From Clostridiales bacterium (GTDB lineage: Bacteria > Bacillota > Clostridia > Christensenellales > Aristaeellaceae): DNA of 64,000 bases. The stretch's first letter is position 1. Each line of letters begins with the position of its first letter. The notes beneath the pieces are model-generated. The model worked only from the letters and a program-made list of their open reading frames with translations, did not search any database and was not told where the DNA came from. Below, piece by piece: positions 1 through 64,000 of the stretch. The stretch spans positions 434,001 to 498,000 of the forward strand of contig CP069419.1 of assembly GCA_017569285.1 (NCBI GenBank), given 5' to 3'. The position numbers were made by a program, and so were the translations under genes.

Positions 1-1020
1 ATCCTGGCCGGCGGGATCGAGAATCCGGTTCTCGTGGATCAGTATCTCCCCGGAATCGAGCTGGAGGTCGATGTCATCTCCGACGGCCGTGATGTCCTGA
101 TTCCCGGTATCATGGAACATATTGAACGGGCCGGTGTCCACAGCGGCGACTCCATCGCCGTCTATCCGCCCTTCAACCTTACAGAAAAGTTTCAGGAAAA
201 GATCTGCGATATCTCCACCAAGCTGGCCCTGGCGCTGGGTACCAAAGGCCTGGTCAATATCCAGTACCTGATCTTCGATAATGAGCTGTATGTCATCGAG
301 GTGAATCCCCGGGCATCCCGCACTGTGCCGTATATTTCCAAGGTCACGGGTGTCCCGATGGTGGACCTGGCTTCCCGCGTCATGCTGGATGAGCCGCTGA
401 AGGACCTGGGCTTCGGTACGGGACTGTACAAGGCCCCGCCGTACTGCGCCATCAAGGTTCCGGTCTTCTCCTTTGAGAAGCTGAACGATGCTGACTCCAT
501 CCTCGGTCCGGAAATGAAGTCCACCGGTGAAGTCCTCGGCATCGGCATCACCAAGGCGGAAGCGCTGTTCAAAGGGCTGTCCGCCGCCGGTTTCCACCTG
601 CCCACTGCCCGGGAGAAGGACAAAACCGGTGTCCTGCTGTCTGTGGAAGATGAGGATTTCCCGGATGCGATTGCCGTCGCCAAACGCTGCTATGACCAGG
701 GAATCAGTGTTTATGCCACCAAGGACACCGCACGCGCGATCTCGGCCGTCGGCATCCATGTCACCCCGGTCGCGGATCCGAAAATCAGCGATGAGATTTT
801 CGGGCTCATGGAAAACGGTTCTGTAAACTACATCATCTACACCGGCGCTGTCAAGGATGATACCGTGGGCGATTATACCGCGCTCCACCGCCGGGCCATG
901 GTGCTCGGGATTCCCTGCATGACGTCCCTGGATACCGCCAATGCGCTGATGGATATCCTGGGTTCCCGCTTTACCCTGGAAAACACGGAACTGGTGGATA
1001 TCAACTGCATGCGCCGCTGA
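1..1020 (+). CDS. carB: Carbamoyl-phosphate synthase large subunit, 3' part
   Basis: The reading frame is open from base 1, so the gene starts upstream of the window. The large subunit makes carbamoyl phosphate from bicarbonate, ATP and glutamine-derived ammonia for pyrimidine and arginine synthesis. Visible are the end of the second ATP-grasp domain (VDQYLPGIELEVDVISDG, then GIMEHIERAGVHSGDS and the ASRTVPYISK segment) and, from about residue 210 of this fragment, the C-terminal MGS-like allosteric domain beginning KTGVLLSVEDEDFPDA. It ends with TGA and is followed at once by a strong hairpin terminator, so it is the last gene of its operon. The ATP-grasp motifs are essentially textbook; the identification is secure and only the missing N-terminal two thirds is unseen. 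Confidence 0.96.
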   Translation: MLAGGIENPVLVDQYLPGIELEVDVISDGRDVLIPGIMEHIERAGVHSGDSIAVYPPFNLTEKFQEKICDISTKLALALGTKGLVNIQYLIFDNELYVIEVNPRASRTVPYISKVTGVPMVDLASRVMLDEPLKDLGFGTGLYKAPPYCAIKVPVFSFEKLNDADSILGPEMKSTGEVLGIGITKAEALFKGLSAAGFHLPTAREKDKTGVLLSVEDEDFPDAIAVAKRCYDQGISVYATKDTARAISAVGIHVTPVADPKISDEIFGLMENGSVNYIIYTGAVKDDTVGDYTALHRRAMVLGIPCMTSLDTANALMDILGSRFTLENTELVDINCMRR

Positions 1021-1032
1021 AAACATCCATCA

Positions 1033-1076
1033 AAAAAGCCGGTCCGGCAGGACATCCGTCCTCCGGTCCGGCTTTT
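1033..1076. terminator. Bidirectional terminator between carB and the flavodiiron gene
   Basis: Arms AAAAGCCGG-T-CCGG and CCGG-T-CCGGCTTTT pair around an inner AGGAC/GTCCT stem. There are A-runs on the left and T-runs on the right, so it can serve the two convergent genes. Confidence 0.85.
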
Positions 1077-1093
1077 CTGGTATTTCCGTTGCT

Positions 1094-2251
1094 TTACAGC
1101 ATCTCTTCCGCCAGTTTTTCAATCTGGGCTTTGTTTTCCTCGTTCATTGCGGACATGATCCGCACAGTGGTCTCGGCAAATGTGGTGTCTTTGCACCCTT
1201 CCAGCATGCCGCGCATCACCTTGGCCGCCATCGGCGCCCAGCTGCCGTTCTCAATCAGGCCGATCTTCCGGCCCCGGAAGCCGCGCTCCGTCAGGTGGTC
1301 AATGAATTGCTTCATAAAGGGGAAAATCTCCGCGTTGTAGGTGGTGGTTGCCAGGACCAGCTTCCCGTAGCGGAACGCATCCTCAACGGCTTCGGGCATA
1401 TCGCACCGCGCCAGGTCATTCACCGCCACCTTCGGGCATCCCTTCTCCTTCAGCTTCTCCGCAAGCAGCTCCACAGCCTTTTCCGTGTTGCCGTATACGG
1501 AAGTATAGCAGATCACGACGCCTTCGCTTTCCACGCCGTAGGAGGACCAGGTCTGGTACAGGTTCAGGTACGTGCTCAGGTCTTCATCCAGCACCGGTCC
1601 ATGCAGCGGGCAGATCGTATTGATTTCCAGTGCCGCCGCCTTTTTCAGCAGGGCTTGCACCTGAGCGCCGTACTTTCCGACGATGCCGAAATAATACCGC
1701 CTGGCTTCGCAGGCCCAGCCTTCCGGATCCTCCGCGTCCAGCGCGCCGAACTTGCCGAACGCGTCCGCGGAAAACAGCACCTTGTCCGTGCAGTCATAAG
1801 TCATGATGACTTCCGGCCAGTGAACCATCGGAGCTGTGATGAACTTCAGGGTATGGGTCCCCAGATCCAGCGTATCCCCCTCGCCGGCCACAATCCGCCT
1901 TTCGGCGAAGTCATCCCCGTAGAAGTTCTTCATCATCGTGAACGCCTTGGCAGAAGCGACGATTTTCGCCTGCGGGTATTTTTCCGCAAAGGCGCGGATA
2001 TTGGCGGAATGGTCCGGTTCCATGTGTTGGACAACCAGGTAATCCGGCTGCCGGTCTTCCAGTGCTTCTGCAAGGTTGTTCAGCCATTCCGTGCCGAAAT
2101 GCCGGTCCACGCTGTCCATCACGGCAACCTGCCGGTCCAGGATAACGTAGGAATTATATGCCATGCCTTCAGGAACAATATACTGTCCCTCAAACAGGTC
2201 GATCTGGTGGTCGTTGACGCCGATATAGCGGATATCCTTTGTGATGTTCAT
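1094..2251 (-). CDS. Flavodiiron protein (FprA-type A flavoprotein)
   Basis: A 385-residue cytoplasmic O2/NO-reducing flavoprotein used by anaerobes to detoxify oxygen or nitric oxide. The N-terminal metallo-beta-lactamase-like domain carries the diiron ligand motif H76-M-E78-P-D80-H81, with further ligands likely in the TAPMVHWPE and PLHGP segments. The C-terminal flavodoxin domain begins near residue 250 (VVICYTSVYGNTEKA). No rubredoxin domain is fused, so electrons must come from a separate donor. The ATG at 2251 is chosen because AGGAGAGG sits just upstream; an in-frame extension to 2356 lacks a ribosome site and overlaps the divergent promoter region. It is transcribed divergently from the dehydrogenase gene. 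The family is certain; O2 versus NO preference cannot be read from sequence. Confidence 0.93.
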   Translation of the reverse strand: MNITKDIRYIGVNDHQIDLFEGQYIVPEGMAYNSYVILDRQVAVMDSVDRHFGTEWLNNLAEALEDRQPDYLVVQHMEPDHSANIRAFAEKYPQAKIVASAKAFTMMKNFYGDDFAERRIVAGEGDTLDLGTHTLKFITAPMVHWPEVIMTYDCTDKVLFSADAFGKFGALDAEDPEGWACEARRYYFGIVGKYGAQVQALLKKAAALEINTICPLHGPVLDEDLSTYLNLYQTWSSYGVESEGVVICYTSVYGNTEKAVELLAEKLKEKGCPKVAVNDLARCDMPEAVEDAFRYGKLVLATTTYNAEIFPFMKQFIDHLTERGFRGRKIGLIENGSWAPMAAKVMRGMLEGCKDTTFAETTVRIMSAMNEENKAQIEKLAEEML

Positions 2252-2293
2252 TGCCGGTTCCTCTCCTGTTTTTTCTGTTTTTGGATTATTGTT

Positions 2294-2322
2294 ATTATAC
2301 ATGTACTTCTTTCCGCGTGCAA
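2294..2322 (-). promoter_or_regulatory. Probable promoter of the flavodiiron gene
   Basis: A perfect TATAAT (minus strand, 2299-2294) lies 17 bases from a weak -35 (TTGCAC), about 45 bases upstream of the start codon. Confidence 0.5.
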
Positions 2323-2364
2323 CCGGTTCATATTGCCCGATATCTTCTCTTTCCATCCGATCTA

Positions 2365-2373
2365 TGGTATGAT
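2365..2373 (+). promoter_or_regulatory. Extended -10 promoter of the dehydrogenase gene
   Basis: TGGTATGAT gives an extended -10 element (TGn + TATGAT) 34 bases before the ATG at 2408; no good -35 is visible. Confidence 0.45.
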
Positions 2374-2407
2374 GGCTTATCAGAAATCATTCCCGGAGGC
2401 TGGTCCA

Positions 2408-3355
2408 ATGCGTATTGTTGTGCTCGATGCTGCCACGCTCGGCAGTGATCTTTCCCTTGCTCCCCTGGATGAAGTCGGGGATGTCACGGTCTGGCAGACC
2501 ACGGCGCCGGATGAAGTGGCTGCACGTGTCCGGGAAGCCGATGCCATCATCATCAATAAAATCCGCCTGAACGAATCCAACCTTTCCGGCAGCCGGGTCC
2601 GGCTGATCTGTGTGGCCGCCACCGGATATGACAATATTGATACTGCCTGGTGCCGAGAAAACGGAATCACGGTTTCCAATGTGGTCGGGTATTCCACGGA
2701 CAGCGTCGCCCAGCTCACGGCAGCCATGGCGCTGTACCTCACCAACCGCCTTCCGGAGTATACCCGTGCCGTCCGGACAGGTGATTATACCCGGAGCGGA
2801 ATCGCCAACAAACTGTCGCCTGCCTTCCATGAGCTTGCCGGGAAAACCTGGGGAATCGCCGGTTACGGCAATATCGGCCGGAAAGTCGCGGCCATCGCCC
2901 GCGCGCTGGGCTGCCGGGTCATTGCCTATAAACGGACGCCCGCGCCGGATGTGGAATGCGTGGATCTCCCGTCCCTTTGCCGGCAATCCGACATCATCAG
3001 CGTGCACCTTCCGCTCAGCAGCGAAACGCGCGGACTTTTCTCCCGGGAAATGATCTCCCTGATGAAGCCAGATGCGCTGTTTATCAATGTGGCACGCGGT
3101 GCGGTCGCCGATGAGCAGGCCCTGGCGGACGCAGTCCTGGAAAACCGGCTCGGCGGCCTGGGAATCGATGTTTACACACAGGAACCGTTCCCGGAAGATC
3201 ATCCGTTTTACGCCATCCGGTCGGATGACCGGGTGTGCCTGACCCCGCACATGGCCTGGGGTGCCCTGGAAGCCCGGCAGCGCTGCCTGCAGGAGATGAT
3301 CCTGAATATCCGGGCGTTTGACAGCGGAACGCCGAGAAATTGCGTCAACAGCTGA
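2408..3355 (+). CDS. D-isomer-specific 2-hydroxyacid dehydrogenase
   Basis: A 315-residue NAD(P)-dependent dehydrogenase that interconverts 2-keto and D-2-hydroxy acids. The Rossmann glycine motif GYGNIG is at residues 152-157. The catalytic residues are in place: Arg230 (INVARGAV), Glu259 (DVYTQEP) and His281 (LTPHMAWG). The length fits single-subunit D-lactate/hydroxypyruvate-type enzymes, with no ACT domain, so it is not a standard SerA. The ATG at 2408 has GGAGG nine bases upstream; the longer upstream open frame runs antisense through the flavodiiron gene and is not used. The MFS gene follows after 41 bases with no terminator, so they are probably co-transcribed, but the substrate is unknown. 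Confidence 0.9.
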   Translation: MRIVVLDAATLGSDLSLAPLDEVGDVTVWQTTAPDEVAARVREADAIIINKIRLNESNLSGSRVRLICVAATGYDNIDTAWCRENGITVSNVVGYSTDSVAQLTAAMALYLTNRLPEYTRAVRTGDYTRSGIANKLSPAFHELAGKTWGIAGYGNIGRKVAAIARALGCRVIAYKRTPAPDVECVDLPSLCRQSDIISVHLPLSSETRGLFSREMISLMKPDALFINVARGAVADEQALADAVLENRLGGLGIDVYTQEPFPEDHPFYAIRSDDRVCLTPHMAWGALEARQRCLQEMILNIRAFDSGTPRNCVNS

Positions 3356-3396
3356 TTCTGAACCATTCCCCATCCCATACATGAAAGGTCGTTTTT

Positions 3397-4614
3397 ATGA
3401 AAAAGCGGATCTCACCGGTCACATTCCACTATATGATCATCACAGCCGGCTTCTGGAGCTCCTTCTGCGTCTTTGTCCAGTATGCGGCAGTATTCCTTCA
3501 GGGAGCCGGCTACACCAATATGGAACTGGGGCTGATTATGGCAGTCGGCAATATTGTCGGAGCGGTCCTGGGCCCGGCCCTCGGTGCCTGGATTGACCGC
3601 AACCGGAATATCCGCCATGCGCATGTCATCACTGTGCTGTTGGCCCTCCAGGCAGCCCTGCTCGTCCTGCTCCGGATCAGCCCGGTCAAGGGGATTATCT
3701 GCTCCGTCTGTTTCACGCTTTATATCGCTATTGCATTGCCGGTCAACGCGGTCAACCTGGACCTGTGCGTCCGCCTGGAGCACGCGAAAACCGATTTCAA
3801 CTTTGGTTTTGCCCGTTCCATGGGAAGCTTTTCCTTTGTCATTCTTTCCACCATCCTGGGATTTCTGACAGAAAAGCTCGGCTACCGGATGCTGCCCTTC
3901 GCCGGCCTGGCGGTCACAGCTCTCCAGCTTTTTGGCAACCGGCTGGTGGACCGGGATCTCCGGCAGGCGGAAGCCCTCCTGCCCGCAGACAGCGCCGCGG
4001 TTTCCGCCAGGTCCACTTCGCTGGTCGGCTTCTTCCGGGAGAACAAAGCTTTCGGGCTCATGCTGTTCGGTACGATATTCATTTATATCGCGCATAATAT
4101 CGATGGCAATTTCCTCATCAATGTGGTCCGGAATGTCGGCGGAGGAGAAGCCATCATGGGTTATCTTGCCGCGTACACCGCCATTGTGGAAGTCCCGGTT
4201 ATGATGTTCGCGTCCCGCCTTCCGAAGCGCTGGACCACGGTTCAGTATATCCGGGCATCCTTCATCTTTTTCGTGATCAAACTGCTGGCATACGCACTGG
4301 CGCCGAATGTCCCGCTGCTCTTTGCCGCCCGTACACTGCAGGCTCCCAGCTATGCGCTCTACACGGTCCTCATCGTCAGCTATGCGGATCAGGTCGTGGA
4401 CCGGAAAGATTCTGCCAAGGCCCAGAGTCTGGCCTTCAGTATGACCAATATCGGTTCGGTATTGTCCAGCCTGATCGGCGGCCGGATGTTCGATACCGTC
4501 GGTGTCCGTCCGACCATGCTGACTGCGGTTGCAATATGCGCAGTCGGTGCGGCTGTCGCAATTGCCGCCACCTTCATCCGCCGTTCCGGAACGGAAAGGC
4601 AGTCACTTCGTTAA
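3397..4614 (+). CDS. MFS transporter, 12 membrane segments
   Basis: A 405-residue inner-membrane carrier of the major facilitator superfamily. Two halves of hydrophobic helices are evident, with a polar central loop near residue 200 (RDLRQAEALLPADSA). The segment GAWIDRNRNIRHA after helix 2 corresponds to the usual conserved cytoplasmic loop between helices 2 and 3. The overall layout resembles the LacY/nucleoside-symporter branch. It follows the 2-hydroxyacid dehydrogenase in the same direction, which suggests transport of a related acid or its precursor, but no substrate motif can be read. A perfect terminator follows the stop codon. Confidence 0.85.
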   Translation: MKKRISPVTFHYMIITAGFWSSFCVFVQYAAVFLQGAGYTNMELGLIMAVGNIVGAVLGPALGAWIDRNRNIRHAHVITVLLALQAALLVLLRISPVKGIICSVCFTLYIAIALPVNAVNLDLCVRLEHAKTDFNFGFARSMGSFSFVILSTILGFLTEKLGYRMLPFAGLAVTALQLFGNRLVDRDLRQAEALLPADSAAVSARSTSLVGFFRENKAFGLMLFGTIFIYIAHNIDGNFLINVVRNVGGGEAIMGYLAAYTAIVEVPVMMFASRLPKRWTTVQYIRASFIFFVIKLLAYALAPNVPLLFAARTLQAPSYALYTVLIVSYADQVVDRKDSAKAQSLAFSMTNIGSVLSSLIGGRMFDTVGVRPTMLTAVAICAVGAAVAIAATFIRRSGTERQSLR

Positions 4615-4628
4615 CCGTTTCCGCACAT

Positions 4629-4658
4629 GAAAAAAGACCGGATTTCCGGTCTTTTTTC
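4629..4658. terminator. Bidirectional terminator
   Basis: AAAAAAGACCGGA / TCCGGTCTTTTTT is a near-perfect hairpin with A- and T-runs, serving both the MFS gene and the convergent antiporter gene. Confidence 0.9.
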
Positions 4659-4661
4659 AAT

Positions 4662-5969
4662 TTACTTGTCAAACTGGGGGGGAACCGGCTTGGTGACCGC
4701 TTCCAGCTGCTTCTTGCGGCGCGCTTTCACTTCCTGCGGAATCGCCTGGATATCGCCGGCCTTGGTCAGGGCCATCTTCGTCAGGCTCGGGCCGATCAGC
4801 TCGTAGACCAGCACAGAGAACAGGACAATATTCCGGATCAGTGTCCCGGGGCCGCCGCCCAGCAGCCGGTATGCGGTTGTGCACATTCCCAGTGCGACGC
4901 CGGCCTGCGGCAGCAGCGTGATTCCCAGATATTTCCGTACGGTTTCGGGACTATGCGCCAGGTCGGAGGACAGCCGCGCGCCCAGGTATTTGCCGATGGA
5001 ACGGGCAACGATATAGATCAGGCCGATCAGAACCACGGTAATATCGGAGAACACGTCAAACTGCAGGGCCGATCCGCTCAGCACAAAGAAAAGGGTCAGC
5101 GCCGGGCCGGACCAGCGGTCCGCCTGCAGCATCAGGTCCTCGCTCAGCGGGCAGTAATTGCAGAACACCGTACCCAGCATCATGCACACCAGCAGCGAGG
5201 AAAAACCGAAAGTGAAGCTTCCGACCGGGATCTTCAGCTGGCTCACCGCCACGGTCAGCATTACGCTGCCGACTATCAGTGCGTTACGGTTCCGGTGGGA
5301 ATGGAAGTACCGCTCCAGGAATGTCAGCAGGAATCCGACGATTCCGCCGAAGCCCAGGGACAGTACCACTTCCATCAGCGGTTCAATAATCAGGGCGGCA
5401 ACATTGGCGGTCCCGTTTTCCATCGACTGTGCAATACCGAAAGAAACGGCAAACACGACCAGGCCGACCGCGTCATCCAGCGCGACGACCGGCAGCAGGA
5501 CGTCAGTTACCGGACCTTTGGCCTTGTACTGGCGCACGACCATCAGGGTGGCTGCCGGTGCGGTAGCGGCAGCGATCGCGCCCAGGGTGATCGCCACCGG
5601 CAGGCTGATTATTTCGGGATTGATAAAATGGAGTCCAATCAGCACTGCGTCCACAACGATCGTGGTGATCACCGCCTGCAGGATACCGATGATCGTTGCC
5701 TGCTTCCCGGTATGCTTCAGTTCGGACAGGCGGAATTCATGACCGATCGCAAACGCGATAAAGCCCAGTGCCACATCGCTGATCACGGCCAGTGAGTCTA
5801 CCTGCGCAGACGTAGTGAATCCGATCCCTGTCCGGCCCAGCACACACGGTCCGATCAGCACGCCGGCTACCAGGTATGCCGTCACGTCCGGCAGCTTTAA
5901 TTTCACAAACAGCCGGGTCATCAGGAGCCCGGCAAACAGTGCCATTGAGATTAATAAAAGTTCCTGCAT
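4662..5969 (-). CDS. Cation:proton antiporter (Kef/CPA2-like)
   Basis: A 435-residue membrane protein with 12-13 hydrophobic helices, typical of monovalent cation:proton antiporters. The N-terminus (PDVTAYLVAGVLIGP) matches the first conserved helices of the Kef/NapA group, and the acidic LDDAVGLVVF segment corresponds to the ion-binding region of that group. It stops after the membrane domain with a short basic tail, so it has no TrkA-N/RCK regulatory domain. TAAGGAG lies four bases before the ATG. It is transcribed alone from a good promoter whose leader contains a strong hairpin. Likely role: Na+ or K+/H+ exchange; the ion is not determinable here. Confidence 0.9.
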   Translation of the reverse strand: MQELLLISMALFAGLLMTRLFVKLKLPDVTAYLVAGVLIGPCVLGRTGIGFTTSAQVDSLAVISDVALGFIAFAIGHEFRLSELKHTGKQATIIGILQAVITTIVVDAVLIGLHFINPEIISLPVAITLGAIAAATAPAATLMVVRQYKAKGPVTDVLLPVVALDDAVGLVVFAVSFGIAQSMENGTANVAALIIEPLMEVVLSLGFGGIVGFLLTFLERYFHSHRNRNALIVGSVMLTVAVSQLKIPVGSFTFGFSSLLVCMMLGTVFCNYCPLSEDLMLQADRWSGPALTLFFVLSGSALQFDVFSDITVVLIGLIYIVARSIGKYLGARLSSDLAHSPETVRKYLGITLLPQAGVALGMCTTAYRLLGGGPGTLIRNIVLFSVLVYELIGPSLTKMALTKAGDIQAIPQEVKARRKKQLEAVTKPVPPQFDK

Positions 5970-6007
5970 TTTCTCCTTAACGCTTCCCTTTCATACTCCG
6001 GAATTCG

Positions 6008-6037
6008 CCGGCAGAAATGCGTTTCCGCTTCTGCCGG
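6008..6037 (-). promoter_or_regulatory. Leader hairpin upstream of the antiporter gene
   Basis: CCGGCAGAA and TTCTGCCGG form a perfect 9-bp stem in the transcribed leader, between the promoter and the ribosome site. There is no T-run after it, so it is not a terminator. Confidence 0.5.
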
Positions 6038-6042
6038 ACGGC

Positions 6043-6071
6043 ATTGTATCACTGTTTCCGGAAATATACAA
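6043..6071 (-). promoter_or_regulatory. Sigma-A-type promoter of the antiporter gene
   Basis: On the minus strand TTGTAT is followed after 17 bases by TACAAT, about 75 bases upstream of the start codon. Confidence 0.65.
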
Positions 6072-6136
6072 GGAGAATTATTTGATTATCTGCAGGCCCT
6101 TTGGGGCTCTTTTTTTCATTGTCCCCGCAGGGCATG

Positions 6137-6832
6137 AAGTAAAACCGGCGTAGCCGGTGGCTTTTCTTATGCGGCCATAGGCCTAGAATACTAGCCCGCG
6201 CCCTCGCAGGCGCAATTACGGTCTGCCAACCGCGTAGACAGTTACTGGCCACCCGTAAACGGGTTATCGTTGGCCTTTCCCAGCATTGTTAACTGTTCTC
6301 CCATCTTGTCCTCTTCCAACTAATGCCGGATATACTCTGCGATTGCCTTAGTATTCTTTCCTACCGTATCTACGTAATACCCCCGGCACCAAAATTCACG
6401 GTTCCTGTACTTGTACTTTAGTTCCCCAAACTTTTCGTAGATTAACACACTGCTTTTTCCTTTCAGGTAACCCATGAAACTTGATACCGCTACCTTGGGT
6501 GGTATGCTCACCAACATGTGGATATGATCCGGGCATACCTCTGCTTCATGGATTTCTACACCTTTCCATTCACATAACTGTCGGATGATCTTTCCGATCT
6601 CCGTTTTCTTTTCCCCGTAAAACACCATCCTTCGATACTTCGGCGCAAACACTATGTGATATTTGCAGTTCCATCTCGTGTGTGCTAAACTCTGTAAGTC
6701 GTTAGCCATCTAATGACCTCCTTTTGCTCCTTTGCAGTTGGCAGACCGCATTGGCATTATAGCAAAAGGAGTTTCTCTTTCATTCGCATAGCTATAAGCT
6801 CTCCCGAACCCCACGCCTAGCGTGGGGTTTTA
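6137..6832 (-). mobile_element. IS200-type insertion sequence
   Basis: About 0.7 kb, the usual size for an IS200 group element with one transposase gene. Instead of long terminal inverted repeats it has subterminal hairpins: ACCGGC/GCCGGT at 6144-6158 on one side and CCCCACGC/GCGTGGGG at 6810-6828 on the other. Both ends lie next to ATGAA. A GGTCTGCCAAC segment near 6223 recurs inverted near 6735. The exact cleavage points are estimated from the hairpins. Confidence 0.8.
6320..6709 (-). CDS. tnpA: IS200-type Y1 transposase, cut by an in-frame TAG
   Basis: A single-strand DNA transposase of the HUH/Y1 group. The HUH histidines are H62 and H64 (DHIHML) and the nucleophile is predicted to be Tyr126 in AEYIRH, which lies just before the stop. 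AAAGGAGG precedes the ATG at 6709. The frame closes at TAG (6322-6320), exactly where the family normally has a conserved Gln (the YIxNQ-type motif). The same frame continues for 25 codons to TAA at 6244-6242, encoding LEEDKMGEQL...NPFTGGQ, which resembles the normal family C-terminus. A single CAG-to-TAG change explains this. Either the protein is truncated by 26 residues, or the amber codon is read through. The catalytic residues remain. Confidence 0.85.
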   Translation of the reverse strand: MANDLQSLAHTRWNCKYHIVFAPKYRRMVFYGEKKTEIGKIIRQLCEWKGVEIHEAEVCPDHIHMLVSIPPKVAVSSFMGYLKGKSSVLIYEKFGELKYKYRNREFWCRGYYVDTVGKNTKAIAEYIRH

Positions 6833-6837
6833 TGAAT

Positions 6838-6872
6838 ACAAAAAGGCCGCCGCACATCTTGTGCGGCGGCCC
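6838..6872 (-). terminator. Terminator of the solute-binding protein gene
   Basis: On the minus strand the 11-bp stem GGCCGCCGCAC/GTGCGGCGGCC is followed by TTTTT. It lies 35 bases beyond the stop codon, directly beside the IS200 end. Confidence 0.88.
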
Positions 6873-6906
6873 GGAAACTCAGACAATGAATCTGAATTCA
6901 GCTGAA

Positions 6907-8382
6907 TTATTCAGCAGCGGGAGCCTCTTCAGCAGCTTCTGCAGCGGCAGCAGCGGCAGCAGCTTCTTCAGCAGCGTTCTCAGCGTCAACTTCTTCCTGA
7001 GTCTTGACGCCATTGAACACGTCCATCAGATCCTGCCAGAATCCCTTGGATTCTTCAACAGCCTGGGCCGGTCCCTTGCTGTTGATCGGTCCCCACAGCA
7101 GCGCGCTGCCCAGCACGTCGTTGGTGGAGCCCAGGTTGAAGGTGTAGTTCGGAGCGCTGTGCTCGGGCTCACGCATCATGGCGTAGGTCTCGTCAACAGC
7201 ACGCTCGTCGGTCTTGTTGTACTTGTTGCCGATCCAGTTGTCTTCGGAATCGGTGCCAGGCACATCGTCGGTGTACAGGTCATAGATCATCTGGATCTTC
7301 TCGGAAACTTCGGGGCTGTAGACGTTCGGGATGCCGTAGATGTTGTCGCAAGCCATGGCCTTGTAGGTCTCAGCATTGGGTCCCTTCGGAACCATCACAG
7401 CGCCCCACTCGTCCTGCATGTCATCCATTTCAGCACCGTCGTTGAAGCCCTGCCAGGTCTGGCCGGCGTAGAACGCGGAGGTGCCTTCTTCCCAATAGGT
7501 CTTGAACCAGTCCCAGTTGGCGCCTTCGGGCGTCGGGCAGGCGTACTTGTCCCAAACCTTGACGCGCTCATCCAGAGCGTCCAGGGCAGCCTGGCTGTCA
7601 ACGGCCAGGGTGATCTTGCCGTTTTCGTCCTTGTCGAAGAAGGAAGCGCCATTGGCGAACACCAGGGCAACCGCCATGTCATCACCGGAACCGGTCAGGC
7701 CGTAGATGTCGATGATGCCGTCGTTGTCGGTGTCACGCTGTACCTGGTCCATGATGTTTTCCCATGCTTCCCAGGTCCAGGTGCCGTCCGCCTGCATGTC
7801 ATAGATGGTGTTCCAGTCGATACCGGCCTCTTCCAGCACGCGCTTGTTGAAGAACAGGCAGCTGCGGGGCTCGGTCTTGCCAACGTGCACGCCCAGGACC
7901 TTGCCGTCCTTGGTCATGAAGTTGGTGGTAACAGGATTCCACTTTTCAGCGGACAGGTCGATGGTCCAGGGCATATACAGGTCATTCTTCAGGGTCGCGG
8001 GAGCAAAGTCAGCCGCGATCGCGATGATGCACCAGTCGCCTTCATCGCCCTTGCCGTTCAGACCGCCATTCATGTTGATGTTGGTCAGTTCAGCGGGGTT
8101 GCCGGACCAGTCGCTCAGAGCGGTCTCAACGATCTTGACGTTGTAGGTCGCTTCGAGCCAGTCACGGTAGTCATACAGGGCCTGGGTTTCAGCATCGGGT
8201 TCAGCCTGACGGGTGCTGTGTTCAGCATCGTCATTTCCCCACCAGTCATAGATGTAGACCGTGCGGCCGCCAAAGTCAAGGCCTTCGATCACTTCGGGAT
8301 AACCTTCGGGAGCTTCGGCCATCGCGCTGCACATACCCAGCAGCATCATAGCGGCCAGAACCAGAGCCAGGATTTTCTTCAT
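6907..8382 (-). CDS. Extracellular solute-binding protein, sugar ABC importer
   Basis: A 491-residue exported binding protein. The signal peptide covers about residues 1-23 (MKKILALVLAAMMLLGMCSA, then MAEAP). The Cys after LGM is not in a standard lipobox, so lipoprotein anchoring is uncertain. The middle has the features of family 1 solute-binding proteins: WTWEAWENIMDQVQRD, a DMAVALVFANGA segment and a W/Y-rich ligand region. The last 25 residues are almost only Ala and Glu, an unusual low-complexity tail. It has its own promoter and a strong terminator, downstream of a permease pair in the same direction, so it is expected to be the abundant receptor for that pair. AAAGGAGG precedes the ATG. 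The ligand is probably an oligosaccharide (inference). Confidence 0.88.
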   Translation of the reverse strand: MKKILALVLAAMMLLGMCSAMAEAPEGYPEVIEGLDFGGRTVYIYDWWGNDDAEHSTRQAEPDAETQALYDYRDWLEATYNVKIVETALSDWSGNPAELTNINMNGGLNGKGDEGDWCIIAIAADFAPATLKNDLYMPWTIDLSAEKWNPVTTNFMTKDGKVLGVHVGKTEPRSCLFFNKRVLEEAGIDWNTIYDMQADGTWTWEAWENIMDQVQRDTDNDGIIDIYGLTGSGDDMAVALVFANGASFFDKDENGKITLAVDSQAALDALDERVKVWDKYACPTPEGANWDWFKTYWEEGTSAFYAGQTWQGFNDGAEMDDMQDEWGAVMVPKGPNAETYKAMACDNIYGIPNVYSPEVSEKIQMIYDLYTDDVPGTDSEDNWIGNKYNKTDERAVDETYAMMREPEHSAPNYTFNLGSTNDVLGSALLWGPINSKGPAQAVEESKGFWQDLMDVFNGVKTQEEVDAENAAEEAAAAAAAAEAAEEAPAAE

Positions 8383-8471
8383 ACGAGAAAACCTCCTTTT
8401 TTATTTCCTTACGGACCTCTCACAAAGCCCGTATAGGTGCGTTATTATGCGATCTTTTTCCTCGCAGGCAG

Positions 8472-8500
8472 ATTATATACCACATCCGACAAAGATTCAA
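8472..8500 (-). promoter_or_regulatory. Promoter of the solute-binding protein gene
   Basis: On the minus strand TTGAAT, 17 bases, then a perfect TATAAT. It gives the last gene of the transporter locus separate, probably stronger, expression. Confidence 0.8.
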
Positions 8501-8554
8501 GTATTGTTGCGGTTTTTTTCGCCATTTTCGTGTCAGTTGTCTGTACTTTTCCGG

Positions 8555-9565
8555 TTACTCCTTGGAGCCCGTCATGGCCAGGCTTTCCACGAACGTCCGC
8601 TGCGTGAAGCAGTACAGGATGATCAGCGGAATGCAGCAGAACAGCACCGCGATGGAAATCAGCTGCAGCTGGCGTCCGTTCGGTACGATGACCGACTGGG
8701 TGGCGTCGCTGGAGAAATAGCGGCCCATCCGGCTGACCATCGTGCTCATCTGCACGGCGAATGTCCGGTAGCTGGTCAGGAAGTTCCGGGAGTAGAACAG
8801 GTCGGTCCACTGCCATACAAAGCTGAACAGGAAACAGCTGGCAATTGTCGGAACGGCGTCCGGCAGCATGATTTTCACAAACGTATGCATCGTGCCGCAG
8901 CCGTCCACATAAGCTGCCTCTTCCAGGCTCATCGGAACGTTCTTGAAGTACTGCCGCATCATGTAGATGAACAGTCCGTTCTTCAGGCCCATGCAGGTCA
9001 GGCTCATGATGACGTAGGGTGCCATTGAGGACCGCAGGTTCACCGTATCGCCCGTAAGCGCCTTGATGATTCCGAACAGGTCAAACTGGGCGAATGTGAT
9101 ATACAGGGAGGTCTGGATCGTCTGCGGCGGAATGATGATCAGCAGCACCACGCAGGCGAACCAGAATTTCTTCAGCGGGAATTCGTACCGGGCAAACCCG
9201 TAAGCCACCAGGGTCGCCGCAACAACCTGGCAGATCGAGATCACAATGGAAATCCACAGCGTGTTGATCATGGATTCCGGGAAGCTCGTCAGGTCCGCCA
9301 CAATCCGGTAGTTGTCCAGCGTCACATGGCGCGGAAGCAGGATGATGGTGGAGTCATACAGGTCTTTCTCCTCCATCAGGCTCATGGAGAAACGGGTCAG
9401 CATGGGCTGGATGATCATAAAGCACAGGCCGAACATCAGCAGTGCGCGGACAACGGAAACCACAATTTCCTTGACCCTGCGCTTCAGCAGGTATCCTTCA
9501 CTGCGGCGGTTCCGGGTCCAGAAGTCCTGGCTTTTCCCGATGAATACCGTGTTGTCCTTACTCAT
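8555..9565 (-). CDS. CUT1 ABC permease, MalG type
   Basis: A 336-residue inner-membrane permease with six main helices. The EAA loop that contacts the ATPase is visible as EEAAYVDGCGTMHTFVKIMLP. The cytoplasmic N-terminus is about 35 residues. Its start overlaps the end of the upstream MalF-type gene by 8 bases, showing translational coupling. No ATPase gene lies in the locus, so a shared MsmX/UgpC-type ATPase encoded elsewhere is expected. Confidence 0.92.
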   Translation of the reverse strand: MSKDNTVFIGKSQDFWTRNRRSEGYLLKRRVKEIVVSVVRALLMFGLCFMIIQPMLTRFSMSLMEEKDLYDSTIILLPRHVTLDNYRIVADLTSFPESMINTLWISIVISICQVVAATLVAYGFARYEFPLKKFWFACVVLLIIIPPQTIQTSLYITFAQFDLFGIIKALTGDTVNLRSSMAPYVIMSLTCMGLKNGLFIYMMRQYFKNVPMSLEEAAYVDGCGTMHTFVKIMLPDAVPTIASCFLFSFVWQWTDLFYSRNFLTSYRTFAVQMSTMVSRMGRYFSSDATQSVIVPNGRQLQLISIAVLFCCIPLIILYCFTQRTFVESLAMTGSKE

Positions 9566-10544
9566 AAGACTTCACCGCCCTTGTGATGATAAATGTGCTG
9601 ATTCCGATGAACAGCAGGGCAACGCCGAAGTAGATCCAGCTCATGGCGGAAGCCACGCCGAAGTCCATCCGGACGCCGTACATAACGTCATTGATCTTCT
9701 CAATGACCCGGTTGTCGTTCTTCATGAAGAAGTCGATAATCGTGTAGATGCAGTTCACCAGCAGCAGCGGGCTGACCATCGGGAAGGTGATCTTCCAGAA
9801 GGATTCCCATGCGGAGCAGCCTTCCACATCCGCCGCTTCATACAGTGACGGGGAGATGGACTGCAGGCCGCTCAGGAATACGATGATCTGGATGCCGCTG
9901 GCCATAACAATGTCGTAAATCGCGTTGATCATCTGGAAGACAACGTCGAATACTTCGCCGGCCACACCGGAAACCTGCAGCAGTTCCTGCAGCGATGCCG
10001 CAATATCCACGCCGGATGAGTTCTGCACCGAGTTGCCGATATCCGTCATCATGTTGTAGAACTCATTGGAGCTTTCGATGCCGGGCAGCACGCCGGAGGA
10101 CAGGATAACCGGCAGGAAGAAGATGATCCGGCACAGGATCCGTCCCTTGAACTTCTGGTTCAGGATTACGGCGATTACGAAGCTCAGCACCAGGGTGGCG
10201 ATCGTGTTGATCACCATCCGGCTGATCTCATCCACCAGGTACTGGTTATAGTTCGGGTCGGTCTGCAGCGCGTAATGATAGTTGTAGAAATCATTCCACG
10301 TCATGGTGAAACCGCCGCCGCGGATCAGGTTCACCTCATTCAGGCTCATCTGCAGCGACATCACCAGCGGGCGGACCATAAAGAAGATAAACCCGATGAT
10401 GAACGGAAGGATAAACAGGGTCCCGGTCCGGGCGCGCCTGGCCGGCATGGTATGGTACAGCTTATTTCCGGGAATATACATCTGAATGGCTTCCGTAATG
10501 CCGCTGTACCAGTGTTCCCGGCGTTTCCGCGTTTTCTTGCTCAC
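9558..10544 (-). CDS. CUT1 ABC permease, MalF type
   Basis: A 328-residue permease with six predicted helices and the EAA loop YEAADVEGCSAWESFWKITFP. The region between helices 3 and 4 is long and polar (about residues 155-210), longer than in a minimal CUT1 permease, and probably forms an external loop. The first 30 residues are basic and cytoplasmic. It overlaps the DUF5696-like gene upstream by 4 bases and the MalG-type gene downstream by 8 bases, so the three are one translational unit. It pairs with the MalG-type protein to form the membrane channel. Confidence 0.92.
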   Translation of the reverse strand: MSKKTRKRREHWYSGITEAIQMYIPGNKLYHTMPARRARTGTLFILPFIIGFIFFMVRPLVMSLQMSLNEVNLIRGGGFTMTWNDFYNYHYALQTDPNYNQYLVDEISRMVINTIATLVLSFVIAVILNQKFKGRILCRIIFFLPVILSSGVLPGIESSNEFYNMMTDIGNSVQNSSGVDIAASLQELLQVSGVAGEVFDVVFQMINAIYDIVMASGIQIIVFLSGLQSISPSLYEAADVEGCSAWESFWKITFPMVSPLLLVNCIYTIIDFFMKNDNRVIEKINDVMYGVRMDFGVASAMSWIYFGVALLFIGISTFIITRAVKSYE

Positions 10545-13123
10545 TGCCCGTTCCCCCTTTCAACCTTATAGTCTCTGGCGGGAATCACGGTTCCGCCGTC
10601 CTTGTAATCCCGGTTGCTGTAGTTGACATATACCTTGGTGCCATCTGCGTATTCCGTAACGGAAACTTCCTTGGACAGCTGTTCATGGCCGGTGATATTC
10701 TGCCGGTTCAGTCCGGCCATCTCCGCCTGGTAGCGCAGGATCACCGGCGTCAGGATCTCTTTCCACCGGTCATAGGATGCGGAACGGTAGCAGGAATACT
10801 TGGAGTCCTGCAGCACCGGCGTATCTTCCTTCATGAAGGTGAAATTCAGTCCGGCGCCGTATTCCGCACATTCCAGCAGGGCTGTCTGGTAGTCGCCCGC
10901 CAGGTTGATTGATTCTCCGGTGTAATCTTTCATTCCGTGGATTGCGATCTGGTAAAAGGGAATCCGCTGATCGATAATCGCATAGGTGTTGCCGGTCAGG
11001 TTCATGTCGGTAATCATATCCGCATACGGAATGGCGTAATTGTTGCCTTCCTTGATGCTGATCTTCAGCCCCTTGGCCACCGCGTCCCGGAGGGTGTTGA
11101 TATTCATTTCCTTCACCTGTTCCCGGGTTATGGTGTTCTGGGCGTAATAGTCCGCGCTCAGCAGGTTGCCGATATCGCGGAATGCGACGCCGGCTGCGCT
11201 GCGGTCCTTCAGCGCGTTGATCAGGTTATCCGCGCATTTCTGGGCGTATTCCGGCCGTACCAGGTAATATGGATCCATCCCCGACCAGTCAGCCTGCTGG
11301 TAGGTAACAATATCATAGTTGTAAATAATCGCCTGTTCACGGGTGGTAAACCGGGCTGCATTTGAGAACGGAAGGAAACCATCGAGCAGTCCGCTGTCAT
11401 AGGCAAAGCAGGAAATACCGTCAAAGAACAGGTTCACGCCCTGTTCAGAAGCATGGGCGATCAGTTTCTTCATGCCGCTGTCGCCGCCCAGCTCATTCAG
11501 GGTATGCACCCCGGTCAGTACCTTCTGCCAGACGCCGCCGTTGGCCCACCCGGTCATCCGGACGTTCAGGTCCCTGATGCCGCTGTCCTTCAGCTCGTCG
11601 ATGATGCTTCCCGCCTGGTCAAATGTAGTCAGTGCCACAACCGATTTGACCGGCATGCCCAGCTTCGGTACTTTCTTGTCAATCGCGCCGACCAGTTCCA
11701 CATTCACCGGAATATCCGCGCTGGCCGTTTCGTTCCGCAGTTCCGGATCGCGGCGGAGATACTGGCTGTAGATATTGGCAAGCTCCACATAGCTGTCGTT
11801 GTCCGTAAAGAAGTACCGCTGGACCGCCGTGTCGTTCGGGATGGCCTGCTCGTACATATACAGCAGGGACGCGGTCCGGTTGGAAACGTTGAATTTGTCA
11901 TAATGGATGACGTTGTACTTGGGATAGATAAAGTTGTAATTGTTGAACCGTCCGGCGATATCCGCGTTGATTCCGGCATAGGAGCTGGCGCCTTCAATGA
12001 CGCATACAAACGATCCGTCCGGCTGTCCCATGCCGAATACCGGGAACGCGTTCCGCGTTTCGCTGATGACTTCCTTTCTTTCCGTGGCGTAGTCCCATCC
12101 GTACAGGTTGGCGTAATACGCGCTCTGGGAAAGCTTTCCGTTGTTGTATCTGATCAGGGCGCCGCCGCCTTCCGGAAGCAGCATATATCCTTCCTGATCC
12201 GTTCCGGCAGCGCCGAAATACGGCAGCACGCTGACGAACGACATCGGATAGTCACCCTCGCACCGGAGGCTGTCATAGGGCACTTCCACAACCAGTTCGT
12301 CCCCGTCCAGGCGGTAAACCACAGACGCGTTGAAAACCGGTCCGTTGTTGCTCTTCGCTTCAGCCACCAGCTCCATATCAACCGCAAACTCTTCCTCGTT
12401 GTATCCGGCATCCCGGAACAGGGCTTCCAGTTTTCCCTTGTTGGTGGAGGATGTGTCGGATTTCAGGATATAGAGTGCCTGGTCAACCACGGATGGATAC
12501 CGGGCAATAATCTCTTCCTTGTTCTCCTTCTTGTCCAGCTTGGAGGGTTCGTACAGGGAATAGTTGCTCGAAACCTGCTTCTTGTTCTTCTTGCTCATAT
12601 TCCCGGTGAACTGCTCGTATCTTTCCTCGGTCATCGCAATCGGCAGGACGAATTTCTTCTCGATTTTGCCGATGGCGTAATTCACCCGGATGGAGCCGTC
12701 CTCGCCGGGAACGATCTCAAAGTTCTGGTTCTGGATGGAATAGCTGAAGTTGTTCAGCTCGACTTCACCGCCGCTGGTGGTATAGGTCACGTTCAGCGTG
12801 GAGGACAGGGCTTCCTTGTTGACGCCCCGGGCCACCGGATCCTTGTCCCTGTCCGCCGGGTTGGAGTTCCATACCTTCCCCGTCTTCTTGTCGGTCAGGG
12901 CGAACTGGGTGGTCGCAGGATCCATTTCAAACAGGAGGCGGTCTGTTTCCATTTTCAGCGGGTCGTTCTTTCCTTCGTATTCATAAACGACCGGATCAGC
13001 CCCGAAGCTTGTTTCCTGCTGGGAATAAATCGGAACGAATACGAAGATAATCAGTGCCGCAATCGCTGCCAGGATAATCAGCCACGGTAGAAGCCGCAGG
13101 ATGAGGGATCTCTTCTTTTTCAT
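10541..13123 (-). CDS. DUF5696-like membrane-anchored exoprotein, possible glycosidase fold
   Basis: An 860-residue protein with one N-terminal membrane helix (residues about 10-31, after MKKKRSLILR) and a large outside part. Residues 40-430 appear beta-rich. Residues about 490-780 look like an alternating alpha/beta barrel with an acidic patch (NLFFDGISCFAYDSG, GVAFRDIGNLLSADY) reminiscent of retaining glycoside hydrolases. A short C-terminal domain (EVSVTEYADGTKVYVNYSNR) follows. Proteins of this type (DUF5696) are common in Bacillota sugar-transport operons and have no proven activity. Here it lies between a Yip1-like gene and a permease pair, which fits trimming or sensing of the imported glycan at the cell surface. 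AAGGAGGGAG precedes the ATG. The domain name is recalled from family resemblance, not searched. Confidence 0.75.
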   Translation of the reverse strand: MKKKRSLILRLLPWLIILAAIAALIIFVFVPIYSQQETSFGADPVVYEYEGKNDPLKMETDRLLFEMDPATTQFALTDKKTGKVWNSNPADRDKDPVARGVNKEALSSTLNVTYTTSGGEVELNNFSYSIQNQNFEIVPGEDGSIRVNYAIGKIEKKFVLPIAMTEERYEQFTGNMSKKNKKQVSSNYSLYEPSKLDKKENKEEIIARYPSVVDQALYILKSDTSSTNKGKLEALFRDAGYNEEEFAVDMELVAEAKSNNGPVFNASVVYRLDGDELVVEVPYDSLRCEGDYPMSFVSVLPYFGAAGTDQEGYMLLPEGGGALIRYNNGKLSQSAYYANLYGWDYATERKEVISETRNAFPVFGMGQPDGSFVCVIEGASSYAGINADIAGRFNNYNFIYPKYNVIHYDKFNVSNRTASLLYMYEQAIPNDTAVQRYFFTDNDSYVELANIYSQYLRRDPELRNETASADIPVNVELVGAIDKKVPKLGMPVKSVVALTTFDQAGSIIDELKDSGIRDLNVRMTGWANGGVWQKVLTGVHTLNELGGDSGMKKLIAHASEQGVNLFFDGISCFAYDSGLLDGFLPFSNAARFTTREQAIIYNYDIVTYQQADWSGMDPYYLVRPEYAQKCADNLINALKDRSAAGVAFRDIGNLLSADYYAQNTITREQVKEMNINTLRDAVAKGLKISIKEGNNYAIPYADMITDMNLTGNTYAIIDQRIPFYQIAIHGMKDYTGESINLAGDYQTALLECAEYGAGLNFTFMKEDTPVLQDSKYSCYRSASYDRWKEILTPVILRYQAEMAGLNRQNITGHEQLSKEVSVTEYADGTKVYVNYSNRDYKDGGTVIPARDYKVERGNGQ

Positions 13124-13138
13124 AATCTGTCTCCCTCC

Positions 13139-13834
13139 TTAATACAGGCGATACACAATTTCGCGGTACAGGCTCACGAAATATGCAATCGCGTCGCTCA
13201 GCAGGCTGAAGAATGTCAGCACCAGGAAGATGATGACCATGGCGCCGACCACGGTTACGACCAGGAAAATCAGGGTTTTTCCGGGACCGTAGTCATGCAC
13301 CTGCATCAGGCCGATGAATACCAGGAAGCAGCACCAGATCACGCTGACGGACAGCATGATGCTGAAGATGCTGCCCTCTTCGAAGGTCAGCCCGTTGCTG
13401 ATAATCACCATCGGCAGCTGGATCAGGATATACGGTACCAGGGCATAGCACATTGCCATGTAGATATCCCGGAACCGGCCCTTGCCTTCAAACAGGGTGG
13501 TCATCGCCCAGTTGGCGACGCACAGCACCAGGAACGGCAGTGCCAGGGAACCCGCTTCCTCAAAAATATTGATATGCTGGATCGGAGCGTTGATGAACTG
13601 GAAGCTGGTCAGGATCAGCTTCATCACCCGCACCACCAGGAACAGGATCAGGAAGGTATGGGCCGCTGCCAGGGTCCCCTTCTTCTCATGGATCAGATCC
13701 CAGAATCCGTCAAAAGGATGGGTGATCACATGCAGGGAGTACCGCAGCGAATCAAGGTACCGGGACCATGACTCTTTCCGCTTTTCAGCCCTGAGTGCCT
13801 TCACGGAATCACTGGCGGACTTTGCTCTGCTCAT
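13139..13834 (-). CDS. Yip1-family membrane protein
   Basis: A 231-residue membrane protein with five predicted helices after a basic N-terminal region. The opening YSLHVITHPFDGFWDLIHEKKG is the signature start of bacterial Yip1-like proteins. The role of bacterial members is unknown; they recur beside DUF5696-like and CUT1 genes, so an accessory role in assembly or anchoring of the surface sugar machinery is an inference. GGGAGGTGAT lies upstream of the ATG at 13834. It overlaps the end of the NHL-repeat gene by 26 bases. Confidence 0.8.
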   Translation of the reverse strand: MSRAKSASDSVKALRAEKRKESWSRYLDSLRYSLHVITHPFDGFWDLIHEKKGTLAAAHTFLILFLVVRVMKLILTSFQFINAPIQHINIFEEAGSLALPFLVLCVANWAMTTLFEGKGRFRDIYMAMCYALVPYILIQLPMVIISNGLTFEEGSIFSIMLSVSVIWCCFLVFIGLMQVHDYGPGKTLIFLVVTVVGAMVIIFLVLTFFSLLSDAIAYFVSLYREIVYRLY

Positions 13835-15347
13835 GCATGATCACCTCCCACTTTGCTCTCTTTACTCTCCCGATCACCAGCGGAACGATCAGGATCACTG
13901 CCAGGATCAGGACAATCCACAGGATGTTCTTCTCGATCCATTGTTTCCGGTACAGCTTGAATGCCCGTCCGTAACTTTCCTGGTCATGGGCCATTTCAAA
14001 GTACCGCATCGCGCCTTCAAAATCGTCCTGCCGCAGGATCGCCCGTCCGATGCCCCGGAATGCCAGCGGATAGTTGGCATTCATCCGCATGACGTCCCGC
14101 CAGATATCGGCACTCCGGTCATATTCACCGTTCAGGTACGTCTCGTTGGCATCGTAGATCATCTGGCCGTATTCGGTCGGGGTGAAAACCGTGATGCTGT
14201 TTTCCACCTGGTCCAGAACGAACAGGTCATATCCCATATGCTCAACGCTGATTGCGCTGGTGAAAGCGCCTTCCACATTGCCGCGGGTGCCGAATGCCCA
14301 CAGCAGCACGCCCTGGTTGTCATAGCCGAAGAGGCGCCCGCGCGTCCGGTCCAGCGCCACGTACAGATCGTTTTTCAGCACCGTAATGTCGGTGAACCGG
14401 GTCGGCCCCAGGTACTGGGTTCCCTCCTCAATCCACCAGATATCGCCGATCGGGGGATACCGGTCGTTCTTGATCAGGATGTCGCCGCCCAGGCTGTTCA
14501 GCCGGCGGATCGGCTTCGCCTTGTCCCACTTCAGGTCGTATTCACTGAAGATGGTGTTCGTCGCGTAGATGAAGCCTTCATCATCAATGTACAGGTTTTC
14601 ATATTCCGTTGGCGCGAAGCTCTGGGAGGCCGCCCGCTGCTCCTTCGTCTGGAAATACCGCTTCCAGATGTACTGGGCCATATTGACGGAAACCTGGTTC
14701 GCACCGATATAGCCGGTGAACGTCGTATCCGCTTCATATTTGATGAAGCCCTTGTTGATGTTCGCACCAAGCACGTACACCCGGCCGGCAACGTCCACAG
14801 CAATCTTCTTCGGGAGGAAATCCAGTCCCTGGTCATAGGTGGAGTCTGTGGGCTTGGTAAACTCCTTGATGAAGTTCAGGTCCTTGTCCATCATCACAAC
14901 CCGGTAATTGAAGTAGTCGGCAACGTAGATGTTTTCATCCGCATCCACCGCAATGTCGTACGGGTTGTTGAAGGTGGCCGGTTCCACTCCCTTGACCTCG
15001 CTGATCACCCGGACCAGTTCGAATTCCACACCGTCGTAACGCAGCTGCAGGATCCGGTTGTTGAAGGTATCCGCAACATACAGATCCTTTTCGTGGACAA
15101 ACAGGCTCTGCGGCCGGCTCATCCGTTTTCCGTCCAGTTTGTCCAGGCCGATCGTAATGCTGTCGATCACCGTGGAAACCCGGTACGGGTTCGGTGCTTC
15201 CTGCACGTCGCCCCAGTAGTCATAAATATAGGAATAGGAAGTGCTGAATCCGTCCTGCTTCATGCTGTAGCTGTCGTCCGCAAGCACAGTGACCGGCAGC
15301 AGGGCAAGCAGGCACAGAATCGCAATAGCCCTGATCATTCCTTTCAC
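13809..15347 (-). CDS. Secreted NHL-repeat (beta-propeller) protein with membrane anchor
   Basis: A 512-residue exported protein. The start is GTG at 15347, with AGGAGGGG seven bases upstream; the longer frame to 15395 lacks such a site. Signal sequence about residues 1-23 (GMIRAIAILCLLALLP). Residues 60-370 hold NHL-type blades, with repeats such as DLYVADTFNNRILQL and NIYVADYFNYRVVMM. Residues 380-460 are TPR-like (YDANETYLNGEYDRSADIW). A C-terminal helix (ILWIVLILAVILIVPLVIG) anchors it with a short basic inside tail. It would be a surface propeller-TPR scaffold in the sugar-uptake complex. The function is not established for this group. Confidence 0.8.
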   Translation of the reverse strand: MKGMIRAIAILCLLALLPVTVLADDSYSMKQDGFSTSYSYIYDYWGDVQEAPNPYRVSTVIDSITIGLDKLDGKRMSRPQSLFVHEKDLYVADTFNNRILQLRYDGVEFELVRVISEVKGVEPATFNNPYDIAVDADENIYVADYFNYRVVMMDKDLNFIKEFTKPTDSTYDQGLDFLPKKIAVDVAGRVYVLGANINKGFIKYEADTTFTGYIGANQVSVNMAQYIWKRYFQTKEQRAASQSFAPTEYENLYIDDEGFIYATNTIFSEYDLKWDKAKPIRRLNSLGGDILIKNDRYPPIGDIWWIEEGTQYLGPTRFTDITVLKNDLYVALDRTRGRLFGYDNQGVLLWAFGTRGNVEGAFTSAISVEHMGYDLFVLDQVENSITVFTPTEYGQMIYDANETYLNGEYDRSADIWRDVMRMNANYPLAFRGIGRAILRQDDFEGAMRYFEMAHDQESYGRAFKLYRKQWIEKNILWIVLILAVILIVPLVIGRVKRAKWEVIMHEQSKVRQ

Positions 15348-15396
15348 GGGATATCCCCTCCTGTTGTTTATTCGGTCGTTCATCATCCGGATCACC

Positions 15397-16623
15397 TTAA
15401 TCCTTGATACCGGAGGAGGCCATTGTCTCCAGGATCCGGCTCTGGCTCAGGATGAAGATGAGGATGGGGACGGAGATAATCACGACCTGCGCCGCGGCGC
15501 TTGCGCCGGTACGGGCAACGCCGCCGGCCAGCAGCTGGTTCAGGGCGTATACCAGGGGCTTCTTGGCTTCGGAATAAATCACTGTGGTCGCTGTGGAGTT
15601 CCACAGGCCCTGAACGCTGAAGATGATCATGGTCAGCCACGCCGGCTTCACGTTCGGCATCACGATGTTCCAGAAGATTCCGAATGTGCTCGCACCGTCG
15701 ATGGTGGCCGCTTCAATCAGGGCAGTCGGCAGGCCCTCCATGAACTGCTTCATCAGGAACATGCCGATCGGCGCCGCGAAGGCCGGAAGGATCAGAGCCC
15801 AGTAGGTGTCAATCATGCCCAGGCGGCTCATGATCAGGTAGTTCGGAACGCCGGTCACATAGCCGGAGAACATCAGGCACGTGGTAACCACGGCGAAGAA
15901 TGTCCTTCCGCCCGGGAACTGGTATTTCGCCAGCACGAACGCCGCCATGCTCGCGATCACCAGGTGTCCGAACGTACCGACAAAGGTAATCAGAACGGTA
16001 TTGATCAGGTACCGGCTGAAGGGAACCCAGCTCTGCCCCATCAGGACAAACAGGTCGGAGAAGTTGTCGGTTGTGGGCTGGGAAGGCCACACGGGCGGTG
16101 GGAACCGGAAGAATTCATTCAGCGGCTTCAGGCTGTTGCCGATCAGGAACACCAGCGGGAATACCATCAGGATGGCAAAGATCACCAGGATCAGGTAAAC
16201 CCCGATGTCGCCGCCGATGGACCGGTTGGGATGGCGCCGGGTAATCAGGTGCTTTTTGGGCACCTCGATCTTCTCACCGCGCAGCTCCGCCAGGCGGTGG
16301 AGTTCATCACCCCGGGTCCTGGGCATCACCGGTTTGTCAACCCAGTGTTTGTCCATATGGTCGTAGAGTTTCAGGCCGTAGTCCAGGTCAAAGATATACC
16401 GGCTGTCGTCCTTCAGGATTACGGTAATCTCGCCGGAAGTGCCGCCCCGGCGGATCCGGTCCATCCGGTGCATCCGCGCGTAGGTCCACTGCACAATGGG
16501 TTCGGTCTTTCCCTTCGGGTAGAAGGCCGCGCCGGTCTCATCCGCCTGGAGGTATCCGCGGTATTTCTTGCCGTCAATCAGCTTCAGGGTGCCGTTTGAT
16601 TTGACTGTGTTGATCTCACTCAT
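15397..16623 (-). CDS. CUT1 ABC permease, MalG type, with long N-terminal extension
   Basis: A 408-residue permease. The permease part begins near residue 140 (GVYLILVIFAILMVFPLVF) and carries the EAA loop LIEAATIDGASTFGIFWNIVMP. The first 135 residues are an additional hydrophilic domain, predicted cytoplasmic, with several short beta-like segments (GTLKLIDGKKYRGYLQADE, GEITVILKDDSRYIFDLD). That extension is unusual; ordinary MalG proteins are near 280 residues. It starts one base after the stop of the MalF-type gene, so the pair is coupled. It forms the first of the two permease pairs of the locus. Confidence 0.9.
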   Translation of the reverse strand: MSEINTVKSNGTLKLIDGKKYRGYLQADETGAAFYPKGKTEPIVQWTYARMHRMDRIRRGGTSGEITVILKDDSRYIFDLDYGLKLYDHMDKHWVDKPVMPRTRGDELHRLAELRGEKIEVPKKHLITRRHPNRSIGGDIGVYLILVIFAILMVFPLVFLIGNSLKPLNEFFRFPPPVWPSQPTTDNFSDLFVLMGQSWVPFSRYLINTVLITFVGTFGHLVIASMAAFVLAKYQFPGGRTFFAVVTTCLMFSGYVTGVPNYLIMSRLGMIDTYWALILPAFAAPIGMFLMKQFMEGLPTALIEAATIDGASTFGIFWNIVMPNVKPAWLTMIIFSVQGLWNSTATTVIYSEAKKPLVYALNQLLAGGVARTGASAAAQVVIISVPILIFILSQSRILETMASSGIKD

Positions 16624-16624
16624 A

Positions 16625-17572
16625 TCAGGTTCCCACCCTTCCCAGCAATCCGGTGATTGCTTTCTTGCACAGAATCATGACCAGGAACAGGATGGTCGCG
16701 ATGGCGCTTGCATAGCCCATCTCGAACCGGCTGAAACCATAGTCGAACAGGTGGGTAACCACCGTGCGCGCTGCGTAGTCCGTGGAGGGGAATCCGCACA
16801 GCATCCGCGGAACGTCGCTGACGTTGAACGCGTTGGTAATGCTCATCACCGCGCCGAACAACAGCATGGGCTTCATGCTTGGCAGGGTGATGTGGTACAG
16901 TTCCTGCCAGCGGTTGCGGACGCCGTCCACATACCCGGCTTCGTACATGCTCCGGTCAATTCCCTGGAAGCCGGCAACAAAACTCAGGAAGCCGGTGCCC
17001 ATGCTCATCCACAGGATAACGACGATCAGGATCGGCATCATGGTGTCCGGGGTAATCAGCCAGAGCTTCGGCGCTTCGATAATGCCGAACTCCATCAGGA
17101 TCGCGTTGAACCAGCCGTAAGCATCACCGCGGAACAGGACGGAGAAGATCGTGAACGCGGAGGATGCGATGGACGGGGCGTAGAAGATCACCACCGCCAC
17201 AGAGCGGATCCATTTCGGCAGTTCATTGATAAACCACGCGAACAGGAAGGAAAGGATATATCCGACCGGTCCGGTAATCACCGCAATCACGAACGTGTTC
17301 TTGATAGCGATCAGGAATACCTCATCCTGGAGGATCAGGTTAATGTAGTTCTGCAGGCCGATAAACCGGGCCGGTTCCAGGATGTTGTAATACGTGAACC
17401 CGTAAAAGATCGACGTACAGATCGGCAGGATGAAGAAGGTAAAGAACAGGATAGCGTACGGAGCCAGGAACAGGTAGCATACCTTGTTATGCTTTGCCTG
17501 TACCAGTCCGTGCTGGAACTGTTCACGCTTCATTTTGATGAAGCGGGATGTAAAAGACTGTGTCTGCTGCAT
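16625..17572 (-). CDS. CUT1 ABC permease, MalF type
   Basis: A 315-residue inner-membrane permease with six helices. The EAA loop is YEAGYVDGVRNRWQELYHITLP. The N-terminus is short and basic. GGGAGGAAT precedes the ATG. It lies directly after the large fused solute-binding protein gene (24 bases) and directly before its MalG partner, the usual binding protein - MalF - MalG order of sugar importers. Confidence 0.93.
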   Translation of the reverse strand: MQQTQSFTSRFIKMKREQFQHGLVQAKHNKVCYLFLAPYAILFFTFFILPICTSIFYGFTYYNILEPARFIGLQNYINLILQDEVFLIAIKNTFVIAVITGPVGYILSFLFAWFINELPKWIRSVAVVIFYAPSIASSAFTIFSVLFRGDAYGWFNAILMEFGIIEAPKLWLITPDTMMPILIVVILWMSMGTGFLSFVAGFQGIDRSMYEAGYVDGVRNRWQELYHITLPSMKPMLLFGAVMSITNAFNVSDVPRMLCGFPSTDYAARTVVTHLFDYGFSRFEMGYASAIATILFLVMILCKKAITGLLGRVGT

Positions 17573-17596
17573 GCTTGATTCCTCCCTTCCTGTTCC

Positions 17597-20482
17597 TTAA
17601 TCCAGCGGCAGGTTGAATTCCCGCCGTTTGATCCGGATTTCTTCATTGATGGTCCGCGCATAGTTCATCAGCGTCTCCCGCTTGTCTTCCTTCGCGGTGA
17701 TCACGCGGCGGATGGCATTGGTCATATGACGCGTGGTGGAATAGCCGCCGGCGATTTCCGGGAAGCCGTGTGTCTGGGACATCTGGGCTTCCAGGACCCG
17801 CAGCTGCTTCGCGTTCCAGCCCAGCTGGGGCAGGGCCTCCCGGTTGGCCGTCATATACCGGCCGCTGGTGCCCAGCACGCTTTCCATCTCGCGGCCGAAG
17901 CGGACCTGTGCGTCCGCGCCGACCCACCACTTCATGAATTCCCAGGCATTGTTGCGGACCTTTTCATCGTCCGTTTTGATCATCAGGCAGCACAGCCCGC
18001 CCGTATGCGCGGTACGGTTGATCGTTCCGTCCGCCTGCCGTGTGCCTGGAATCAGGGTGAAGTCCCACAGTCCGCGGATTTCCGGTGCGGAAATCGACAG
18101 GGTATTGTAGGTGGAACTCATCGCGATGCCCATCGGCATTTCCCCGCTGCGGAAGCGGCTGGGGAATTCGTAAATGGACGGAAGTCCGTAATCGTTGTAA
18201 AGGCTCGTATACAGTTCGAATGCGGCAACACCGGCTTCGCTGTCGATCAGCGTTCGCTTGGCGTCCTTGTCGTAAATCTCCCCGCCGTTCTGGTAGATCA
18301 GGCTGTTGAACACGCCGGTATCCACGTTGTTGACGTCCGGGAACGGAACGCCGACGCTCAGGCTGTCGCCCTGAAGGGTCGGAAGTTCTGCGATCAGCTC
18401 GTCCCATGTCTGCGGAATCGGCAGTCCCAGTTCTTCCATGATATCCTTGCGGTAGAACAGCAGGAGGGTTTCCTGGGTCTCCGGCATTCCGTAGATGCCG
18501 GTATGCTCCCCGTTGTTGTACTTCAGCGGATCCAGGATGCTCGGATGGAACGCCTTCACAGCCTCATCAAAATCAGCAAACTGTGTCAGGTCCTCCACCG
18601 CGTTCCTCATTGCGTAGTTCACGGCGAACCAGCCGCTCACGCTCAGCACCAGGTCCGGCCCGTTGCCGGCAACCACCGCGGTCAGGATGGCGTCTGCCTG
18701 CACCAGCTTGATATTTACCTTGATGCCGGATTTTACGGTGAACGTATCATCCACAATGCTCTTCAGCACCGTGCTCTGGTCACGGCCGGTGGTAATCCAG
18801 ATATCCAGCACGTTGTCGTCGTTTGCGTCATACTTGTCGCCCAGCGTGTTGTAATCCACAAAGAAGGAACTCGCGCAGCTGCGGATCTCGTGCAGGGCGC
18901 TGGTCAGGAAGCTCTCGCGCACCGGCGGAATCTTCGCATTTTCACCGGTTATCATGATCAGATCCACGTCCAGCTTGCTTTCGGACATGTTCTGCATGGC
19001 GGAGCCCAGCGACGTGATGTTGTCCTTGAAGTTACCGAAGGATTCCGTAATCCGTTCGTTGGTTTCCACAAACTGTTCCAGCTGGACTGCCAGGGTCTGC
19101 GCGGCGGCGATCCGGTCGCTCTTCTCGCCGGTGGTTGCCACCACGTCGTCCACGATCTTGTACAGGCGCTTGCTTTCCAGCTCCATTGCCTCGATCGCTT
19201 CAGGATAAACTTCGTTCAGCTTGTAATCCCGGAACCGGTCCGGTGTCGCGCCGGTCAGCACCAGCAGCTTCCGGTAAATCTGGTTCAGGCGGAAAACGCT
19301 GTCTTCCACGTCCTGCAGCACGGGGCCCATTTCGCCCAGTGTTACTTCCATACGGATCGTATGGGCGCCCTTTTTCAGGAAGAAGCGGAAGGGGTTTCCG
19401 TCCTTGTCGCCCAGCGTCCGCATTTCCCATGCGGTGTTGTAGCCGAAGGTTACGGCTTCCAGATCCCGGAACGGAACCTCTCCGTCAATGTAAACAGTCC
19501 GCGCGGACAGTGCGCCGCGCTGGTACATCTGGCGGGCCTTGATGGAAATATAGTAGTAGCCGTCCTCCGGCACTTCAAACGGCCATTCGATCCAGTCTCC
19601 CGGATAGGTCCACGGGTCGCCGCCGATATAGTTCAGTACCGTGGTATTCACGGAATACGGAACGGTCTGGGAGGAACTCCGGTCATACCGGGCATACAGG
19701 CTGGGGGCGCTGCGCAGCGTAGCGCTCTCGCCCTGGACAGTCTGGGAATAGTTCTTTCCCTCATCGGTCATGGCGGTTTCCGGCTGGGCGGCGGCGTAAT
19801 CCGCATACTCCGGTGCCTTCTTGATCGGCACCAGCGTCATTCCGCAGATCACAACCGGTTCATTCACTGCCCGCAGGGTAATGGTATTTTCGCCTTCATC
19901 GAAATGGAAAGCATAGGGCTCCGTCTGGTAGCCCATATCATCCTTGCAGTATGCGGTTTGCCGTTCGAAAATCTCCTTCTGGCTGGGGCGGATGTCATTG
20001 CCCTGGTTGTCCTGCCGGACCTCACCCGCGTCTGTCCACAGGCGGCTGAAGGTCAGCGCGGAGGCACCGGCAAACGGCACTTCCCCGTTGATCAGGAGTT
20101 CGCGCTCGATGTCGACGCCGCGGCTCTGGGTCGTCAGGTAATCGAGGCGGACGTTGTACAGTCCGGCCTGGGGAACGTTTACCTTCCAGGAAGCTTCTGT
20201 TTCTTCCGGTGTGAATACACCCTCTGCCCGGGCTTCGCCCTCTCCCTCAAAGGAGAAAACGTCTACCGGAATTTCTTCCTTTACGGCTGCTTCACCGGCA
20301 TGGGACGCCAGATAAGCGCTGTACGTATTGCTGCGTCCAACGCCTGAAACATCCGTGGAAAGATCCGTACCCTCATACTTGGCCCGGTAGTTGTCGGTCC
20401 CCTGGCTGAGCAGCCAGAGCACCACGCCCAGAAGCGCGACTACCAGGACTCCGATGATCACGTTCCGCCATTTCCTTGTCAT
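17597..20482 (-). CDS. Membrane-anchored fusion: carbohydrate-binding-like domains plus solute-binding protein
   Basis: A 961-residue protein. The start at 20482 is chosen for its GGGAG site and for the N-terminal anchor helix (NVIIGVLVVALLGVVLWLL); the frame runs on to 20629 over the promoter. Residues about 60-400 hold two beta-sandwich modules resembling carbohydrate-binding domains (NVRLDYLTTQSRGVDIER with its ELLINGEVPF; GYYYISIKARQMYQRGALSA with VYIDGEVPF). Residues 410-520 are helical, possibly coiled coil. From about residue 560 a family 1 solute-binding protein follows (NVLDIWITTGRDQST, GNGPDLVLSVSGW, DIMEELGLPIPQTWDELI). Normal receptors are about 430 residues, so this is a large fusion that could capture a polymer and hand pieces to the permeases. 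First gene of the operon. Confidence 0.85.
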   Translation of the reverse strand: MTRKWRNVIIGVLVVALLGVVLWLLSQGTDNYRAKYEGTDLSTDVSGVGRSNTYSAYLASHAGEAAVKEEIPVDVFSFEGEGEARAEGVFTPEETEASWKVNVPQAGLYNVRLDYLTTQSRGVDIERELLINGEVPFAGASALTFSRLWTDAGEVRQDNQGNDIRPSQKEIFERQTAYCKDDMGYQTEPYAFHFDEGENTITLRAVNEPVVICGMTLVPIKKAPEYADYAAAQPETAMTDEGKNYSQTVQGESATLRSAPSLYARYDRSSSQTVPYSVNTTVLNYIGGDPWTYPGDWIEWPFEVPEDGYYYISIKARQMYQRGALSARTVYIDGEVPFRDLEAVTFGYNTAWEMRTLGDKDGNPFRFFLKKGAHTIRMEVTLGEMGPVLQDVEDSVFRLNQIYRKLLVLTGATPDRFRDYKLNEVYPEAIEAMELESKRLYKIVDDVVATTGEKSDRIAAAQTLAVQLEQFVETNERITESFGNFKDNITSLGSAMQNMSESKLDVDLIMITGENAKIPPVRESFLTSALHEIRSCASSFFVDYNTLGDKYDANDDNVLDIWITTGRDQSTVLKSIVDDTFTVKSGIKVNIKLVQADAILTAVVAGNGPDLVLSVSGWFAVNYAMRNAVEDLTQFADFDEAVKAFHPSILDPLKYNNGEHTGIYGMPETQETLLLFYRKDIMEELGLPIPQTWDELIAELPTLQGDSLSVGVPFPDVNNVDTGVFNSLIYQNGGEIYDKDAKRTLIDSEAGVAAFELYTSLYNDYGLPSIYEFPSRFRSGEMPMGIAMSSTYNTLSISAPEIRGLWDFTLIPGTRQADGTINRTAHTGGLCCLMIKTDDEKVRNNAWEFMKWWVGADAQVRFGREMESVLGTSGRYMTANREALPQLGWNAKQLRVLEAQMSQTHGFPEIAGGYSTTRHMTNAIRRVITAKEDKRETLMNYARTINEEIRIKRREFNLPLD

Positions 20483-20600
20483 GAGTCCATCTCCCACTGT
20501 TCCCGCACAAAACGCATGATCCGACACCCGGATCAGGCGTTCAGAACGGATATTCTTTTCTGGAAACCAACCAAAAACAACATGGGTTGTATGCACAAAT

Positions 20601-20629
20601 ATTATAATGACGGGGGGATGTATTGTCAA
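20601..20629 (-). promoter_or_regulatory. Consensus promoter of the carbohydrate operon
   Basis: On the minus strand a perfect TTGACA and a perfect TATAAT are separated by 17 bases. Just downstream (20577-20590) ACAAC-ATGG-GTTGT is a small inverted repeat that could be an operator. The untranslated leader is about 110 bases. Confidence 0.88.
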
Positions 20630-20676
20630 TTGAAAAACATCACGGAATGATCACTTTTCCGTCACATTCGCTTAAC

Positions 20677-20703
20677 GAAAAAAGCCCGGCAAAGTGCCGG
20701 GCC
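20677..20703 (-). terminator. Terminator of pheST
   Basis: GCCCGGC/GCCGGGC stem followed on the minus strand by TTTTTT, about 50 bases past the pheT stop. Confidence 0.88.
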
Positions 20704-20751
20704 GTTTGGTTTTCTTCTGTTTTTCCGGGATGGATGCAAACGTTTTCCTTT

Positions 20752-23160
20752 TCAGCGGATTTCCGCTCCGAGTTTGAACTTCAGGTTGCCCAGGATTTTT
20801 TTCACAAAACGTTCGATGTCCTCGGGGGTGAGTGCCTTGTCATCCGGCTCGAAGCGGATCTTGAAGGCCATGCTCTTCTTGCCCTCCCCGATCTGCTCGC
20901 CGCGGTAGATATCGAACAGTTCCACATCGCTCACGCGCGGGCAGGCCCGGGCGATCTCGTTCATCAGGTCCCCGCACGCAGTTTCCTCGGAAACGGTCAG
21001 GGCCAGGTCCCGGATCACCGGCGGGAATACGGAAATCGGGCGGTACCGGAAAGACGCGGCTGCGTGGGCCATCATCTTTTCATAGTCAATTTCACCCAGG
21101 AAGATCTTGTGGCTGGCGCGGTTGTCCTTATGCAGCTTCAGTTCCGCCGTCACTTCATTGGCCAGCCGGCCGAACACGCCGATCCGCTCCCCTTCGCACA
21201 GCAGGTATGCAGCAATTCCGGGATGCAGCCAGGAAACGTCCTGCGCCCGTTCCACGGTGAAGCTGAGGCCGAACGCGTTTCCGAGCGCCTCCATGCTGCC
21301 CTTCACCGTGAAGAAATCCTCGCTGTCGCCGAATGCGGCAAAGCCGATATGGAGCCGTTCCGCCGGCCGTTCACCGGCCTCGCCGGGCATGTAGACATTG
21401 CTCAGCTCAAAGATCCGGCCTTCGTTGTTGCCCTTCTTCAGGTTTTCCGTCACGATATTCAGCATGCTGGGCGCCAGCAGCGGCCGCATGATGGACAGGT
21501 TCGCGGAGATCGGGTTTTTGATCCGCAGCACATTGCGTTCCGGAGCATCCGCCGGAATCTTCAGCGCGTCCAGGTCAGCGTCCGCATAGAAGGACAGTGT
21601 CATGATCTCGCTGTAGCCCTCCGCGCACATGATGCGCTTCAGTTTGTCCTGGCGCAGCTGGGCCGGATTCTTTCCGCCGCTGGTCACCATGGCAGCCTTC
21701 AGGAATGTGGGGGTAACATGGTCATAGCCGTATTCCCGGATCACTTCCTCCGCCAGGTCCGGCTCGCCCACCTCGATATCCTCGCGGTAGCGGGGAGCCT
21801 GCACATTCAGCGTATCTCCGTCCCGGGTTACGTCAAAGCTCAGGTTTTTCAGGATCCGGAGCACTTCCTCCGCCGGCACCTCAATGCCGAGGATCGCATT
21901 GATCCGGCTGAGGCTGGCGGTGAAGCGCTTCCCTTCCCGGGATGCGCCGGCGCTGCAGTCAAACGCGCTGGAGGTGATCTCGCCGCAGCCCAGCTCTTCA
22001 ATCAGGTGCAGGGCCCGGGCCATGCCCAGCTCGGTGGTGTATTCGCTGATACCCTTTTCAAACCGGGCGGACGAGTCGCTGCTCTGTCCCAGGGCGCGGG
22101 AGGTTTTCCGTACGTTGTCCCGGGCAAACTTGGCCGCTTCAAACAGCAGCTGCGTGGTATTTTCGGTAATTTCGCTGTTCAGCCCTCCCATGATGCCGGC
22201 CAGCGCCACCGGGCGGTTGCCGTCGCAGATCACCAGGTTCTCCGGGGTCAGGCTGAATTCCTTTTCATCCAGTGTCTGGATCTTCTCGCCGGGCTTCGCG
22301 CGGCGGACAATGATCTTCCGCTCCTGCAGCTGGTCCATATCAAATGCATGCATCGGCTGGCCGATCTCCAGCAGCACATAGTTGGTGATATCCACCACGT
22401 TGGAAATGCTCCGCAGGCCGCACAGGGCCAGGTTGCGGCGCATCCACCGCGGGCTCTCCCCGACTGTGATGTTCCGCACGCCGTGTCCCAGGTAACGGGG
22501 GCACAGGTCGGGTGCTTCCACCTTCACGTCCAGGTCCGGGAACACGTAATCCGTCGTTTTGTAGTCCGTCGCGGGCATTTTCAGTTCCTTGCCCAGCGCG
22601 GCGGCCACTTCCCGGGCGATTCCCAGGATGCTCTGGCAGTCCGGCCGGTTCGCCGTGATGGACACATCCAGGATATAGTCGTCCAGGCCGACCACGGTCC
22701 GGATATCCGTTCCGGGAACCGTATCCTTCGGCAGGTCCATCAGTCCGTAGACATCCGCGCCGGGATACAGGTCGTCGTTCAGGCCCAGCTCCTCCCCGGA
22801 GCACAGCATGCCGTTCGACTCGATTCCCTTCATGGGCTTCGCGTTGATTTTGATTCCGCCGGGCAGCGTGGAGCCGTCCAGAGCAGCGGGTGTATGCATT
22901 CCCGCATAAACGTTCGGGGCACCGGTCACAATCTGGATCGGATTGCCGTATTCGCCGCAGTTGACCTGGCATGTGAACAGGTGGGTACCCTCCACCGGCT
23001 CGCAGCTCAGCACTTCGCCAACCACAACGCGGCTGATCTCCGCGCCCAGGTCCAGCAACTCCTCCACCTCAAATCCGCAATCAAAAAGCTTGTCGGTCAG
23101 CTCCTGCGCAGTGATATCCAGGTCCACGTATTCCTTCAGCCAGCTGTATGGTACTTTCAT
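20752..23160 (-). CDS. pheT: Phenylalanine-tRNA ligase beta subunit
   Basis: An 802-residue subunit of the heterotetrameric enzyme that charges tRNA-Phe. The N-terminus MKVPYSWLKEYVDL is typical. A tRNA-binding (EMAP-like) domain lies near residues 40-150 (VVVGEVLSCEPVEGTHLFTC), followed by the B3/4 editing domain, the B5 domain, a catalytic-like core without catalytic function, and the C-terminal FDX-ACB anticodon-binding domain (RYRPISVFPPVIRDLAL). Full length. AGGAGGAAAC precedes the ATG. It follows pheS by 18 bases in one operon. Confidence 0.97.
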   Translation of the reverse strand: MKVPYSWLKEYVDLDITAQELTDKLFDCGFEVEELLDLGAEISRVVVGEVLSCEPVEGTHLFTCQVNCGEYGNPIQIVTGAPNVYAGMHTPAALDGSTLPGGIKINAKPMKGIESNGMLCSGEELGLNDDLYPGADVYGLMDLPKDTVPGTDIRTVVGLDDYILDVSITANRPDCQSILGIAREVAAALGKELKMPATDYKTTDYVFPDLDVKVEAPDLCPRYLGHGVRNITVGESPRWMRRNLALCGLRSISNVVDITNYVLLEIGQPMHAFDMDQLQERKIIVRRAKPGEKIQTLDEKEFSLTPENLVICDGNRPVALAGIMGGLNSEITENTTQLLFEAAKFARDNVRKTSRALGQSSDSSARFEKGISEYTTELGMARALHLIEELGCGEITSSAFDCSAGASREGKRFTASLSRINAILGIEVPAEEVLRILKNLSFDVTRDGDTLNVQAPRYREDIEVGEPDLAEEVIREYGYDHVTPTFLKAAMVTSGGKNPAQLRQDKLKRIMCAEGYSEIMTLSFYADADLDALKIPADAPERNVLRIKNPISANLSIMRPLLAPSMLNIVTENLKKGNNEGRIFELSNVYMPGEAGERPAERLHIGFAAFGDSEDFFTVKGSMEALGNAFGLSFTVERAQDVSWLHPGIAAYLLCEGERIGVFGRLANEVTAELKLHKDNRASHKIFLGEIDYEKMMAHAAASFRYRPISVFPPVIRDLALTVSEETACGDLMNEIARACPRVSDVELFDIYRGEQIGEGKKSMAFKIRFEPDDKALTPEDIERFVKKILGNLKFKLGAEIR

Positions 23161-23178
23161 CGTCGTTTCCTCCTCGTG

Positions 23179-24201
23179 TCAATCCTTGAACTGCTTCAGG
23201 AACCGCAGGTCGTTCTCAAACAGGAGACCGATGTTGTTGATGCCGTACTTCAGCATCGTGATGCGCTCGATTCCGATTCCGAACGCAATACCGGAATACA
23301 CGCTGGAGTCAATTCCGCAGTTTTCCAGGACTTTGGGATGCACGACACCGCCGCCGAGCACTTCGATCCATCCGGTATGCTTGCACAGCGGGCATCCCTT
23401 TCCGCCGCACTCAAAGCAGCTCACGTCCACTTCCACGCTGGGTTCGGTAAACGGGAAATAGCTCGGCCGCAGCCGTGTCTTGACGTCTGCGTCAAAAATC
23501 TGCTGCACGAATTTGTCCAGCATTCCCTGCAGGTCGCACAGGGTAATCCCCTTGTCCACCACCAGACCTTCCATCTGATGGAACATGGGGCTGTGGGTCG
23601 CGTCGCTGTCGGAACGGAACACACGTCCGGGAACCAGCACCTTGATCGGCGGCTTTTCCATATCCATGATGCGGATCTGCCCGCCGCTGGTCTGCGTCCG
23701 GAGCAGGTACTCGTCGTCCAGGTAGAAGGTGTCCTGCGTATCGCGGGACGGATGGTCCTTCGGCACGTTCAGCCGGGTGAAGTTGTGGTCGTCGTCCTCG
23801 ATTTCCGGGCCTTCGTACACTTCAAAACCCATGCCGGCAAACACGCCGATCATCTCGTTCTTGACGATCGTCAGCGGATGCAGGCCCCCCAGGGAACGTT
23901 TCGTTCCGGGCAGGGTGATATCCACCTGCTCCTTCCGGTTCCGGGCTGCCAGCTCCAGCTGTTCGATTTTGTCGCTCAGGGTGCGGTACTGTTCTTCTAC
24001 CTGTACCTTGAATTCGTTGATGACCTTACCCACGGAAGGCCGGTCTTCCTTCGCCACGGCTCCCAGGCCTTTCATCAGCTCGGCGATGCTGCCCTTCTTG
24101 CCCAGGAAATCCTGCCAGAACGCGGCCAGCTTTTCCTTGGTGTCCACTCCGGCGATTGCCTGTTCCATCGCTTCCCGCAGGGCCTTGATTTTCTCTTCCA
24201 T
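23179..24201 (-). CDS. pheS: Phenylalanine-tRNA ligase alpha subunit
   Basis: A 340-residue catalytic subunit. The N-terminal coiled coil is residues 1-90. Class II motifs are visible: motif 2 region ([20 protein letters not shown]) and motif 3 ([18 protein letters not shown]). The ATG at 24201 is chosen because AAGGAG stands eight bases before it; the GTG at 24210 overlaps that site and cannot use it. The gene lies 114 bases downstream of dnaA. A promoter and a terminator-like hairpin fill the gap, so expression may be attenuated. Confidence 0.97.
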
Positions 24202-24224
24202 GCCTTCCACTCCTTCAGTAATAC

Positions 24225-24259
24225 AAAAAGCACGGCTTCGCAGGGACGAAGCCGCGCTT
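24225..24259 (-). terminator. Terminator hairpin in front of pheS
   Basis: GCGCGGCTTCG pairs with CGAAGCCGTGC (one G-T pair), followed on the minus strand by TTTTTG. It lies after dnaA and between the pheS promoter and the pheS ribosome site, so it can act both as the dnaA terminator and as an attenuator. Confidence 0.75.
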
Positions 24260-24282
24260 CCTCATTCGCGATTTCATGCGGT

Positions 24283-24312
24283 ACTATATCATGCGGAGCC
24301 TTGATTTGTCAA
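24283..24312 (-). promoter_or_regulatory. Promoter upstream of pheST
   Basis: A perfect TTGACA and TATAGT lie 18 bases apart on the minus strand, starting only four bases after the dnaA stop codon. Confidence 0.7.
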
Positions 24313-24315
24313 TCA

Positions 24316-25641
24316 TTACTGCGCATTTTTCACCAGCCGCTTAACGTCGTTCACCACCATGCTCAGGTTGGACTCCCCGTCCATTCCGGCTTCCACGGTT
24401 TTGCAGCTGTGCATGACCGTTGTATGGTCCCGTCCGCCGAACACGCTGCCGATCTGCGGAAGGCTCATTCCGGTCAGTTCCCGTGTCAGGTACATGGCAA
24501 TCTGCCGCGGAACGGTGATCTCCCGTTTCCGGGTCGGTCCGATCAGGTCATTCAGCGTAAGCCCGTAGTAATCGCTCACGGTCTGCATAATCAGTTCAGC
24601 GGTAATCTGCTTGTGCCGGCGCTGGTCGAAGATTTCCTTCAGCGCCTGCTCGCACAGTTCCATGGTAATCGGTTCCTTCACCAGGTTGGAATATGCCACC
24701 AGCCGGGTCAGGCAGCCTTCCAGTTCCCGGATATTGCTGTCGATCTTGCCGGCAATCAACTGCAGCACGTCGTCCGGCACGCTGATGTTGTCCTGCAGCG
24801 TCTTTTCGCGCAGGATCGCCACGCGCGTGTCGATGTCCGGCCGCTGGATGTCCGCCACCAGGCCCCACTCAAACCGGGAGCACAGCCGCTCCTCCAGCCG
24901 CTGGATATCCTTCGGCGGCTTGTCGCTGGTCAGCACGATCTGCTTGTTGTCGTTATGCAGCTCGTTGAATGTGTTGAAGAATTCCTGCTGGGTACTCTCC
25001 CGGCCGGCAATAAACTGGATATCGTCCACCATCAGCACGTCCACCTTCCGGATCTTCTCCCGGAACTCAAACGTCTTTTTCTGCTGGATGGCACTGATCA
25101 GTTCATTGGTGAAGCTTTCGCTGGTCATGTACAGGATTTTCTTGCTGGGATCATTCTGGTGGATGAAGTGGCCGATCGCCTGCATCAGGTGGGTTTTCCC
25201 CAGTCCCACACCGCCGTAGATAAACAGCGGGTTATAGGCTTCCGCCGGGCTTTCCGCCACGGCCAGGGCAGCCGCATGCGCAAACCGGTTGGCGTTTCCG
25301 ACCACGAAGTTCTCAAATGTGTACTTGGGATTCAGGTGGGGATCATTCTCGTCATTTTCCGTACTGGCAGCAGGGGTGATCATCTGTTCTGCTGCGTTCT
25401 TGCTCAGCAGGGTCACCCGCAGCGGCCGTCCGGCCGTTTCACTCAGGCACTTTTCAATCAGCTTCAGGTACTTTTTCTGGATCAGGGGAATCATCCCCTC
25501 CATCTTTACGCCGATGATGACCTCATCCTCATGGATGGCAGACGGAACCATGTTCCCGTCCACCCATGTGCTGTAGGAAACATAGTTCATATCTTTGGCC
25601 AGCAGTGCGCATGTCTGTTCCCAGAGTACCTCTAAATTCAT
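24316..25641 (-). CDS. dnaA: Chromosomal replication initiator protein DnaA
   Basis: A 441-residue AAA+ initiator that binds DnaA boxes and opens the origin. Domain I is residues 1-80 (MNLEVLWEQTCALLAKDM), a short linker runs to about residue 105, and the ATPase domain has Walker A GGVGLGKT (143-150) and Walker B VLMVDDIQF. The C-terminal DNA-binding domain has the signature GGRDHTTVMHSCKTV. The ATG at 25641 has GAGAGGA eight bases upstream; the frame extends to 25689 without such a site. DnaA boxes lie directly upstream. Unusually, dnaN is not next to it; pheST follows instead. Confidence 0.97.
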   Translation of the reverse strand: MNLEVLWEQTCALLAKDMNYVSYSTWVDGNMVPSAIHEDEVIIGVKMEGMIPLIQKKYLKLIEKCLSETAGRPLRVTLLSKNAAEQMITPAASTENDENDPHLNPKYTFENFVVGNANRFAHAAALAVAESPAEAYNPLFIYGGVGLGKTHLMQAIGHFIHQNDPSKKILYMTSESFTNELISAIQQKKTFEFREKIRKVDVLMVDDIQFIAGRESTQQEFFNTFNELHNDNKQIVLTSDKPPKDIQRLEERLCSRFEWGLVADIQRPDIDTRVAILREKTLQDNISVPDDVLQLIAGKIDSNIRELEGCLTRLVAYSNLVKEPITMELCEQALKEIFDQRRHKQITAELIMQTVSDYYGLTLNDLIGPTRKREITVPRQIAMYLTRELTGMSLPQIGSVFGGRDHTTVMHSCKTVEAGMDGESNLSMVVNDVKRLVKNAQ

Positions 25642-25649
25642 CCGGACGA

Positions 25650-26045
25650 TTCCTCTCAATCCGTAATTATCGTGTAAAAAATGGCGCACGAAACGATGTC
25701 GTGAGCTGTGGATAACCAGCTGTGGAAAACTTTTTATTCCAAAACCAGCGCGACAATAATAACAGAAACACCGCGAAATTTCAAGGCTTCCTGCCTGTGG
25801 ATTGTTTTGTCAGAATTTTAAGAAATTCACAGTTATCCATGTCAAGGTTTTGTGCTTTGTTCCCCTTTACTTCCACAAGATTTATGATTTTCCCGGATTT
25901 GGAATCCGGTTTTTTTTATGTTCCCGCCTGCGCTTAACCGTTTGTTCAAAAGAGTTAATACATAATTCACATTTTGTGGGGAATCCCGTGTCCTTTCTAT
26001 GATTTTTATGTTATGATAGGAACAGTTGATATCAACGGGGGGATT
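25650..26045. other. oriC: Probable chromosomal replication origin
   Basis: A gene-free, AT-rich stretch between dnaA and the divergent operon. DnaA-box-like nonamers: TGTGGATAA at 25707-25715 (perfect, reverse orientation), TGTGGAAAA at 25721-25729, TGTGGATTG at 25796-25804 and TTATCCATG at 25833-25841. The segment 25840-26030 is T-rich and could be the unwinding element. Origin function is inferred from position and boxes. Confidence 0.75.
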
Positions 26046-26048
26046 TCC

Positions 26049-26537
26049 ATGATTGAAACCTGGCGTGTCCGGGAAGCACTTCGTCCCCGCTTTGGTTCTG
26101 TCCTGATGGATGAGCCCGGCGTTCCGGACCGTGCAGCCGCGCTGCTTTGCTCATACGCCGCCTACAAGGATACATTTTCCGATATGGCAGCCCGTCTGGA
26201 GGATGTCCTTTTCAACACCCTGTATGAGCATCTCGGCCCCTCCATGGCCGTCCGGATGGATGACGGCACCTCCCGCCGTGTCCGCACGTCAGAGCTGAAG
26301 GACGCGGCAGACGATGTCCTGGGCGTCCTGTTCGAAAGCCTGAAGGTATATTCCGTCAATTATGATGCCCTCCATGCGTACTGCATGGAAACCGGCTCCT
26401 ATGCCGCCATGCGCGTGCTGTATACCCGGTACCAGGAATTTCTCCCCGCCGAGGAGCGGAAAATCATCGCCCGGATCATCCGCGATTCACGCCCCCGCGC
26501 CGAATGGGAATCCTGGCTCAATCCCGCGGATCTCTGA
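26049..26537 (+). CDS. Unknown 162-residue protein
   Basis: I do not recognise this protein. It is soluble and mostly helical (REALRPRFGSVLMDEPGVPD; AARLEDVLFNTLYEHLG; DAADDVLGVLFESLKVYSVNY), with no signal peptide or obvious catalytic motif. The ATG at 26049 has GGGGGGA six bases upstream, and a TATGAT -10-like element is at 26012-26017. It opens the plus-strand operon that leaves the origin region and is followed 28 bases later by an FHA-type gene. Confidence 0.75.
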   Translation: MIETWRVREALRPRFGSVLMDEPGVPDRAAALLCSYAAYKDTFSDMAARLEDVLFNTLYEHLGPSMAVRMDDGTSRRVRTSELKDAADDVLGVLFESLKVYSVNYDALHAYCMETGSYAAMRVLYTRYQEFLPAEERKIIARIIRDSRPRAEWESWLNPADL

Positions 26538-26565
26538 TCCGCCGCCCGAAAGAAGGTTATTGCAT

Positions 26566-27297
26566 TTGTACAGCGTGTCACCGGAAATCTGGAATGTGCT
26601 TTTCCTGCTGTCACGCTGGCTTTTTGTTATCCTGGCCCTTGTCATTCTGGTTTCTGCGCTGGGATGGCTGGCATCGGACCGGCGTACCCGGAAGGAGCGC
26701 CTCCGTGCCCTGCCCGGCGCAGGAACCGTCGGTGAACTGGTAGTTCTGTCCGGCAGTGACCGCCTGCCCGCCCAGACCTGGTTCCCGGTTCCCCGTGAAG
26801 GCGTGCTCGGTTCGGTCCGCTCCTGCGACCTGGTGGTTCCGGGTCCCGGAATCCGTTCCTGCCACCTGGATTTCCGCTGGCAGGACGGCGTCGGCCTGCT
26901 CCTGTATCCCCGCAGCGGCTGTGAGGTCTGGGTGGACGGCGTCATGCTGGATTGCCATTCAGATGCTTCTGCCCGGCCCATGACGCACGGAATGTGCCTG
27001 CAGGTTGGCCCGATGGTCCTCCGGCTTCAGCTTTTTGCCGCGATGGACCATATGGTTCATCCGCTGCAGCAGGCTGTCCTGACGGAGATGGAAATGCCGC
27101 CCGCCGGAATGCCATGGGCTGCGCCGGACCCGGCCTTCCCGCCGGCTCCGGGGGCTATGCCTTATCCTCCTGCTGCCGATCCTGTACCGTACCCACCCGC
27201 CGTTAGCGCACCTGAAGGTATTCCCGTTGATCCGGTCGGTACCCCGGTACAGTCCCCGTCCCCTGAAAAGCAGTGGAAGGAGGACTGGAGCGAATGA
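26566..27297 (+). CDS. Membrane-anchored FHA-like protein
   Basis: A 243-residue protein with one N-terminal helix (NVLFLLSRWLFVILALVILV) and a cytoplasmic domain at about residues 55-155 that looks like a forkhead-associated fold: PREGVLGSVRSCDLVVPG fits the strand with the conserved GR/RS element, and RSCHLDFRWQDG the SxxH/H region. FHA domains bind phosphothreonine. The last 80 residues are rich in Pro and Ala. The start is TTG at 26566, with AGAAGG upstream; TTG at 26560 or GTG at 26575 are alternatives. Its stop overlaps the next start (ATGA). No Ser/Thr kinase is in the window. Confidence 0.7.
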   Translation: MYSVSPEIWNVLFLLSRWLFVILALVILVSALGWLASDRRTRKERLRALPGAGTVGELVVLSGSDRLPAQTWFPVPREGVLGSVRSCDLVVPGPGIRSCHLDFRWQDGVGLLLYPRSGCEVWVDGVMLDCHSDASARPMTHGMCLQVGPMVLRLQLFAAMDHMVHPLQQAVLTEMEMPPAGMPWAAPDPAFPPAPGAMPYPPAADPVPYPPAVSAPEGIPVDPVGTPVQSPSPEKQWKEDWSE

Positions 27298-28448
27298 AAA
27301 AGCATTCCGTTTCCGCTCGCCGGGTTTGCTTCTGGGCGGTCATCCTGTTTTTCCTGGCCGGTTTCCTGCTTCCCGCCGTACGGGAAGGAGATAACCGTCT
27401 CTGGACGCTGGCCGTCGCGGTCCCGGCTGTCATCCTGCTCTGCGGTGCATTATTTGCCCGCCTGCTTTCCATGGACCGGTTGCTGACCGTATTGTCCGTT
27501 TCCCTCTGTGCGCTTGGCATTCTCCTGATGGCCGGTCAGCCGGACCTGGCCGTCACCCGCGCGCTGCAAAGTGCCGGCGCGCTGGTTTTCCTGTTCCTTG
27601 GGATAACCGTAGTTCATATATACCGTTTCTCGGCGGCTGCCGCCATCGTACCGGCGTTCATTGGCCTGGCCCTGCCGGTGCTTCCGCTGGCCGGTGTTGA
27701 TGCCGGATTCCGGGTGGAACTGCCCGCCTGCGCATTCCTGATGATTGCCTTTTCCGCGCTGCTGTCCATGCGCCGCCAGCTGTACGCTCTGCTGCTCGGC
27801 CTGGCCGGAGCAGCGCTGCTGCTCGCCCAGCCGGCTCCCGCTGCTGCGATTGTGTGGAGCATCGTTTTCCTGCTTCTTTTCTGGGCGTATGGCGGTCATC
27901 CGGCGTATCTGCTGGCGGGGATCTCCGCTGTCCTCCTGCTGAGTCTCGGTGCTTCCGCGCTGAACCCAGGTCTGTTTTCAGTCCGTTCAGAAGCTCCGGC
28001 ATCCCCGCTGCAGGCGGCTGCACCGCTTTCCTTCTTTGGCCCGGAAATGCCGGAAGCCGATCCCGCCTTGGCGGATCCTGATGCCATATCTTTGCTGCCG
28101 GCCGCTTCCATGCGGTACGGCCTGGTATTCACCGCCTGCGTGGCATTGCTTTATCCGGTATTGCTGATCCGTGGCGGTTCCCTGGCGGTTCTGGCACGCA
28201 GCCGCTTCCATGGGCTCACTGCCATGGGAGCCGTCCTGCTGCTGGGCCTGGGGGCCGTCAGTGCGCTGCTGGGAGACTTCGGTCTTTCCCCCGTGGAAGC
28301 GCTTCCGCTTCCCCTGCTCTCTTCCGACTTTTCTGCCCTTTCGGTCTCCCTTTTCCTGGCCGGCCTCCTCTGCGGCGTTTCTGCCCGCAACAAGGCGGAC
28401 TTGGAGGAAGACGCAAGGCTTTCCATGCTTGCAGGAGGTGCCCGATGA
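27294..28448 (+). CDS. Polytopic membrane protein, possibly a distant SEDS relative
   Basis: A 384-residue protein with about ten hydrophobic helices separated by very short loops and a longer polar loop around residues 230-265. No motif proves the family. The helix count, the length and the FHA-type neighbour recall the FtsW/RodA (SEDS) proteins that follow FHA genes in other Gram-positives, but the sequence is poorly conserved and the assignment is only a suggestion. AAGGAGG precedes the ATG. It overlaps both neighbours by four bases (ATGA), so the three genes are coupled. Confidence 0.7.
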   Translation: MKKHSVSARRVCFWAVILFFLAGFLLPAVREGDNRLWTLAVAVPAVILLCGALFARLLSMDRLLTVLSVSLCALGILLMAGQPDLAVTRALQSAGALVFLFLGITVVHIYRFSAAAAIVPAFIGLALPVLPLAGVDAGFRVELPACAFLMIAFSALLSMRRQLYALLLGLAGAALLLAQPAPAAAIVWSIVFLLLFWAYGGHPAYLLAGISAVLLLSLGASALNPGLFSVRSEAPASPLQAAAPLSFFGPEMPEADPALADPDAISLLPAASMRYGLVFTACVALLYPVLLIRGGSLAVLARSRFHGLTAMGAVLLLGLGAVSALLGDFGLSPVEALPLPLLSSDFSALSVSLFLAGLLCGVSARNKADLEEDARLSMLAGGAR

Positions 28449-28726
28449 AGCTGCAGCGCTCCCGTTTCCGGCTGATCCTCCTGCTTCTGGTCTGTACATT
28501 CCTGGCGGTGCTTTTCTTCGGAAGCCGGCAGGCTGGGCTCCTGCCCGAACTTCCGTCCCTTCCGGAGGTCACGGAAACCGCCGTTCCGGAAGTCCCCGGT
28601 TCTCCGTCTCCGGGCAGTACGCCGGGCCTTGCTCCGGGTATCACACACACTCCGGGCACAGAGCTTTCCGCTTCCCCGGCGGAAACCACTCCCGCCCCGG
28701 AAACATTCGATCTTTACGGTTTATGA
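28445..28726 (+). CDS. Small membrane-anchored Pro/Ser/Thr-rich protein
   Basis: A 93-residue protein with one N-terminal helix (FRLILLLLVCTFLAVLFF), then an outside tail rich in Pro, Glu, Ser and Thr (PEVPGSPSPGSTPGLAPG). The start overlaps the stop of the polytopic gene. The place a transpeptidase (PbpA) would occupy in an FHA-SEDS cluster is held by this tiny linker-like protein. No function is assignable. Confidence 0.65.
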   Translation: MKLQRSRFRLILLLLVCTFLAVLFFGSRQAGLLPELPSLPEVTETAVPEVPGSPSPGSTPGLAPGITHTPGTELSASPAETTPAPETFDLYGL

Positions 28727-28743
28727 AAGGCAGGTTTTAACGG

Positions 28744-29613
28744 ATGTCCCTGATGAAGCGCGCTTCGGTGCTGGTTTTCACATTTATGCTCCTTTTTTCT
28801 TCCACGGCCTTTGCCGCCAAGAAAGGCAAAGCAACCCCGACCCCCGCGCCGCCGCAGGTTCCGGAGGAAGTCCTGTCTGAACTTCCACAGACCATCATCG
28901 ACCTGCTGGACCTGGCCCGCAGCGAGCTGGAGGAAGTCAGCGGCAAAGAGCTGAAGAAAAAGAACAAATATACCAAGTGGCGCAACAACTATGAATATGG
29001 CTGGTGCGGCGGCTTTGTTACCTGGTGTATGCTGGAGCTGGGAATTCCGCAGCAGGAGAAGAACAAGACAGAAAAGAAAGAGGTTTCCGGTCTCGTCCAC
29101 GTAAAGGAAGCCGGAGTCGGCAAGCTGTACGACGGATATCTGCGTATGAACCGGGTCACATCCGTTCCCCAGAAAGGGTTCATCGCAGTATTCGGCAATG
29201 CCAACAAGAAATATGTTAAGGCGGGTGCTACCCCCTATTACCATGTCGGCTTGGTCTATGACCTGCAGCTCCTGGAAAACGGCAAATACCGCATGACCAC
29301 CATTGAGGGAAATGTTTCCCTGAACTTTACCGATGCGGAAGGCAAGCGGACAAAATCCCCACATACCGTCCGGATGTATACCCGGGACTTTGATCCGAAT
29401 GCGGAAAATCCGAAGGCCAATATCTCCCTGGTTCCGGAAGAGGATCGTGACCGGGAGGAAAGCCTCACCTTCTCCTGGGATTACACCTATAGCAATCCGT
29501 CCATGTATGTAACCTGCTTCCTGATGCCCTGGGTTCCCGGAGATCCCACTCTGGATCTGCGGCCTGTACAGACCCCGGTGCCCACACCAGCCCCTGAGGC
29601 TGATCCTGTCTGA
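28744..29613 (+). CDS. Secreted CHAP-like amidase or peptidase
   Basis: A 289-residue exported protein with a signal peptide (residues 1-24, cleavage after STAFA) and a Pro-rich linker. The domain from residue 70 to about 215 has a CHAP-like layout: catalytic Cys88 in YGWCGGFVTWC, His167 in YYHVGLVYD and an acidic residue in TTIEGNVS. Such enzymes cut peptidoglycan cross-links or stem peptides. The C-terminal 30 residues are Pro-rich. It is in an operon with the FHA-type and polytopic genes, consistent with cell-wall work near the origin-proximal locus. Confidence 0.8.
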   Translation: MSLMKRASVLVFTFMLLFSSTAFAAKKGKATPTPAPPQVPEEVLSELPQTIIDLLDLARSELEEVSGKELKKKNKYTKWRNNYEYGWCGGFVTWCMLELGIPQQEKNKTEKKEVSGLVHVKEAGVGKLYDGYLRMNRVTSVPQKGFIAVFGNANKKYVKAGATPYYHVGLVYDLQLLENGKYRMTTIEGNVSLNFTDAEGKRTKSPHTVRMYTRDFDPNAENPKANISLVPEEDRDREESLTFSWDYTYSNPSMYVTCFLMPWVPGDPTLDLRPVQTPVPTPAPEADPV

Positions 29614-29630
29614 CCGACGGAGGTGAATTC

Positions 29631-30266
29631 ATGATCTGGATCATCGCGTCCCCGCTTCTCTGCCTGGGCGTATGCCTGCCGATGTTCATGTTTTATAAAT
29701 CCACCGCAAAATACTCCCTGGCTGCTATGTACAAGTCAGCTGGTACGCTCTGTGCACTGATTCCGGCGCTGGTCGCCGCCATCCGGCTGGATCCCCACTG
29801 CTGGATCTGCGCAGCCGGTATCCTGCTCTGTGCGGTCGGTGACTACCTGCTGGAGTTCAGCACCCTGCTGGGCGGCGGTTTCTTCCTTGCCGGCCATATC
29901 TGCTATATTGCTTTCCTCATCCATCTCTTTCCCGTTTCAGCCGTGCATATAATCTGCCTGGCTGTTTTCCTGGGAATCATGATCTACACATTTTACAAAA
30001 ACAAAAATCTGATCGGTAAGCAACTTCCGGTATTCGCCGTCTATGGCATCGTTCTTTCTTTCATGTCCGCCTTTGCGGTCGGTGCGCTGGCCTCCGGTAC
30101 CCTTTATGGTATCCTGATTGCCTGCGGCGGTGCGCTGTTCTTTGTCAGCGACTATATCCTGCTTCACCGGAATCTTTATACTGCCGGAAAAGCCGTCAGC
30201 TGGATCATTATGATCTCCTACTACGCTGCCCAGCTTCTCTTCGGCATCTCCTGTCTTTATATTTAA
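29631..30266 (+). CDS. YhhN/TMEM86-family membrane protein (lysoplasmalogenase-like)
   Basis: A 211-residue membrane protein with seven to eight helices. The family pattern is visible: conserved Lys in YKSTAKY and MYKSAGTL, Asp in LLCAVGDYLLEF and the GGGFFLAGHICYIAFL segment. Known relatives hydrolyse lysoplasmalogens. CGGAGGTG precedes the ATG at 29631. Last gene of the operon, closed by a hairpin terminator. Confidence 0.85.
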   Translation: MIWIIASPLLCLGVCLPMFMFYKSTAKYSLAAMYKSAGTLCALIPALVAAIRLDPHCWICAAGILLCAVGDYLLEFSTLLGGGFFLAGHICYIAFLIHLFPVSAVHIICLAVFLGIMIYTFYKNKNLIGKQLPVFAVYGIVLSFMSAFAVGALASGTLYGILIACGGALFFVSDYILLHRNLYTAGKAVSWIIMISYYAAQLLFGISCLYI

Positions 30267-30290
30267 TCGATATTCAGCATTAAACCATAT

Positions 30291-30326
30291 CAGCCGCTTG
30301 CGTTATGCAAGCGGCCTCCTCTTTTG
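30291..30326 (+). terminator. Terminator of the FHA-YhhN operon
   Basis: CCGCTTGC-GTTAT-GCAAGCGG followed by CCTCCTCTTTT. Confidence 0.8.
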
Positions 30327-30501
30327 GGGAAATATTCATTTAGGGGAAGCGACGATTGAGGTTGCGGGGAGTGAGGGGAGCGTCAGCCCAGTGGGCTGTC
30401 CACCGTAGGTGGAAGCGACCCGAGCGAGTCAACCGAAAGGGAGAGCAAAGCGCGCTCCAAGCGCTTTGAACGACCTTTGAGGTTGCGTAAAGCGCCGGCT
30501 A

Positions 30502-30540
30502 ATGACAAAAAAACTGCCGCATTATTGCGGCAGTTTTATT
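30502..30540 (-). terminator. Terminator inside repeat copy 1
   Basis: AAAACTGCCGCA/TGCGGCAGTTTT stem with seven T on the minus strand. Confidence 0.7.
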
Positions 30541-30787
30541 TGGAATCCGGGCGAAGCTCTGACGACCCGCAGTGCGGGGAGTTTCGTCAGAGCTGAGGTC
30601 ATTCGAAAAGGAGCAATCTCTCCAGTGGAGAGTTGCGACTATTAAGAATGCGGGGAGCGAGGGAAGCGGTGCCCCAGTGGGGCATTTGACGAAGTCAAAA
30701 GCGACCCGAACGAGTCAACCGAAGCAAGCAATGCGACCGCTCCAAGGGAGCAGTGCGCCGACTGAGGTTGCGGAAAGCGCCGGTTAA

Positions 30788-30824
30788 TGACAAAAAAACT
30801 GCCGCATTTTGCGGCAGTTTTATT
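30788..30824 (-). terminator. Terminator inside repeat copy 2
   Basis: AAAACTGCCGCA/TGCGGCAGTTTT stem again with seven T on the minus strand; the loop is shorter than in copy 1. Confidence 0.7.
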
Positions 30825-30960
30825 TGGAATCCGGGCGAAGCTCTGACGACCCGCAGTGCGGGGAGTTTCGTCAGAGCTGAGGTCATTCGAAAAGGAGCAA
30901 GCTCTCCAGTGGAGAGTTGCGACTATTGAGAATGCGGAGGCGCGCCGCCGAGATTCCATA

Positions 30961-30995
30961 AGAAAACCGCTTGCAGAAATGCAAGCGGTTTTATG
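30961..30995 (-). terminator. rRNA operon terminator
   Basis: AAAACCGCTTGCA-GAAA-TGCAAGCGGTTTT directly after 5S. Flanking bases extend the pairing into the 3' end of the 5S gene. Confidence 0.88.
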
Positions 30996-31000
30996 TGGAA

Positions 31001-31116
31001 TCCGGCGGCGACCTACTCTCCCGGACCGTTACCAGTCAAGTACCATCGGCACTGAAGGGCTTAACTTCTGTGTTCGGTATGGGAACAGGTGGAACCCCTT
31101 CGTCATTGCCACCGGA
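31001..31116 (-). rRNA. rrf: 5S ribosomal RNA
   Basis: Minus-strand sequence from TCCGGTGGCAATGACG to GGTCGCCGCCGGA with the usual conserved core (CCCATACCGAACACAGAAG, GAGAGTAGGTCG). About 116 bases; the two ends pair to form helix I. It lies outside the 23S processing stem. Confidence 0.95.
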
Positions 31117-31143
31117 AATGGTGAGCTATTTTTATCCGCACCC

Positions 31144-31158
31144 TGACAACTGCACAGC
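31144..31158 (-). other. 23S rRNA processing stem, 3' arm
   Basis: TGACAACTGCACAGC is the exact inverse of GCTGTGCAGTTGTCA at 34208-34222. The two flank 23S, as expected for an RNase III stem. Confidence 0.8.
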
Positions 31159-31208
31159 TTCCAGATTCAGTCTTTGCCTTTACCAATTTGTCTCAAGATC
31201 ACGCGTAA

Positions 31209-34105
<2,897 letters not shown>

Positions 34106-34207
34106 TCATCGCTGATCCTGAGACCAATTGTTTTGTGAAAATTTACATTTTCCTTACCTCAGCAGGTCTCCCTGCTGATGCAACTGGCCTTTCCTGAATC
34201 TTTCTTT

Positions 34208-34222
34208 GCTGTGCAGTTGTCA
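34208..34222 (-). other. 23S rRNA processing stem, 5' arm
   Basis: GCTGTGCAGTTGTCA (plus strand) is the exact inverse of 31144-31158. Confidence 0.8.
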
Positions 34223-34293
34223 AGGTGCGCTCTCGCGTGCGGTGCGCGAGAACTGCGACTGCAGTTCCGCGGTGCGCGTGCGATTCCTTATCC

Positions 34294-34318
34294 GCGAACC
34301 CTGAAAACGATACAGAGA
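34294..34318 (-). other. 16S rRNA processing stem, 3' arm
   Basis: This 25-base segment (GCGAACC...TACAGAGA) pairs with 36106-36130 with a single mismatch, forming the RNase III stem that encloses 16S. Confidence 0.82.
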
Positions 34319-34464
34319 TTCAATTTGCAAACATTCAACAGCTGTTTCCTTTTTCGAACGTTCGTTGACGTTCCGTTTTGCTTCTTTGAAGCTTTTAGAT
34401 GAAAGATTTCTCTTTCATATCGACCTCGGTTTCGGCGTCTGCCTTTCGGCTTCCGCTTTCTCCC

Positions 34465-36012
<1,548 letters not shown>

Positions 36013-36105
36013 AATCCTTAACATCTCTCGATGCTAAACTCTTTGGAATCTTCGCTGTCTTCATCTGTGCATCTCTGCACAGTTCCTTTTGTTTGCGCGT
36101 TTCTT

Positions 36106-36130
36106 TCTCTGTATCGTTTTCAAGGTTCGC
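36106..36130 (-). other. 16S rRNA processing stem, 5' arm
   Basis: Inverse of 34294-34318 with one mismatch; it lies about 95 bases upstream of the 16S 5' end. Confidence 0.82.
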
Positions 36131-36171
36131 TTCGCTCTTCCGGGGATTATCTCCCGCAGGCGAGCTTGACT

Positions 36172-36200
36172 AATATACCAAACCCTCCCCCCTTTGTCAA
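36172..36200 (-). promoter_or_regulatory. rRNA operon promoter
   Basis: On the minus strand a perfect TTGACA, 17 bases of G-rich spacer, then TATATT; about 160 bases upstream of 16S. Confidence 0.82.
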
Positions 36201-36240
36201 GCACTTTTTTTCGCTTTTTTGCTTTTTCTGGCAAAAGAAC

Positions 36241-36266
36241 ACGCCGTCCCGGTTTCGGAACGGCGC
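36241..36266 (-). terminator. Probable terminator of the DUF308 gene
   Basis: CGCCGTCCCG/CGGAACGGCG stem 20 bases past the stop, with only a broken T-run (TGTTCTTTT) on the minus strand. Confidence 0.5.
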
Positions 36267-36286
36267 GAAGCTTTGCGCGATATGGG

Positions 36287-36784
36287 TTACCAGAATCTGC
36301 GGATGATGTCCAGGTCCGCCAGTCCGTTGAGTACCAGCGCGGCGCCCATAATGAATACGAGGGCGTCCCAGATACGGAAGGGGCGGAAGATCAGCAACGC
36401 GCCGATAATAATGATCACAATCGCGACGATCCTGGAGTAACTCGGCGCTCCCTCTCCCTGGCTGGCCTGGATCAGGTTGCTGATGCCGTTGACCACCAGG
36501 ACCGCTCCAGCCAGAATCGGAAATATGTTCAGCACGGAGTACGGACGCAGGATCAGCACCAGGCCCGCGACGGCCGCCACGGCGGCATAACCCAGGCGGA
36601 CGCCTTCCCGGTTCTTTCCGATAAAATAAAAGATCAGGTAGGCTGCGCCGGCAGCGAGCAGCAGGTACCCGACAATTTTCAGCAGGTCTGCCACCATGGA
36701 GCCGCGCCGGATCATCATGAAAACGCCGATCACAATGCTGGCGATGGCCAGGATGGTCTTGTTCCGCGTCAGTTTCTGAATCAT
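36287..36784 (-). CDS. DUF308 (HdeD-like) membrane protein
   Basis: A 165-residue membrane protein with six short helices arranged as repeating pairs (ILAIASIVIGVFMMIRRGS; VLNIFPILAGAVLVVNGISNL; FRIWDALVFIMGAALVLNGLADL). The repeated helix-G-x-hydrophobic pattern is that of the DUF308/HdeD group, of unknown biochemical role, linked to acid stress in enterobacteria. It lies upstream of the rRNA operon in the same direction, with its own promoter region. Confidence 0.82.
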   Translation of the reverse strand: MIQKLTRNKTILAIASIVIGVFMMIRRGSMVADLLKIVGYLLLAAGAAYLIFYFIGKNREGVRLGYAAVAAVAGLVLILRPYSVLNIFPILAGAVLVVNGISNLIQASQGEGAPSYSRIVAIVIIIIGALLIFRPFRIWDALVFIMGAALVLNGLADLDIIRRFW

Positions 36785-36854
36785 TTCCCGTCATTCCTTT
36801 CCTTTGTCAGTCCGTGCCGGAAAAACGCTTCGGTACCGTTTTCCGACCCTTACC

Positions 36855-36860
36855 TATTAT
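36855..36860 (-). promoter_or_regulatory. Possible -10 element of the DUF308 gene
   Basis: TATAAT within GATATAATAGG on the minus strand. The best -35 candidates are weak or wrongly spaced. Confidence 0.4.
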
Positions 36861-36883
36861 ATCACACTTCCGGAATTCCAAAC

Positions 36884-36918
36884 ATAAAAAAAGCGCAAAA
36901 TAAGCTTCCTTATTCTGC
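36884..36918 (-). terminator. Terminator after the membrane-anchored unknown
   Basis: GCAGAATAAG-GAAG-CTTATTTTGC stem (one mismatch), followed on the minus strand by GC and seven T. Confidence 0.75.
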
Positions 36919-36929
36919 ACTGTTCAGCA

Positions 36930-37460
36930 TCATTGCACCGGTGTCAGGTTCCGGATTTTCCACTGTCCGTTTTCACGGACCAGCAAAGCCCGGTAGGTCA
37001 TTTCCGGCCAGTCCGGAGGATAGATGGCATCCTGTCCCTGCTGGGCAATCACCTCATCCGCTTTCAGACCCTTGACCCGGCCGTCGATCCGGGGAATCCT
37101 TTCCGTGATATTCACACGGACGGCGTTTTCCCACGGCCACACCCACAGGAAACCCATATCCAGCCGGTGGTCAATACCGCGGATATTGTAATTAGCATAC
37201 GGCGATTTTTCCTGCGGCACCGCTGCGATTTCCGAATCCGAATCCAGGTAGCTGTTCTGGAAATATTTGGTCAGCAAATTCCGGTCGGTTGAAATCCCCA
37301 TGATATACTTGGCACGTCCCGCCATTCCGTCCTTCACGATAATCTGGATGTTGGTCAGGTTCATGGCATAGTAAAATACGGTAATGATCAGCCCGAATAC
37401 CAGGCAGATCACCAGCAGCCGGCTGGCCAGGTACCATATCCCTCTGCGTAAATACTTCAC
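36930..37460 (-). CDS. Membrane-anchored unknown protein
   Basis: A 176-residue protein with one N-terminal helix (LLVICLVFGLIITVFYYAM) and an outside domain. I do not recognise the family. Features: YIMGISTDRNLLTKYF, a W-rich stretch (GFLWVWPWENAVRVNITERI) and a C-terminal half resembling small alpha+beta domains that end ENGQWKIRNL, as in SnoaL/DUF4878-like folds. It lies 16 bases after the NYN gene, probably in one transcript. Confidence 0.72.
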   Translation of the reverse strand: MKYLRRGIWYLASRLLVICLVFGLIITVFYYAMNLTNIQIIVKDGMAGRAKYIMGISTDRNLLTKYFQNSYLDSDSEIAAVPQEKSPYANYNIRGIDHRLDMGFLWVWPWENAVRVNITERIPRIDGRVKGLKADEVIAQQGQDAIYPPDWPEMTYRALLVRENGQWKIRNLTPVQ

Positions 37461-37476
37461 GGTTTTTGTCTCCCGG

Positions 37477-38472
37477 TTATAACAGTTTAATCAGCATGGT
37501 CTTCTGCTCATCCATCTCCACAACGACCAGGCCGTCCTTTTCCAGCTGCTTCATCACATCGGAGAAACGCTTGAAGCCGATCGCCCGTTCATTGAAATCC
37601 GGATAAGCGGTGATGATATCAGCCTTCAGGATGGAAGGATTGACCCGGTCAAATCCGCCTTCCTTATAGGCCTTGATCTGCGCGGCAAACGCCTCGCGCC
37701 AGTTGTCCCGCGTCAGCTGAGGAACGGCTTCTGGAGATTCGCTGGTATTGCTCAGCCCAACCATGACGTCGAAATTGTCATTGTGGACGCGCAGGTCGCC
37801 GAACTTGTTGGCCAGCTTCATCAGCAGCTTGTAGAACGTGGCGCAGCCGTATGCTTTCTCGTTGAAATCGGGGCGGAGCCGCATCAGGGTACCCTTCAGT
37901 TCGCTGGCATAGATCTCGTCCCGGTCCTGTTCCTCCAGCACCGTCGTCAGCAGCTTGTTCAGCTCGCTCTCGTCCGCGGTTTCCTCATTGCTGCTCGCGG
38001 CGCGCTGTTTGCGGGGTTTCTCCACATTGCGCTTGCCGACGCTTTCCAGGAACTGGAATTCGTTGCATGCGTTGATGAAGATGTTGCTGGCTGCCTCACT
38101 CCGGCTGATGCCCAGCACGAATTTCCCCATGCTCTTCAGCCGGCCGACCAGGGGCGTATAGTCGCTGTCGCCGGAAACGATGCAGAAGCTGTCGATCAGT
38201 TCATTCTTGTAGGCGACCTCCAGTGCGTCAATCACCAGCTGGATGTCCGCATTGTTCTTCTGGCTGATGCCGTAGCGCAGGCTCGGAACCACCGTAAAGG
38301 TGTTGCTCAGCAGGATTTCCTTCAGGTCGCCGAACTTGTCGGTGTATCCGTATACCTTCCCCAGCAGGATATCTCCGCGGATCTTTACTTTTTCCAGGAT
38401 GCTGTTCAGTGTCGCGACTTTTGCGCCGCAGTTTTCCAGATCCACGAATACTGCAAATTTACTCAGAGTCAA
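37477..38472 (-). CDS. NYN-domain nuclease with two OST-HTH/LOTUS-like domains
   Basis: A 331-residue cytoplasmic protein. Residues 1-145 are a NYN (PIN-like, LabA/DUF88) domain with acidic residues for metal binding: Asp11 in FVDLENC, Asp in KNNADIQLVIDAL and SGDSDYTPL. Residues about 165-240 (EIYASELKGTLMRLRPDFNE) and 265-331 (NPSILKADIITAYPDFNERA) are two winged-helix OST-HTH-like domains that bind RNA. The architecture is that of predicted RNA-cleaving NYN proteins; the target RNA is unknown. It is divergent from the glycosyltransferase genes and upstream of the membrane unknown. Confidence 0.87.
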   Translation of the reverse strand: MTLSKFAVFVDLENCGAKVATLNSILEKVKIRGDILLGKVYGYTDKFGDLKEILLSNTFTVVPSLRYGISQKNNADIQLVIDALEVAYKNELIDSFCIVSGDSDYTPLVGRLKSMGKFVLGISRSEAASNIFINACNEFQFLESVGKRNVEKPRKQRAASSNEETADESELNKLLTTVLEEQDRDEIYASELKGTLMRLRPDFNEKAYGCATFYKLLMKLANKFGDLRVHNDNFDVMVGLSNTSESPEAVPQLTRDNWREAFAAQIKAYKEGGFDRVNPSILKADIITAYPDFNERAIGFKRFSDVMKQLEKDGLVVVEMDEQKTMLIKLL

Positions 38473-38613
38473 AACCCTCTTCCAATCTTATAATGCCGGC
38501 AGCACCTGCTGCCTCATTATACAGTATACCATTCCGGCCGGCTTTTTTCCACCTCTTCTTTTCCCGCTGCCTGTTTCCGGCATTTGTCCCTTCCCTTAAA
38601 CAACGAATCCGGC

Positions 38614-38642
38614 TGGACAAACCTTCCGCTTCTTTGTACAAT
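38614..38642 (+). promoter_or_regulatory. Promoter of the glycosyltransferase pair
   Basis: TGGACA, 17 bases, TACAAT, about 40 bases upstream of the first ATG. Confidence 0.65.
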
Positions 38643-38683
38643 AGCAGTCAGGAAATAAAAACTGGTTGGGAGGAGATCCGAAT

Positions 38684-39454
38684 ATGCCGGCGATTCTTTC
38701 CGCGTGCATGGTCCTGTACCACAGCGGGGACGAAGCCTTCCAGGCGCTTCAGTGTATTCAGAACGCAGACCTGGAAGTGGCGGTCTATCTGAGTGACAAC
38801 TCTCCCGAAGAAATGACCGCGGAGCGCCTGAAGTGGGCCTTCCACGGAATTACCCTGATCCCGCAGGAAAAGAACATCGGTTTCGGCCGTGCCCACAATG
38901 CGGTGCTCCCCTATCTGAAAAGCAAATACCACCTGATCATGAACCCGGATGTTTCCTTCGATCCGTCCCTGCTCCGCAGGATGGTTATGTATATGGAAGA
39001 GCATCCGAATATTGCCATCCTGACTCCCCGGGTCCTCAATGAAGACGGTACGGAGCAGTTCCTTCCCAAGAAACGGATCTCGATCCATTACCTGCTGGGC
39101 GGCCTCCTGGAAAACTATGGAAAGCTGTTCCGCCGCTGGCGGGAAGATTTTACCATGGCGGATATGGAAATCACCCACCCCGTGGCCGTCGAATTCGCCA
39201 CCGGCTGCTTCCTGCTGATCCGCACGGAAATCTTTTTGCGCCTGAAGGGCTTTGATCCGCGTTTCTTCCTGTATCAGGAGGATTCCGATCTCAGCCGCCG
39301 CGTGCTGGAGGAAAAACTCGGCAGCATCGTATACCATCCCGATATGGTCGTCACCCACCGCTGGGCCCGGGAAAACACCCGGACCTTCAAAGGACGTCTG
39401 CGCCAGATGCGCTCCGCGGCCAAGTATTTCATGAAATGGGGGATCACGTGGTGA
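38684..39454 (+). CDS. GT2-family glycosyltransferase, rhamnosyltransferase-like
   Basis: A 256-residue GT-A enzyme. The Asp-containing nucleotide-sugar segment LIMNPDVSFDPSLL and the acceptor region FFLYQEDSDLSRRV (ED of the catalytic base) are in the positions seen in rhamnosyl- and related transferases. GGGAGGAGA precedes the ATG at 38684. It is translationally coupled to the next transferase (GTGA overlap). Likely role: side-chain sugar addition in cell-wall polysaccharide; donor and acceptor are not determinable. Confidence 0.88.
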   Translation: MPAILSACMVLYHSGDEAFQALQCIQNADLEVAVYLSDNSPEEMTAERLKWAFHGITLIPQEKNIGFGRAHNAVLPYLKSKYHLIMNPDVSFDPSLLRRMVMYMEEHPNIAILTPRVLNEDGTEQFLPKKRISIHYLLGGLLENYGKLFRRWREDFTMADMEITHPVAVEFATGCFLLIRTEIFLRLKGFDPRFFLYQEDSDLSRRVLEEKLGSIVYHPDMVVTHRWARENTRTFKGRLRQMRSAAKYFMKWGITW

Positions 39455-40383
39455 AATCGCTGGTCCTCCTGGCCGCGTACAACGGGGAAAAACATCTTCC
39501 GGAGCTGCTGGACTCACTCTGCGCCCAGACGGATCCGGATTTTTCCGTTCTCGTCCAGGATGACGGCTCCTCAGACAGCACGCCGGAAATCCTGGCGGAT
39601 ATCATCCACAGGGATTCCCGCTTTTCTGCTGGAAATGAATCCGGCTGCCATCTCGGTGCCGCCGGAAATTTCCTTTCCCTGATCCGCCAGGCAGATGCGG
39701 ATCTGGTTTTCCTCTGCGACCAGGATGATATCTGGATGCCGGAAAAAATCGCTGTCCTGAAGCAGGCCATCCGGGAGGAAATATCCCGTTTCGGTGCCGA
39801 CACCCCGCTCCTGGTCCATTCAGACTGCTCGCTGGTCAATGAATCCGGAAGCCCCGTGGACGGCAGCTTTTTCCGCCACCAGGGCTGGGATCCCTCCGCC
39901 GTCACGTTCCCGCGCCTGCTGGTGCAGAACAACGTCACCGGCTGCACGCTGGTCATGAACCGTCCGTTGCTCCGTCTGGTTGCGGAGCATGGCCGGGCGA
40001 AGGACCTGTTTATGCATGACTGGTTCATTGCCCTGACCGCCGCGGCCTTCGGCCATATCCGCTTTGTCCCGCAGCAGCTCACCGCATACCGCCAGCACGC
40101 GGAAAACACGATCGGTGCCAGCCGTGCCGGTCTCCTGGCCCGGGGTGTCCGGGCGCTCGGTGCCCGCAAGGATGCCCGCCGCCGGATCCTGCTGACCTAT
40201 ACCCACACGCAGGTCTTCCTGCTGATGTACGGGGATGGCCTTCCCGGTTCCGCGCGGAAAACTGCGGAGGATTACCTGGCTACCCGCGGTATGAAAAAGA
40301 TTCCCCGGATTCGGGCGGTCCGCCGTCTCGGCTGCACCATGCAGAGCCGGATCACCCGGATCGGCCAGATGGTTTTCGGATGA
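39451..40383 (+). CDS. GT2-family glycosyltransferase
   Basis: A 310-residue GT-A transferase. The start is GTG at 39451, overlapping the previous stop as GTGA, with GGGGGA eight bases upstream. Donor-site acidic motifs: VQDDGSSDST and FLCDQDDIWMPEK (the DQDD-W form common in rhamnosyltransferases of surface polysaccharides). The middle has the acceptor segment HDWFIALTAAAFG. The C-terminal 60 residues are basic. It forms a two-gene operon with the preceding transferase. Confidence 0.88.
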   Translation: MKSLVLLAAYNGEKHLPELLDSLCAQTDPDFSVLVQDDGSSDSTPEILADIIHRDSRFSAGNESGCHLGAAGNFLSLIRQADADLVFLCDQDDIWMPEKIAVLKQAIREEISRFGADTPLLVHSDCSLVNESGSPVDGSFFRHQGWDPSAVTFPRLLVQNNVTGCTLVMNRPLLRLVAEHGRAKDLFMHDWFIALTAAAFGHIRFVPQQLTAYRQHAENTIGASRAGLLARGVRALGARKDARRRILLTYTHTQVFLLMYGDGLPGSARKTAEDYLATRGMKKIPRIRAVRRLGCTMQSRITRIGQMVFG

Positions 40384-40405
40384 TGAAAATTTCTGAAAAA
40401 ACCGC

Positions 40406-40434
40406 TTGCATTTTTATATGGCTTGTGATATCTT
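40406..40434 (+). promoter_or_regulatory. Promoter of rpmB
   Basis: TTGCAT, 17 bases, TATCTT; about 45 bases upstream of the ATG. Confidence 0.65.
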
Positions 40435-40480
40435 AGATGGGCTTGATGTGCAGCAGTCTCCAATGGGGAGGAGGATTTCC

Positions 40481-40693
40481 ATGGGTAAGTATTGTCAGAT
40501 TTGCGAAAAGGGTACGCTGAACGGGAATAACGTCAGCCATTCCAATCGTAAGAGCCATCGCATCTGGGCGCCCAATGTGCAGAGTGTCCGGGTCATGGTG
40601 AATGGTGCCGCCCGTCGCATGAACGTGTGCACCCGTTGCCTCCGCAGCGGCAATGTGCAGCGCGCTCTGCCCAAGATTCACGAAGAGGCCTGA
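40481..40693 (+). CDS. rpmB: 50S ribosomal protein L28
   Basis: A 70-residue ribosomal protein. The ATG at 40481 has GGAGGAGG upstream. It keeps the four zinc-binding cysteines: C5 and C8 in KYCQICEKG, C50 and C53 in NVCTRCLRSG. It is therefore the zinc-binding (C+) form. Conserved core SHSNRKSHRIW then PNVQ. Single-gene transcription unit with its own promoter and terminator. Confidence 0.96.
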   Translation: MGKYCQICEKGTLNGNNVSHSNRKSHRIWAPNVQSVRVMVNGAARRMNVCTRCLRSGNVQRALPKIHEEA

Positions 40694-40711
40694 GCCCCTG
40701 AGCGAAAAATA

Positions 40712-40752
40712 ACAACAATCCCGCCTGTTGTGCAGCAGGCGGGTTTTGTTGT
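40712..40752. terminator. Terminator of rpmB
   Basis: CCCGCCTG/CAGGCGGG stem followed by TTTTGTTGT; the reverse strand has a usable T-rich tail for the convergent gene. Confidence 0.82.
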
Positions 40753-40767
40753 ATTCCGGTTGATTGG

Positions 40768-41811
40768 TTATTCGCTGAGTACATCCCGCAGCCAGGCGGT
40801 TCCCTCTTCCCGGATCTGTTCCATCCCCTTTTCATTCACCAGCCGCAGGAAGTGATCCACGCGGCTGTTTTTGCTTTCCGGGTCATCCTCCCGGTAGCGG
40901 CGGATCAGTTCGGTCCGCACGCCAAAGATCGTGGCGAACGCGAGCCCGTGGAAGCTGTCCGTGCAGAGCACCGCGGCATTCCGGACCGCTCCGAGGAATT
41001 CCCGCGGACCGATTCCGTCCAGCAGTTCCCGGCCGCTCCGGTAGCTGGCCGCATTCACCGGGATATCCAGCACCCGCAGGCCGGTCTCCGCCTGCAGCTG
41101 CTTGACATGGGCTGCGTATTCCTCATTTTCCCCGATAAAATAGCACAGGATATACGGTTCTCCCCCCGGTCCCGGTGCCGCCGTTTCTTCCCATGCGGCC
41201 CGGTCCAGCAGGCATACCGGGTCGGGCATCACATCCGCCCGGATCCCTGTCATCTGCTCCAGCAGCTCTGCGCCTTCTTCCTCCCGCACCGAAACCGCCC
41301 GGAACCCCCGGGTCCATTTCCGGATCTTCCGCACCTTTCCGGCCGCGGGCACGGTCCGGATGCCCAGGCTCGCTGCATACGCGATCTTCGGCGTCTCTTC
41401 CGGCGCGAAGGTCAGGAAATAGGCGGGATTCAGCCATACCGGATTCCAGATCTGGTCGCTTCCGCATAGCAGAATGTCATACTTCCCGGCTTGTTCCGCC
41501 AGTTCCCGCCGGTTTCTGCAAACCGGGCTCAGCTGCATGTATTCCCGGTAAAACGCCGGAATTGCATCGCTCTTTTTCCGGGCGCCTTCCTGCCCGGCCT
41601 TGACGGAACGTTTCCGCAGGCCGTCAATAATCAGTTTCGGATGGTTCCCGCTTCCGATGAGGTTCCGAATCTTCTCCGCCCGGTCCGGAAGGTAGTCGAT
41701 ATGCTCGCATTCGTATCCCAGGGTACGGATCACCCGCTGCAGCGCGTATGCCTGCAGAGATGAACCGTAGTTGTCATTGTGCAGGAATGTCATGATCCCG
41801 ATGCGTGCCAT
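40768..41811 (-). CDS. Polysaccharide pyruvyl transferase family protein
   Basis: A 347-residue protein of the CsaB/WcaK-type family that adds pyruvyl ketal groups to sugars of wall polymers. N-terminal MARIGIMTFLHNDNYGSSLQAYAL and the mid-region LLCGSDQIWNPVW are family signatures, as is TDSFHGLAFATIFG near the C-terminus. The ATG at 41811 has CGGAGG seven bases upstream; a longer frame to 41868 overlaps wecB without need. It lies 17 bases after wecB in the same direction, so the two probably act on one surface polysaccharide. The actual acceptor is unknown. Confidence 0.87.
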   Translation of the reverse strand: MARIGIMTFLHNDNYGSSLQAYALQRVIRTLGYECEHIDYLPDRAEKIRNLIGSGNHPKLIIDGLRKRSVKAGQEGARKKSDAIPAFYREYMQLSPVCRNRRELAEQAGKYDILLCGSDQIWNPVWLNPAYFLTFAPEETPKIAYAASLGIRTVPAAGKVRKIRKWTRGFRAVSVREEEGAELLEQMTGIRADVMPDPVCLLDRAAWEETAAPGPGGEPYILCYFIGENEEYAAHVKQLQAETGLRVLDIPVNAASYRSGRELLDGIGPREFLGAVRNAAVLCTDSFHGLAFATIFGVRTELIRRYREDDPESKNSRVDHFLRLVNEKGMEQIREEGTAWLRDVLSE

Positions 41812-41828
41812 CGCCGTTCCTCCGTCTG

Positions 41829-42953
41829 TCATCCTTCCCGGGTCAGGATATCCGCGATCCGTTCGCACGCGTGGCCGTCCCCATAGGGGTTCTCCGCGTG
41901 CGCCATGGCTTCGTATGCGCTCTTGTCATCCAGCAGCCGGGTAAACTCGCGGTAGATTTTCTCCTCGGATGTCCCCACCAGCTTCAGTGTGCCGGCAGCG
42001 ATGCCCTCCGGCCGTTCCGTCACGTCACGCATCACCAGCACCGGTTTGCCGAGGCTGGGGGCTTCCTCCTGGATGCCGCCGCTGTCCGTCAGGATCAGGT
42101 AGCTGCGGGCCATCAGGTTATGGCAGTCAATCACTTCCAGCGGCTCAATCAGCCGGATCCGGTCGCAGCCTGCCAGTTCTGCTGCGGCAGCTTCCCGGAC
42201 CACGGGATTCATATGGATCGGATACAGGGCTTTGACGTCCGGATGTTCCTCCACCACCCGGCGGATTGCACGGAACATGTTGTGCATCGGCTCACCAAGG
42301 TTTTCCCGCCGGTGCGCGGTCAGCAGGATCAGGCGGCTGCCGGAAGCCCATTCCAGCTCCGGATGCGTATAGTCCTTGCGGACGGTGGTCTGCAGCGCAT
42401 CAATGACTGTGTTGCCGGTCACGTACACGGTTTCCGGCTTTTTCCCTTCCCGGATCAGGTTTTCCCGGCTCAGGGGCGTCGGAGAGAAATGGTAACGGGT
42501 CACAATACCCGTCGCCTGCCGGTTGAATTCCTCGGGATACGGGGAGAACGCGTCATAGGTGCGGAGCCCCGCTTCCACATGGCCGACAGGGATCTGCATA
42601 TAGTAGCAGGTCAGCGCGGTGGCAAATGTCGTGCTCGTATCCCCGTGCACCAGCACCACGTCGGGCTTTTCCTTCTCCAGAATTTCCCGCATGCCGTTCA
42701 TCACGTTGATGGTGATGTCAAACAGCGTCTGCCGGTCCTTCATGATGGCCAGGTCATACTCCGGCACCACCTGGAACGCGTCCAGCACCTGCTGCAGCAT
42801 GCTCCGGTGCTGTCCGGTCACGCAGACGACCGTCTGGATTCCGTCCCGTTTCCGGAGTTCCTTCACCAGCGGACACATCTTGATCGCTTCCGGCCGGGTT
42901 CCGAACACCAGCATTATCTTTTTGTTCCCGTTGTTATTCCCTACGTTTGCCAT
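41829..42953 (-). CDS. wecB: UDP-N-acetylglucosamine 2-epimerase (non-hydrolysing)
   Basis: A 374-residue cytoplasmic enzyme that converts UDP-GlcNAc to UDP-ManNAc for teichoic-acid or capsule linkage units. Signatures: LVFGTRPEAIKMCPLV at the N-terminus, VHGDTSTTFATAL, HVEAGLRTYDAFSPYPEEFNR near the centre (catalytic Asp/Glu/His region), and LTDSGGIQEEAPSLGKPVL. Full length. GGAGAAAG precedes the ATG. It follows topB by 16 bases and is followed by the pyruvyl-transferase-like gene. Confidence 0.95.
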   Translation of the reverse strand: MANVGNNNGNKKIMLVFGTRPEAIKMCPLVKELRKRDGIQTVVCVTGQHRSMLQQVLDAFQVVPEYDLAIMKDRQTLFDITINVMNGMREILEKEKPDVVLVHGDTSTTFATALTCYYMQIPVGHVEAGLRTYDAFSPYPEEFNRQATGIVTRYHFSPTPLSRENLIREGKKPETVYVTGNTVIDALQTTVRKDYTHPELEWASGSRLILLTAHRRENLGEPMHNMFRAIRRVVEEHPDVKALYPIHMNPVVREAAAAELAGCDRIRLIEPLEVIDCHNLMARSYLILTDSGGIQEEAPSLGKPVLVMRDVTERPEGIAAGTLKLVGTSEEKIYREFTRLLDDKSAYEAMAHAENPYGDGHACERIADILTREG

Positions 42954-42969
42954 ATTGCTGCTTTCTCCG

Positions 42970-45141
42970 TTATTTCTGATAGATCATGCTGCGGTTGACG
43001 CTGGGGGCTTCATTCCCTTGCGGGTAAAACAGGATGTTCCCCTCCCGGATCATCACGGTTCCGGTGGATCCCGCCAGCTGCTTCTTTTCCAGCAGCAGCC
43101 GGATCAGCTTCTCCGTCAGCACCGGTCCACCGCCCCGGGTGAGGCAGTCCTTCCACAGGGTGCAGCGGCAGGACGCTTCCGTACAGCTGAATGCCCGCGG
43201 GCTTTCCTGCATTTTCCCCTTCCCGCATACCGGGCAGGTGGTTCCTTCCAGAACCGCGGCGGAAAAACCGCCCTGCCGCCCTTTTCCGCCGGTTCGTTTC
43301 CGTCTTTCATCTTCCGGGAATACCACCGCGGATGAAGCGTTCCGGGCATAATCCACCAGGAAGCTGCTCATCCTCCGGATTCCGTCCATAAACCGGCCGG
43401 CATCCTGTTTCCCGTCGGTGATATCATGCAGTGCCAGTTCCCAGCGGCCGGTCATCTCCGGGCTGGCAATCTCCGCCGGCATGATATCGATCAGCAGGAC
43501 ACCCTTGTCGGTCGCCTGCAGCGTTTTGCCCTTCCGGGCCGCGTAGCCGACCTTCAGCAGGCGCTCAATAATCGCTGCCCGGGTGGCCGGCGTACCGATG
43601 CCGCTGCCCTTCATCTGCTTTGCGAGCTCTTCATCGTCCAGTTCCTTGCCGGCCGTTTCCATCGCGGCCAGCAGGCTTGCGTCCGTATGCGGGGCCGGCG
43701 GCTTGGTTTTATCTTCCTTGACCGCCGCGTCCCGGACAATGCGGGTATCTCCCTCGTTCAGGGGCGGAAGCGGTCCTTCCTCTTCCTCTTCACCCTTCGC
43801 CTTTTTGCGGGCCTTCGGCGGGTTTTCGAGCGGCGGGATATCATGCCATCCGTTCACCACGATCACCTTGCCGTTGGTGCGGAAGCGGTGCTCTCCCACC
43901 TCCGTGATGATCTTTGTGGCGTCATAGTCACAGGCCGGGTAGAACGCTGCCAGCAGGCGTCTGGCCACCATATCGTACAGTTTCCGTTCATCCTCGCTGA
44001 ATTTCGACATGTCCGGTTTCTTTGCCGTCGGGATAATGGCATGGTGGTCGGTCACCTTGGAAGCGTCAATGGTGCGTTTTGATACCGGAAGTTTTCCGTC
44101 CCGAAGGGCGCCCGGTACAAACTTCTGGTAGCCCTCCGGCAGCATCTTCATCGTCTGCACCACCCGGGGAATCATATCCGGCGGCAGGTATCGGCTGTCC
44201 GTCCGGGGATAAGTCAGTGCCTTGTGGGTTTCATACAGGCTCTGGGCAGTCTTCAGCGTTTTGTCCGCAGTAAATCCCAGCATGCGGTTGGCATCCCGCT
44301 GCAGGCTGGTCAGGTCATACAGCTGGGGCGGCAGTTCATGTTTCCGCACCGTTTCCGCCTGGACAACCCGGCCTTCCTTTCCTTTCACCGCACCGGCAAT
44401 CGCGTCCGCCTCCGCCTTCGTTTTCAGGTGGGTATCCGGATCCAGTTCTTCCGAGAACCAGATCCCCCTGTAATCGCCGAAGTCGGCGGTCACCGTGCAG
44501 AACCCTTCCGGTTTGAAGTTCTCAATTTCCTTCCGCCGCTTAACCAGGATGGCCAGCGTCGGCGTCTGTACCCGCCCCACGCTCAGCAGTGCTTTATATC
44601 TCAGCGTAAACGCCCGGCTGGCGTTCATGCCGACCAGCCAGTCGGCCTTGCTCCGGCAGCGGGCGCTCTCGTACAGGCCGTCATAGTCGCTTCCGGGCCG
44701 GATCTGCCGGAATCCTTCGCGGATCGCCTCATCCGTCATGGAGGAAATCCACAGGCGGTCGAACGGCTTTTTGCATCCGGATTTTTCATATATATAGCGG
44801 AAGATCAGTTCACCCTCCCGCCCGGCATCCGTCGCGCAGATCAGGGAGTCTGTTTCCTTGTCGCAGATCAGCTTCTTCACCTTGCTGTACTGGCTCTTTG
44901 TGGCGCTGATCACCTTCAGCGGGATTTCCTCCGGAAGGATCGGCAGCGTATCAAAAGTCCACTTTTTCAGGTGCTCGTCCATCTCGTCCGGCTCCATCAG
45001 GGTCACCAGATGGCCGACAGCCCAGGTCACAATATACTGGTCGCCGATCAGGCATCCGTCCCCGGATGTCCTGCAGCCGATCACCCGGGCAATATCCCGG
45101 CCGACGCTTGGCTTTTCGGCAACCACGACAATCTTTCCCAC
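42970..45141 (-). CDS. topB: DNA topoisomerase III
   Basis: A 723-residue type IA topoisomerase. The TOPRIM domain starts at residue 2 (GKIVVVAEKPSVGRDIARVI; acidic DAGREGELIFRYI further in). The active tyrosine is in LTYPRTDSRYL, near residue 310. The C-terminal part is charged (ARKKAKGEEEEEGPLPPLNE insertion around residue 440) and ends in a zinc-ribbon-like region (CPVCGKGKMQ, then FSCTEASCRCTLWKDC). The start codon is GTG at 45141, with GGAGGAAAC eight bases upstream. Full length. Confidence 0.95.
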   Translation of the reverse strand: MGKIVVVAEKPSVGRDIARVIGCRTSGDGCLIGDQYIVTWAVGHLVTLMEPDEMDEHLKKWTFDTLPILPEEIPLKVISATKSQYSKVKKLICDKETDSLICATDAGREGELIFRYIYEKSGCKKPFDRLWISSMTDEAIREGFRQIRPGSDYDGLYESARCRSKADWLVGMNASRAFTLRYKALLSVGRVQTPTLAILVKRRKEIENFKPEGFCTVTADFGDYRGIWFSEELDPDTHLKTKAEADAIAGAVKGKEGRVVQAETVRKHELPPQLYDLTSLQRDANRMLGFTADKTLKTAQSLYETHKALTYPRTDSRYLPPDMIPRVVQTMKMLPEGYQKFVPGALRDGKLPVSKRTIDASKVTDHHAIIPTAKKPDMSKFSEDERKLYDMVARRLLAAFYPACDYDATKIITEVGEHRFRTNGKVIVVNGWHDIPPLENPPKARKKAKGEEEEEGPLPPLNEGDTRIVRDAAVKEDKTKPPAPHTDASLLAAMETAGKELDDEELAKQMKGSGIGTPATRAAIIERLLKVGYAARKGKTLQATDKGVLLIDIMPAEIASPEMTGRWELALHDITDGKQDAGRFMDGIRRMSSFLVDYARNASSAVVFPEDERRKRTGGKGRQGGFSAAVLEGTTCPVCGKGKMQESPRAFSCTEASCRCTLWKDCLTRGGGPVLTEKLIRLLLEKKQLAGSTGTVMIREGNILFYPQGNEAPSVNRSMIYQK

Positions 45142-45168
45142 GCTTCGTTTCCTCCGTTCTGGTTTTTT

Positions 45169-45177
45169 ATTATATCA
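45169..45177 (-). promoter_or_regulatory. Extended -10 promoter of topB-wecB
   Basis: On the minus strand TGATATAAT gives a perfect extended -10; the -35 is poor. Confidence 0.6.
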
Positions 45178-45243
45178 TATTTTTCAGCCTTTTCGTTTCT
45201 CCCGGGCTGAATCCCGGATTGTTAACACCTTCGTAACATTTTC

Positions 45244-45272
45244 TTTACATTTTTGCATCAATATGCTATACT
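45244..45272 (+). promoter_or_regulatory. Promoter of the peptidoglycan-binding gene
   Basis: TTTACA, 17 bases, TATACT; about 45 bases upstream of the GTG start. Confidence 0.75.
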
Positions 45273-45318
45273 CATCTCAGCAAAAATGACCAATTCATCC
45301 CGGAAGGAGGAATTCATC

Positions 45319-46542
45319 GTGCGTCGCAACCGGATCCTCTGCCTGCTGATCGTGATTATAATGGCCGTCCTGGCCTGTGCCCCGGCGTACGCCCTGAAGG
45401 CCTCCACACTGTGCCGGGGATCAAAAGGAGAAAATGTCCGCCTGCTCCAGCAGGCGCTGATCAATCTCGGTTATCTTTCCGGAAAAGCTGATGGCAAATT
45501 CGGGCCGATGACCGAAGAAGCAGTCATCAGTTTCCAGAAGGCCAACAGCCTCACGGCGGACGGGCTGGCCGGGACCAAAACTCTTGCCCTCCTGCTGGGC
45601 GGGCAGTCCACGCAGGTCGTCCAGCCTGCTGTCACGGCTCCTGCTGCGCAGGCATCCGCTCCGGTTCAGGCCCCAGCGTCTTCCGCGTCTTCCCAGGTTT
45701 CTGCACCGGCTGTGTCATCTTCCTCTTCCGGCGGGCTGTTCGGCGGCGATTACTCCACCATCAGTATCGGGGACCGCGGTTCCCGGGTCAAAGCCATGCA
45801 GCAGGCGCTGATTACCCTGAAATACCTGTCCGGCAAAGCGGACGGTATTTTCGGACAGCAGACGCTCAAAGCCGTATACACCTTCCAGAGCCGGAGCGGC
45901 CTCAAACAGGACGGACTGGCCGGGAAGAAAACCCTCACCGCCCTGGAATCTGCCGTCATCAGCGGCAGTACGGCTCCCCAGGCATCCGAATCATCTTCCC
46001 AGGCATCTGCTTCATCGCAGGCAGCCCAGACGTCTTCTTCCTCCGCTTCGAAACCGGATGCTTCTTCCGCGGTCACAACGGCGTCCGTTTCCGCCCCGGG
46101 AGTCAGCAGCATCAAGCTTCTGCACTGGTTCAACGATATCAAGCCTTCCCTGAAGAACGGGGACCATCTGCTGATCTATGATCCGTCCTCCGGGCTGAGC
46201 TGGACCCTCAACGTCCTGTCCCGCGGCCGCCACTGCGACTGTGAACCGCTCACGAAGGCGGATACGGACACCATGGTGCAGTCATTCGGCGGAAAGAATA
46301 CCTGGAACCAGCACGGCGTTTATGTCAAACTGCCCAGTGGCACCTGGACAGTCGGCTCCACCCACGATATGCCCCACCTGTCCGGCAGCATCAAGGACAA
46401 CGGCTTTGACGGCCACCTGTGCGTCCACTTCCTGCGGAATATGGATGAAGCCGAAACCAACGATCCGAACTACGGCGTCTCCAACCAGAAAACCATCCGT
46501 GAGCTCTGGAAGCGGATTTCCGGCCAGGAAATAAATTACTGA
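45319..46542 (+). CDS. Secreted protein with two peptidoglycan-binding repeats and a conserved C-terminal module
   Basis: A 407-residue exported protein. The start is GTG at 45319, with AAGGAGG eight bases before. Signal peptide residues 1-27 (LIVIIMAVLACAPAYA). Two PG_binding_1 domains, about residues 30-95 (GSKGENVRLLQQALINLGYL) and 155-215 (GDRGSRVKAMQQALITLKYL), are joined by Ser/Ala/Gln-rich linkers. The last 140 residues form a module (LLHWFNDIKPSLKNGDHLLI, DCEPLTKADTDTM, FDGHLCVHFLRN) that I recall at the end of other Gram-positive wall proteins, with no known activity. The His/Cys/Asp pattern suggests an enzyme. It has a single-gene promoter. Confidence 0.82.
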   Translation: MRRNRILCLLIVIIMAVLACAPAYALKASTLCRGSKGENVRLLQQALINLGYLSGKADGKFGPMTEEAVISFQKANSLTADGLAGTKTLALLLGGQSTQVVQPAVTAPAAQASAPVQAPASSASSQVSAPAVSSSSSGGLFGGDYSTISIGDRGSRVKAMQQALITLKYLSGKADGIFGQQTLKAVYTFQSRSGLKQDGLAGKKTLTALESAVISGSTAPQASESSSQASASSQAAQTSSSSASKPDASSAVTTASVSAPGVSSIKLLHWFNDIKPSLKNGDHLLIYDPSSGLSWTLNVLSRGRHCDCEPLTKADTDTMVQSFGGKNTWNQHGVYVKLPSGTWTVGSTHDMPHLSGSIKDNGFDGHLCVHFLRNMDEAETNDPNYGVSNQKTIRELWKRISGQEINY

Positions 46543-46560
46543 TCTGTCAATCAAAAACCC

Positions 46561-46588
46561 TTGACAATCGAACAATTTACGGTATAAT
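46561..46588 (+). promoter_or_regulatory. Consensus promoter of the ylxM-ffh operon
   Basis: Perfect TTGACA and perfect TATAAT, 16 bases apart. Confidence 0.85.
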
Positions 46589-46622
46589 GCCTCCTGTCAG
46601 GGATTGTCCCTTGACAGGAGGC
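46589..46622 (+). promoter_or_regulatory. Inverted repeat overlapping the start site and ribosome site of ylxM
   Basis: GCCTCCTGTCA and TGACAGGAGGC are perfect 11-base inverse arms around GGGATTGTCCCT. The right arm contains the AGGAGG ribosome site of ylxM; the left arm spans the predicted transcription start. Confidence 0.7.
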
Positions 46623-46629
46623 ATTCTCA

Positions 46630-46989
46630 ATGGCGAAGGAAGAGCTTCAGAAAAAGGTGGATCTTGCCTTTCTCTCCGCTTTCTACGGCGGCCTGCTGAC
46701 GGATAAGCAGCGGCAGGTTCTCTCCCTGCATTGTGAAGAGGATCTCTCCCTCGGCGAAATTGCCGAAGAGGTCGGAATCTCCCGCCAGGCCGTGCATGAA
46801 ACGATTACCCGTGCGGCCTCGCGGCTCAACGAGATGGAAGCTTCACTGGGAATGGCCGCCCGCTTCCGCCGGATGGAATCCGGCCTGGAAGAGGCGCTCT
46901 CCGCCCTGAAACAGCAGGATTATCACCGGGCGGAAGACCTGTTGACCGGTCTTCTGGCTCTGGATCAGGAGGATACCGATGGCCTTTGA
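46630..46989 (+). CDS. ylxM: YlxM/p13-like DNA-binding protein
   Basis: A 119-residue helix-turn-helix protein, sigma-70 region 4-like, usually encoded before ffh and thought to assist the SRP system or regulate it. The helix-turn-helix is at residues 20-65 (LTDKQRQVLSLHCEEDLSLG, then EIAEEVGISRQAVHETI). The C-terminal helical tail is residues 80-119. It overlaps ffh by 11 bases, so translation is coupled. The inverted repeat at its own start suggests control, possibly autogenous. Confidence 0.9.
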   Translation: MAKEELQKKVDLAFLSAFYGGLLTDKQRQVLSLHCEEDLSLGEIAEEVGISRQAVHETITRAASRLNEMEASLGMAARFRRMESGLEEALSALKQQDYHRAEDLLTGLLALDQEDTDGL

Positions 46990-48301
46990 GGGCTTAAGCG
47001 AAAAACTGCAGGGTGCGCTGCGGAAGATGACCGGGCGTGGCCGGCTGAGCGAGCAGGATGTAAAGGCAGGCATGCGCGAGGTTCGCATGGCGCTGCTGGA
47101 GGCGGACGTCAACTACGCGGTCGCCAAGGATTTCATCCGCAAGGTAACTGACCGCTGCGTCGGCGCGGATGTCCTTTCCTCCCTCACGCCGGGACAGCAG
47201 GTAATCAAGATCGTCAACGAGGAAATGACCGAGCTGATGGGCAGCACCAACGCGCGGCTCAACTGGTCCTCCTCTGTTCCGACCATCTTTATGCTCTGCG
47301 GTCTGCAGGGCGCCGGTAAAACCACCATGTGCGCCAAGCTGGCCGGATACCTGGTCAAACAGGGCAAGCGGCCGATGCTCGCCGCGTGCGATATCTACCG
47401 TCCCGCCGCCATCAAACAGCTGCAGGTGGTCGGCCAGCAGGTCAATGTTCCCGTCTTTGAAAAGGGAACGCAGGATCCGGTGAAGACCGCGAAGGAAGCG
47501 ATCGAGTACGCCCGGTATTATCAGCGGGATGTGCTGATTATCGATACCGCCGGCCGCCTGCACATCGATGAGGAACTGATGGATGAACTGCTCCGGATCC
47601 GGGACACCGTTCATCCCTCCGAAATCCTGCTGACGGTTGACTCCATGACCGGTCAGGATGCGGTAACCGTGGCCAAGGCCTTCGATGAGAAGCTGGATGT
47701 CACCGGCGTCATCCTCACCAAGCTGGACGGCGATACCCGCGGTGGTGCGGCGCTGTCCATCAAAGCGGTCACCGGAAAGCCCATCAAGTTCAGCGGTATC
47801 GGCGAAAAGCTCACCGATATCGAACCCTTCCATCCGGACCGGATGGCTTCCCGCATCCTGGGAATGGGCGACGTGCTGACCCTGATCGATAAGGCAGCGG
47901 AAGCCTTCGACGAGAAGGACGCCGAGAAGTTCGCCCGCAAGGGCCTCAGCAACAAGCTGACCCTGGAGGACTTCCTCGATCAGATGCAGAGCATGAAGAA
48001 AATGGGCGGCCTCAAGAGCATGCTGAAGATGCTGCCGGGCATGGGCAATCAGGACCTCGACGTGGACGACGATGCCATGAAGAAGCCCGAAGCCATCATC
48101 CGTTCCATGACGCCGAAGGAGCGCCGCGATCCTTCCATCCTCAATGCTTCCCGCCGCAAGCGCATTGCCGCCGGTTCCGGCACCACCGTCCAGGACGTCA
48201 ACGCCCTGATCCGCCAGTTTGAGCAGGCCCAGCAGATGATGAAGCAGATGATGGGCGCCAAAGGCAAAAACCGCATGCGGATGCGTTTCCCCGGGATGTA
48301 A
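46979..48301 (+). CDS. ffh: Signal recognition particle protein Ffh (SRP54)
   Basis: A 440-residue GTPase that binds 4.5S RNA and signal peptides and delivers ribosomes to FtsY. N domain residues 1-90 (MAFEGLSEKLQGALRKMTGR). G domain with P-loop GLQGAGKTT, DTAGRLHID and TKLDGDTRGGAALS. M domain from about residue 300, Met-rich (QMQSMKKMGGLKSMLKMLPG; QQMMKQMMGAKGKNRMRM). Full length. In an operon with ylxM. Confidence 0.97.
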   Translation: MAFEGLSEKLQGALRKMTGRGRLSEQDVKAGMREVRMALLEADVNYAVAKDFIRKVTDRCVGADVLSSLTPGQQVIKIVNEEMTELMGSTNARLNWSSSVPTIFMLCGLQGAGKTTMCAKLAGYLVKQGKRPMLAACDIYRPAAIKQLQVVGQQVNVPVFEKGTQDPVKTAKEAIEYARYYQRDVLIIDTAGRLHIDEELMDELLRIRDTVHPSEILLTVDSMTGQDAVTVAKAFDEKLDVTGVILTKLDGDTRGGAALSIKAVTGKPIKFSGIGEKLTDIEPFHPDRMASRILGMGDVLTLIDKAAEAFDEKDAEKFARKGLSNKLTLEDFLDQMQSMKKMGGLKSMLKMLPGMGNQDLDVDDDAMKKPEAIIRSMTPKERRDPSILNASRRKRIAAGSGTTVQDVNALIRQFEQAQQMMKQMMGAKGKNRMRMRFPGM

Positions 48302-48327
48302 TATCCCCTCCCCGTTTTGATTGGACT

Positions 48328-48344
48328 CATATACCGGGTATATG
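48328..48344. promoter_or_regulatory. Perfect 17-base palindrome between ffh and rpsP
   Basis: CATATACC-G-GGTATATG. It has no T-run and lies 44 bases before rpsP: an operator-like or mRNA hairpin signal. Confidence 0.5.
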
Positions 48345-48387
48345 ATTTCCGATAGATCATTATTTTATTTTACAGGAGGAATCCCAA

Positions 48388-48639
48388 ATGTCCGTTAAAA
48401 TTCGTCTGAAGAGAATGGGTATGAAGAAAAAGCCTTTCTATCGCGTTGTGGTCGCTGATATTCACAGCCCCCGTGACGGCCGGTTTATCGAGGAGATCGG
48501 TTACTACGATCCCATGACCAAGCCCGCCGAAATCAAAGTGGATAACGACCGCGCGAAGTACTGGCTCGGTGTCGGCGCCCAGCCCACCGATACCGTGCGC
48601 ATCCTGCTGAAGAAGTCCGGCGCCATCGAGGAGAAATAA
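48388..48639 (+). CDS. rpsP: 30S ribosomal protein S16
   Basis: An 83-residue ribosomal protein with the standard N-terminus ([20 protein letters not shown]) and the [11 protein letters not shown] and [15 protein letters not shown] segments. CAGGAGG precedes the ATG. Followed by khpA, as in most Bacillota. Confidence 0.97.
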
Positions 48640-48716
48640 TCTGACCTGCGCCCGCAGCACCGGTGCGGCGGCATTCTGCCTGTCTGTTCCGGTACCCGGG
48701 AAGAAAGGATATACCC

Positions 48717-48944
48717 ATGCAAGAACTTCTTACCTATGTGGCGCAGTCACTGGTGGAACATCCCGAGCAGGTGAGCGTCACTGTGACCGAGGGCCCTGAG
48801 GCTGTCATCCTGGAGCTGCATGTTGCCGAGGATGATATGGGCAAGGTCATCGGGAAACAGGGCCGCATTGCCAAGGCCATCCGCGCCGTGGTAAAGGCGG
48901 CTACGGCTAAAAACAGCAAGCCTGTTTTTGTCGAAATCCAGTAA
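48717..48944 (+). CDS. khpA: KH-domain RNA-binding protein KhpA
   Basis: A 75-residue single KH domain. The RNA-binding GxxG loop is GKQG in VIGKQGRIAKAIRAVVKA. The family partners with KhpB (Jag/EloR) and binds many small RNAs and mRNAs. The ATG at 48717 has AAGGAT upstream. It lies between rpsP and rimM, the usual place. A strong terminator follows it. Confidence 0.95.
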   Translation: MQELLTYVAQSLVEHPEQVSVTVTEGPEAVILELHVAEDDMGKVIGKQGRIAKAIRAVVKAATAKNSKPVFVEIQ

Positions 48945-48952
48945 TATATAAA

Positions 48953-48992
48953 GAGCGCGGGGTCCGGATCTGTTTCGGATCCCGCGCTTTTT
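48953..48992 (+). terminator. Terminator between khpA and rimM
   Basis: GCGCGGGGTCCG/CGGATCCCGCGC stem followed by TTTTT. It separates the SRP/S16 part from rimM-trmD or attenuates read-through. Confidence 0.85.
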
Positions 48993-49007
48993 CAGGGAGC
49001 TGTCTGA

Positions 49008-49529
49008 ATGCAGGATTATCTGATGATCGGCGTTGTCCTGAAGCCGCAGGGCATCCGGGGCGAAATCAAGATCAAGCCGTACGCGGCGGATGTTTCGCTC
49101 TTCGGGGAATGGAAAACGCTTTATGTGAAGGAAAATGATGCCTTCTCCCCGGTTTCGTGTGCCGTCAGCCGGATCCACGACGGATTCGTCTATGCGGTGC
49201 TGGCCGGCTGCAAAACCGCGGATGACGCGGAAAAGCTGCGGGGAAAGGAATTATATATCGACCGGGCGCATGCTGCGCAACCGGAGGACGGCGCGGTGTA
49301 TATCGCCGACCTGGTCGGCTGTACCGCCGTGGATGAAACCGGCCGCACCGTCGGTGTGCTGACGGATGTGCTGCAGTATGGCTCCGTGGACACCTGGGTA
49401 TTCCGCACGGAAACCGGTACGCTGATGGCGCCGGCCCTGCTGTCTGTTTTCCCGGAGGTTGATCCGGAAAACCGCCGGATCTCCGTTGTTTCCGAAAAGC
49501 TCCGGGAGGTGGCGGTCATTGACGATTAA
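49008..49529 (+). CDS. rimM: Ribosome maturation factor RimM
   Basis: A 173-residue 16S maturation factor. The N-terminal beta-barrel is seen as YLMIGVVLKPQGIRGEIKIK and the PRC-barrel region as IADLVGCTAVDETGRTVG with the PALLSVFPEVD segment near the C-terminus. GGGAG precedes the ATG. It overlaps the trmD start by 11 bases. Confidence 0.96.
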   Translation: MQDYLMIGVVLKPQGIRGEIKIKPYAADVSLFGEWKTLYVKENDAFSPVSCAVSRIHDGFVYAVLAGCKTADDAEKLRGKELYIDRAHAAQPEDGAVYIADLVGCTAVDETGRTVGVLTDVLQYGSVDTWVFRTETGTLMAPALLSVFPEVDPENRRISVVSEKLREVAVIDD

Positions 49530-50262
49530 TATCCTGACCATCTTCCCGGAAATGTTCGAAAGCGTCTTCGGTGCCAGCATCCTCGGCCGTGCCCGGGAGC
49601 AGGGCCTGCTCGATATCCGCCTCACGGACATCCGCCCCTATTCCGCCAGCAAGCATAAGAATACCGATGATTATCCCTTCGGCGGAGGCGCCGGCATGGT
49701 CATGATGGCCCAGCCGATCATGGACGCGATGGCCGAGGCTTCCGCGGCTGCGCCTGGTGCCCGGCGGATCTACCTGGGGCCGCGCGGCCGTAAACTGACC
49801 ACCGGGGTTGCCCGGGAACTGGCCCGCGAATCTTCCCTGATCCTGCTCTGCGGCCATTATGAAGGCGTGGACCAGCGGGCGCTGGATGCCTGTATTGACG
49901 AGGAAATCAGCATCGGGGACTATATCCTCACCGGCGGCGAACTGGCCGCCATGGTGCTTACGGACTGTGTGGCCCGCTTTATTCCCGGTGTGCTGGGCAG
50001 TGCGGACAGCCCGGAGGAGGAATCCTTCTCGGACGGACTGCTGGAATATCCCCAGTATACCCGTCCCCGCGACCTGGACGGCCGCTGCGTGCCGGAAGTC
50101 CTTCTGTCCGGTGACCATGCGAAAATCCGGGCCTGGCGCCGCCGGGAAAGCCTGGCCGCCACCGCCCGCCTCCGTCCCGATCTTCTCGCTTCCGCGAAGC
50201 TGGATGATCAGGACCTGAAAATACTGAAGGAGCTGGAAGAATCATGTTTCTCAGAAAGCTGA
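49519..50262 (+). CDS. trmD: tRNA (guanine-37-N1) methyltransferase
   Basis: A 247-residue SPOUT methyltransferase that makes m1G37 in tRNA. TTG start at 49519, with GGGAGG nine bases upstream. Signatures: ILTIFPEMFESVFGASILGR, DDYPFGGGAGMVMM, LLCGHYEGVDQRALD and IGDYILTGGELAAM (the trefoil knot that holds AdoMet), then PQYTRP. It overlaps rimM by 11 bases and the next small membrane gene by 19. Confidence 0.96.
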   Translation: MTINILTIFPEMFESVFGASILGRAREQGLLDIRLTDIRPYSASKHKNTDDYPFGGGAGMVMMAQPIMDAMAEASAAAPGARRIYLGPRGRKLTTGVARELARESSLILLCGHYEGVDQRALDACIDEEISIGDYILTGGELAAMVLTDCVARFIPGVLGSADSPEEESFSDGLLEYPQYTRPRDLDGRCVPEVLLSGDHAKIRAWRRRESLAATARLRPDLLASAKLDDQDLKILKELEESCFSES

Positions 50263-50636
50263 CGGTGATCCTGGTTCCGCTTTCCATGCTGGTCCTGCTC
50301 TGCGTGCTGATGTCTGTCCTGTTTTCGTTCAGCTGGTACTTCGGCGGGCTGCTGATCGGCCTGCTGTTGGGCGCCTCCCTCGGCCTGCTGCTGCCGCTTG
50401 CCGGGGCAACACGCCTGCGGGAGCCGTTTGCCTGGCTGCTCTTTATTCCGGCCGCGTTCATCCTGCTGGTACTTCTGTATCAGTACCTGGCCTCTGTCGG
50501 TGTCGGGCACATGGTTCCGGTCCTGCGGCTGCTGATCGTTCCTTCGGATTATCACGGTTCTCTTTACGTCACCGTGGAAAGCGCTTTTGCCGCTTACATG
50601 CTGGCCTTCTCAATCCGTACCGGCCGGGGAATCTGA
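50244..50636 (+). CDS. Small membrane protein of unknown function
   Basis: A 130-residue protein with three to four helices (VILVPLSMLVLLCVLMSVLF; GLLIGLLLGASLGLLLPLAG; AWLLFIPAAFILLVLLYQYL). I do not recognise the family. It overlaps trmD by 19 bases, and AAGGAG stands before the ATG, so it belongs to this operon. Confidence 0.72.
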   Translation: MFLRKLTVILVPLSMLVLLCVLMSVLFSFSWYFGGLLIGLLLGASLGLLLPLAGATRLREPFAWLLFIPAAFILLVLLYQYLASVGVGHMVPVLRLLIVPSDYHGSLYVTVESAFAAYMLAFSIRTGRGI

Positions 50637-50656
50637 CCGGTGAAATGAGGTGCATT

Positions 50657-50905
50657 ATGCAAACCATCTATCTGGATGCTTCTTCCTATTCCACACCCCG
50701 TGACCTGCATTCCGCACTGAAGTCCATGCTTTCCCTGCCGGATTATTACGGCATGAATGCCGATGCGCTGAACGACTGCCTGTCGGAGCGCCGGGAACCG
50801 GTCCGCCTGTGGATCGCGTCCCGCGGTGAGGGAGATGTTGCCCGCGCGCTGGAACTGATCTGCGCAGTGGTTGAGGATAACAACGGCTCGGTAAAGGAGT
50901 TGTAA
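50657..50905 (+). CDS. Barstar-family protein
   Basis: An 82-residue protein with the barstar pattern: N-terminal IYLDASSY strand, a helix, then LSLPDYYGMNADALNDCL (the YYGxNxDAL motif of barnase inhibitors) and a C-terminal helix ending EDNNGSV. Barstars bind and block barnase-type RNases. No barnase-like gene is next to it, so the partner may be elsewhere, absent, or an incoming toxin. The ATG at 50657 has GAGGTG six bases before; an in-frame ATG at 50645 lacks a site. Short spacing to both neighbours places it in the operon. Confidence 0.87.
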   Translation: MQTIYLDASSYSTPRDLHSALKSMLSLPDYYGMNADALNDCLSERREPVRLWIASRGEGDVARALELICAVVEDNNGSVKEL

Positions 50906-50909
50906 GTAT

Positions 50910-51641
50910 ATGAAACTGCATCTGCTGGGGGTCAACGGCCCGTTTCCGGAAAGCAATGGTGCCACCTCCGGATACCTGCTGCAGGCGGACAGTGCGCTGA
51001 TCCAGCTGGACATGGGCAGCGGCGTGCTGGCCCGCCTGACTGCGCTCACCGCGCCGGAATCGATCGATGCGCTCTTCCTGTCCCACTGGCATTTTGACCA
51101 TGCTGCGGATCTTCCGGTGCTGATGTATCGGCTGCAGGCGATGGGCTTCGGAGAAGGCGGACCGCAGCTGGCGGTCTACGCGCCTGTTGATGAATCTTCC
51201 GCCCTGCGGAAGATCGTGGCGTCCGTTCCCTGTTTCCGCCTCACCGATATTGCCCCCGGCGATACGGTCACCGTTGGCTCCTGTGAGATCCGGGTCGGCG
51301 AAGCCCGTCATCCGGTTCCCGCTGTATCCTTCCGGATTGAGGAAAGCGGAAAAGCTTTCGGCTATACCGGCGATACCAATACCCTGCCGTCCCTTGCCGG
51401 CTTCTTCCGGAATGTGGACCTGCTCCTGGCGGACGGGTTGTTTCCCGCCGCTGACTGGGCGGAGGGCAAACCACACCTTTCTGCGGAACTGGCCGCTTCC
51501 CTGGCGGCGGAAGCCGAGGCCGGGGCGCTCGTGATCACGCATCTTAATCCCGTATATCCGCCGGAAATCCTGCTGCGGGAAGCCCGGCAGAAATACCCCC
51601 GTGTCCTGCTGGCTTCCGCGGGTCAGGTTCTCCCCGTATGA
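50910..51641 (+). CDS. MBL-fold hydrolase, RNase Z-like group
   Basis: A 243-residue metallo-beta-lactamase-fold protein. The zinc motif is H59-W-H61-F-D63-H64 (FLSHWHFDHAADLP). Further ligands are likely in EARHPVPAVSF and YTGDTNTLPSL, with a later VITHLNP. The pattern is that of the RNase Z/arylsulfatase-like single-domain branch. The substrate is unknown. It overlaps comEC by four bases (ATGA). Confidence 0.88.
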   Translation: MKLHLLGVNGPFPESNGATSGYLLQADSALIQLDMGSGVLARLTALTAPESIDALFLSHWHFDHAADLPVLMYRLQAMGFGEGGPQLAVYAPVDESSALRKIVASVPCFRLTDIAPGDTVTVGSCEIRVGEARHPVPAVSFRIEESGKAFGYTGDTNTLPSLAGFFRNVDLLLADGLFPAADWAEGKPHLSAELAASLAAEAEAGALVITHLNPVYPPEILLREARQKYPRVLLASAGQVLPV

Positions 51642-53938
51642 CTCCCCGTCAGCGGTCCTGGCTGCTCCCGCCGGCTGTGCTGGCATTGATTGCCGGCATC
51701 CTCATTGGCCGCGGAACACCGTCCCCGGCATTTGCGCTGGTCGCATGTCTGCCGGTCCTGGCCGCGATGCTGCTCGGAAAAGGTTTGCTTCGCTTTATCG
51801 CATGCCTGGTCCTGTCGCTGGCCGTTGGAACAGCGGCCGGCAGCCTGGCCTGGCATCCGTCCCTGCCGCCCGAAGCGGATTATGATGTACAGGGCGTCAT
51901 TATCGATGAAATCCGTTCCGGCCATTTTGGCCAGGTCCGCGTCAAGCTCACCCATGTTACGCTCAACGGTCGGGAACATTCCGGCGGCGCGTACTGGACT
52001 TTCTACCTTTCGGAAGATGAGGAGCTTCCGGCCGGACTGGAACCGGGAAAAATGGTTTCCTTCCGGTCCGGGCTGTACCATCCGTCCGGTTCTGTCAATC
52101 CCGATGGATATGATTTCCGGGAGGAACTGCTCCGGGACGGCATCAATGTCGGGCTTTACGGAAAGGAAAACCTGGCGGTATCCGATCCGCCCTTCTTTTC
52201 CTTTCCGGGTACCGCCGCTTCCGTCCGTCATCGGCTGACCGCAATGCTGGTTGACCGGATGGGGGAAGAAACCGGCGGATATACCGCGGCGCTGCTTTTC
52301 GGCCAGCGCTCCCTGGTTCCCTCGGAAGACCGGGATGCTTTTTCCCGGCTGGGAATCGCGCACCTGCTGTCCGTCAGCGGATTCCATGTGGGAATCCTGG
52401 TCGGGCTGCTTGCCCTTCTTTTCCGCTTGTTTCATCCCCGGCCGGTCCTGCGGTTGGTGCTTTATGCCGTCATCCTGGCTGCCTACTGTGCGCTGTGCGG
52501 AATGAACCCGCCGGTTGTCCGGGCGTCCCTGCTGATGCTGGTTTCCCTGTATGGAAAAATCCTCAATCGCCCCCGCAGCGGCCTCCATTGCCTGTGTGCA
52601 GTCCTGTATATCATGCTGCTTTGGTCTCCGGTCCAGCTGACGGGCGTCTCCTTCCTGCTCACTTTCTCTGCGGTACTCGGCCTGACCCTTGTCACACCGG
52701 GGATCACGCAGCACAATCCTTTCCGCCGCAGGCTGCCCCGTTGGCTGTGGGATTCCGCGGCAGTCGTGCTCGGCGCCCAGCTGGGAGTTCTGCTCCCGGA
52801 GCTCTGGTTCTTCCAGAAGCTGCCGCTGCTCGGATTCCTGGTCAGCATTCCCGCAACCGCCTATGCTTCCGCGCTGATCGCGCTGGATTGGGCTGTGCTG
52901 CTGTTGCTGCCCGTACCGGTGATATCCGTTTTCCTGGCTTCCCTGGCTTCCGCCGCCACGTCGCTGTTGACCGGCCTGGTCCGGAGCCTGGCTGCGGTAC
53001 CCGGCATTTCGCTGTGGGTCCATTCCCCTTCCGTGTTCACGGTCTTCGGGGTCCTGCTGCTGGCTGCAGCCCTCTGTGCGATGCTCCGCCTGTCCCGGAA
53101 AGCCCGGGCCTGCCTGCTGGCAGCCGGGGTTGCGCTCACCGGGATTTCCCTGCTTCCCGTTCCGCATGCCGCCACGGAATATATCCAGTTCAGCGTCGGC
53201 AATGCGGATGCTGCTGTATTGTGGGATCAGGACCGGGTGGTGGTCATGGATACCGGTACGGATGACGGAGTACTCAGCTCTTTTCTCCGCCGTCGCCGGC
53301 TGAACCCCGACGCGGTAGTCCTGACCCATCTGCACACGGACCATGCCGGCGGCCTGCGCTCCATGCTGGATGATGAAATCCCGGTTCCGCTCCTGCTGCT
53401 TCCGGCCGGTGCGGAAGACCAGCTCATCCACGAGGATATGATTGCGCTCCTTGCAGAGCTTCATGCTTCCGGAACCGAAATCCGGTATCTCGGTAAAGGG
53501 GATGAGCTTCCCCTTCCCTCCGGAAATCTGTCGGTTCTCTGGCCCGAAAGCGGAAAAACGCGTTCCGCTCAGGATGCAAACAACTATTCACTGGTTTCCC
53601 TGCTGACCCTGGACGGAGTGACAATGCTCCAGGCCGGTGATATTTCCGGGGCGTATGAAATGTATTCCGCGGTTCCCGCGGACCTGCTCAAGGCCGCGCA
53701 CCATGGTTCATCCTCTTCCTCCTCCGAAGCATACCTGGCCGCTGTTGCCCCGCAGGCTGTCCTGCTGAGCTGCAAAAGCGTATCCCGGCATGATGCCTGG
53801 GCTGAGCGCGTCAGTCCGGATACAGCGCTGTGGTCCACTGCCCGCAGCGGGGCGCTCACCCTTCGTTTTGAGGATGGGCACGTCACCGTGATCCCATACC
53901 TTTCACCGGAAATGCCGATTCCTGAATCTGACCGATAA
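51638..53938 (+). CDS. comEC: DNA internalisation protein ComEC/Rec2
   Basis: A 766-residue membrane protein that forms the channel for single-stranded DNA uptake. The N-terminal helices and OB-like outside domain (residues 70-190) are followed by the competence domain (GIAHLLSVSGFHVGILVGLL; YCALCGMNPPVVRASLLML) with about ten helices. The C-terminal metallo-beta-lactamase domain has TDHAGG in LTHLHTDHAGGLRSML and KAAHHGSSSSS. Full length. Its presence implies latent competence genes; no comEA lies beside it here. Confidence 0.94.
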   Translation: MTPRQRSWLLPPAVLALIAGILIGRGTPSPAFALVACLPVLAAMLLGKGLLRFIACLVLSLAVGTAAGSLAWHPSLPPEADYDVQGVIIDEIRSGHFGQVRVKLTHVTLNGREHSGGAYWTFYLSEDEELPAGLEPGKMVSFRSGLYHPSGSVNPDGYDFREELLRDGINVGLYGKENLAVSDPPFFSFPGTAASVRHRLTAMLVDRMGEETGGYTAALLFGQRSLVPSEDRDAFSRLGIAHLLSVSGFHVGILVGLLALLFRLFHPRPVLRLVLYAVILAAYCALCGMNPPVVRASLLMLVSLYGKILNRPRSGLHCLCAVLYIMLLWSPVQLTGVSFLLTFSAVLGLTLVTPGITQHNPFRRRLPRWLWDSAAVVLGAQLGVLLPELWFFQKLPLLGFLVSIPATAYASALIALDWAVLLLLPVPVISVFLASLASAATSLLTGLVRSLAAVPGISLWVHSPSVFTVFGVLLLAAALCAMLRLSRKARACLLAAGVALTGISLLPVPHAATEYIQFSVGNADAAVLWDQDRVVVMDTGTDDGVLSSFLRRRRLNPDAVVLTHLHTDHAGGLRSMLDDEIPVPLLLLPAGAEDQLIHEDMIALLAELHASGTEIRYLGKGDELPLPSGNLSVLWPESGKTRSAQDANNYSLVSLLTLDGVTMLQAGDISGAYEMYSAVPADLLKAAHHGSSSSSSEAYLAAVAPQAVLLSCKSVSRHDAWAERVSPDTALWSTARSGALTLRFEDGHVTVIPYLSPEMPIPESDR

Positions 53939-53959
53939 TAAACCCGGAGGTGATCCGTT

Positions 53960-54970
53960 TTGGACCGGAAAGAATTTCTGCAGGCGCTGTCCCGGAATCA
54001 GGTCCCTTCTGTTCTCCTGTTTGAGGGGGATGAGGAGTACCTGAAACAGTCAGCGCTTGCTGCCCTGCGGGAAGCCGTTCTTCCGGAAGGCATGGCGGAT
54101 ATGAATGAAACCATCCTCGAAGCCCCGGAAACCGACCAGCTGATTGCAGCCTCCGAAACGCTCCCCTTCCTGGCGGACCGCCGCCTCGTCATTGTCCGTG
54201 ACCATCCAGCCCTTACCGGCCGGGCAGAGGGGGATGACCGGCTGGTAACCTACCTGGCTTCTGTACCCTCCTCCACGGTCCTGCTGTTTTACTGCACCAA
54301 AAAACCGGATGGACGGAAAAAGCTGTACGGTGCTGTCAAAAAGCGAAACGGAATCGTCACCTTTTCCCAGCTGCGGGACCGGGAACTGACCCTGTTCGTC
54401 ACTTCCGCTTTCCGGGACCTGGGCAAGGAATGTGATGAACATACCGCGGATTTCCTGATCTTTACCTGCGGTTCAGACACGTCGAAGCTGCTTACGGAAA
54501 TCTCCAAGATTGCCGCCCACGCCGGGGAAAACGTCACGATTCAGCCGGATGAAGTCCGGCAGCTGGCAACTCCTTCCACGGAGTGCACGGTTTTCCAGAT
54601 GGTGGATGCGGTCGTGGCCGGCCAGAACGACCGGGCATTTCGGCTCATGCGAAACCAGCTGCTGGCCGGTGCGGACCGGCTGTATATGCTCTCCATGCTG
54701 CTGCGCCAGTTCCGGCTCCTACAGCATATCCGGATCATGCAGTATGAAAAATGCAGCCGGGATACCATCCGCACCAACCTGGGCGTCCCGCCTTTTGCCG
54801 TGGATCAGTACCTGCGCCAGGCATCCATGTACACCAATGCGCAGATCAAAAAAGCGGTAAAAATCTGTTTCGATACGGAATATGCCGTAAAGTCCGGGCG
54901 CCTCAACCAGGAAGGTTCCCTGGAAGCGGTCATGCTCAAGCTGCTTGCCCTGCGCTCCGCAGAAAATTGA
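53960..54970 (+). CDS. holA: DNA polymerase III delta subunit
   Basis: A 336-residue clamp-loader subunit. N-terminal AAA+-like domain (RNQVPSVLLFEGDEEYLKQS), middle helical lid (EVRQLATPSTECTVFQMVDAV), C-terminal collar domain (NLGVPPFAVDQYLRQASMY). The start is TTG at 53960, with GGAGGTGAT upstream. It follows comEC by 21 bases, the standard comEC-holA order of Bacillota. Confidence 0.94.
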   Translation: MDRKEFLQALSRNQVPSVLLFEGDEEYLKQSALAALREAVLPEGMADMNETILEAPETDQLIAASETLPFLADRRLVIVRDHPALTGRAEGDDRLVTYLASVPSSTVLLFYCTKKPDGRKKLYGAVKKRNGIVTFSQLRDRELTLFVTSAFRDLGKECDEHTADFLIFTCGSDTSKLLTEISKIAAHAGENVTIQPDEVRQLATPSTECTVFQMVDAVVAGQNDRAFRLMRNQLLAGADRLYMLSMLLRQFRLLQHIRIMQYEKCSRDTIRTNLGVPPFAVDQYLRQASMYTNAQIKKAVKICFDTEYAVKSGRLNQEGSLEAVMLKLLALRSAEN

Positions 54971-54984
54971 ATTTCGATTATTCA

Positions 54985-55135
54985 TGCCTCAGCCGGGATG
55001 TGACCGAAGGGTCTCAGGGCCAAACATTCGATGACTGCCGGTGGCAGGAATCTCATCGAATGTTTGGTCAGCCGAAAGGGCGTTGTCTCCGCGGTGCGGA
55101 GCAACAACCATTGAGGCTGCGGAACGATCGGAAAG
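54985..55135 (+). repeat. Hairpin-rich intergenic element related to the repeats near 30 kb
   Basis: A perfect 15-base inverted repeat (CCAAACATTCGATGA / TCATCGAATGTTTGG) encloses CTGCC-GGT-GGCAG. A second hairpin, TTGTCTCCGC-GGT-GCGGAGCAACAA, follows. The segments CAGCCGAAAGGG and ATTGAGGCTGCGG correspond to linkers in the 30-kb copies. No coding frame. Confidence 0.6.
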
Positions 55136-55156
55136 CCCCTGAATTAATCTGATGAT

Positions 55157-55185
55157 TTGTCTTTTTTCCCCGCCTGGTGTATAAT
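55157..55185 (+). promoter_or_regulatory. Promoter of the secreted Ala/Pro/Glu-rich protein gene
   Basis: TTGTCT, 17 bases, perfect TATAAT. A perfect 8-base leader hairpin (TTCGTGCA-TTTC-TGCACGAA, 55209-55228) follows in the leader. Confidence 0.8.
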
Positions 55186-55254
55186 ATTACAGATTTGTAT
55201 CAGAAATAAGTTCGTGCATTTCTGCACGAAACCCGCAAAGGGAGGAATACCGCT

Positions 55255-56328
55255 ATGAAGAAGATTGTCGCGCTGCTGCTCATCTGCTGCCTGACGCTGG
55301 GACTTGCAACCGCCTATGCTGCCGGGCCGAAGATCACCAAACAGCCTGAATTCGGCAAATCCAAAACGGAAACCACCGTGGTCATCGAAATCAAGGCCAA
55401 GAGCTATAAAGGTCTCACCTGGCGCTTTGTCAATCCCGATACCGGTGAGGAACTCACCGCCAAGGAGCTTGCCAAAGCCTTCGATGGCATAAAGGTCAAA
55501 AACCCCAACAAGTCAAAGATCACCCTGGAAAAAGTGCCGGCGGAACTGAATGGCTGGGAAGTCTACTGCCATCTGTCCGGAAACGGCTACCAGGTCGATT
55601 CGGAACGCCTGACCATTGATTTGGGCACCGCCACTGAGCCGGCCGCGGAGGCGACTGCCGCACCGGCCCCGGAAGCAGTCCCCGAGGCCAGTGAGCCTGC
55701 AGAGGAACCGGCTGAAGTATCTGCCCCGGCGGAGTCGGCCGTGGAATCCGCTCCGGCGGAAGTGGTTGCGGAACCCGCCGCGGAACCGGTTCCTGCGGAA
55801 GATGGGGAAGAAGGGTTTGCGGAGCCGGACACAATTACCGTCACCGGTGAAAACGTCACCCTGATTTCCCTGGATAGCTTTGGCCGTCCGAATGAGGAAA
55901 ACAGCGGCTCTTCCCTCACCTTTACGGAATTTGGCAGTGTGGAAGCCCGGGCGGACGGCGAAGTGGAATACTGGATCATCAACGGAATCCGGGTCACTCC
56001 GGATACGGACGTCTCCTCCTTCAAGCTGCAGAACATCACGTCCGATATGACCATTGCCGCAGTTGCGCCGGATCCGGAGGATGTTCAGCTCAACAGTGGT
56101 GACCGGGTCCAGGTTGTCTGCTCCGGCTGCCGTTTCACCTACATGGCGGACAATCTCGTTTCTGTCACTGCCGGCAGCGTTCCGCGCGGTGCGGACATTA
56201 TCGTCATGGCGGACAGCACCACTGCTGCGGCCGGCGGATACAGCATCAACGGCGGTGAATTCGCCCGTGAGGGAAAAATTTCCTTCCGTCTCACCGTTAC
56301 GGAGGATACGGAGATCAAAACAAAGTAA
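55255..56328 (+). CDS. Secreted protein with Ala/Pro/Glu-rich spacer, unknown
   Basis: A 357-residue exported protein. Signal peptide residues 1-22 (KIVALLLICCLTLGLATAYA). Residues 25-120 look like an immunoglobulin-like sandwich (KTETTVVIEIKAKSYKGLTW). Residues 125-190 are a low-complexity spacer of Ala, Pro and Glu. The C-terminal half has further beta-rich segments (VTGENVTLISLDSFGRPNEE; VEYWIINGIRVTPDTDVSSF) and ends with TEDTEIKTK. No sorting signal or catalytic motif is seen. GGGAGGAAT precedes the ATG. The function is unknown; the form suggests a surface-exposed or wall-associated spacer protein. Confidence 0.75.
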   Translation: MKKIVALLLICCLTLGLATAYAAGPKITKQPEFGKSKTETTVVIEIKAKSYKGLTWRFVNPDTGEELTAKELAKAFDGIKVKNPNKSKITLEKVPAELNGWEVYCHLSGNGYQVDSERLTIDLGTATEPAAEATAAPAPEAVPEASEPAEEPAEVSAPAESAVESAPAEVVAEPAAEPVPAEDGEEGFAEPDTITVTGENVTLISLDSFGRPNEENSGSSLTFTEFGSVEARADGEVEYWIINGIRVTPDTDVSSFKLQNITSDMTIAAVAPDPEDVQLNSGDRVQVVCSGCRFTYMADNLVSVTAGSVPRGADIIVMADSTTAAAGGYSINGGEFAREGKISFRLTVTEDTEIKTK

Positions 56329-56404
56329 TCCCGGAATAACAAAAGAGGAGCATCGTCCTGATATGTACCCTCTTTACTGGACACCCAGTAAGGAGGGTAT
56401 TTTT

Positions 56405-56896
56405 ATGCGTTACAGTTATGAGTACAAGATGAAATGTATTGAGATGTACAGAGAAGGAAGGTGGCCTGAGACCCCTACAGGTATTAAAGAAGCGCGATAC
56501 TTTCATAATATGATCCTGCGATGGTTTCATGTAGTAGAAGCAAATGGGCCAGATATTCTCAAACCCCGGGAAACTAATAAGGATTGGACCCCAGAAGAGA
56601 GATATGAGCTGGTTGCAAAAGTCCTAGGTGGTTCATCAATCCAGTTTGTAGCTAATGAGGCGGGTATAAATAGCGGATTACTTACTTGCTGGGTTCGCAA
56701 ATATAAGAACGAGGGGTATAATGGCCTTATAAACAAGAGAAAAGGTCGACCACCAAAGGAGCCCCATATGAAGAAAATCAATTACAACAACCCTAGGAAA
56801 CTTAATGAGTCCGAGTATGAAGAACTCGTAAGGCTAAGGGCTGAAAACGAGTATATCAAAGCGGAAATCGAAGTCATAAAAAAGAGATCGCCTTGA
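56405..56896 (+). CDS. IS3-family OrfA, helix-turn-helix protein
   Basis: A 163-residue DNA-binding partner of the transposase. Two helix-turn-helix units are visible (residues 5-50 and 65-115, the latter FVANEAGINSGLLTCWVRKY), and a leucine-zipper-like C-terminus (RLRAENEYIKAEIEVIKK). An A-AAA-AAG slippery stretch (56878-56884) just before its stop would allow a -1 frameshift into OrfB to give the full transposase. Confidence 0.87.
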   Translation: MRYSYEYKMKCIEMYREGRWPETPTGIKEARYFHNMILRWFHVVEANGPDILKPRETNKDWTPEERYELVAKVLGGSSIQFVANEAGINSGLLTCWVRKYKNEGYNGLINKRKGRPPKEPHMKKINYNNPRKLNESEYEELVRLRAENEYIKAEIEVIKKRSP

Positions 56897-57792
56897 GAGA
56901 AGAAAGAAAAGGAAGTGCGCGTCTCAAGGCGAAAAAGCAAACGATCATCAAAGAACTCAGAGAAGAAGGATACCAACTGAAGTATCTTCTTAAAGCGATG
57001 TGCCTTTCCAGATCAACGTACTATTACGAAGTTTCAAAAGAAGATGTGGTAGCCAAAAGGAGCGAAGCAGTCGCAAGTGTGATCAGGGAAATCTTTGAAC
57101 ATAATAAAGGTCGATACGGTGTCCGGAGAGTACACCACGAACTGATCAACAGAGGCTATAAGGTAAACCACAAAAAGGTCCAGCGATTAATGCACTGCAT
57201 GGACCTTAAAGGCAAACGCCCGAAAGAAAAATACCATTCTTATCAGGGAGAAGTTGGAAAGGTGGCAGATAACCTCATTAACCGAGACTTCAGTACAACA
57301 AAGCCTTTGCAAAAATGGACAACAGATGTTTCTCAATTCAATTTATCTTGGGGAAAATGCTATCTTTCTCCAATTCTGGATATGCACACAAATGAGGTCA
57401 TCTCATACGATCTCTCGTTAAGTCCAAACATGGAACAGATCCGACGGATGCTGGATAAGGGGCTGAGCAGGTTTTCCTCACTTAATGGTCTGATCTTTCA
57501 TTCTGACCAGGGTTGGCAGTACCAACATGCTTATTTCAGAAATACGATTGAGAAACGTGGCATTATTCAGTCCATGTCCCGAAAAGGAAACTGTTATGAC
57601 AACAGTATTATGGAGACATTCTTCGGACGACTAAAGAACGAGATGTTTTATGGATACGAGAAAGACTACAAATCATATGAGGAATTCTCCAAAGCTATGG
57701 CCAAGTATATTGACTACTACAACAATGAGCGCATCCAGGCAAAAACAAAATGGATGCCACCCGTAAAATACAGGTTGGCATCCATGGGTTGA
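56893..57792 (+). CDS. IS3-family OrfB, DDE transposase
   Basis: A 299-residue integrase-type catalytic part. DDE residues: Asp in WTTDVSQF, Asp in FHSDQGWQYQ and Glu in DNSIMETFFGRLK, with the IS3 signature YYNNERIQ near the end. The N-terminal HTH_21-like region contains YGVRRVHHELINRGY. The frame is reached by -1 slippage from OrfA; a TTG at 56893 is the only nearby start. Apparently intact. Confidence 0.9.
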   Translation: MREERKGSARLKAKKQTIIKELREEGYQLKYLLKAMCLSRSTYYYEVSKEDVVAKRSEAVASVIREIFEHNKGRYGVRRVHHELINRGYKVNHKKVQRLMHCMDLKGKRPKEKYHSYQGEVGKVADNLINRDFSTTKPLQKWTTDVSQFNLSWGKCYLSPILDMHTNEVISYDLSLSPNMEQIRRMLDKGLSRFSSLNGLIFHSDQGWQYQHAYFRNTIEKRGIIQSMSRKGNCYDNSIMETFFGRLKNEMFYGYEKDYKSYEEFSKAMAKYIDYYNNERIQAKTKWMPPVKYRLASMG

Positions 57793-57879
57793 GCCTCGAG
57801 CATAAATCAATGTGTCCAGGAAACTGGGTACATATCATCCGATGCTCCTCTTTTCATGTCTGCCATGCAGTTCGCAGGG

Positions 57880-58128
57880 TTATACCGCCGCGGCGTAGGA
57901 GACCTCGCGAAGGCGGTTGTTGTATTCACGGTCCAGGCACATCCAGATCTGGGCATCATCAACGGTCTCGAATTCGGGTGTCCGCGCGGGAACCGGCATC
58001 CCGACCCGTGTGTATTCCATCTGTACATACTGCCACGGACGGACTTCCGGACGCTCGTACGGTTCTTTGGAATTGAAGAGTAGGGCCTGGTTGATGGCCT
58101 TGATGGTTGCCGCATTCATCATTTTCAT
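57880..58128 (-). CDS. Small unknown protein
   Basis: An 82-residue soluble protein. I do not recognise it. The ATG at 58128 has GGAGG eight bases before. Contains LNKEPYERPEV-like and DREYNNRLREVSY segments, no membrane helix. It lies 27 bases after the S24 repressor in the same direction, so it is probably in its operon. Confidence 0.6.
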   Translation of the reverse strand: MKMMNAATIKAINQALLFNSKEPYERPEVRPWQYVQMEYTRVGMPVPARTPEFETVDDAQIWMCLDREYNNRLREVSYAAAV

Positions 58129-58155
58129 ATATCTTTCCTCCATTTGTTCAGCGTC

Positions 58156-58905
58156 TCATTTATCCAGCATCCGCAGCTGGCTTTTCGTGGGGATCTGGCT
58201 GTCCTTCAGCTTGCCGATTACCCGGCCGATGCAGCGTACCGTCTGGTCTTCCCGGAAGGTCATCGTCCGGTATGCGGGATTGTGGGAATGCAGTCCGTCT
58301 TCCCGGTATTCCTTGATGTAACCTTCGTTGTCCACCAGGAAGATGCCGACTTCACCATAGCGAAGATGCCCGGTATGCTCCACCAGTACCCGGTCCCCGT
58401 CCATATAGGTGGGTTCCATACTGTTGCCGCAAACGGTGATCACTTCGTCCGCCCGTTCCGTTTCCGGATCGGCCAGCAGGGTAATCCGCTCTCCCTGGGC
58501 TTCTCCCAGTGCGGCTCCGAATCCGGCCGCGGCGCCCAGGTCGTTCATGAACAGGGAAACCACCTTGGGCGGGACTGCCTCTTCGGCTGCCCGCTGGGCG
58601 GCCCGCCGATCCCGGAGGGCTTCCATCTGCCAGAGGATTACCTGGCGGTCTCCGCTTTCCAGTGAGGCGAACAGGGAAAGGATTTTCTGCTCCGCTTCTG
58701 TCCTTTTGGACTCCCGGCCGAAAAAGCGGTTGATCGAAATCCGCAGTGCATCGCACAGCTTTGGGATCGTATCCGGATCCGGCCGGGAATGACCGGTCTC
58801 CCATCCGGCAACAGTGTTCCGGCTGACGCCTGTCTTCTCCGCCAGCTCCGCCTGGCTCATCCCCAGGGCGGTTCGCCGGTTCCGGATAATCTCTGCGAAA
58901 TTCAT
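58156..58905 (-). CDS. XRE-type regulator with S24 (LexA-like) self-cleaving domain
   Basis: A 249-residue repressor. Helix-turn-helix residues 5-58 (GMSQAELAEKTGVSRNTVAG). Residues 70-125 form a linker with the likely cleavage bond Ala127-Gly128 (AAAGFG). The C-terminal peptidase has Ser162 (CGNSMEPT) and Lys198 (EGYIKEYR), the catalytic dyad. The ATG at 58905 has AAGAGGTG six bases before. Such proteins derepress genes on DNA damage. No phage genes are near, so it is a chromosomal or relic regulator. Two TTGTTTC sequences flank its -35. Confidence 0.88.
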   Translation of the reverse strand: MNFAEIIRNRRTALGMSQAELAEKTGVSRNTVAGWETGHSRPDPDTIPKLCDALRISINRFFGRESKRTEAEQKILSLFASLESGDRQVILWQMEALRDRRAAQRAAEEAVPPKVVSLFMNDLGAAAGFGAALGEAQGERITLLADPETERADEVITVCGNSMEPTYMDGDRVLVEHTGHLRYGEVGIFLVDNEGYIKEYREDGLHSHNPAYRTMTFREDQTVRCIGRVIGKLKDSQIPTKSQLRMLDK

Positions 58906-58928
58906 GCCATTCACCTCTTATAGTCTGG

Positions 58929-58957
58929 ATTCTACCATGAATTGTTTCTATTGTCAA
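58929..58957 (-). promoter_or_regulatory. Promoter of the S24 regulator with flanking direct repeats
   Basis: Perfect TTGACA, 17 bases, TAGAAT on the minus strand. Direct copies of TTGTTTC at 58942-58948 and 58974-58980 (32 bases apart, three helical turns) flank the -35: a candidate autoregulatory operator. Confidence 0.72.
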
Positions 58958-59002
58958 CACTTTATACTAAAATTTGTTTCATTTTGTAACATTCTGAGTC
59001 GG

Positions 59003-59030
59003 AAAAAGGTATCCGGCTGATCCGGATACC
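59003..59030 (-). terminator. Terminator of the BMP/HD-GYP operon
   Basis: GGTATCCGG/CCGGATACC 9-bp stem followed on the minus strand by TTTTTCC. Confidence 0.85.
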
Positions 59031-59062
59031 GCTTTACCGTTCTGTCATGCAGGCATCAGGTT

Positions 59063-60259
59063 TCAGTTTTCCTCCGTCACGCATTCCTGCAGGATATACC
59101 GGAAGGACGGCGCAGAAGAGAACTCGTTTTCCCGGTATCCCGTCTTCAGGTCGATTGTGTCTGTCGGATCTTCCGGGTTCACCCCCGTATAGTTTCCGCG
59201 GAACACTTCTGTCTTTCCCTTCTTCAGGGAATCAGTCACTCGGTTCAGGTATTCTTCTGTGCCGGGAGCGGCAAGCTGATTGTTCAGTTCCAGCAGCTGC
59301 ACCCAGTTCTGGTCAAACCCGGCGCTGATGTCCCGGCCATGAACATGCCCGGGGACTGCACTCTCAATCGGTTTCCCGTTCAGTACTGCTTCCGTAGCGC
59401 TGAGGATGTAGGGGGTCCAGTTGGTTCGCAGGCTGATCAGTGCAGTCGAAGGGGCAACGTCCATCATGCTCTGGTGATATCCGACATGGTATACCCGGTT
59501 CCCCTTCGCAGCCGCTTCCTCACACGCAATCGCCGGTGCCATGGTGTTGGTATGCTGGGATATCACAACACAGCCTTCTTCAATCAGTTCCCGTGCGACG
59601 TTCTTTTCCACGCTGTAGTTGCTCCAGCTTCCGGTATAACGCACCCGCATCACCGCTTCCGGCGCTTCCGCCCGGATCCCCAGGATAAACGCCGTATACC
59701 CCGACACAACCTCCGCGCTGTTGTTGGCCGCCACATATCCGACCTTGGCGTCTTCCGGCCGGAGTTCCCCCGCATCGATCATGGCGCGCAGCTTCATCCC
59801 GGCTGCGACGCCGGCAGCATATCGGGCCTGGTAGATTTCCCCGTTGAACGTATGGTAGTTGTCCGGCAGTTCCTTCGGGTCGATTCCGGGCAGGGATACC
59901 TGGCAGAACTGGACGTCCGGATACTCCTTGCACAGCTGTGCGGCAGCTTCCGTGTCGGCATTGATAAATACCAGCCGGCATCCCTTCCGGACCAGGTCGC
60001 GGATCGGTTCTTCCGCTTCCTTGCCATGGACGTTGCTCTGCACCAGGATTTTGACGCGGCTGCCGTAATGCTCTGCCAGCGCCCGCTGGCCCTGGGTGAA
60101 ATTGTATGTGTAGGGGGTACTTTCATCTTCCGAATAGATAAATCCGACCGTCAGTGTTCCTTCCACGCTGCTCCGCGTGAAAAATCCGGATGACAGGGCA
60201 AACGCCAGCAACATCAGGATACAGATGACAACCGTTGCGGCACAATACCTCTTTTCCAT
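59063..60259 (-). CDS. BMP/PnrA-family periplasmic-type binding protein, membrane-anchored
   Basis: A 398-residue protein of the basic-membrane-protein family that binds nucleosides and related ligands. The N-terminal helix (AATVVICILMLLAFALSSGFF) is an uncleaved anchor, not a lipobox. The core begins TLTVGFIYSEDESTPYTYNF; the domain contains QHTNTMAPAIACEEAA and HVGYHQSMMDVAP. The ATG at 60259 has AAGGAGG nine bases before; a longer upstream frame overlaps the receptor gene. It follows the HD-GYP receptor by four bases. There are no nucleoside ABC permeases here, so it may serve the receptor instead of an importer. Confidence 0.87.
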   Translation of the reverse strand: MEKRYCAATVVICILMLLAFALSSGFFTRSSVEGTLTVGFIYSEDESTPYTYNFTQGQRALAEHYGSRVKILVQSNVHGKEAEEPIRDLVRKGCRLVFINADTEAAAQLCKEYPDVQFCQVSLPGIDPKELPDNYHTFNGEIYQARYAAGVAAGMKLRAMIDAGELRPEDAKVGYVAANNSAEVVSGYTAFILGIRAEAPEAVMRVRYTGSWSNYSVEKNVARELIEEGCVVISQHTNTMAPAIACEEAAAKGNRVYHVGYHQSMMDVAPSTALISLRTNWTPYILSATEAVLNGKPIESAVPGHVHGRDISAGFDQNWVQLLELNNQLAAPGTEEYLNRVTDSLKKGKTEVFRGNYTGVNPEDPTDTIDLKTGYRENEFSSAPSFRYILQECVTEEN

Positions 60260-60263
60260 GGTC

Positions 60264-63200
60264 TCATGCCTCCTTTCCCTGCGGAGCATCGGCCGCCCCT
60301 GCGGCCTTTTCCGCAGGTTCTGCCTGCGTGCTTTCCTCCGCCGGAATCCCGTACATCTTGTTGATATCAATTTCACCGGTATGGATCAGGTTCAGCAGGA
60401 TATCCACATATTTCGAGTCAAACTGGGTCCCCCGGCCTTTTTCCAGTTCACCGAGTACGTAGCTGAAATCCATCTGCTTCCGGTAAACGCGGGTGGCGGT
60501 CATCGCGTCAAACGCATCAGCCACGCCGATAATCCGGGCATATAAGGGAATTTCATCTCCCTTCAGCCCCTTCGGGTATCCTTTTCCGTCCGGCCGTTCA
60601 TGGTGGAACTCCGCGCCCTCCGTCACATGCTTGAGCAGCGTGAAATCCTTCAGGATTTCCGCGCCTTCCAGCGTATGGGATTTCATGCGGGCATACTCCT
60701 CATCCGTGAGCCGGCCGTCCTTGTTCAGGATGGCGTCCGGAATTGCGATTTTGCCGATGTCATGCAGCCTTGCCGCCCATTCAATTTCCTGGCACTCATC
60801 CTTGTTCATCCCGCAGGCTTTGGCAATCAGCCGGGAATACTCCGCAACGCGCTGGCTGTGGCCTCCGGTGCGTTCATCCTTCGCGTCCACCGCCTTTGCG
60901 ATGGCGGCCACCGTCTGTTTGCCCATCTCAACCCGGCGGTTGGCTTCGGCCAGTTCCCGTTCAACGCGCTGGTTCCGGCGTTTAAAGTACAGCCAGATCA
61001 GCCAGCCCACCGAGAACAGGGGAATCGTCAGCAGGTAAATAACGAATCCCGGCCGGTCATGCAGTTCCATATCCTTGATGATTTCGTAGGAACGCTCTGC
61101 CAGGATATTCTCCTGGTTGTTGTCAAATACTGCCAGCCGGAAACTGTACTCTCCTTCCGGCAGGTTGGTATAGGTAATCGTCCCGAGGCTGTTCTGCGGA
61201 ACAATGGTCCATCCCCGGTCAAAGCCTTCCAGCTTGTATCCCACGTTCGGATCCTGGATGGTGTAGTTCACCACTTCCGGATACAGCTCCAGCTTGTGCA
61301 CGCCCCGGCCGATTGTCAGCGGCATTCCCCGCTCCATCCGGTGCATAACGCCATCCATCCGGACCGATGGAACACTCATGCGGTATGTCTGGCTGTCTGA
61401 AGAGTAACGGGCAGTGTTGATCACAAATGCTCCTGTGTCGCACGCGAGGAACAGTTCGTCAGTTTCTTTATTGAAAAACGTCCAGGAATTCGCGGTCAGC
61501 GAACTGTTCAGTCCGCGCCGGGAGTCCAGCAGTTCATAGCTGATCTCCGCCTTGCCGCTCAGCAGTTCGTTCCGGTTCACCACATAGATTCCGGCGCTGG
61601 ACATCACAAACAGGGTGTCCGGTTCCCGGATCCAGATGTCGTAATTGTTGAAATACGGGAAATTGTCCAGCTTCCGGATGGACGCATCCGTGTCCATGTA
61701 GCACAGCCCGTTGCTGGTAACGATAAATACCCCGTCGCCCCCGGGATCCCGGATCGTCCGCAGGACGACTTCAGAACCCAGTCCGTCCGCACGGGTCAGC
61801 ATGCGCTCCGCTTTTCCGTCCCGCAGCACCGCGATCCCGTTTCCGTCCGTTCCGGCCAGTACGATTCCGTTGTCCAGTTCCGTCAGGGTCAGGATCATCG
61901 AATGGATCATCCCGCTGGAATACAGGATCCGGTTGACGATCTTGTGATCCCGGATGTAGATGATTCCGGTGTCCCCTGCCGCCAGGATGGTTCCGTCCGA
62001 CAGCTGGGTCACCACCCGCGCGCGGTTTCCGAATCCGGCGCTGATCCCGCTGTACTGATGCTGGGTACCGTCCGGTTCCACTTCAAACAGTCCGTTGTTG
62101 TAGGTGCAAATCCACAGGTGGTCATCCGAATCCGTGATCATGCAGCGGATCCGGGATTCTTTCATCTGTTCCGTCAGTTCGTTTGTGACCCGGTTCCGGC
62201 AAGCGGCATCCACCGCGTCCAGTCCCTTGTCCGTTCCGAAATAATAGGTGCCCTGCCAAAGGGCCGTTGTATTCACCACCCGGTTGTCCATGCCAACTGT
62301 GGTATATATATCCCGAAAATCGGACGGAGCCAGCCGCAGCAGGCCCAGCCGGGAGGACGTAAACCACAGGTTGCCCTGGTAATCCTCCATCACTTTGTCA
62401 ATGGAATTGTTGAATTTGTTGGTATTGACCCGGTCAAACGTACCGTCCTGCCGGATCACTCCGACGCCGTTGTCCGCGGTGATCAGCAGCTCCCCGGTGT
62501 CCATCCGGTCGATATCCTTGATGCTTTCCAGCGTTCCGGTGGAAAGCACGCCGATTTCGTCAAACCAGCCCCGGCTGATGTCAAATTCATAAATCTCATG
62601 TCCGGTTGTTGCGGCCATCAGGTGTCCGTTTGTGTCAAACTCGCAGCTCTTGAACACGGTCTTCCCATCCGTCATCTGGCGGGAGGAAAGCACCGTCCCG
62701 CCCTGCAGCAGGTACAGCGTGCCGCCGGATGTCACCGTGGCGACATGGCCTTCCCGGTCCGCGTCCATGTCGTCAGCATAGTAGATCTCCGCCAGCGTGT
62801 TCACCTGTCGCAGGCCGTAATTCATGGTCAGCACCTGCATGCTGCTCGTTGTACCGATATAGTAGTATCCGTCCGAACTGCAGACTATATCCCGCACGGA
62901 ATTGCTCGGAAGCCCGCTGGCCTGGTCAATCACATTCACAATCTGCTCGTTGATCGCGATGGACAGCCCGTTGTCATTGGTCCCGATCCACAGCCGGCCT
63001 TCCTCATCCACATACAGGGTATTCACATTTCGAACCGACTCATAGTCCATCCAGCGGAATTCCCGCCCGTTGTAGCGGTACAGTCCGGCATAGGTACCGA
63101 TCCACAGGATGCCGTCATTGGTCTGCGCGATATCGTTCGCTTCTCCGCAGGGCAGTCCGTTTGTGCTGGAATAGATGGTCTGTACGTAATCGTTGAAATC

Positions 63201-63890
63201 GGTCTTTTCCGTCTCTGCCCGGACCGGCGCGGGAACCGCTGCCGCACAGATCCCGGCTGCCAGCAGCAGGGCAAGCGTTTTCGCGGCTTGGGTTGTATTA
63301 CCGTCCGTCTTCCGCCGGATCACCTTGATCTCCCGGAGCATCCGGCGGATTCTCGGGATTTTGGAAATGCACACCGCAATATACAGCAGCAGCATAATCA
63401 GCAGCTTGTCCAGCATTTCCACATACAGCTGCCCGGTAGACAGGCATAGTACATACGGCAGCGAGAGCTCCTGCATGTATCCGATCACTGCATCGCCCCA
63501 GATGTTGCCGGTACTGCCGTTATTCATAAAATAGTTCAGCGGGACGCAGGCAGCCGTACACGCAAGCGCCATGATACCGCCCACCGTCATGATGCCGAAC
63601 AGGTCGTCCATCTTTTTCCGGTGGGCTGCAATGCCGACGATCACAGCGATCAGGATGCTGATGATTCCGTAAATCCAGTTGTGTCCGAATGTTACATAGT
63701 ATATTAGGTTGGATGTCAGGCCGAGCACCGCGCCGCACAGCGGGCCGGCAACATAGGCGTACAGCACGGTTCCGATGGCGTCCAGCCATACCGGAAGGGC
63801 CAGGTGGGTGGAAAGCATCCGCCCGCCGTAATTCATCAGCAGGCAGAGCACAACCCATACACAGAACAGGGGAAATTTATATTTTTTCAT
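60264..63890 (-). CDS. Giant receptor: ECF-S-like membrane domain, beta-propeller, HD-GYP phosphodiesterase
   Basis: A 1208-residue protein. Residues 1-190 hold six helices resembling ECF S-component-type membrane domains (WLDAIGTVLYAYVAGPLCGA; GLTSNLIYYVTFGHNW). Near residue 205 an internal signal-like helix (LALLLAAGICAAAVPAPVRA) leads outside to a two-component-regulator propeller (residues about 230-830; blades such as NDGILWIGTYAGLYRYNGRE, EGRLWIGTNDNGLSI) and a Y_Y_Y-like domain (GYKLEGFDRGWTIVPQNSLG). One further helix (FVIYLLTIPLFSVGWLIWLY) leads to a cytoplasmic HD-GYP domain with HDIGKIAIPD and HHERPDGKGYP, so c-di-GMP hydrolysis is likely. In an operon with the BMP protein. Confidence 0.88.
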   Translation of the reverse strand: MKKYKFPLFCVWVVLCLLMNYGGRMLSTHLALPVWLDAIGTVLYAYVAGPLCGAVLGLTSNLIYYVTFGHNWIYGIISILIAVIVGIAAHRKKMDDLFGIMTVGGIMALACTAACVPLNYFMNNGSTGNIWGDAVIGYMQELSLPYVLCLSTGQLYVEMLDKLLIMLLLYIAVCISKIPRIRRMLREIKVIRRKTDGNTTQAAKTLALLLAAGICAAAVPAPVRAETEKTDFNDYVQTIYSSTNGLPCGEANDIAQTNDGILWIGTYAGLYRYNGREFRWMDYESVRNVNTLYVDEEGRLWIGTNDNGLSIAINEQIVNVIDQASGLPSNSVRDIVCSSDGYYYIGTTSSMQVLTMNYGLRQVNTLAEIYYADDMDADREGHVATVTSGGTLYLLQGGTVLSSRQMTDGKTVFKSCEFDTNGHLMAATTGHEIYEFDISRGWFDEIGVLSTGTLESIKDIDRMDTGELLITADNGVGVIRQDGTFDRVNTNKFNNSIDKVMEDYQGNLWFTSSRLGLLRLAPSDFRDIYTTVGMDNRVVNTTALWQGTYYFGTDKGLDAVDAACRNRVTNELTEQMKESRIRCMITDSDDHLWICTYNNGLFEVEPDGTQHQYSGISAGFGNRARVVTQLSDGTILAAGDTGIIYIRDHKIVNRILYSSGMIHSMILTLTELDNGIVLAGTDGNGIAVLRDGKAERMLTRADGLGSEVVLRTIRDPGGDGVFIVTSNGLCYMDTDASIRKLDNFPYFNNYDIWIREPDTLFVMSSAGIYVVNRNELLSGKAEISYELLDSRRGLNSSLTANSWTFFNKETDELFLACDTGAFVINTARYSSDSQTYRMSVPSVRMDGVMHRMERGMPLTIGRGVHKLELYPEVVNYTIQDPNVGYKLEGFDRGWTIVPQNSLGTITYTNLPEGEYSFRLAVFDNNQENILAERSYEIIKDMELHDRPGFVIYLLTIPLFSVGWLIWLYFKRRNQRVERELAEANRRVEMGKQTVAAIAKAVDAKDERTGGHSQRVAEYSRLIAKACGMNKDECQEIEWAARLHDIGKIAIPDAILNKDGRLTDEEYARMKSHTLEGAEILKDFTLLKHVTEGAEFHHERPDGKGYPKGLKGDEIPLYARIIGVADAFDAMTATRVYRKQMDFSYVLGELEKGRGTQFDSKYVDILLNLIHTGEIDINKMYGIPAEESTQAEPAEKAAGAADAPQGKEA

Positions 63891-63905
63891 GCCTGTTCCC
63901 TCCGC

Positions 63906-64000
63906 TTACATTCCAAGTTCGCGTACACGTTCCCGGGCTTCCGCGATCCACTCATCATACAGCTGGTTTTTCAGCACTTCGTCAATCACGCCGTTTACGA
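63906..64000 (-). CDS. C-terminal end of an upstream gene, possibly a solute-binding protein
   Basis: An open frame of 31 codons runs to TAA (63908-63906), encoding the final NGVIDEVLKNQLYDEWIAEA and RERVRELGM. The helix before the end resembles the last helix of family 3 solute-binding proteins (xxWxxEA). The start is beyond the window. It stands 16 bases from the receptor start, so is presumably in the same operon. Confidence 0.55.
   Translation of the reverse strand, partial: VNGVIDEVLKNQLYDEWIAEARERVRELGM

Follow-up and report, generated by a model that had tools for sequence, protein, structure and literature searches.

An in-frame TAG at a conserved glutamine codon of an IS200-type transposase is very probably an ordinary nonsense mutation

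We analysed a 64,000-nucleotide stretch of DNA from a Clostridiales bacterium (contig CP069419.1, positions 434,001 to 498,000; referred to as the window) that carries an IS200-type element whose transposase gene, tnpA, is closed by an in-frame TAG. This TAG is very probably an ordinary nonsense mutation in one copy of the element, in a genome in which TAG serves as a rare, normal stop. The first of the options given in an earlier note on this DNA, that a mobile element in a TAG-sparing genome had acquired a nonsense mutation, is supported here by an intact release factor 1 (RF1), by the tRNA complement and by the Gln codons of the sibling copies.

The tnpA frame of the window lies on the minus strand, starts at 6709 and after 129 codons reaches a TAG (6322-6320), the same codon at which the earlier note had closed the gene. 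The family-like tail reported beyond the TAG was also found, extending for 25 more in-frame codons without a further stop to a TAA at 6244-6242. The features of the frame are as follows.

6320 to 6709, minus strand: tnpA frame as far as the TAG (129 codons and the stop), matching the transposase family Y1_Tnp (PF01797) with 136.7 bits against a cut-off of 23
6320 to 6322, minus strand: in-frame TAG, aligned with Q131 of IS608 (copy comparison, PDB alignment, and excerpts of PMC5934647 and PMC6006769)
6242 to 6319, minus strand: family-like tail 3′ of the TAG, 25 codons and the TAA (frame reading and alignment of relatives)

We then compared the codon at this position across 85 loci. TAG was present in the window copy only, and a Gln codon was found at all 84 other loci, which comprise four sibling copies in the same genome and 80 relatives in named genomes (the top 80 among at least 591 confirmed matches). 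Two additional copies from the same genus have Gln there too. This bears out the claim that the TAG falls on a conserved Gln near the catalytic Tyr; CAG, whose presence in other copies the earlier note had set as one condition for a simple nonsense mutation, was found at 37 loci, and 47 have CAA. Three of the siblings retain the full frame of 155 residues, and the fourth is frameshifted upstream.

The Gln lies four residues past the catalytic Tyr and aligns with Q131 of the IS608 TnpA in the PDB alignment. Excerpts of PMC5934647 and PMC6006769 describe Q131 as a divalent-metal ligand that is essential for transposition in vivo. A stop at this position would take away a catalytic residue besides the tail. 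On the helix of the catalytic Tyr, the codon for the Gln that binds the metal would have become TAG by nonsense mutation, and at this TAG RF1 should stop translation, and the resulting 129-residue protein, lacking the metal ligand, should be inactive.

Matches carrying stops were looked for across 61 genomes. Interruptions by TGA were seen in G040 and, in its second frame, in the frameshifted copy of the same genome as the window; those in G011, G013 and one G038 match were TAA, and a weak 34-residue match in G046 had both TGA and TAG inside. The stop in G040 is at query position 35, and those in G011 and G013 are at position 134, with Gln 130 kept. Among these stop-carrying matches of the 61 genomes, where the stops of G038, the frameshifted copy and G046 lie outside the realigned stretch, none had TAG at the Gln.

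A TAG placed exactly on a conserved Gln, in a genome where TAG stops are rare, could also be expected if UAG were reassigned or efficiently suppressed in this organism, perhaps to Gln. We consider this extremely improbable, both from the decoding machinery and from the use of TAG elsewhere in the genome. The gene for RF1, prfA, is intact (441.1 bits against a cut-off of 423.25) and encodes both the PVT and the GGQ motif, while a second release factor match carries SPF and GGQ; we presume that these motifs have their recognised roles in the two factors. The prfA search, suggested earlier as a check, thus contradicts the loss of RF1 in the option of its loss or weakness. No CUA anticodon was present among the 48 tRNAs detected with the Rfam tRNA model and read by ARAGORN, in a genome record that is 97.05% complete and could for that reason still miss an odd tRNA; the anticodon listed as 'tag' belongs to a Leu tRNA and not to a suppressor. 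No match to PylS was found in the genome. With prfA intact and neither a CUA tRNA nor PylS detected, UAG appears to be an ordinary stop in this genome. Suppression or reassignment, another of the options raised before, is opposed by these observations, by the Gln codons at the other loci and by conserved genes that are closed by TAG near their natural ends. RF1 loss, UAG recoding and a Pyl system were rejected on the basis of prfA, the tRNAs, PylS and the Gln of the siblings.

The use of TAG as a stop was examined with a codon-usage gene caller, which is stricter than the list used before (45 genes against 52) and leaves tnpA itself uncalled. The 45 genes of the window end in TAA (23) or TGA (22), and the earlier report that no gene in the window ends in TAG therefore holds on an independent gene list. 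Between about 30300 and 36000 the window has only short scattered ORFs, with dense coding on both sides. The sample for the genome consisted of the window and of 20 stretches, each of 20 kb, spread over the chromosome (464 kb in total, out of 3.27 Mb). The 324 genes called in this sample end in TAA (156), TGA (158) and TAG (10, or 3.1%); the TAG-ended genes were 10/279 outside the window, 6/268 at call scores above 40 and 1/142 at scores above 100. Samples of three genomes of the same genus (G002, G023 and G036) gave 3/301. At the rate of 10/279, the chance of finding no TAG is 0.19 for 45 genes and 0.15 for 52, and it is 0.31 for 52 genes when the same-genus samples are pooled (13/580). With such probabilities, of about 0.15-0.3, a TAG-free window is unremarkable.

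Outside the called genes, a background that contains some genes missed by the caller, TAG made up 1097 of 8092 stop triplets (13.6%) as against 10/324 gene ends, an approximately four-fold depletion at the ends. TAG in this genome is a rare stop, not an absent one. In the sample taken here for the stop-codon count proposed in the earlier note, TAG is an ordinary stop that is seldom used. TAG was a very rare stop in the samples of G000 (the genome of the window), G002, G023 and G036, though G000 has RF1. According to an excerpt of PMC8789281, TGA use in bacteria rises with G+C and TAG use does not.

Protein-family scans covered each of the ten TAG-ended proteins, and in six of them the match reaches the end of the family profile or comes close to it. 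The matches to RadC, C_GCAxxG and DUF6483 are full-length and over the family cut-off; those to a GH1 glycosidase, a HAD hydrolase and an ABC permease are full-length and below it, with the wider family or domain over it. In the remaining four, an HIGH_NTase match stops 33 positions short of the profile end, a longer protein has a deaminase domain close to its start, one protein is helicase-like, and a methyltransferase match falls below the cut-off. Coding-like sequence follows the stop at 2 of the 10 TAG ends, 20 of the 156 TAA ends and 10 of the 158 TGA ends, and inspection by eye showed that behind both TAG ends it belongs to a separate next gene. The 464-kb sample is thus in agreement with the earlier statement that conserved genes contain no in-frame TAG.

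The element itself was delimited by comparison with empty sites in G015 and G028, in which flanks 94-99% identical to those of the window meet at 6138/6840; the sibling L001, of 707 bp, ends at the same point. The insertion divides the TTTTTT of both empty sites into TTTTT and T, with a short target and no duplication, as in the IS200 group.

6138 to 6839, minus strand: whole IS200-type element, 702 bp, without target-site duplication (empty site in G015, locus L209, and G028, locus L210)
6807 to 6829, minus strand: left-end hairpin with AAAAC, a candidate guide sequence, at its foot (folding and comparison)
6144 to 6158, minus strand: right-end hairpin of 6 bp, against 8 bp in each of the four siblings (folding and comparison)

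The genome has five copies of the element, besides a weak match of 70 bases that a DNA search gave at another place. Compared with L001, the window copy has four substitutions and has lost 5 nt, while L002, L004 and L005 each show a single change relative to L001, which makes the window copy the most changed of the five. With these 5 nt gone, the right-end hairpin has 6 bp instead of 8, and its predicted stability changes from about -15.9 to -9.3 kcal/mol; mobility should be weaker still with such a hairpin.

These changes bear on two further explanations of the TAG. Leaky read-through might yield a little full-length transposase, a down-regulation kept by selection, and the tail past the TAG, intact, conserved and free of further stops, would fit this. 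It is nevertheless very unlikely, as the window copy has lost part of its right-end hairpin, is the most diverged of its siblings and is the only one of the compared loci with TAG (0/84 elsewhere). The conserved tail had been taken to make read-through or a very recent mutation likely, and neither is needed: descent from a common ancestor with intact sibling copies accounts for the tail, and the further changes that this copy has and its siblings lack allow for a mutation that is not very recent. An assembly or sequencing error, which a single-codon difference from the siblings might suggest, is highly improbable, since the other private differences, including the 5-nt loss, show that the window copy has a lineage of its own. 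As a history, a decaying copy with a nonsense mutation within it would be the simplest account.

The element resembles the IS200 group of the IS200/IS605 family, such as IS200C of E. coli, in having a Y1 HUH transposase alone, subterminal hairpins at the left and right ends, no target-site duplication and a size of about 700 bp; its 702 bp have space for tnpA only and none for tnpB. We take IS1541 to be a member of the same group. The layout of the left end and the neighbourhood of a hairpin plus T-run are common to the window element and E. coli IS200C. Unlike intact members, the window copy has a shortened right hairpin and is truncated at the Q131 position; TAG stands in place of the metal-ligand Gln that should accompany HUH and the catalytic Tyr before the stop, and the copy is a broken member of the group. 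The biochemically characterised TnpA of IS608 from H. pylori is a homologous transposase whose last helix has the same Y-x3-Q spacing. The target of IS608 is TTAC, and the element includes tnpB (excerpt of PMC5934647), whereas the five copies in our genome are flanked on the left by TTTTT or TTATT.

The empty sites place the insertion inside the run of six T's just 3′ of the neighbouring gene's terminator hairpin.

6840 to 6844, minus strand: TTTTT left flank, the insertion target in the T-tract of the terminator (empty site and junctions)
6845 to 6871, minus strand: intrinsic terminator hairpin with a 12-bp stem, -25.4 kcal/mol, downstream of the 6907-8382 gene (folding)
6907 to 8382, minus strand: solute-binding-protein-like gene before the terminator (PF01547, 28.1 bits, cut-off 26)

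The element went in on the T-tract strand, just 3′ of this terminator, and would have decayed later. The solute-binding gene belongs to a cluster with an ABC-transporter permease (6907-10544), which adjoins a gene on the minus strand (10544-13123) for an 860-residue protein matching DUF5696 with 618.6 bits.

Directly upstream of each of the five copies (L001-L005), on the strand of tnpA, lies a hairpin of -16.7 to -31.6 kcal/mol. An initial terminator scan scored 56 of 73 loci, against 1.6 expected from mononucleotide shuffles, after 14 of 87 loci with short upstream DNA had been dropped. It also scored 59/73 on the opposite strand, presumably because the left hairpin of the element was read backwards, and was therefore replaced by position-anchored folding with T-run controls. 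Together with the E. coli sites described below, the loci considered were L001-L005, L061-L140, L163 and L223-L232, with relatives that are, by their titles, from Clostridia, Bacilli, enterobacteria and others; in the anchored folding 22 of 86 loci were left out (12 with fewer than 200 bases upstream and 10 with no recognised left-end box). A hairpin of -8 kcal/mol or stronger closing at the T-run was found at 57 of the 64 scored loci, which include our own copies and some near copies of one another that are not all independent, compared with 355/3021 T-run controls in the same loci and 302/1920 random windows. At -12 kcal/mol the counts were 51/64 and 122/3021 T-run controls. Two of the scored loci lack a T-run and five fail; the latter include L005, whose strong hairpin is two bases short of the fixed rule that the other four of our copies pass. 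Across our own genome, 354 of 1144 T-runs of at least five passed at -8 kcal/mol and 167 at -12. For E. coli IS200C, all ten sites inspected, picked from 30 among 3752 matching records, follow a hairpin and T-run (-13.2 to -19.8 kcal/mol), while 4/23 T-runs in the E. coli flanks passed the hairpin rule.

In most loci the left hairpin has AAAAC at its foot, a sequence that could pair with a T-tract. In IS608 the target is chosen through base pairing with a guide of four bases in the corresponding place, according to an excerpt of PMC5934647. We propose, tentatively, that the IS200 group may be directed to intrinsic terminators: the AAAAC guide would pair with the T-tract, and the terminator hairpin, extruded on the single-stranded lagging-strand template, would form part of the target. 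If true, insertions would land behind genes, which would account for the wide distribution of IS200 when it is rarely observed to move or to break genes. The choice of T-tracts together with the loss of harmful insertions could also suffice for the association, although hairpin-less non-coding T-runs are common in our genome (397/545 at -8 kcal/mol). Terminator-like stem-loops at insertion sites were reportedly described for IS1541 in a 1998 paper in J. Bacteriol., so that the terminator association is probably an extension of an earlier report rather than new; we found no other statement of IS200 terminator targeting among titles and abstract openings. In an excerpt of PMC9208149, IS200 is over-represented between convergent genes, which fits the terminator reading. 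Beside it stands the statement, in part of PMC2515195 citing Beuzon 1999, that a stem-loop of IS200 is a Rho-independent terminator itself. One IS1541 insertion with a phenotype (excerpt of PMC2806898) means that a terminator rule has exceptions.

The element and its nonsense mutation are themselves ordinary. With the question of the TAG plainly answered, no follow-up on the genetic code is needed for this genome. The exact empty site and the strong link to terminator-like hairpins among the relatives compared provide a testable rule for where IS200 lands, and such a rule bears on why IS200 seldom disrupts genes and on the small RNAs made beside it.
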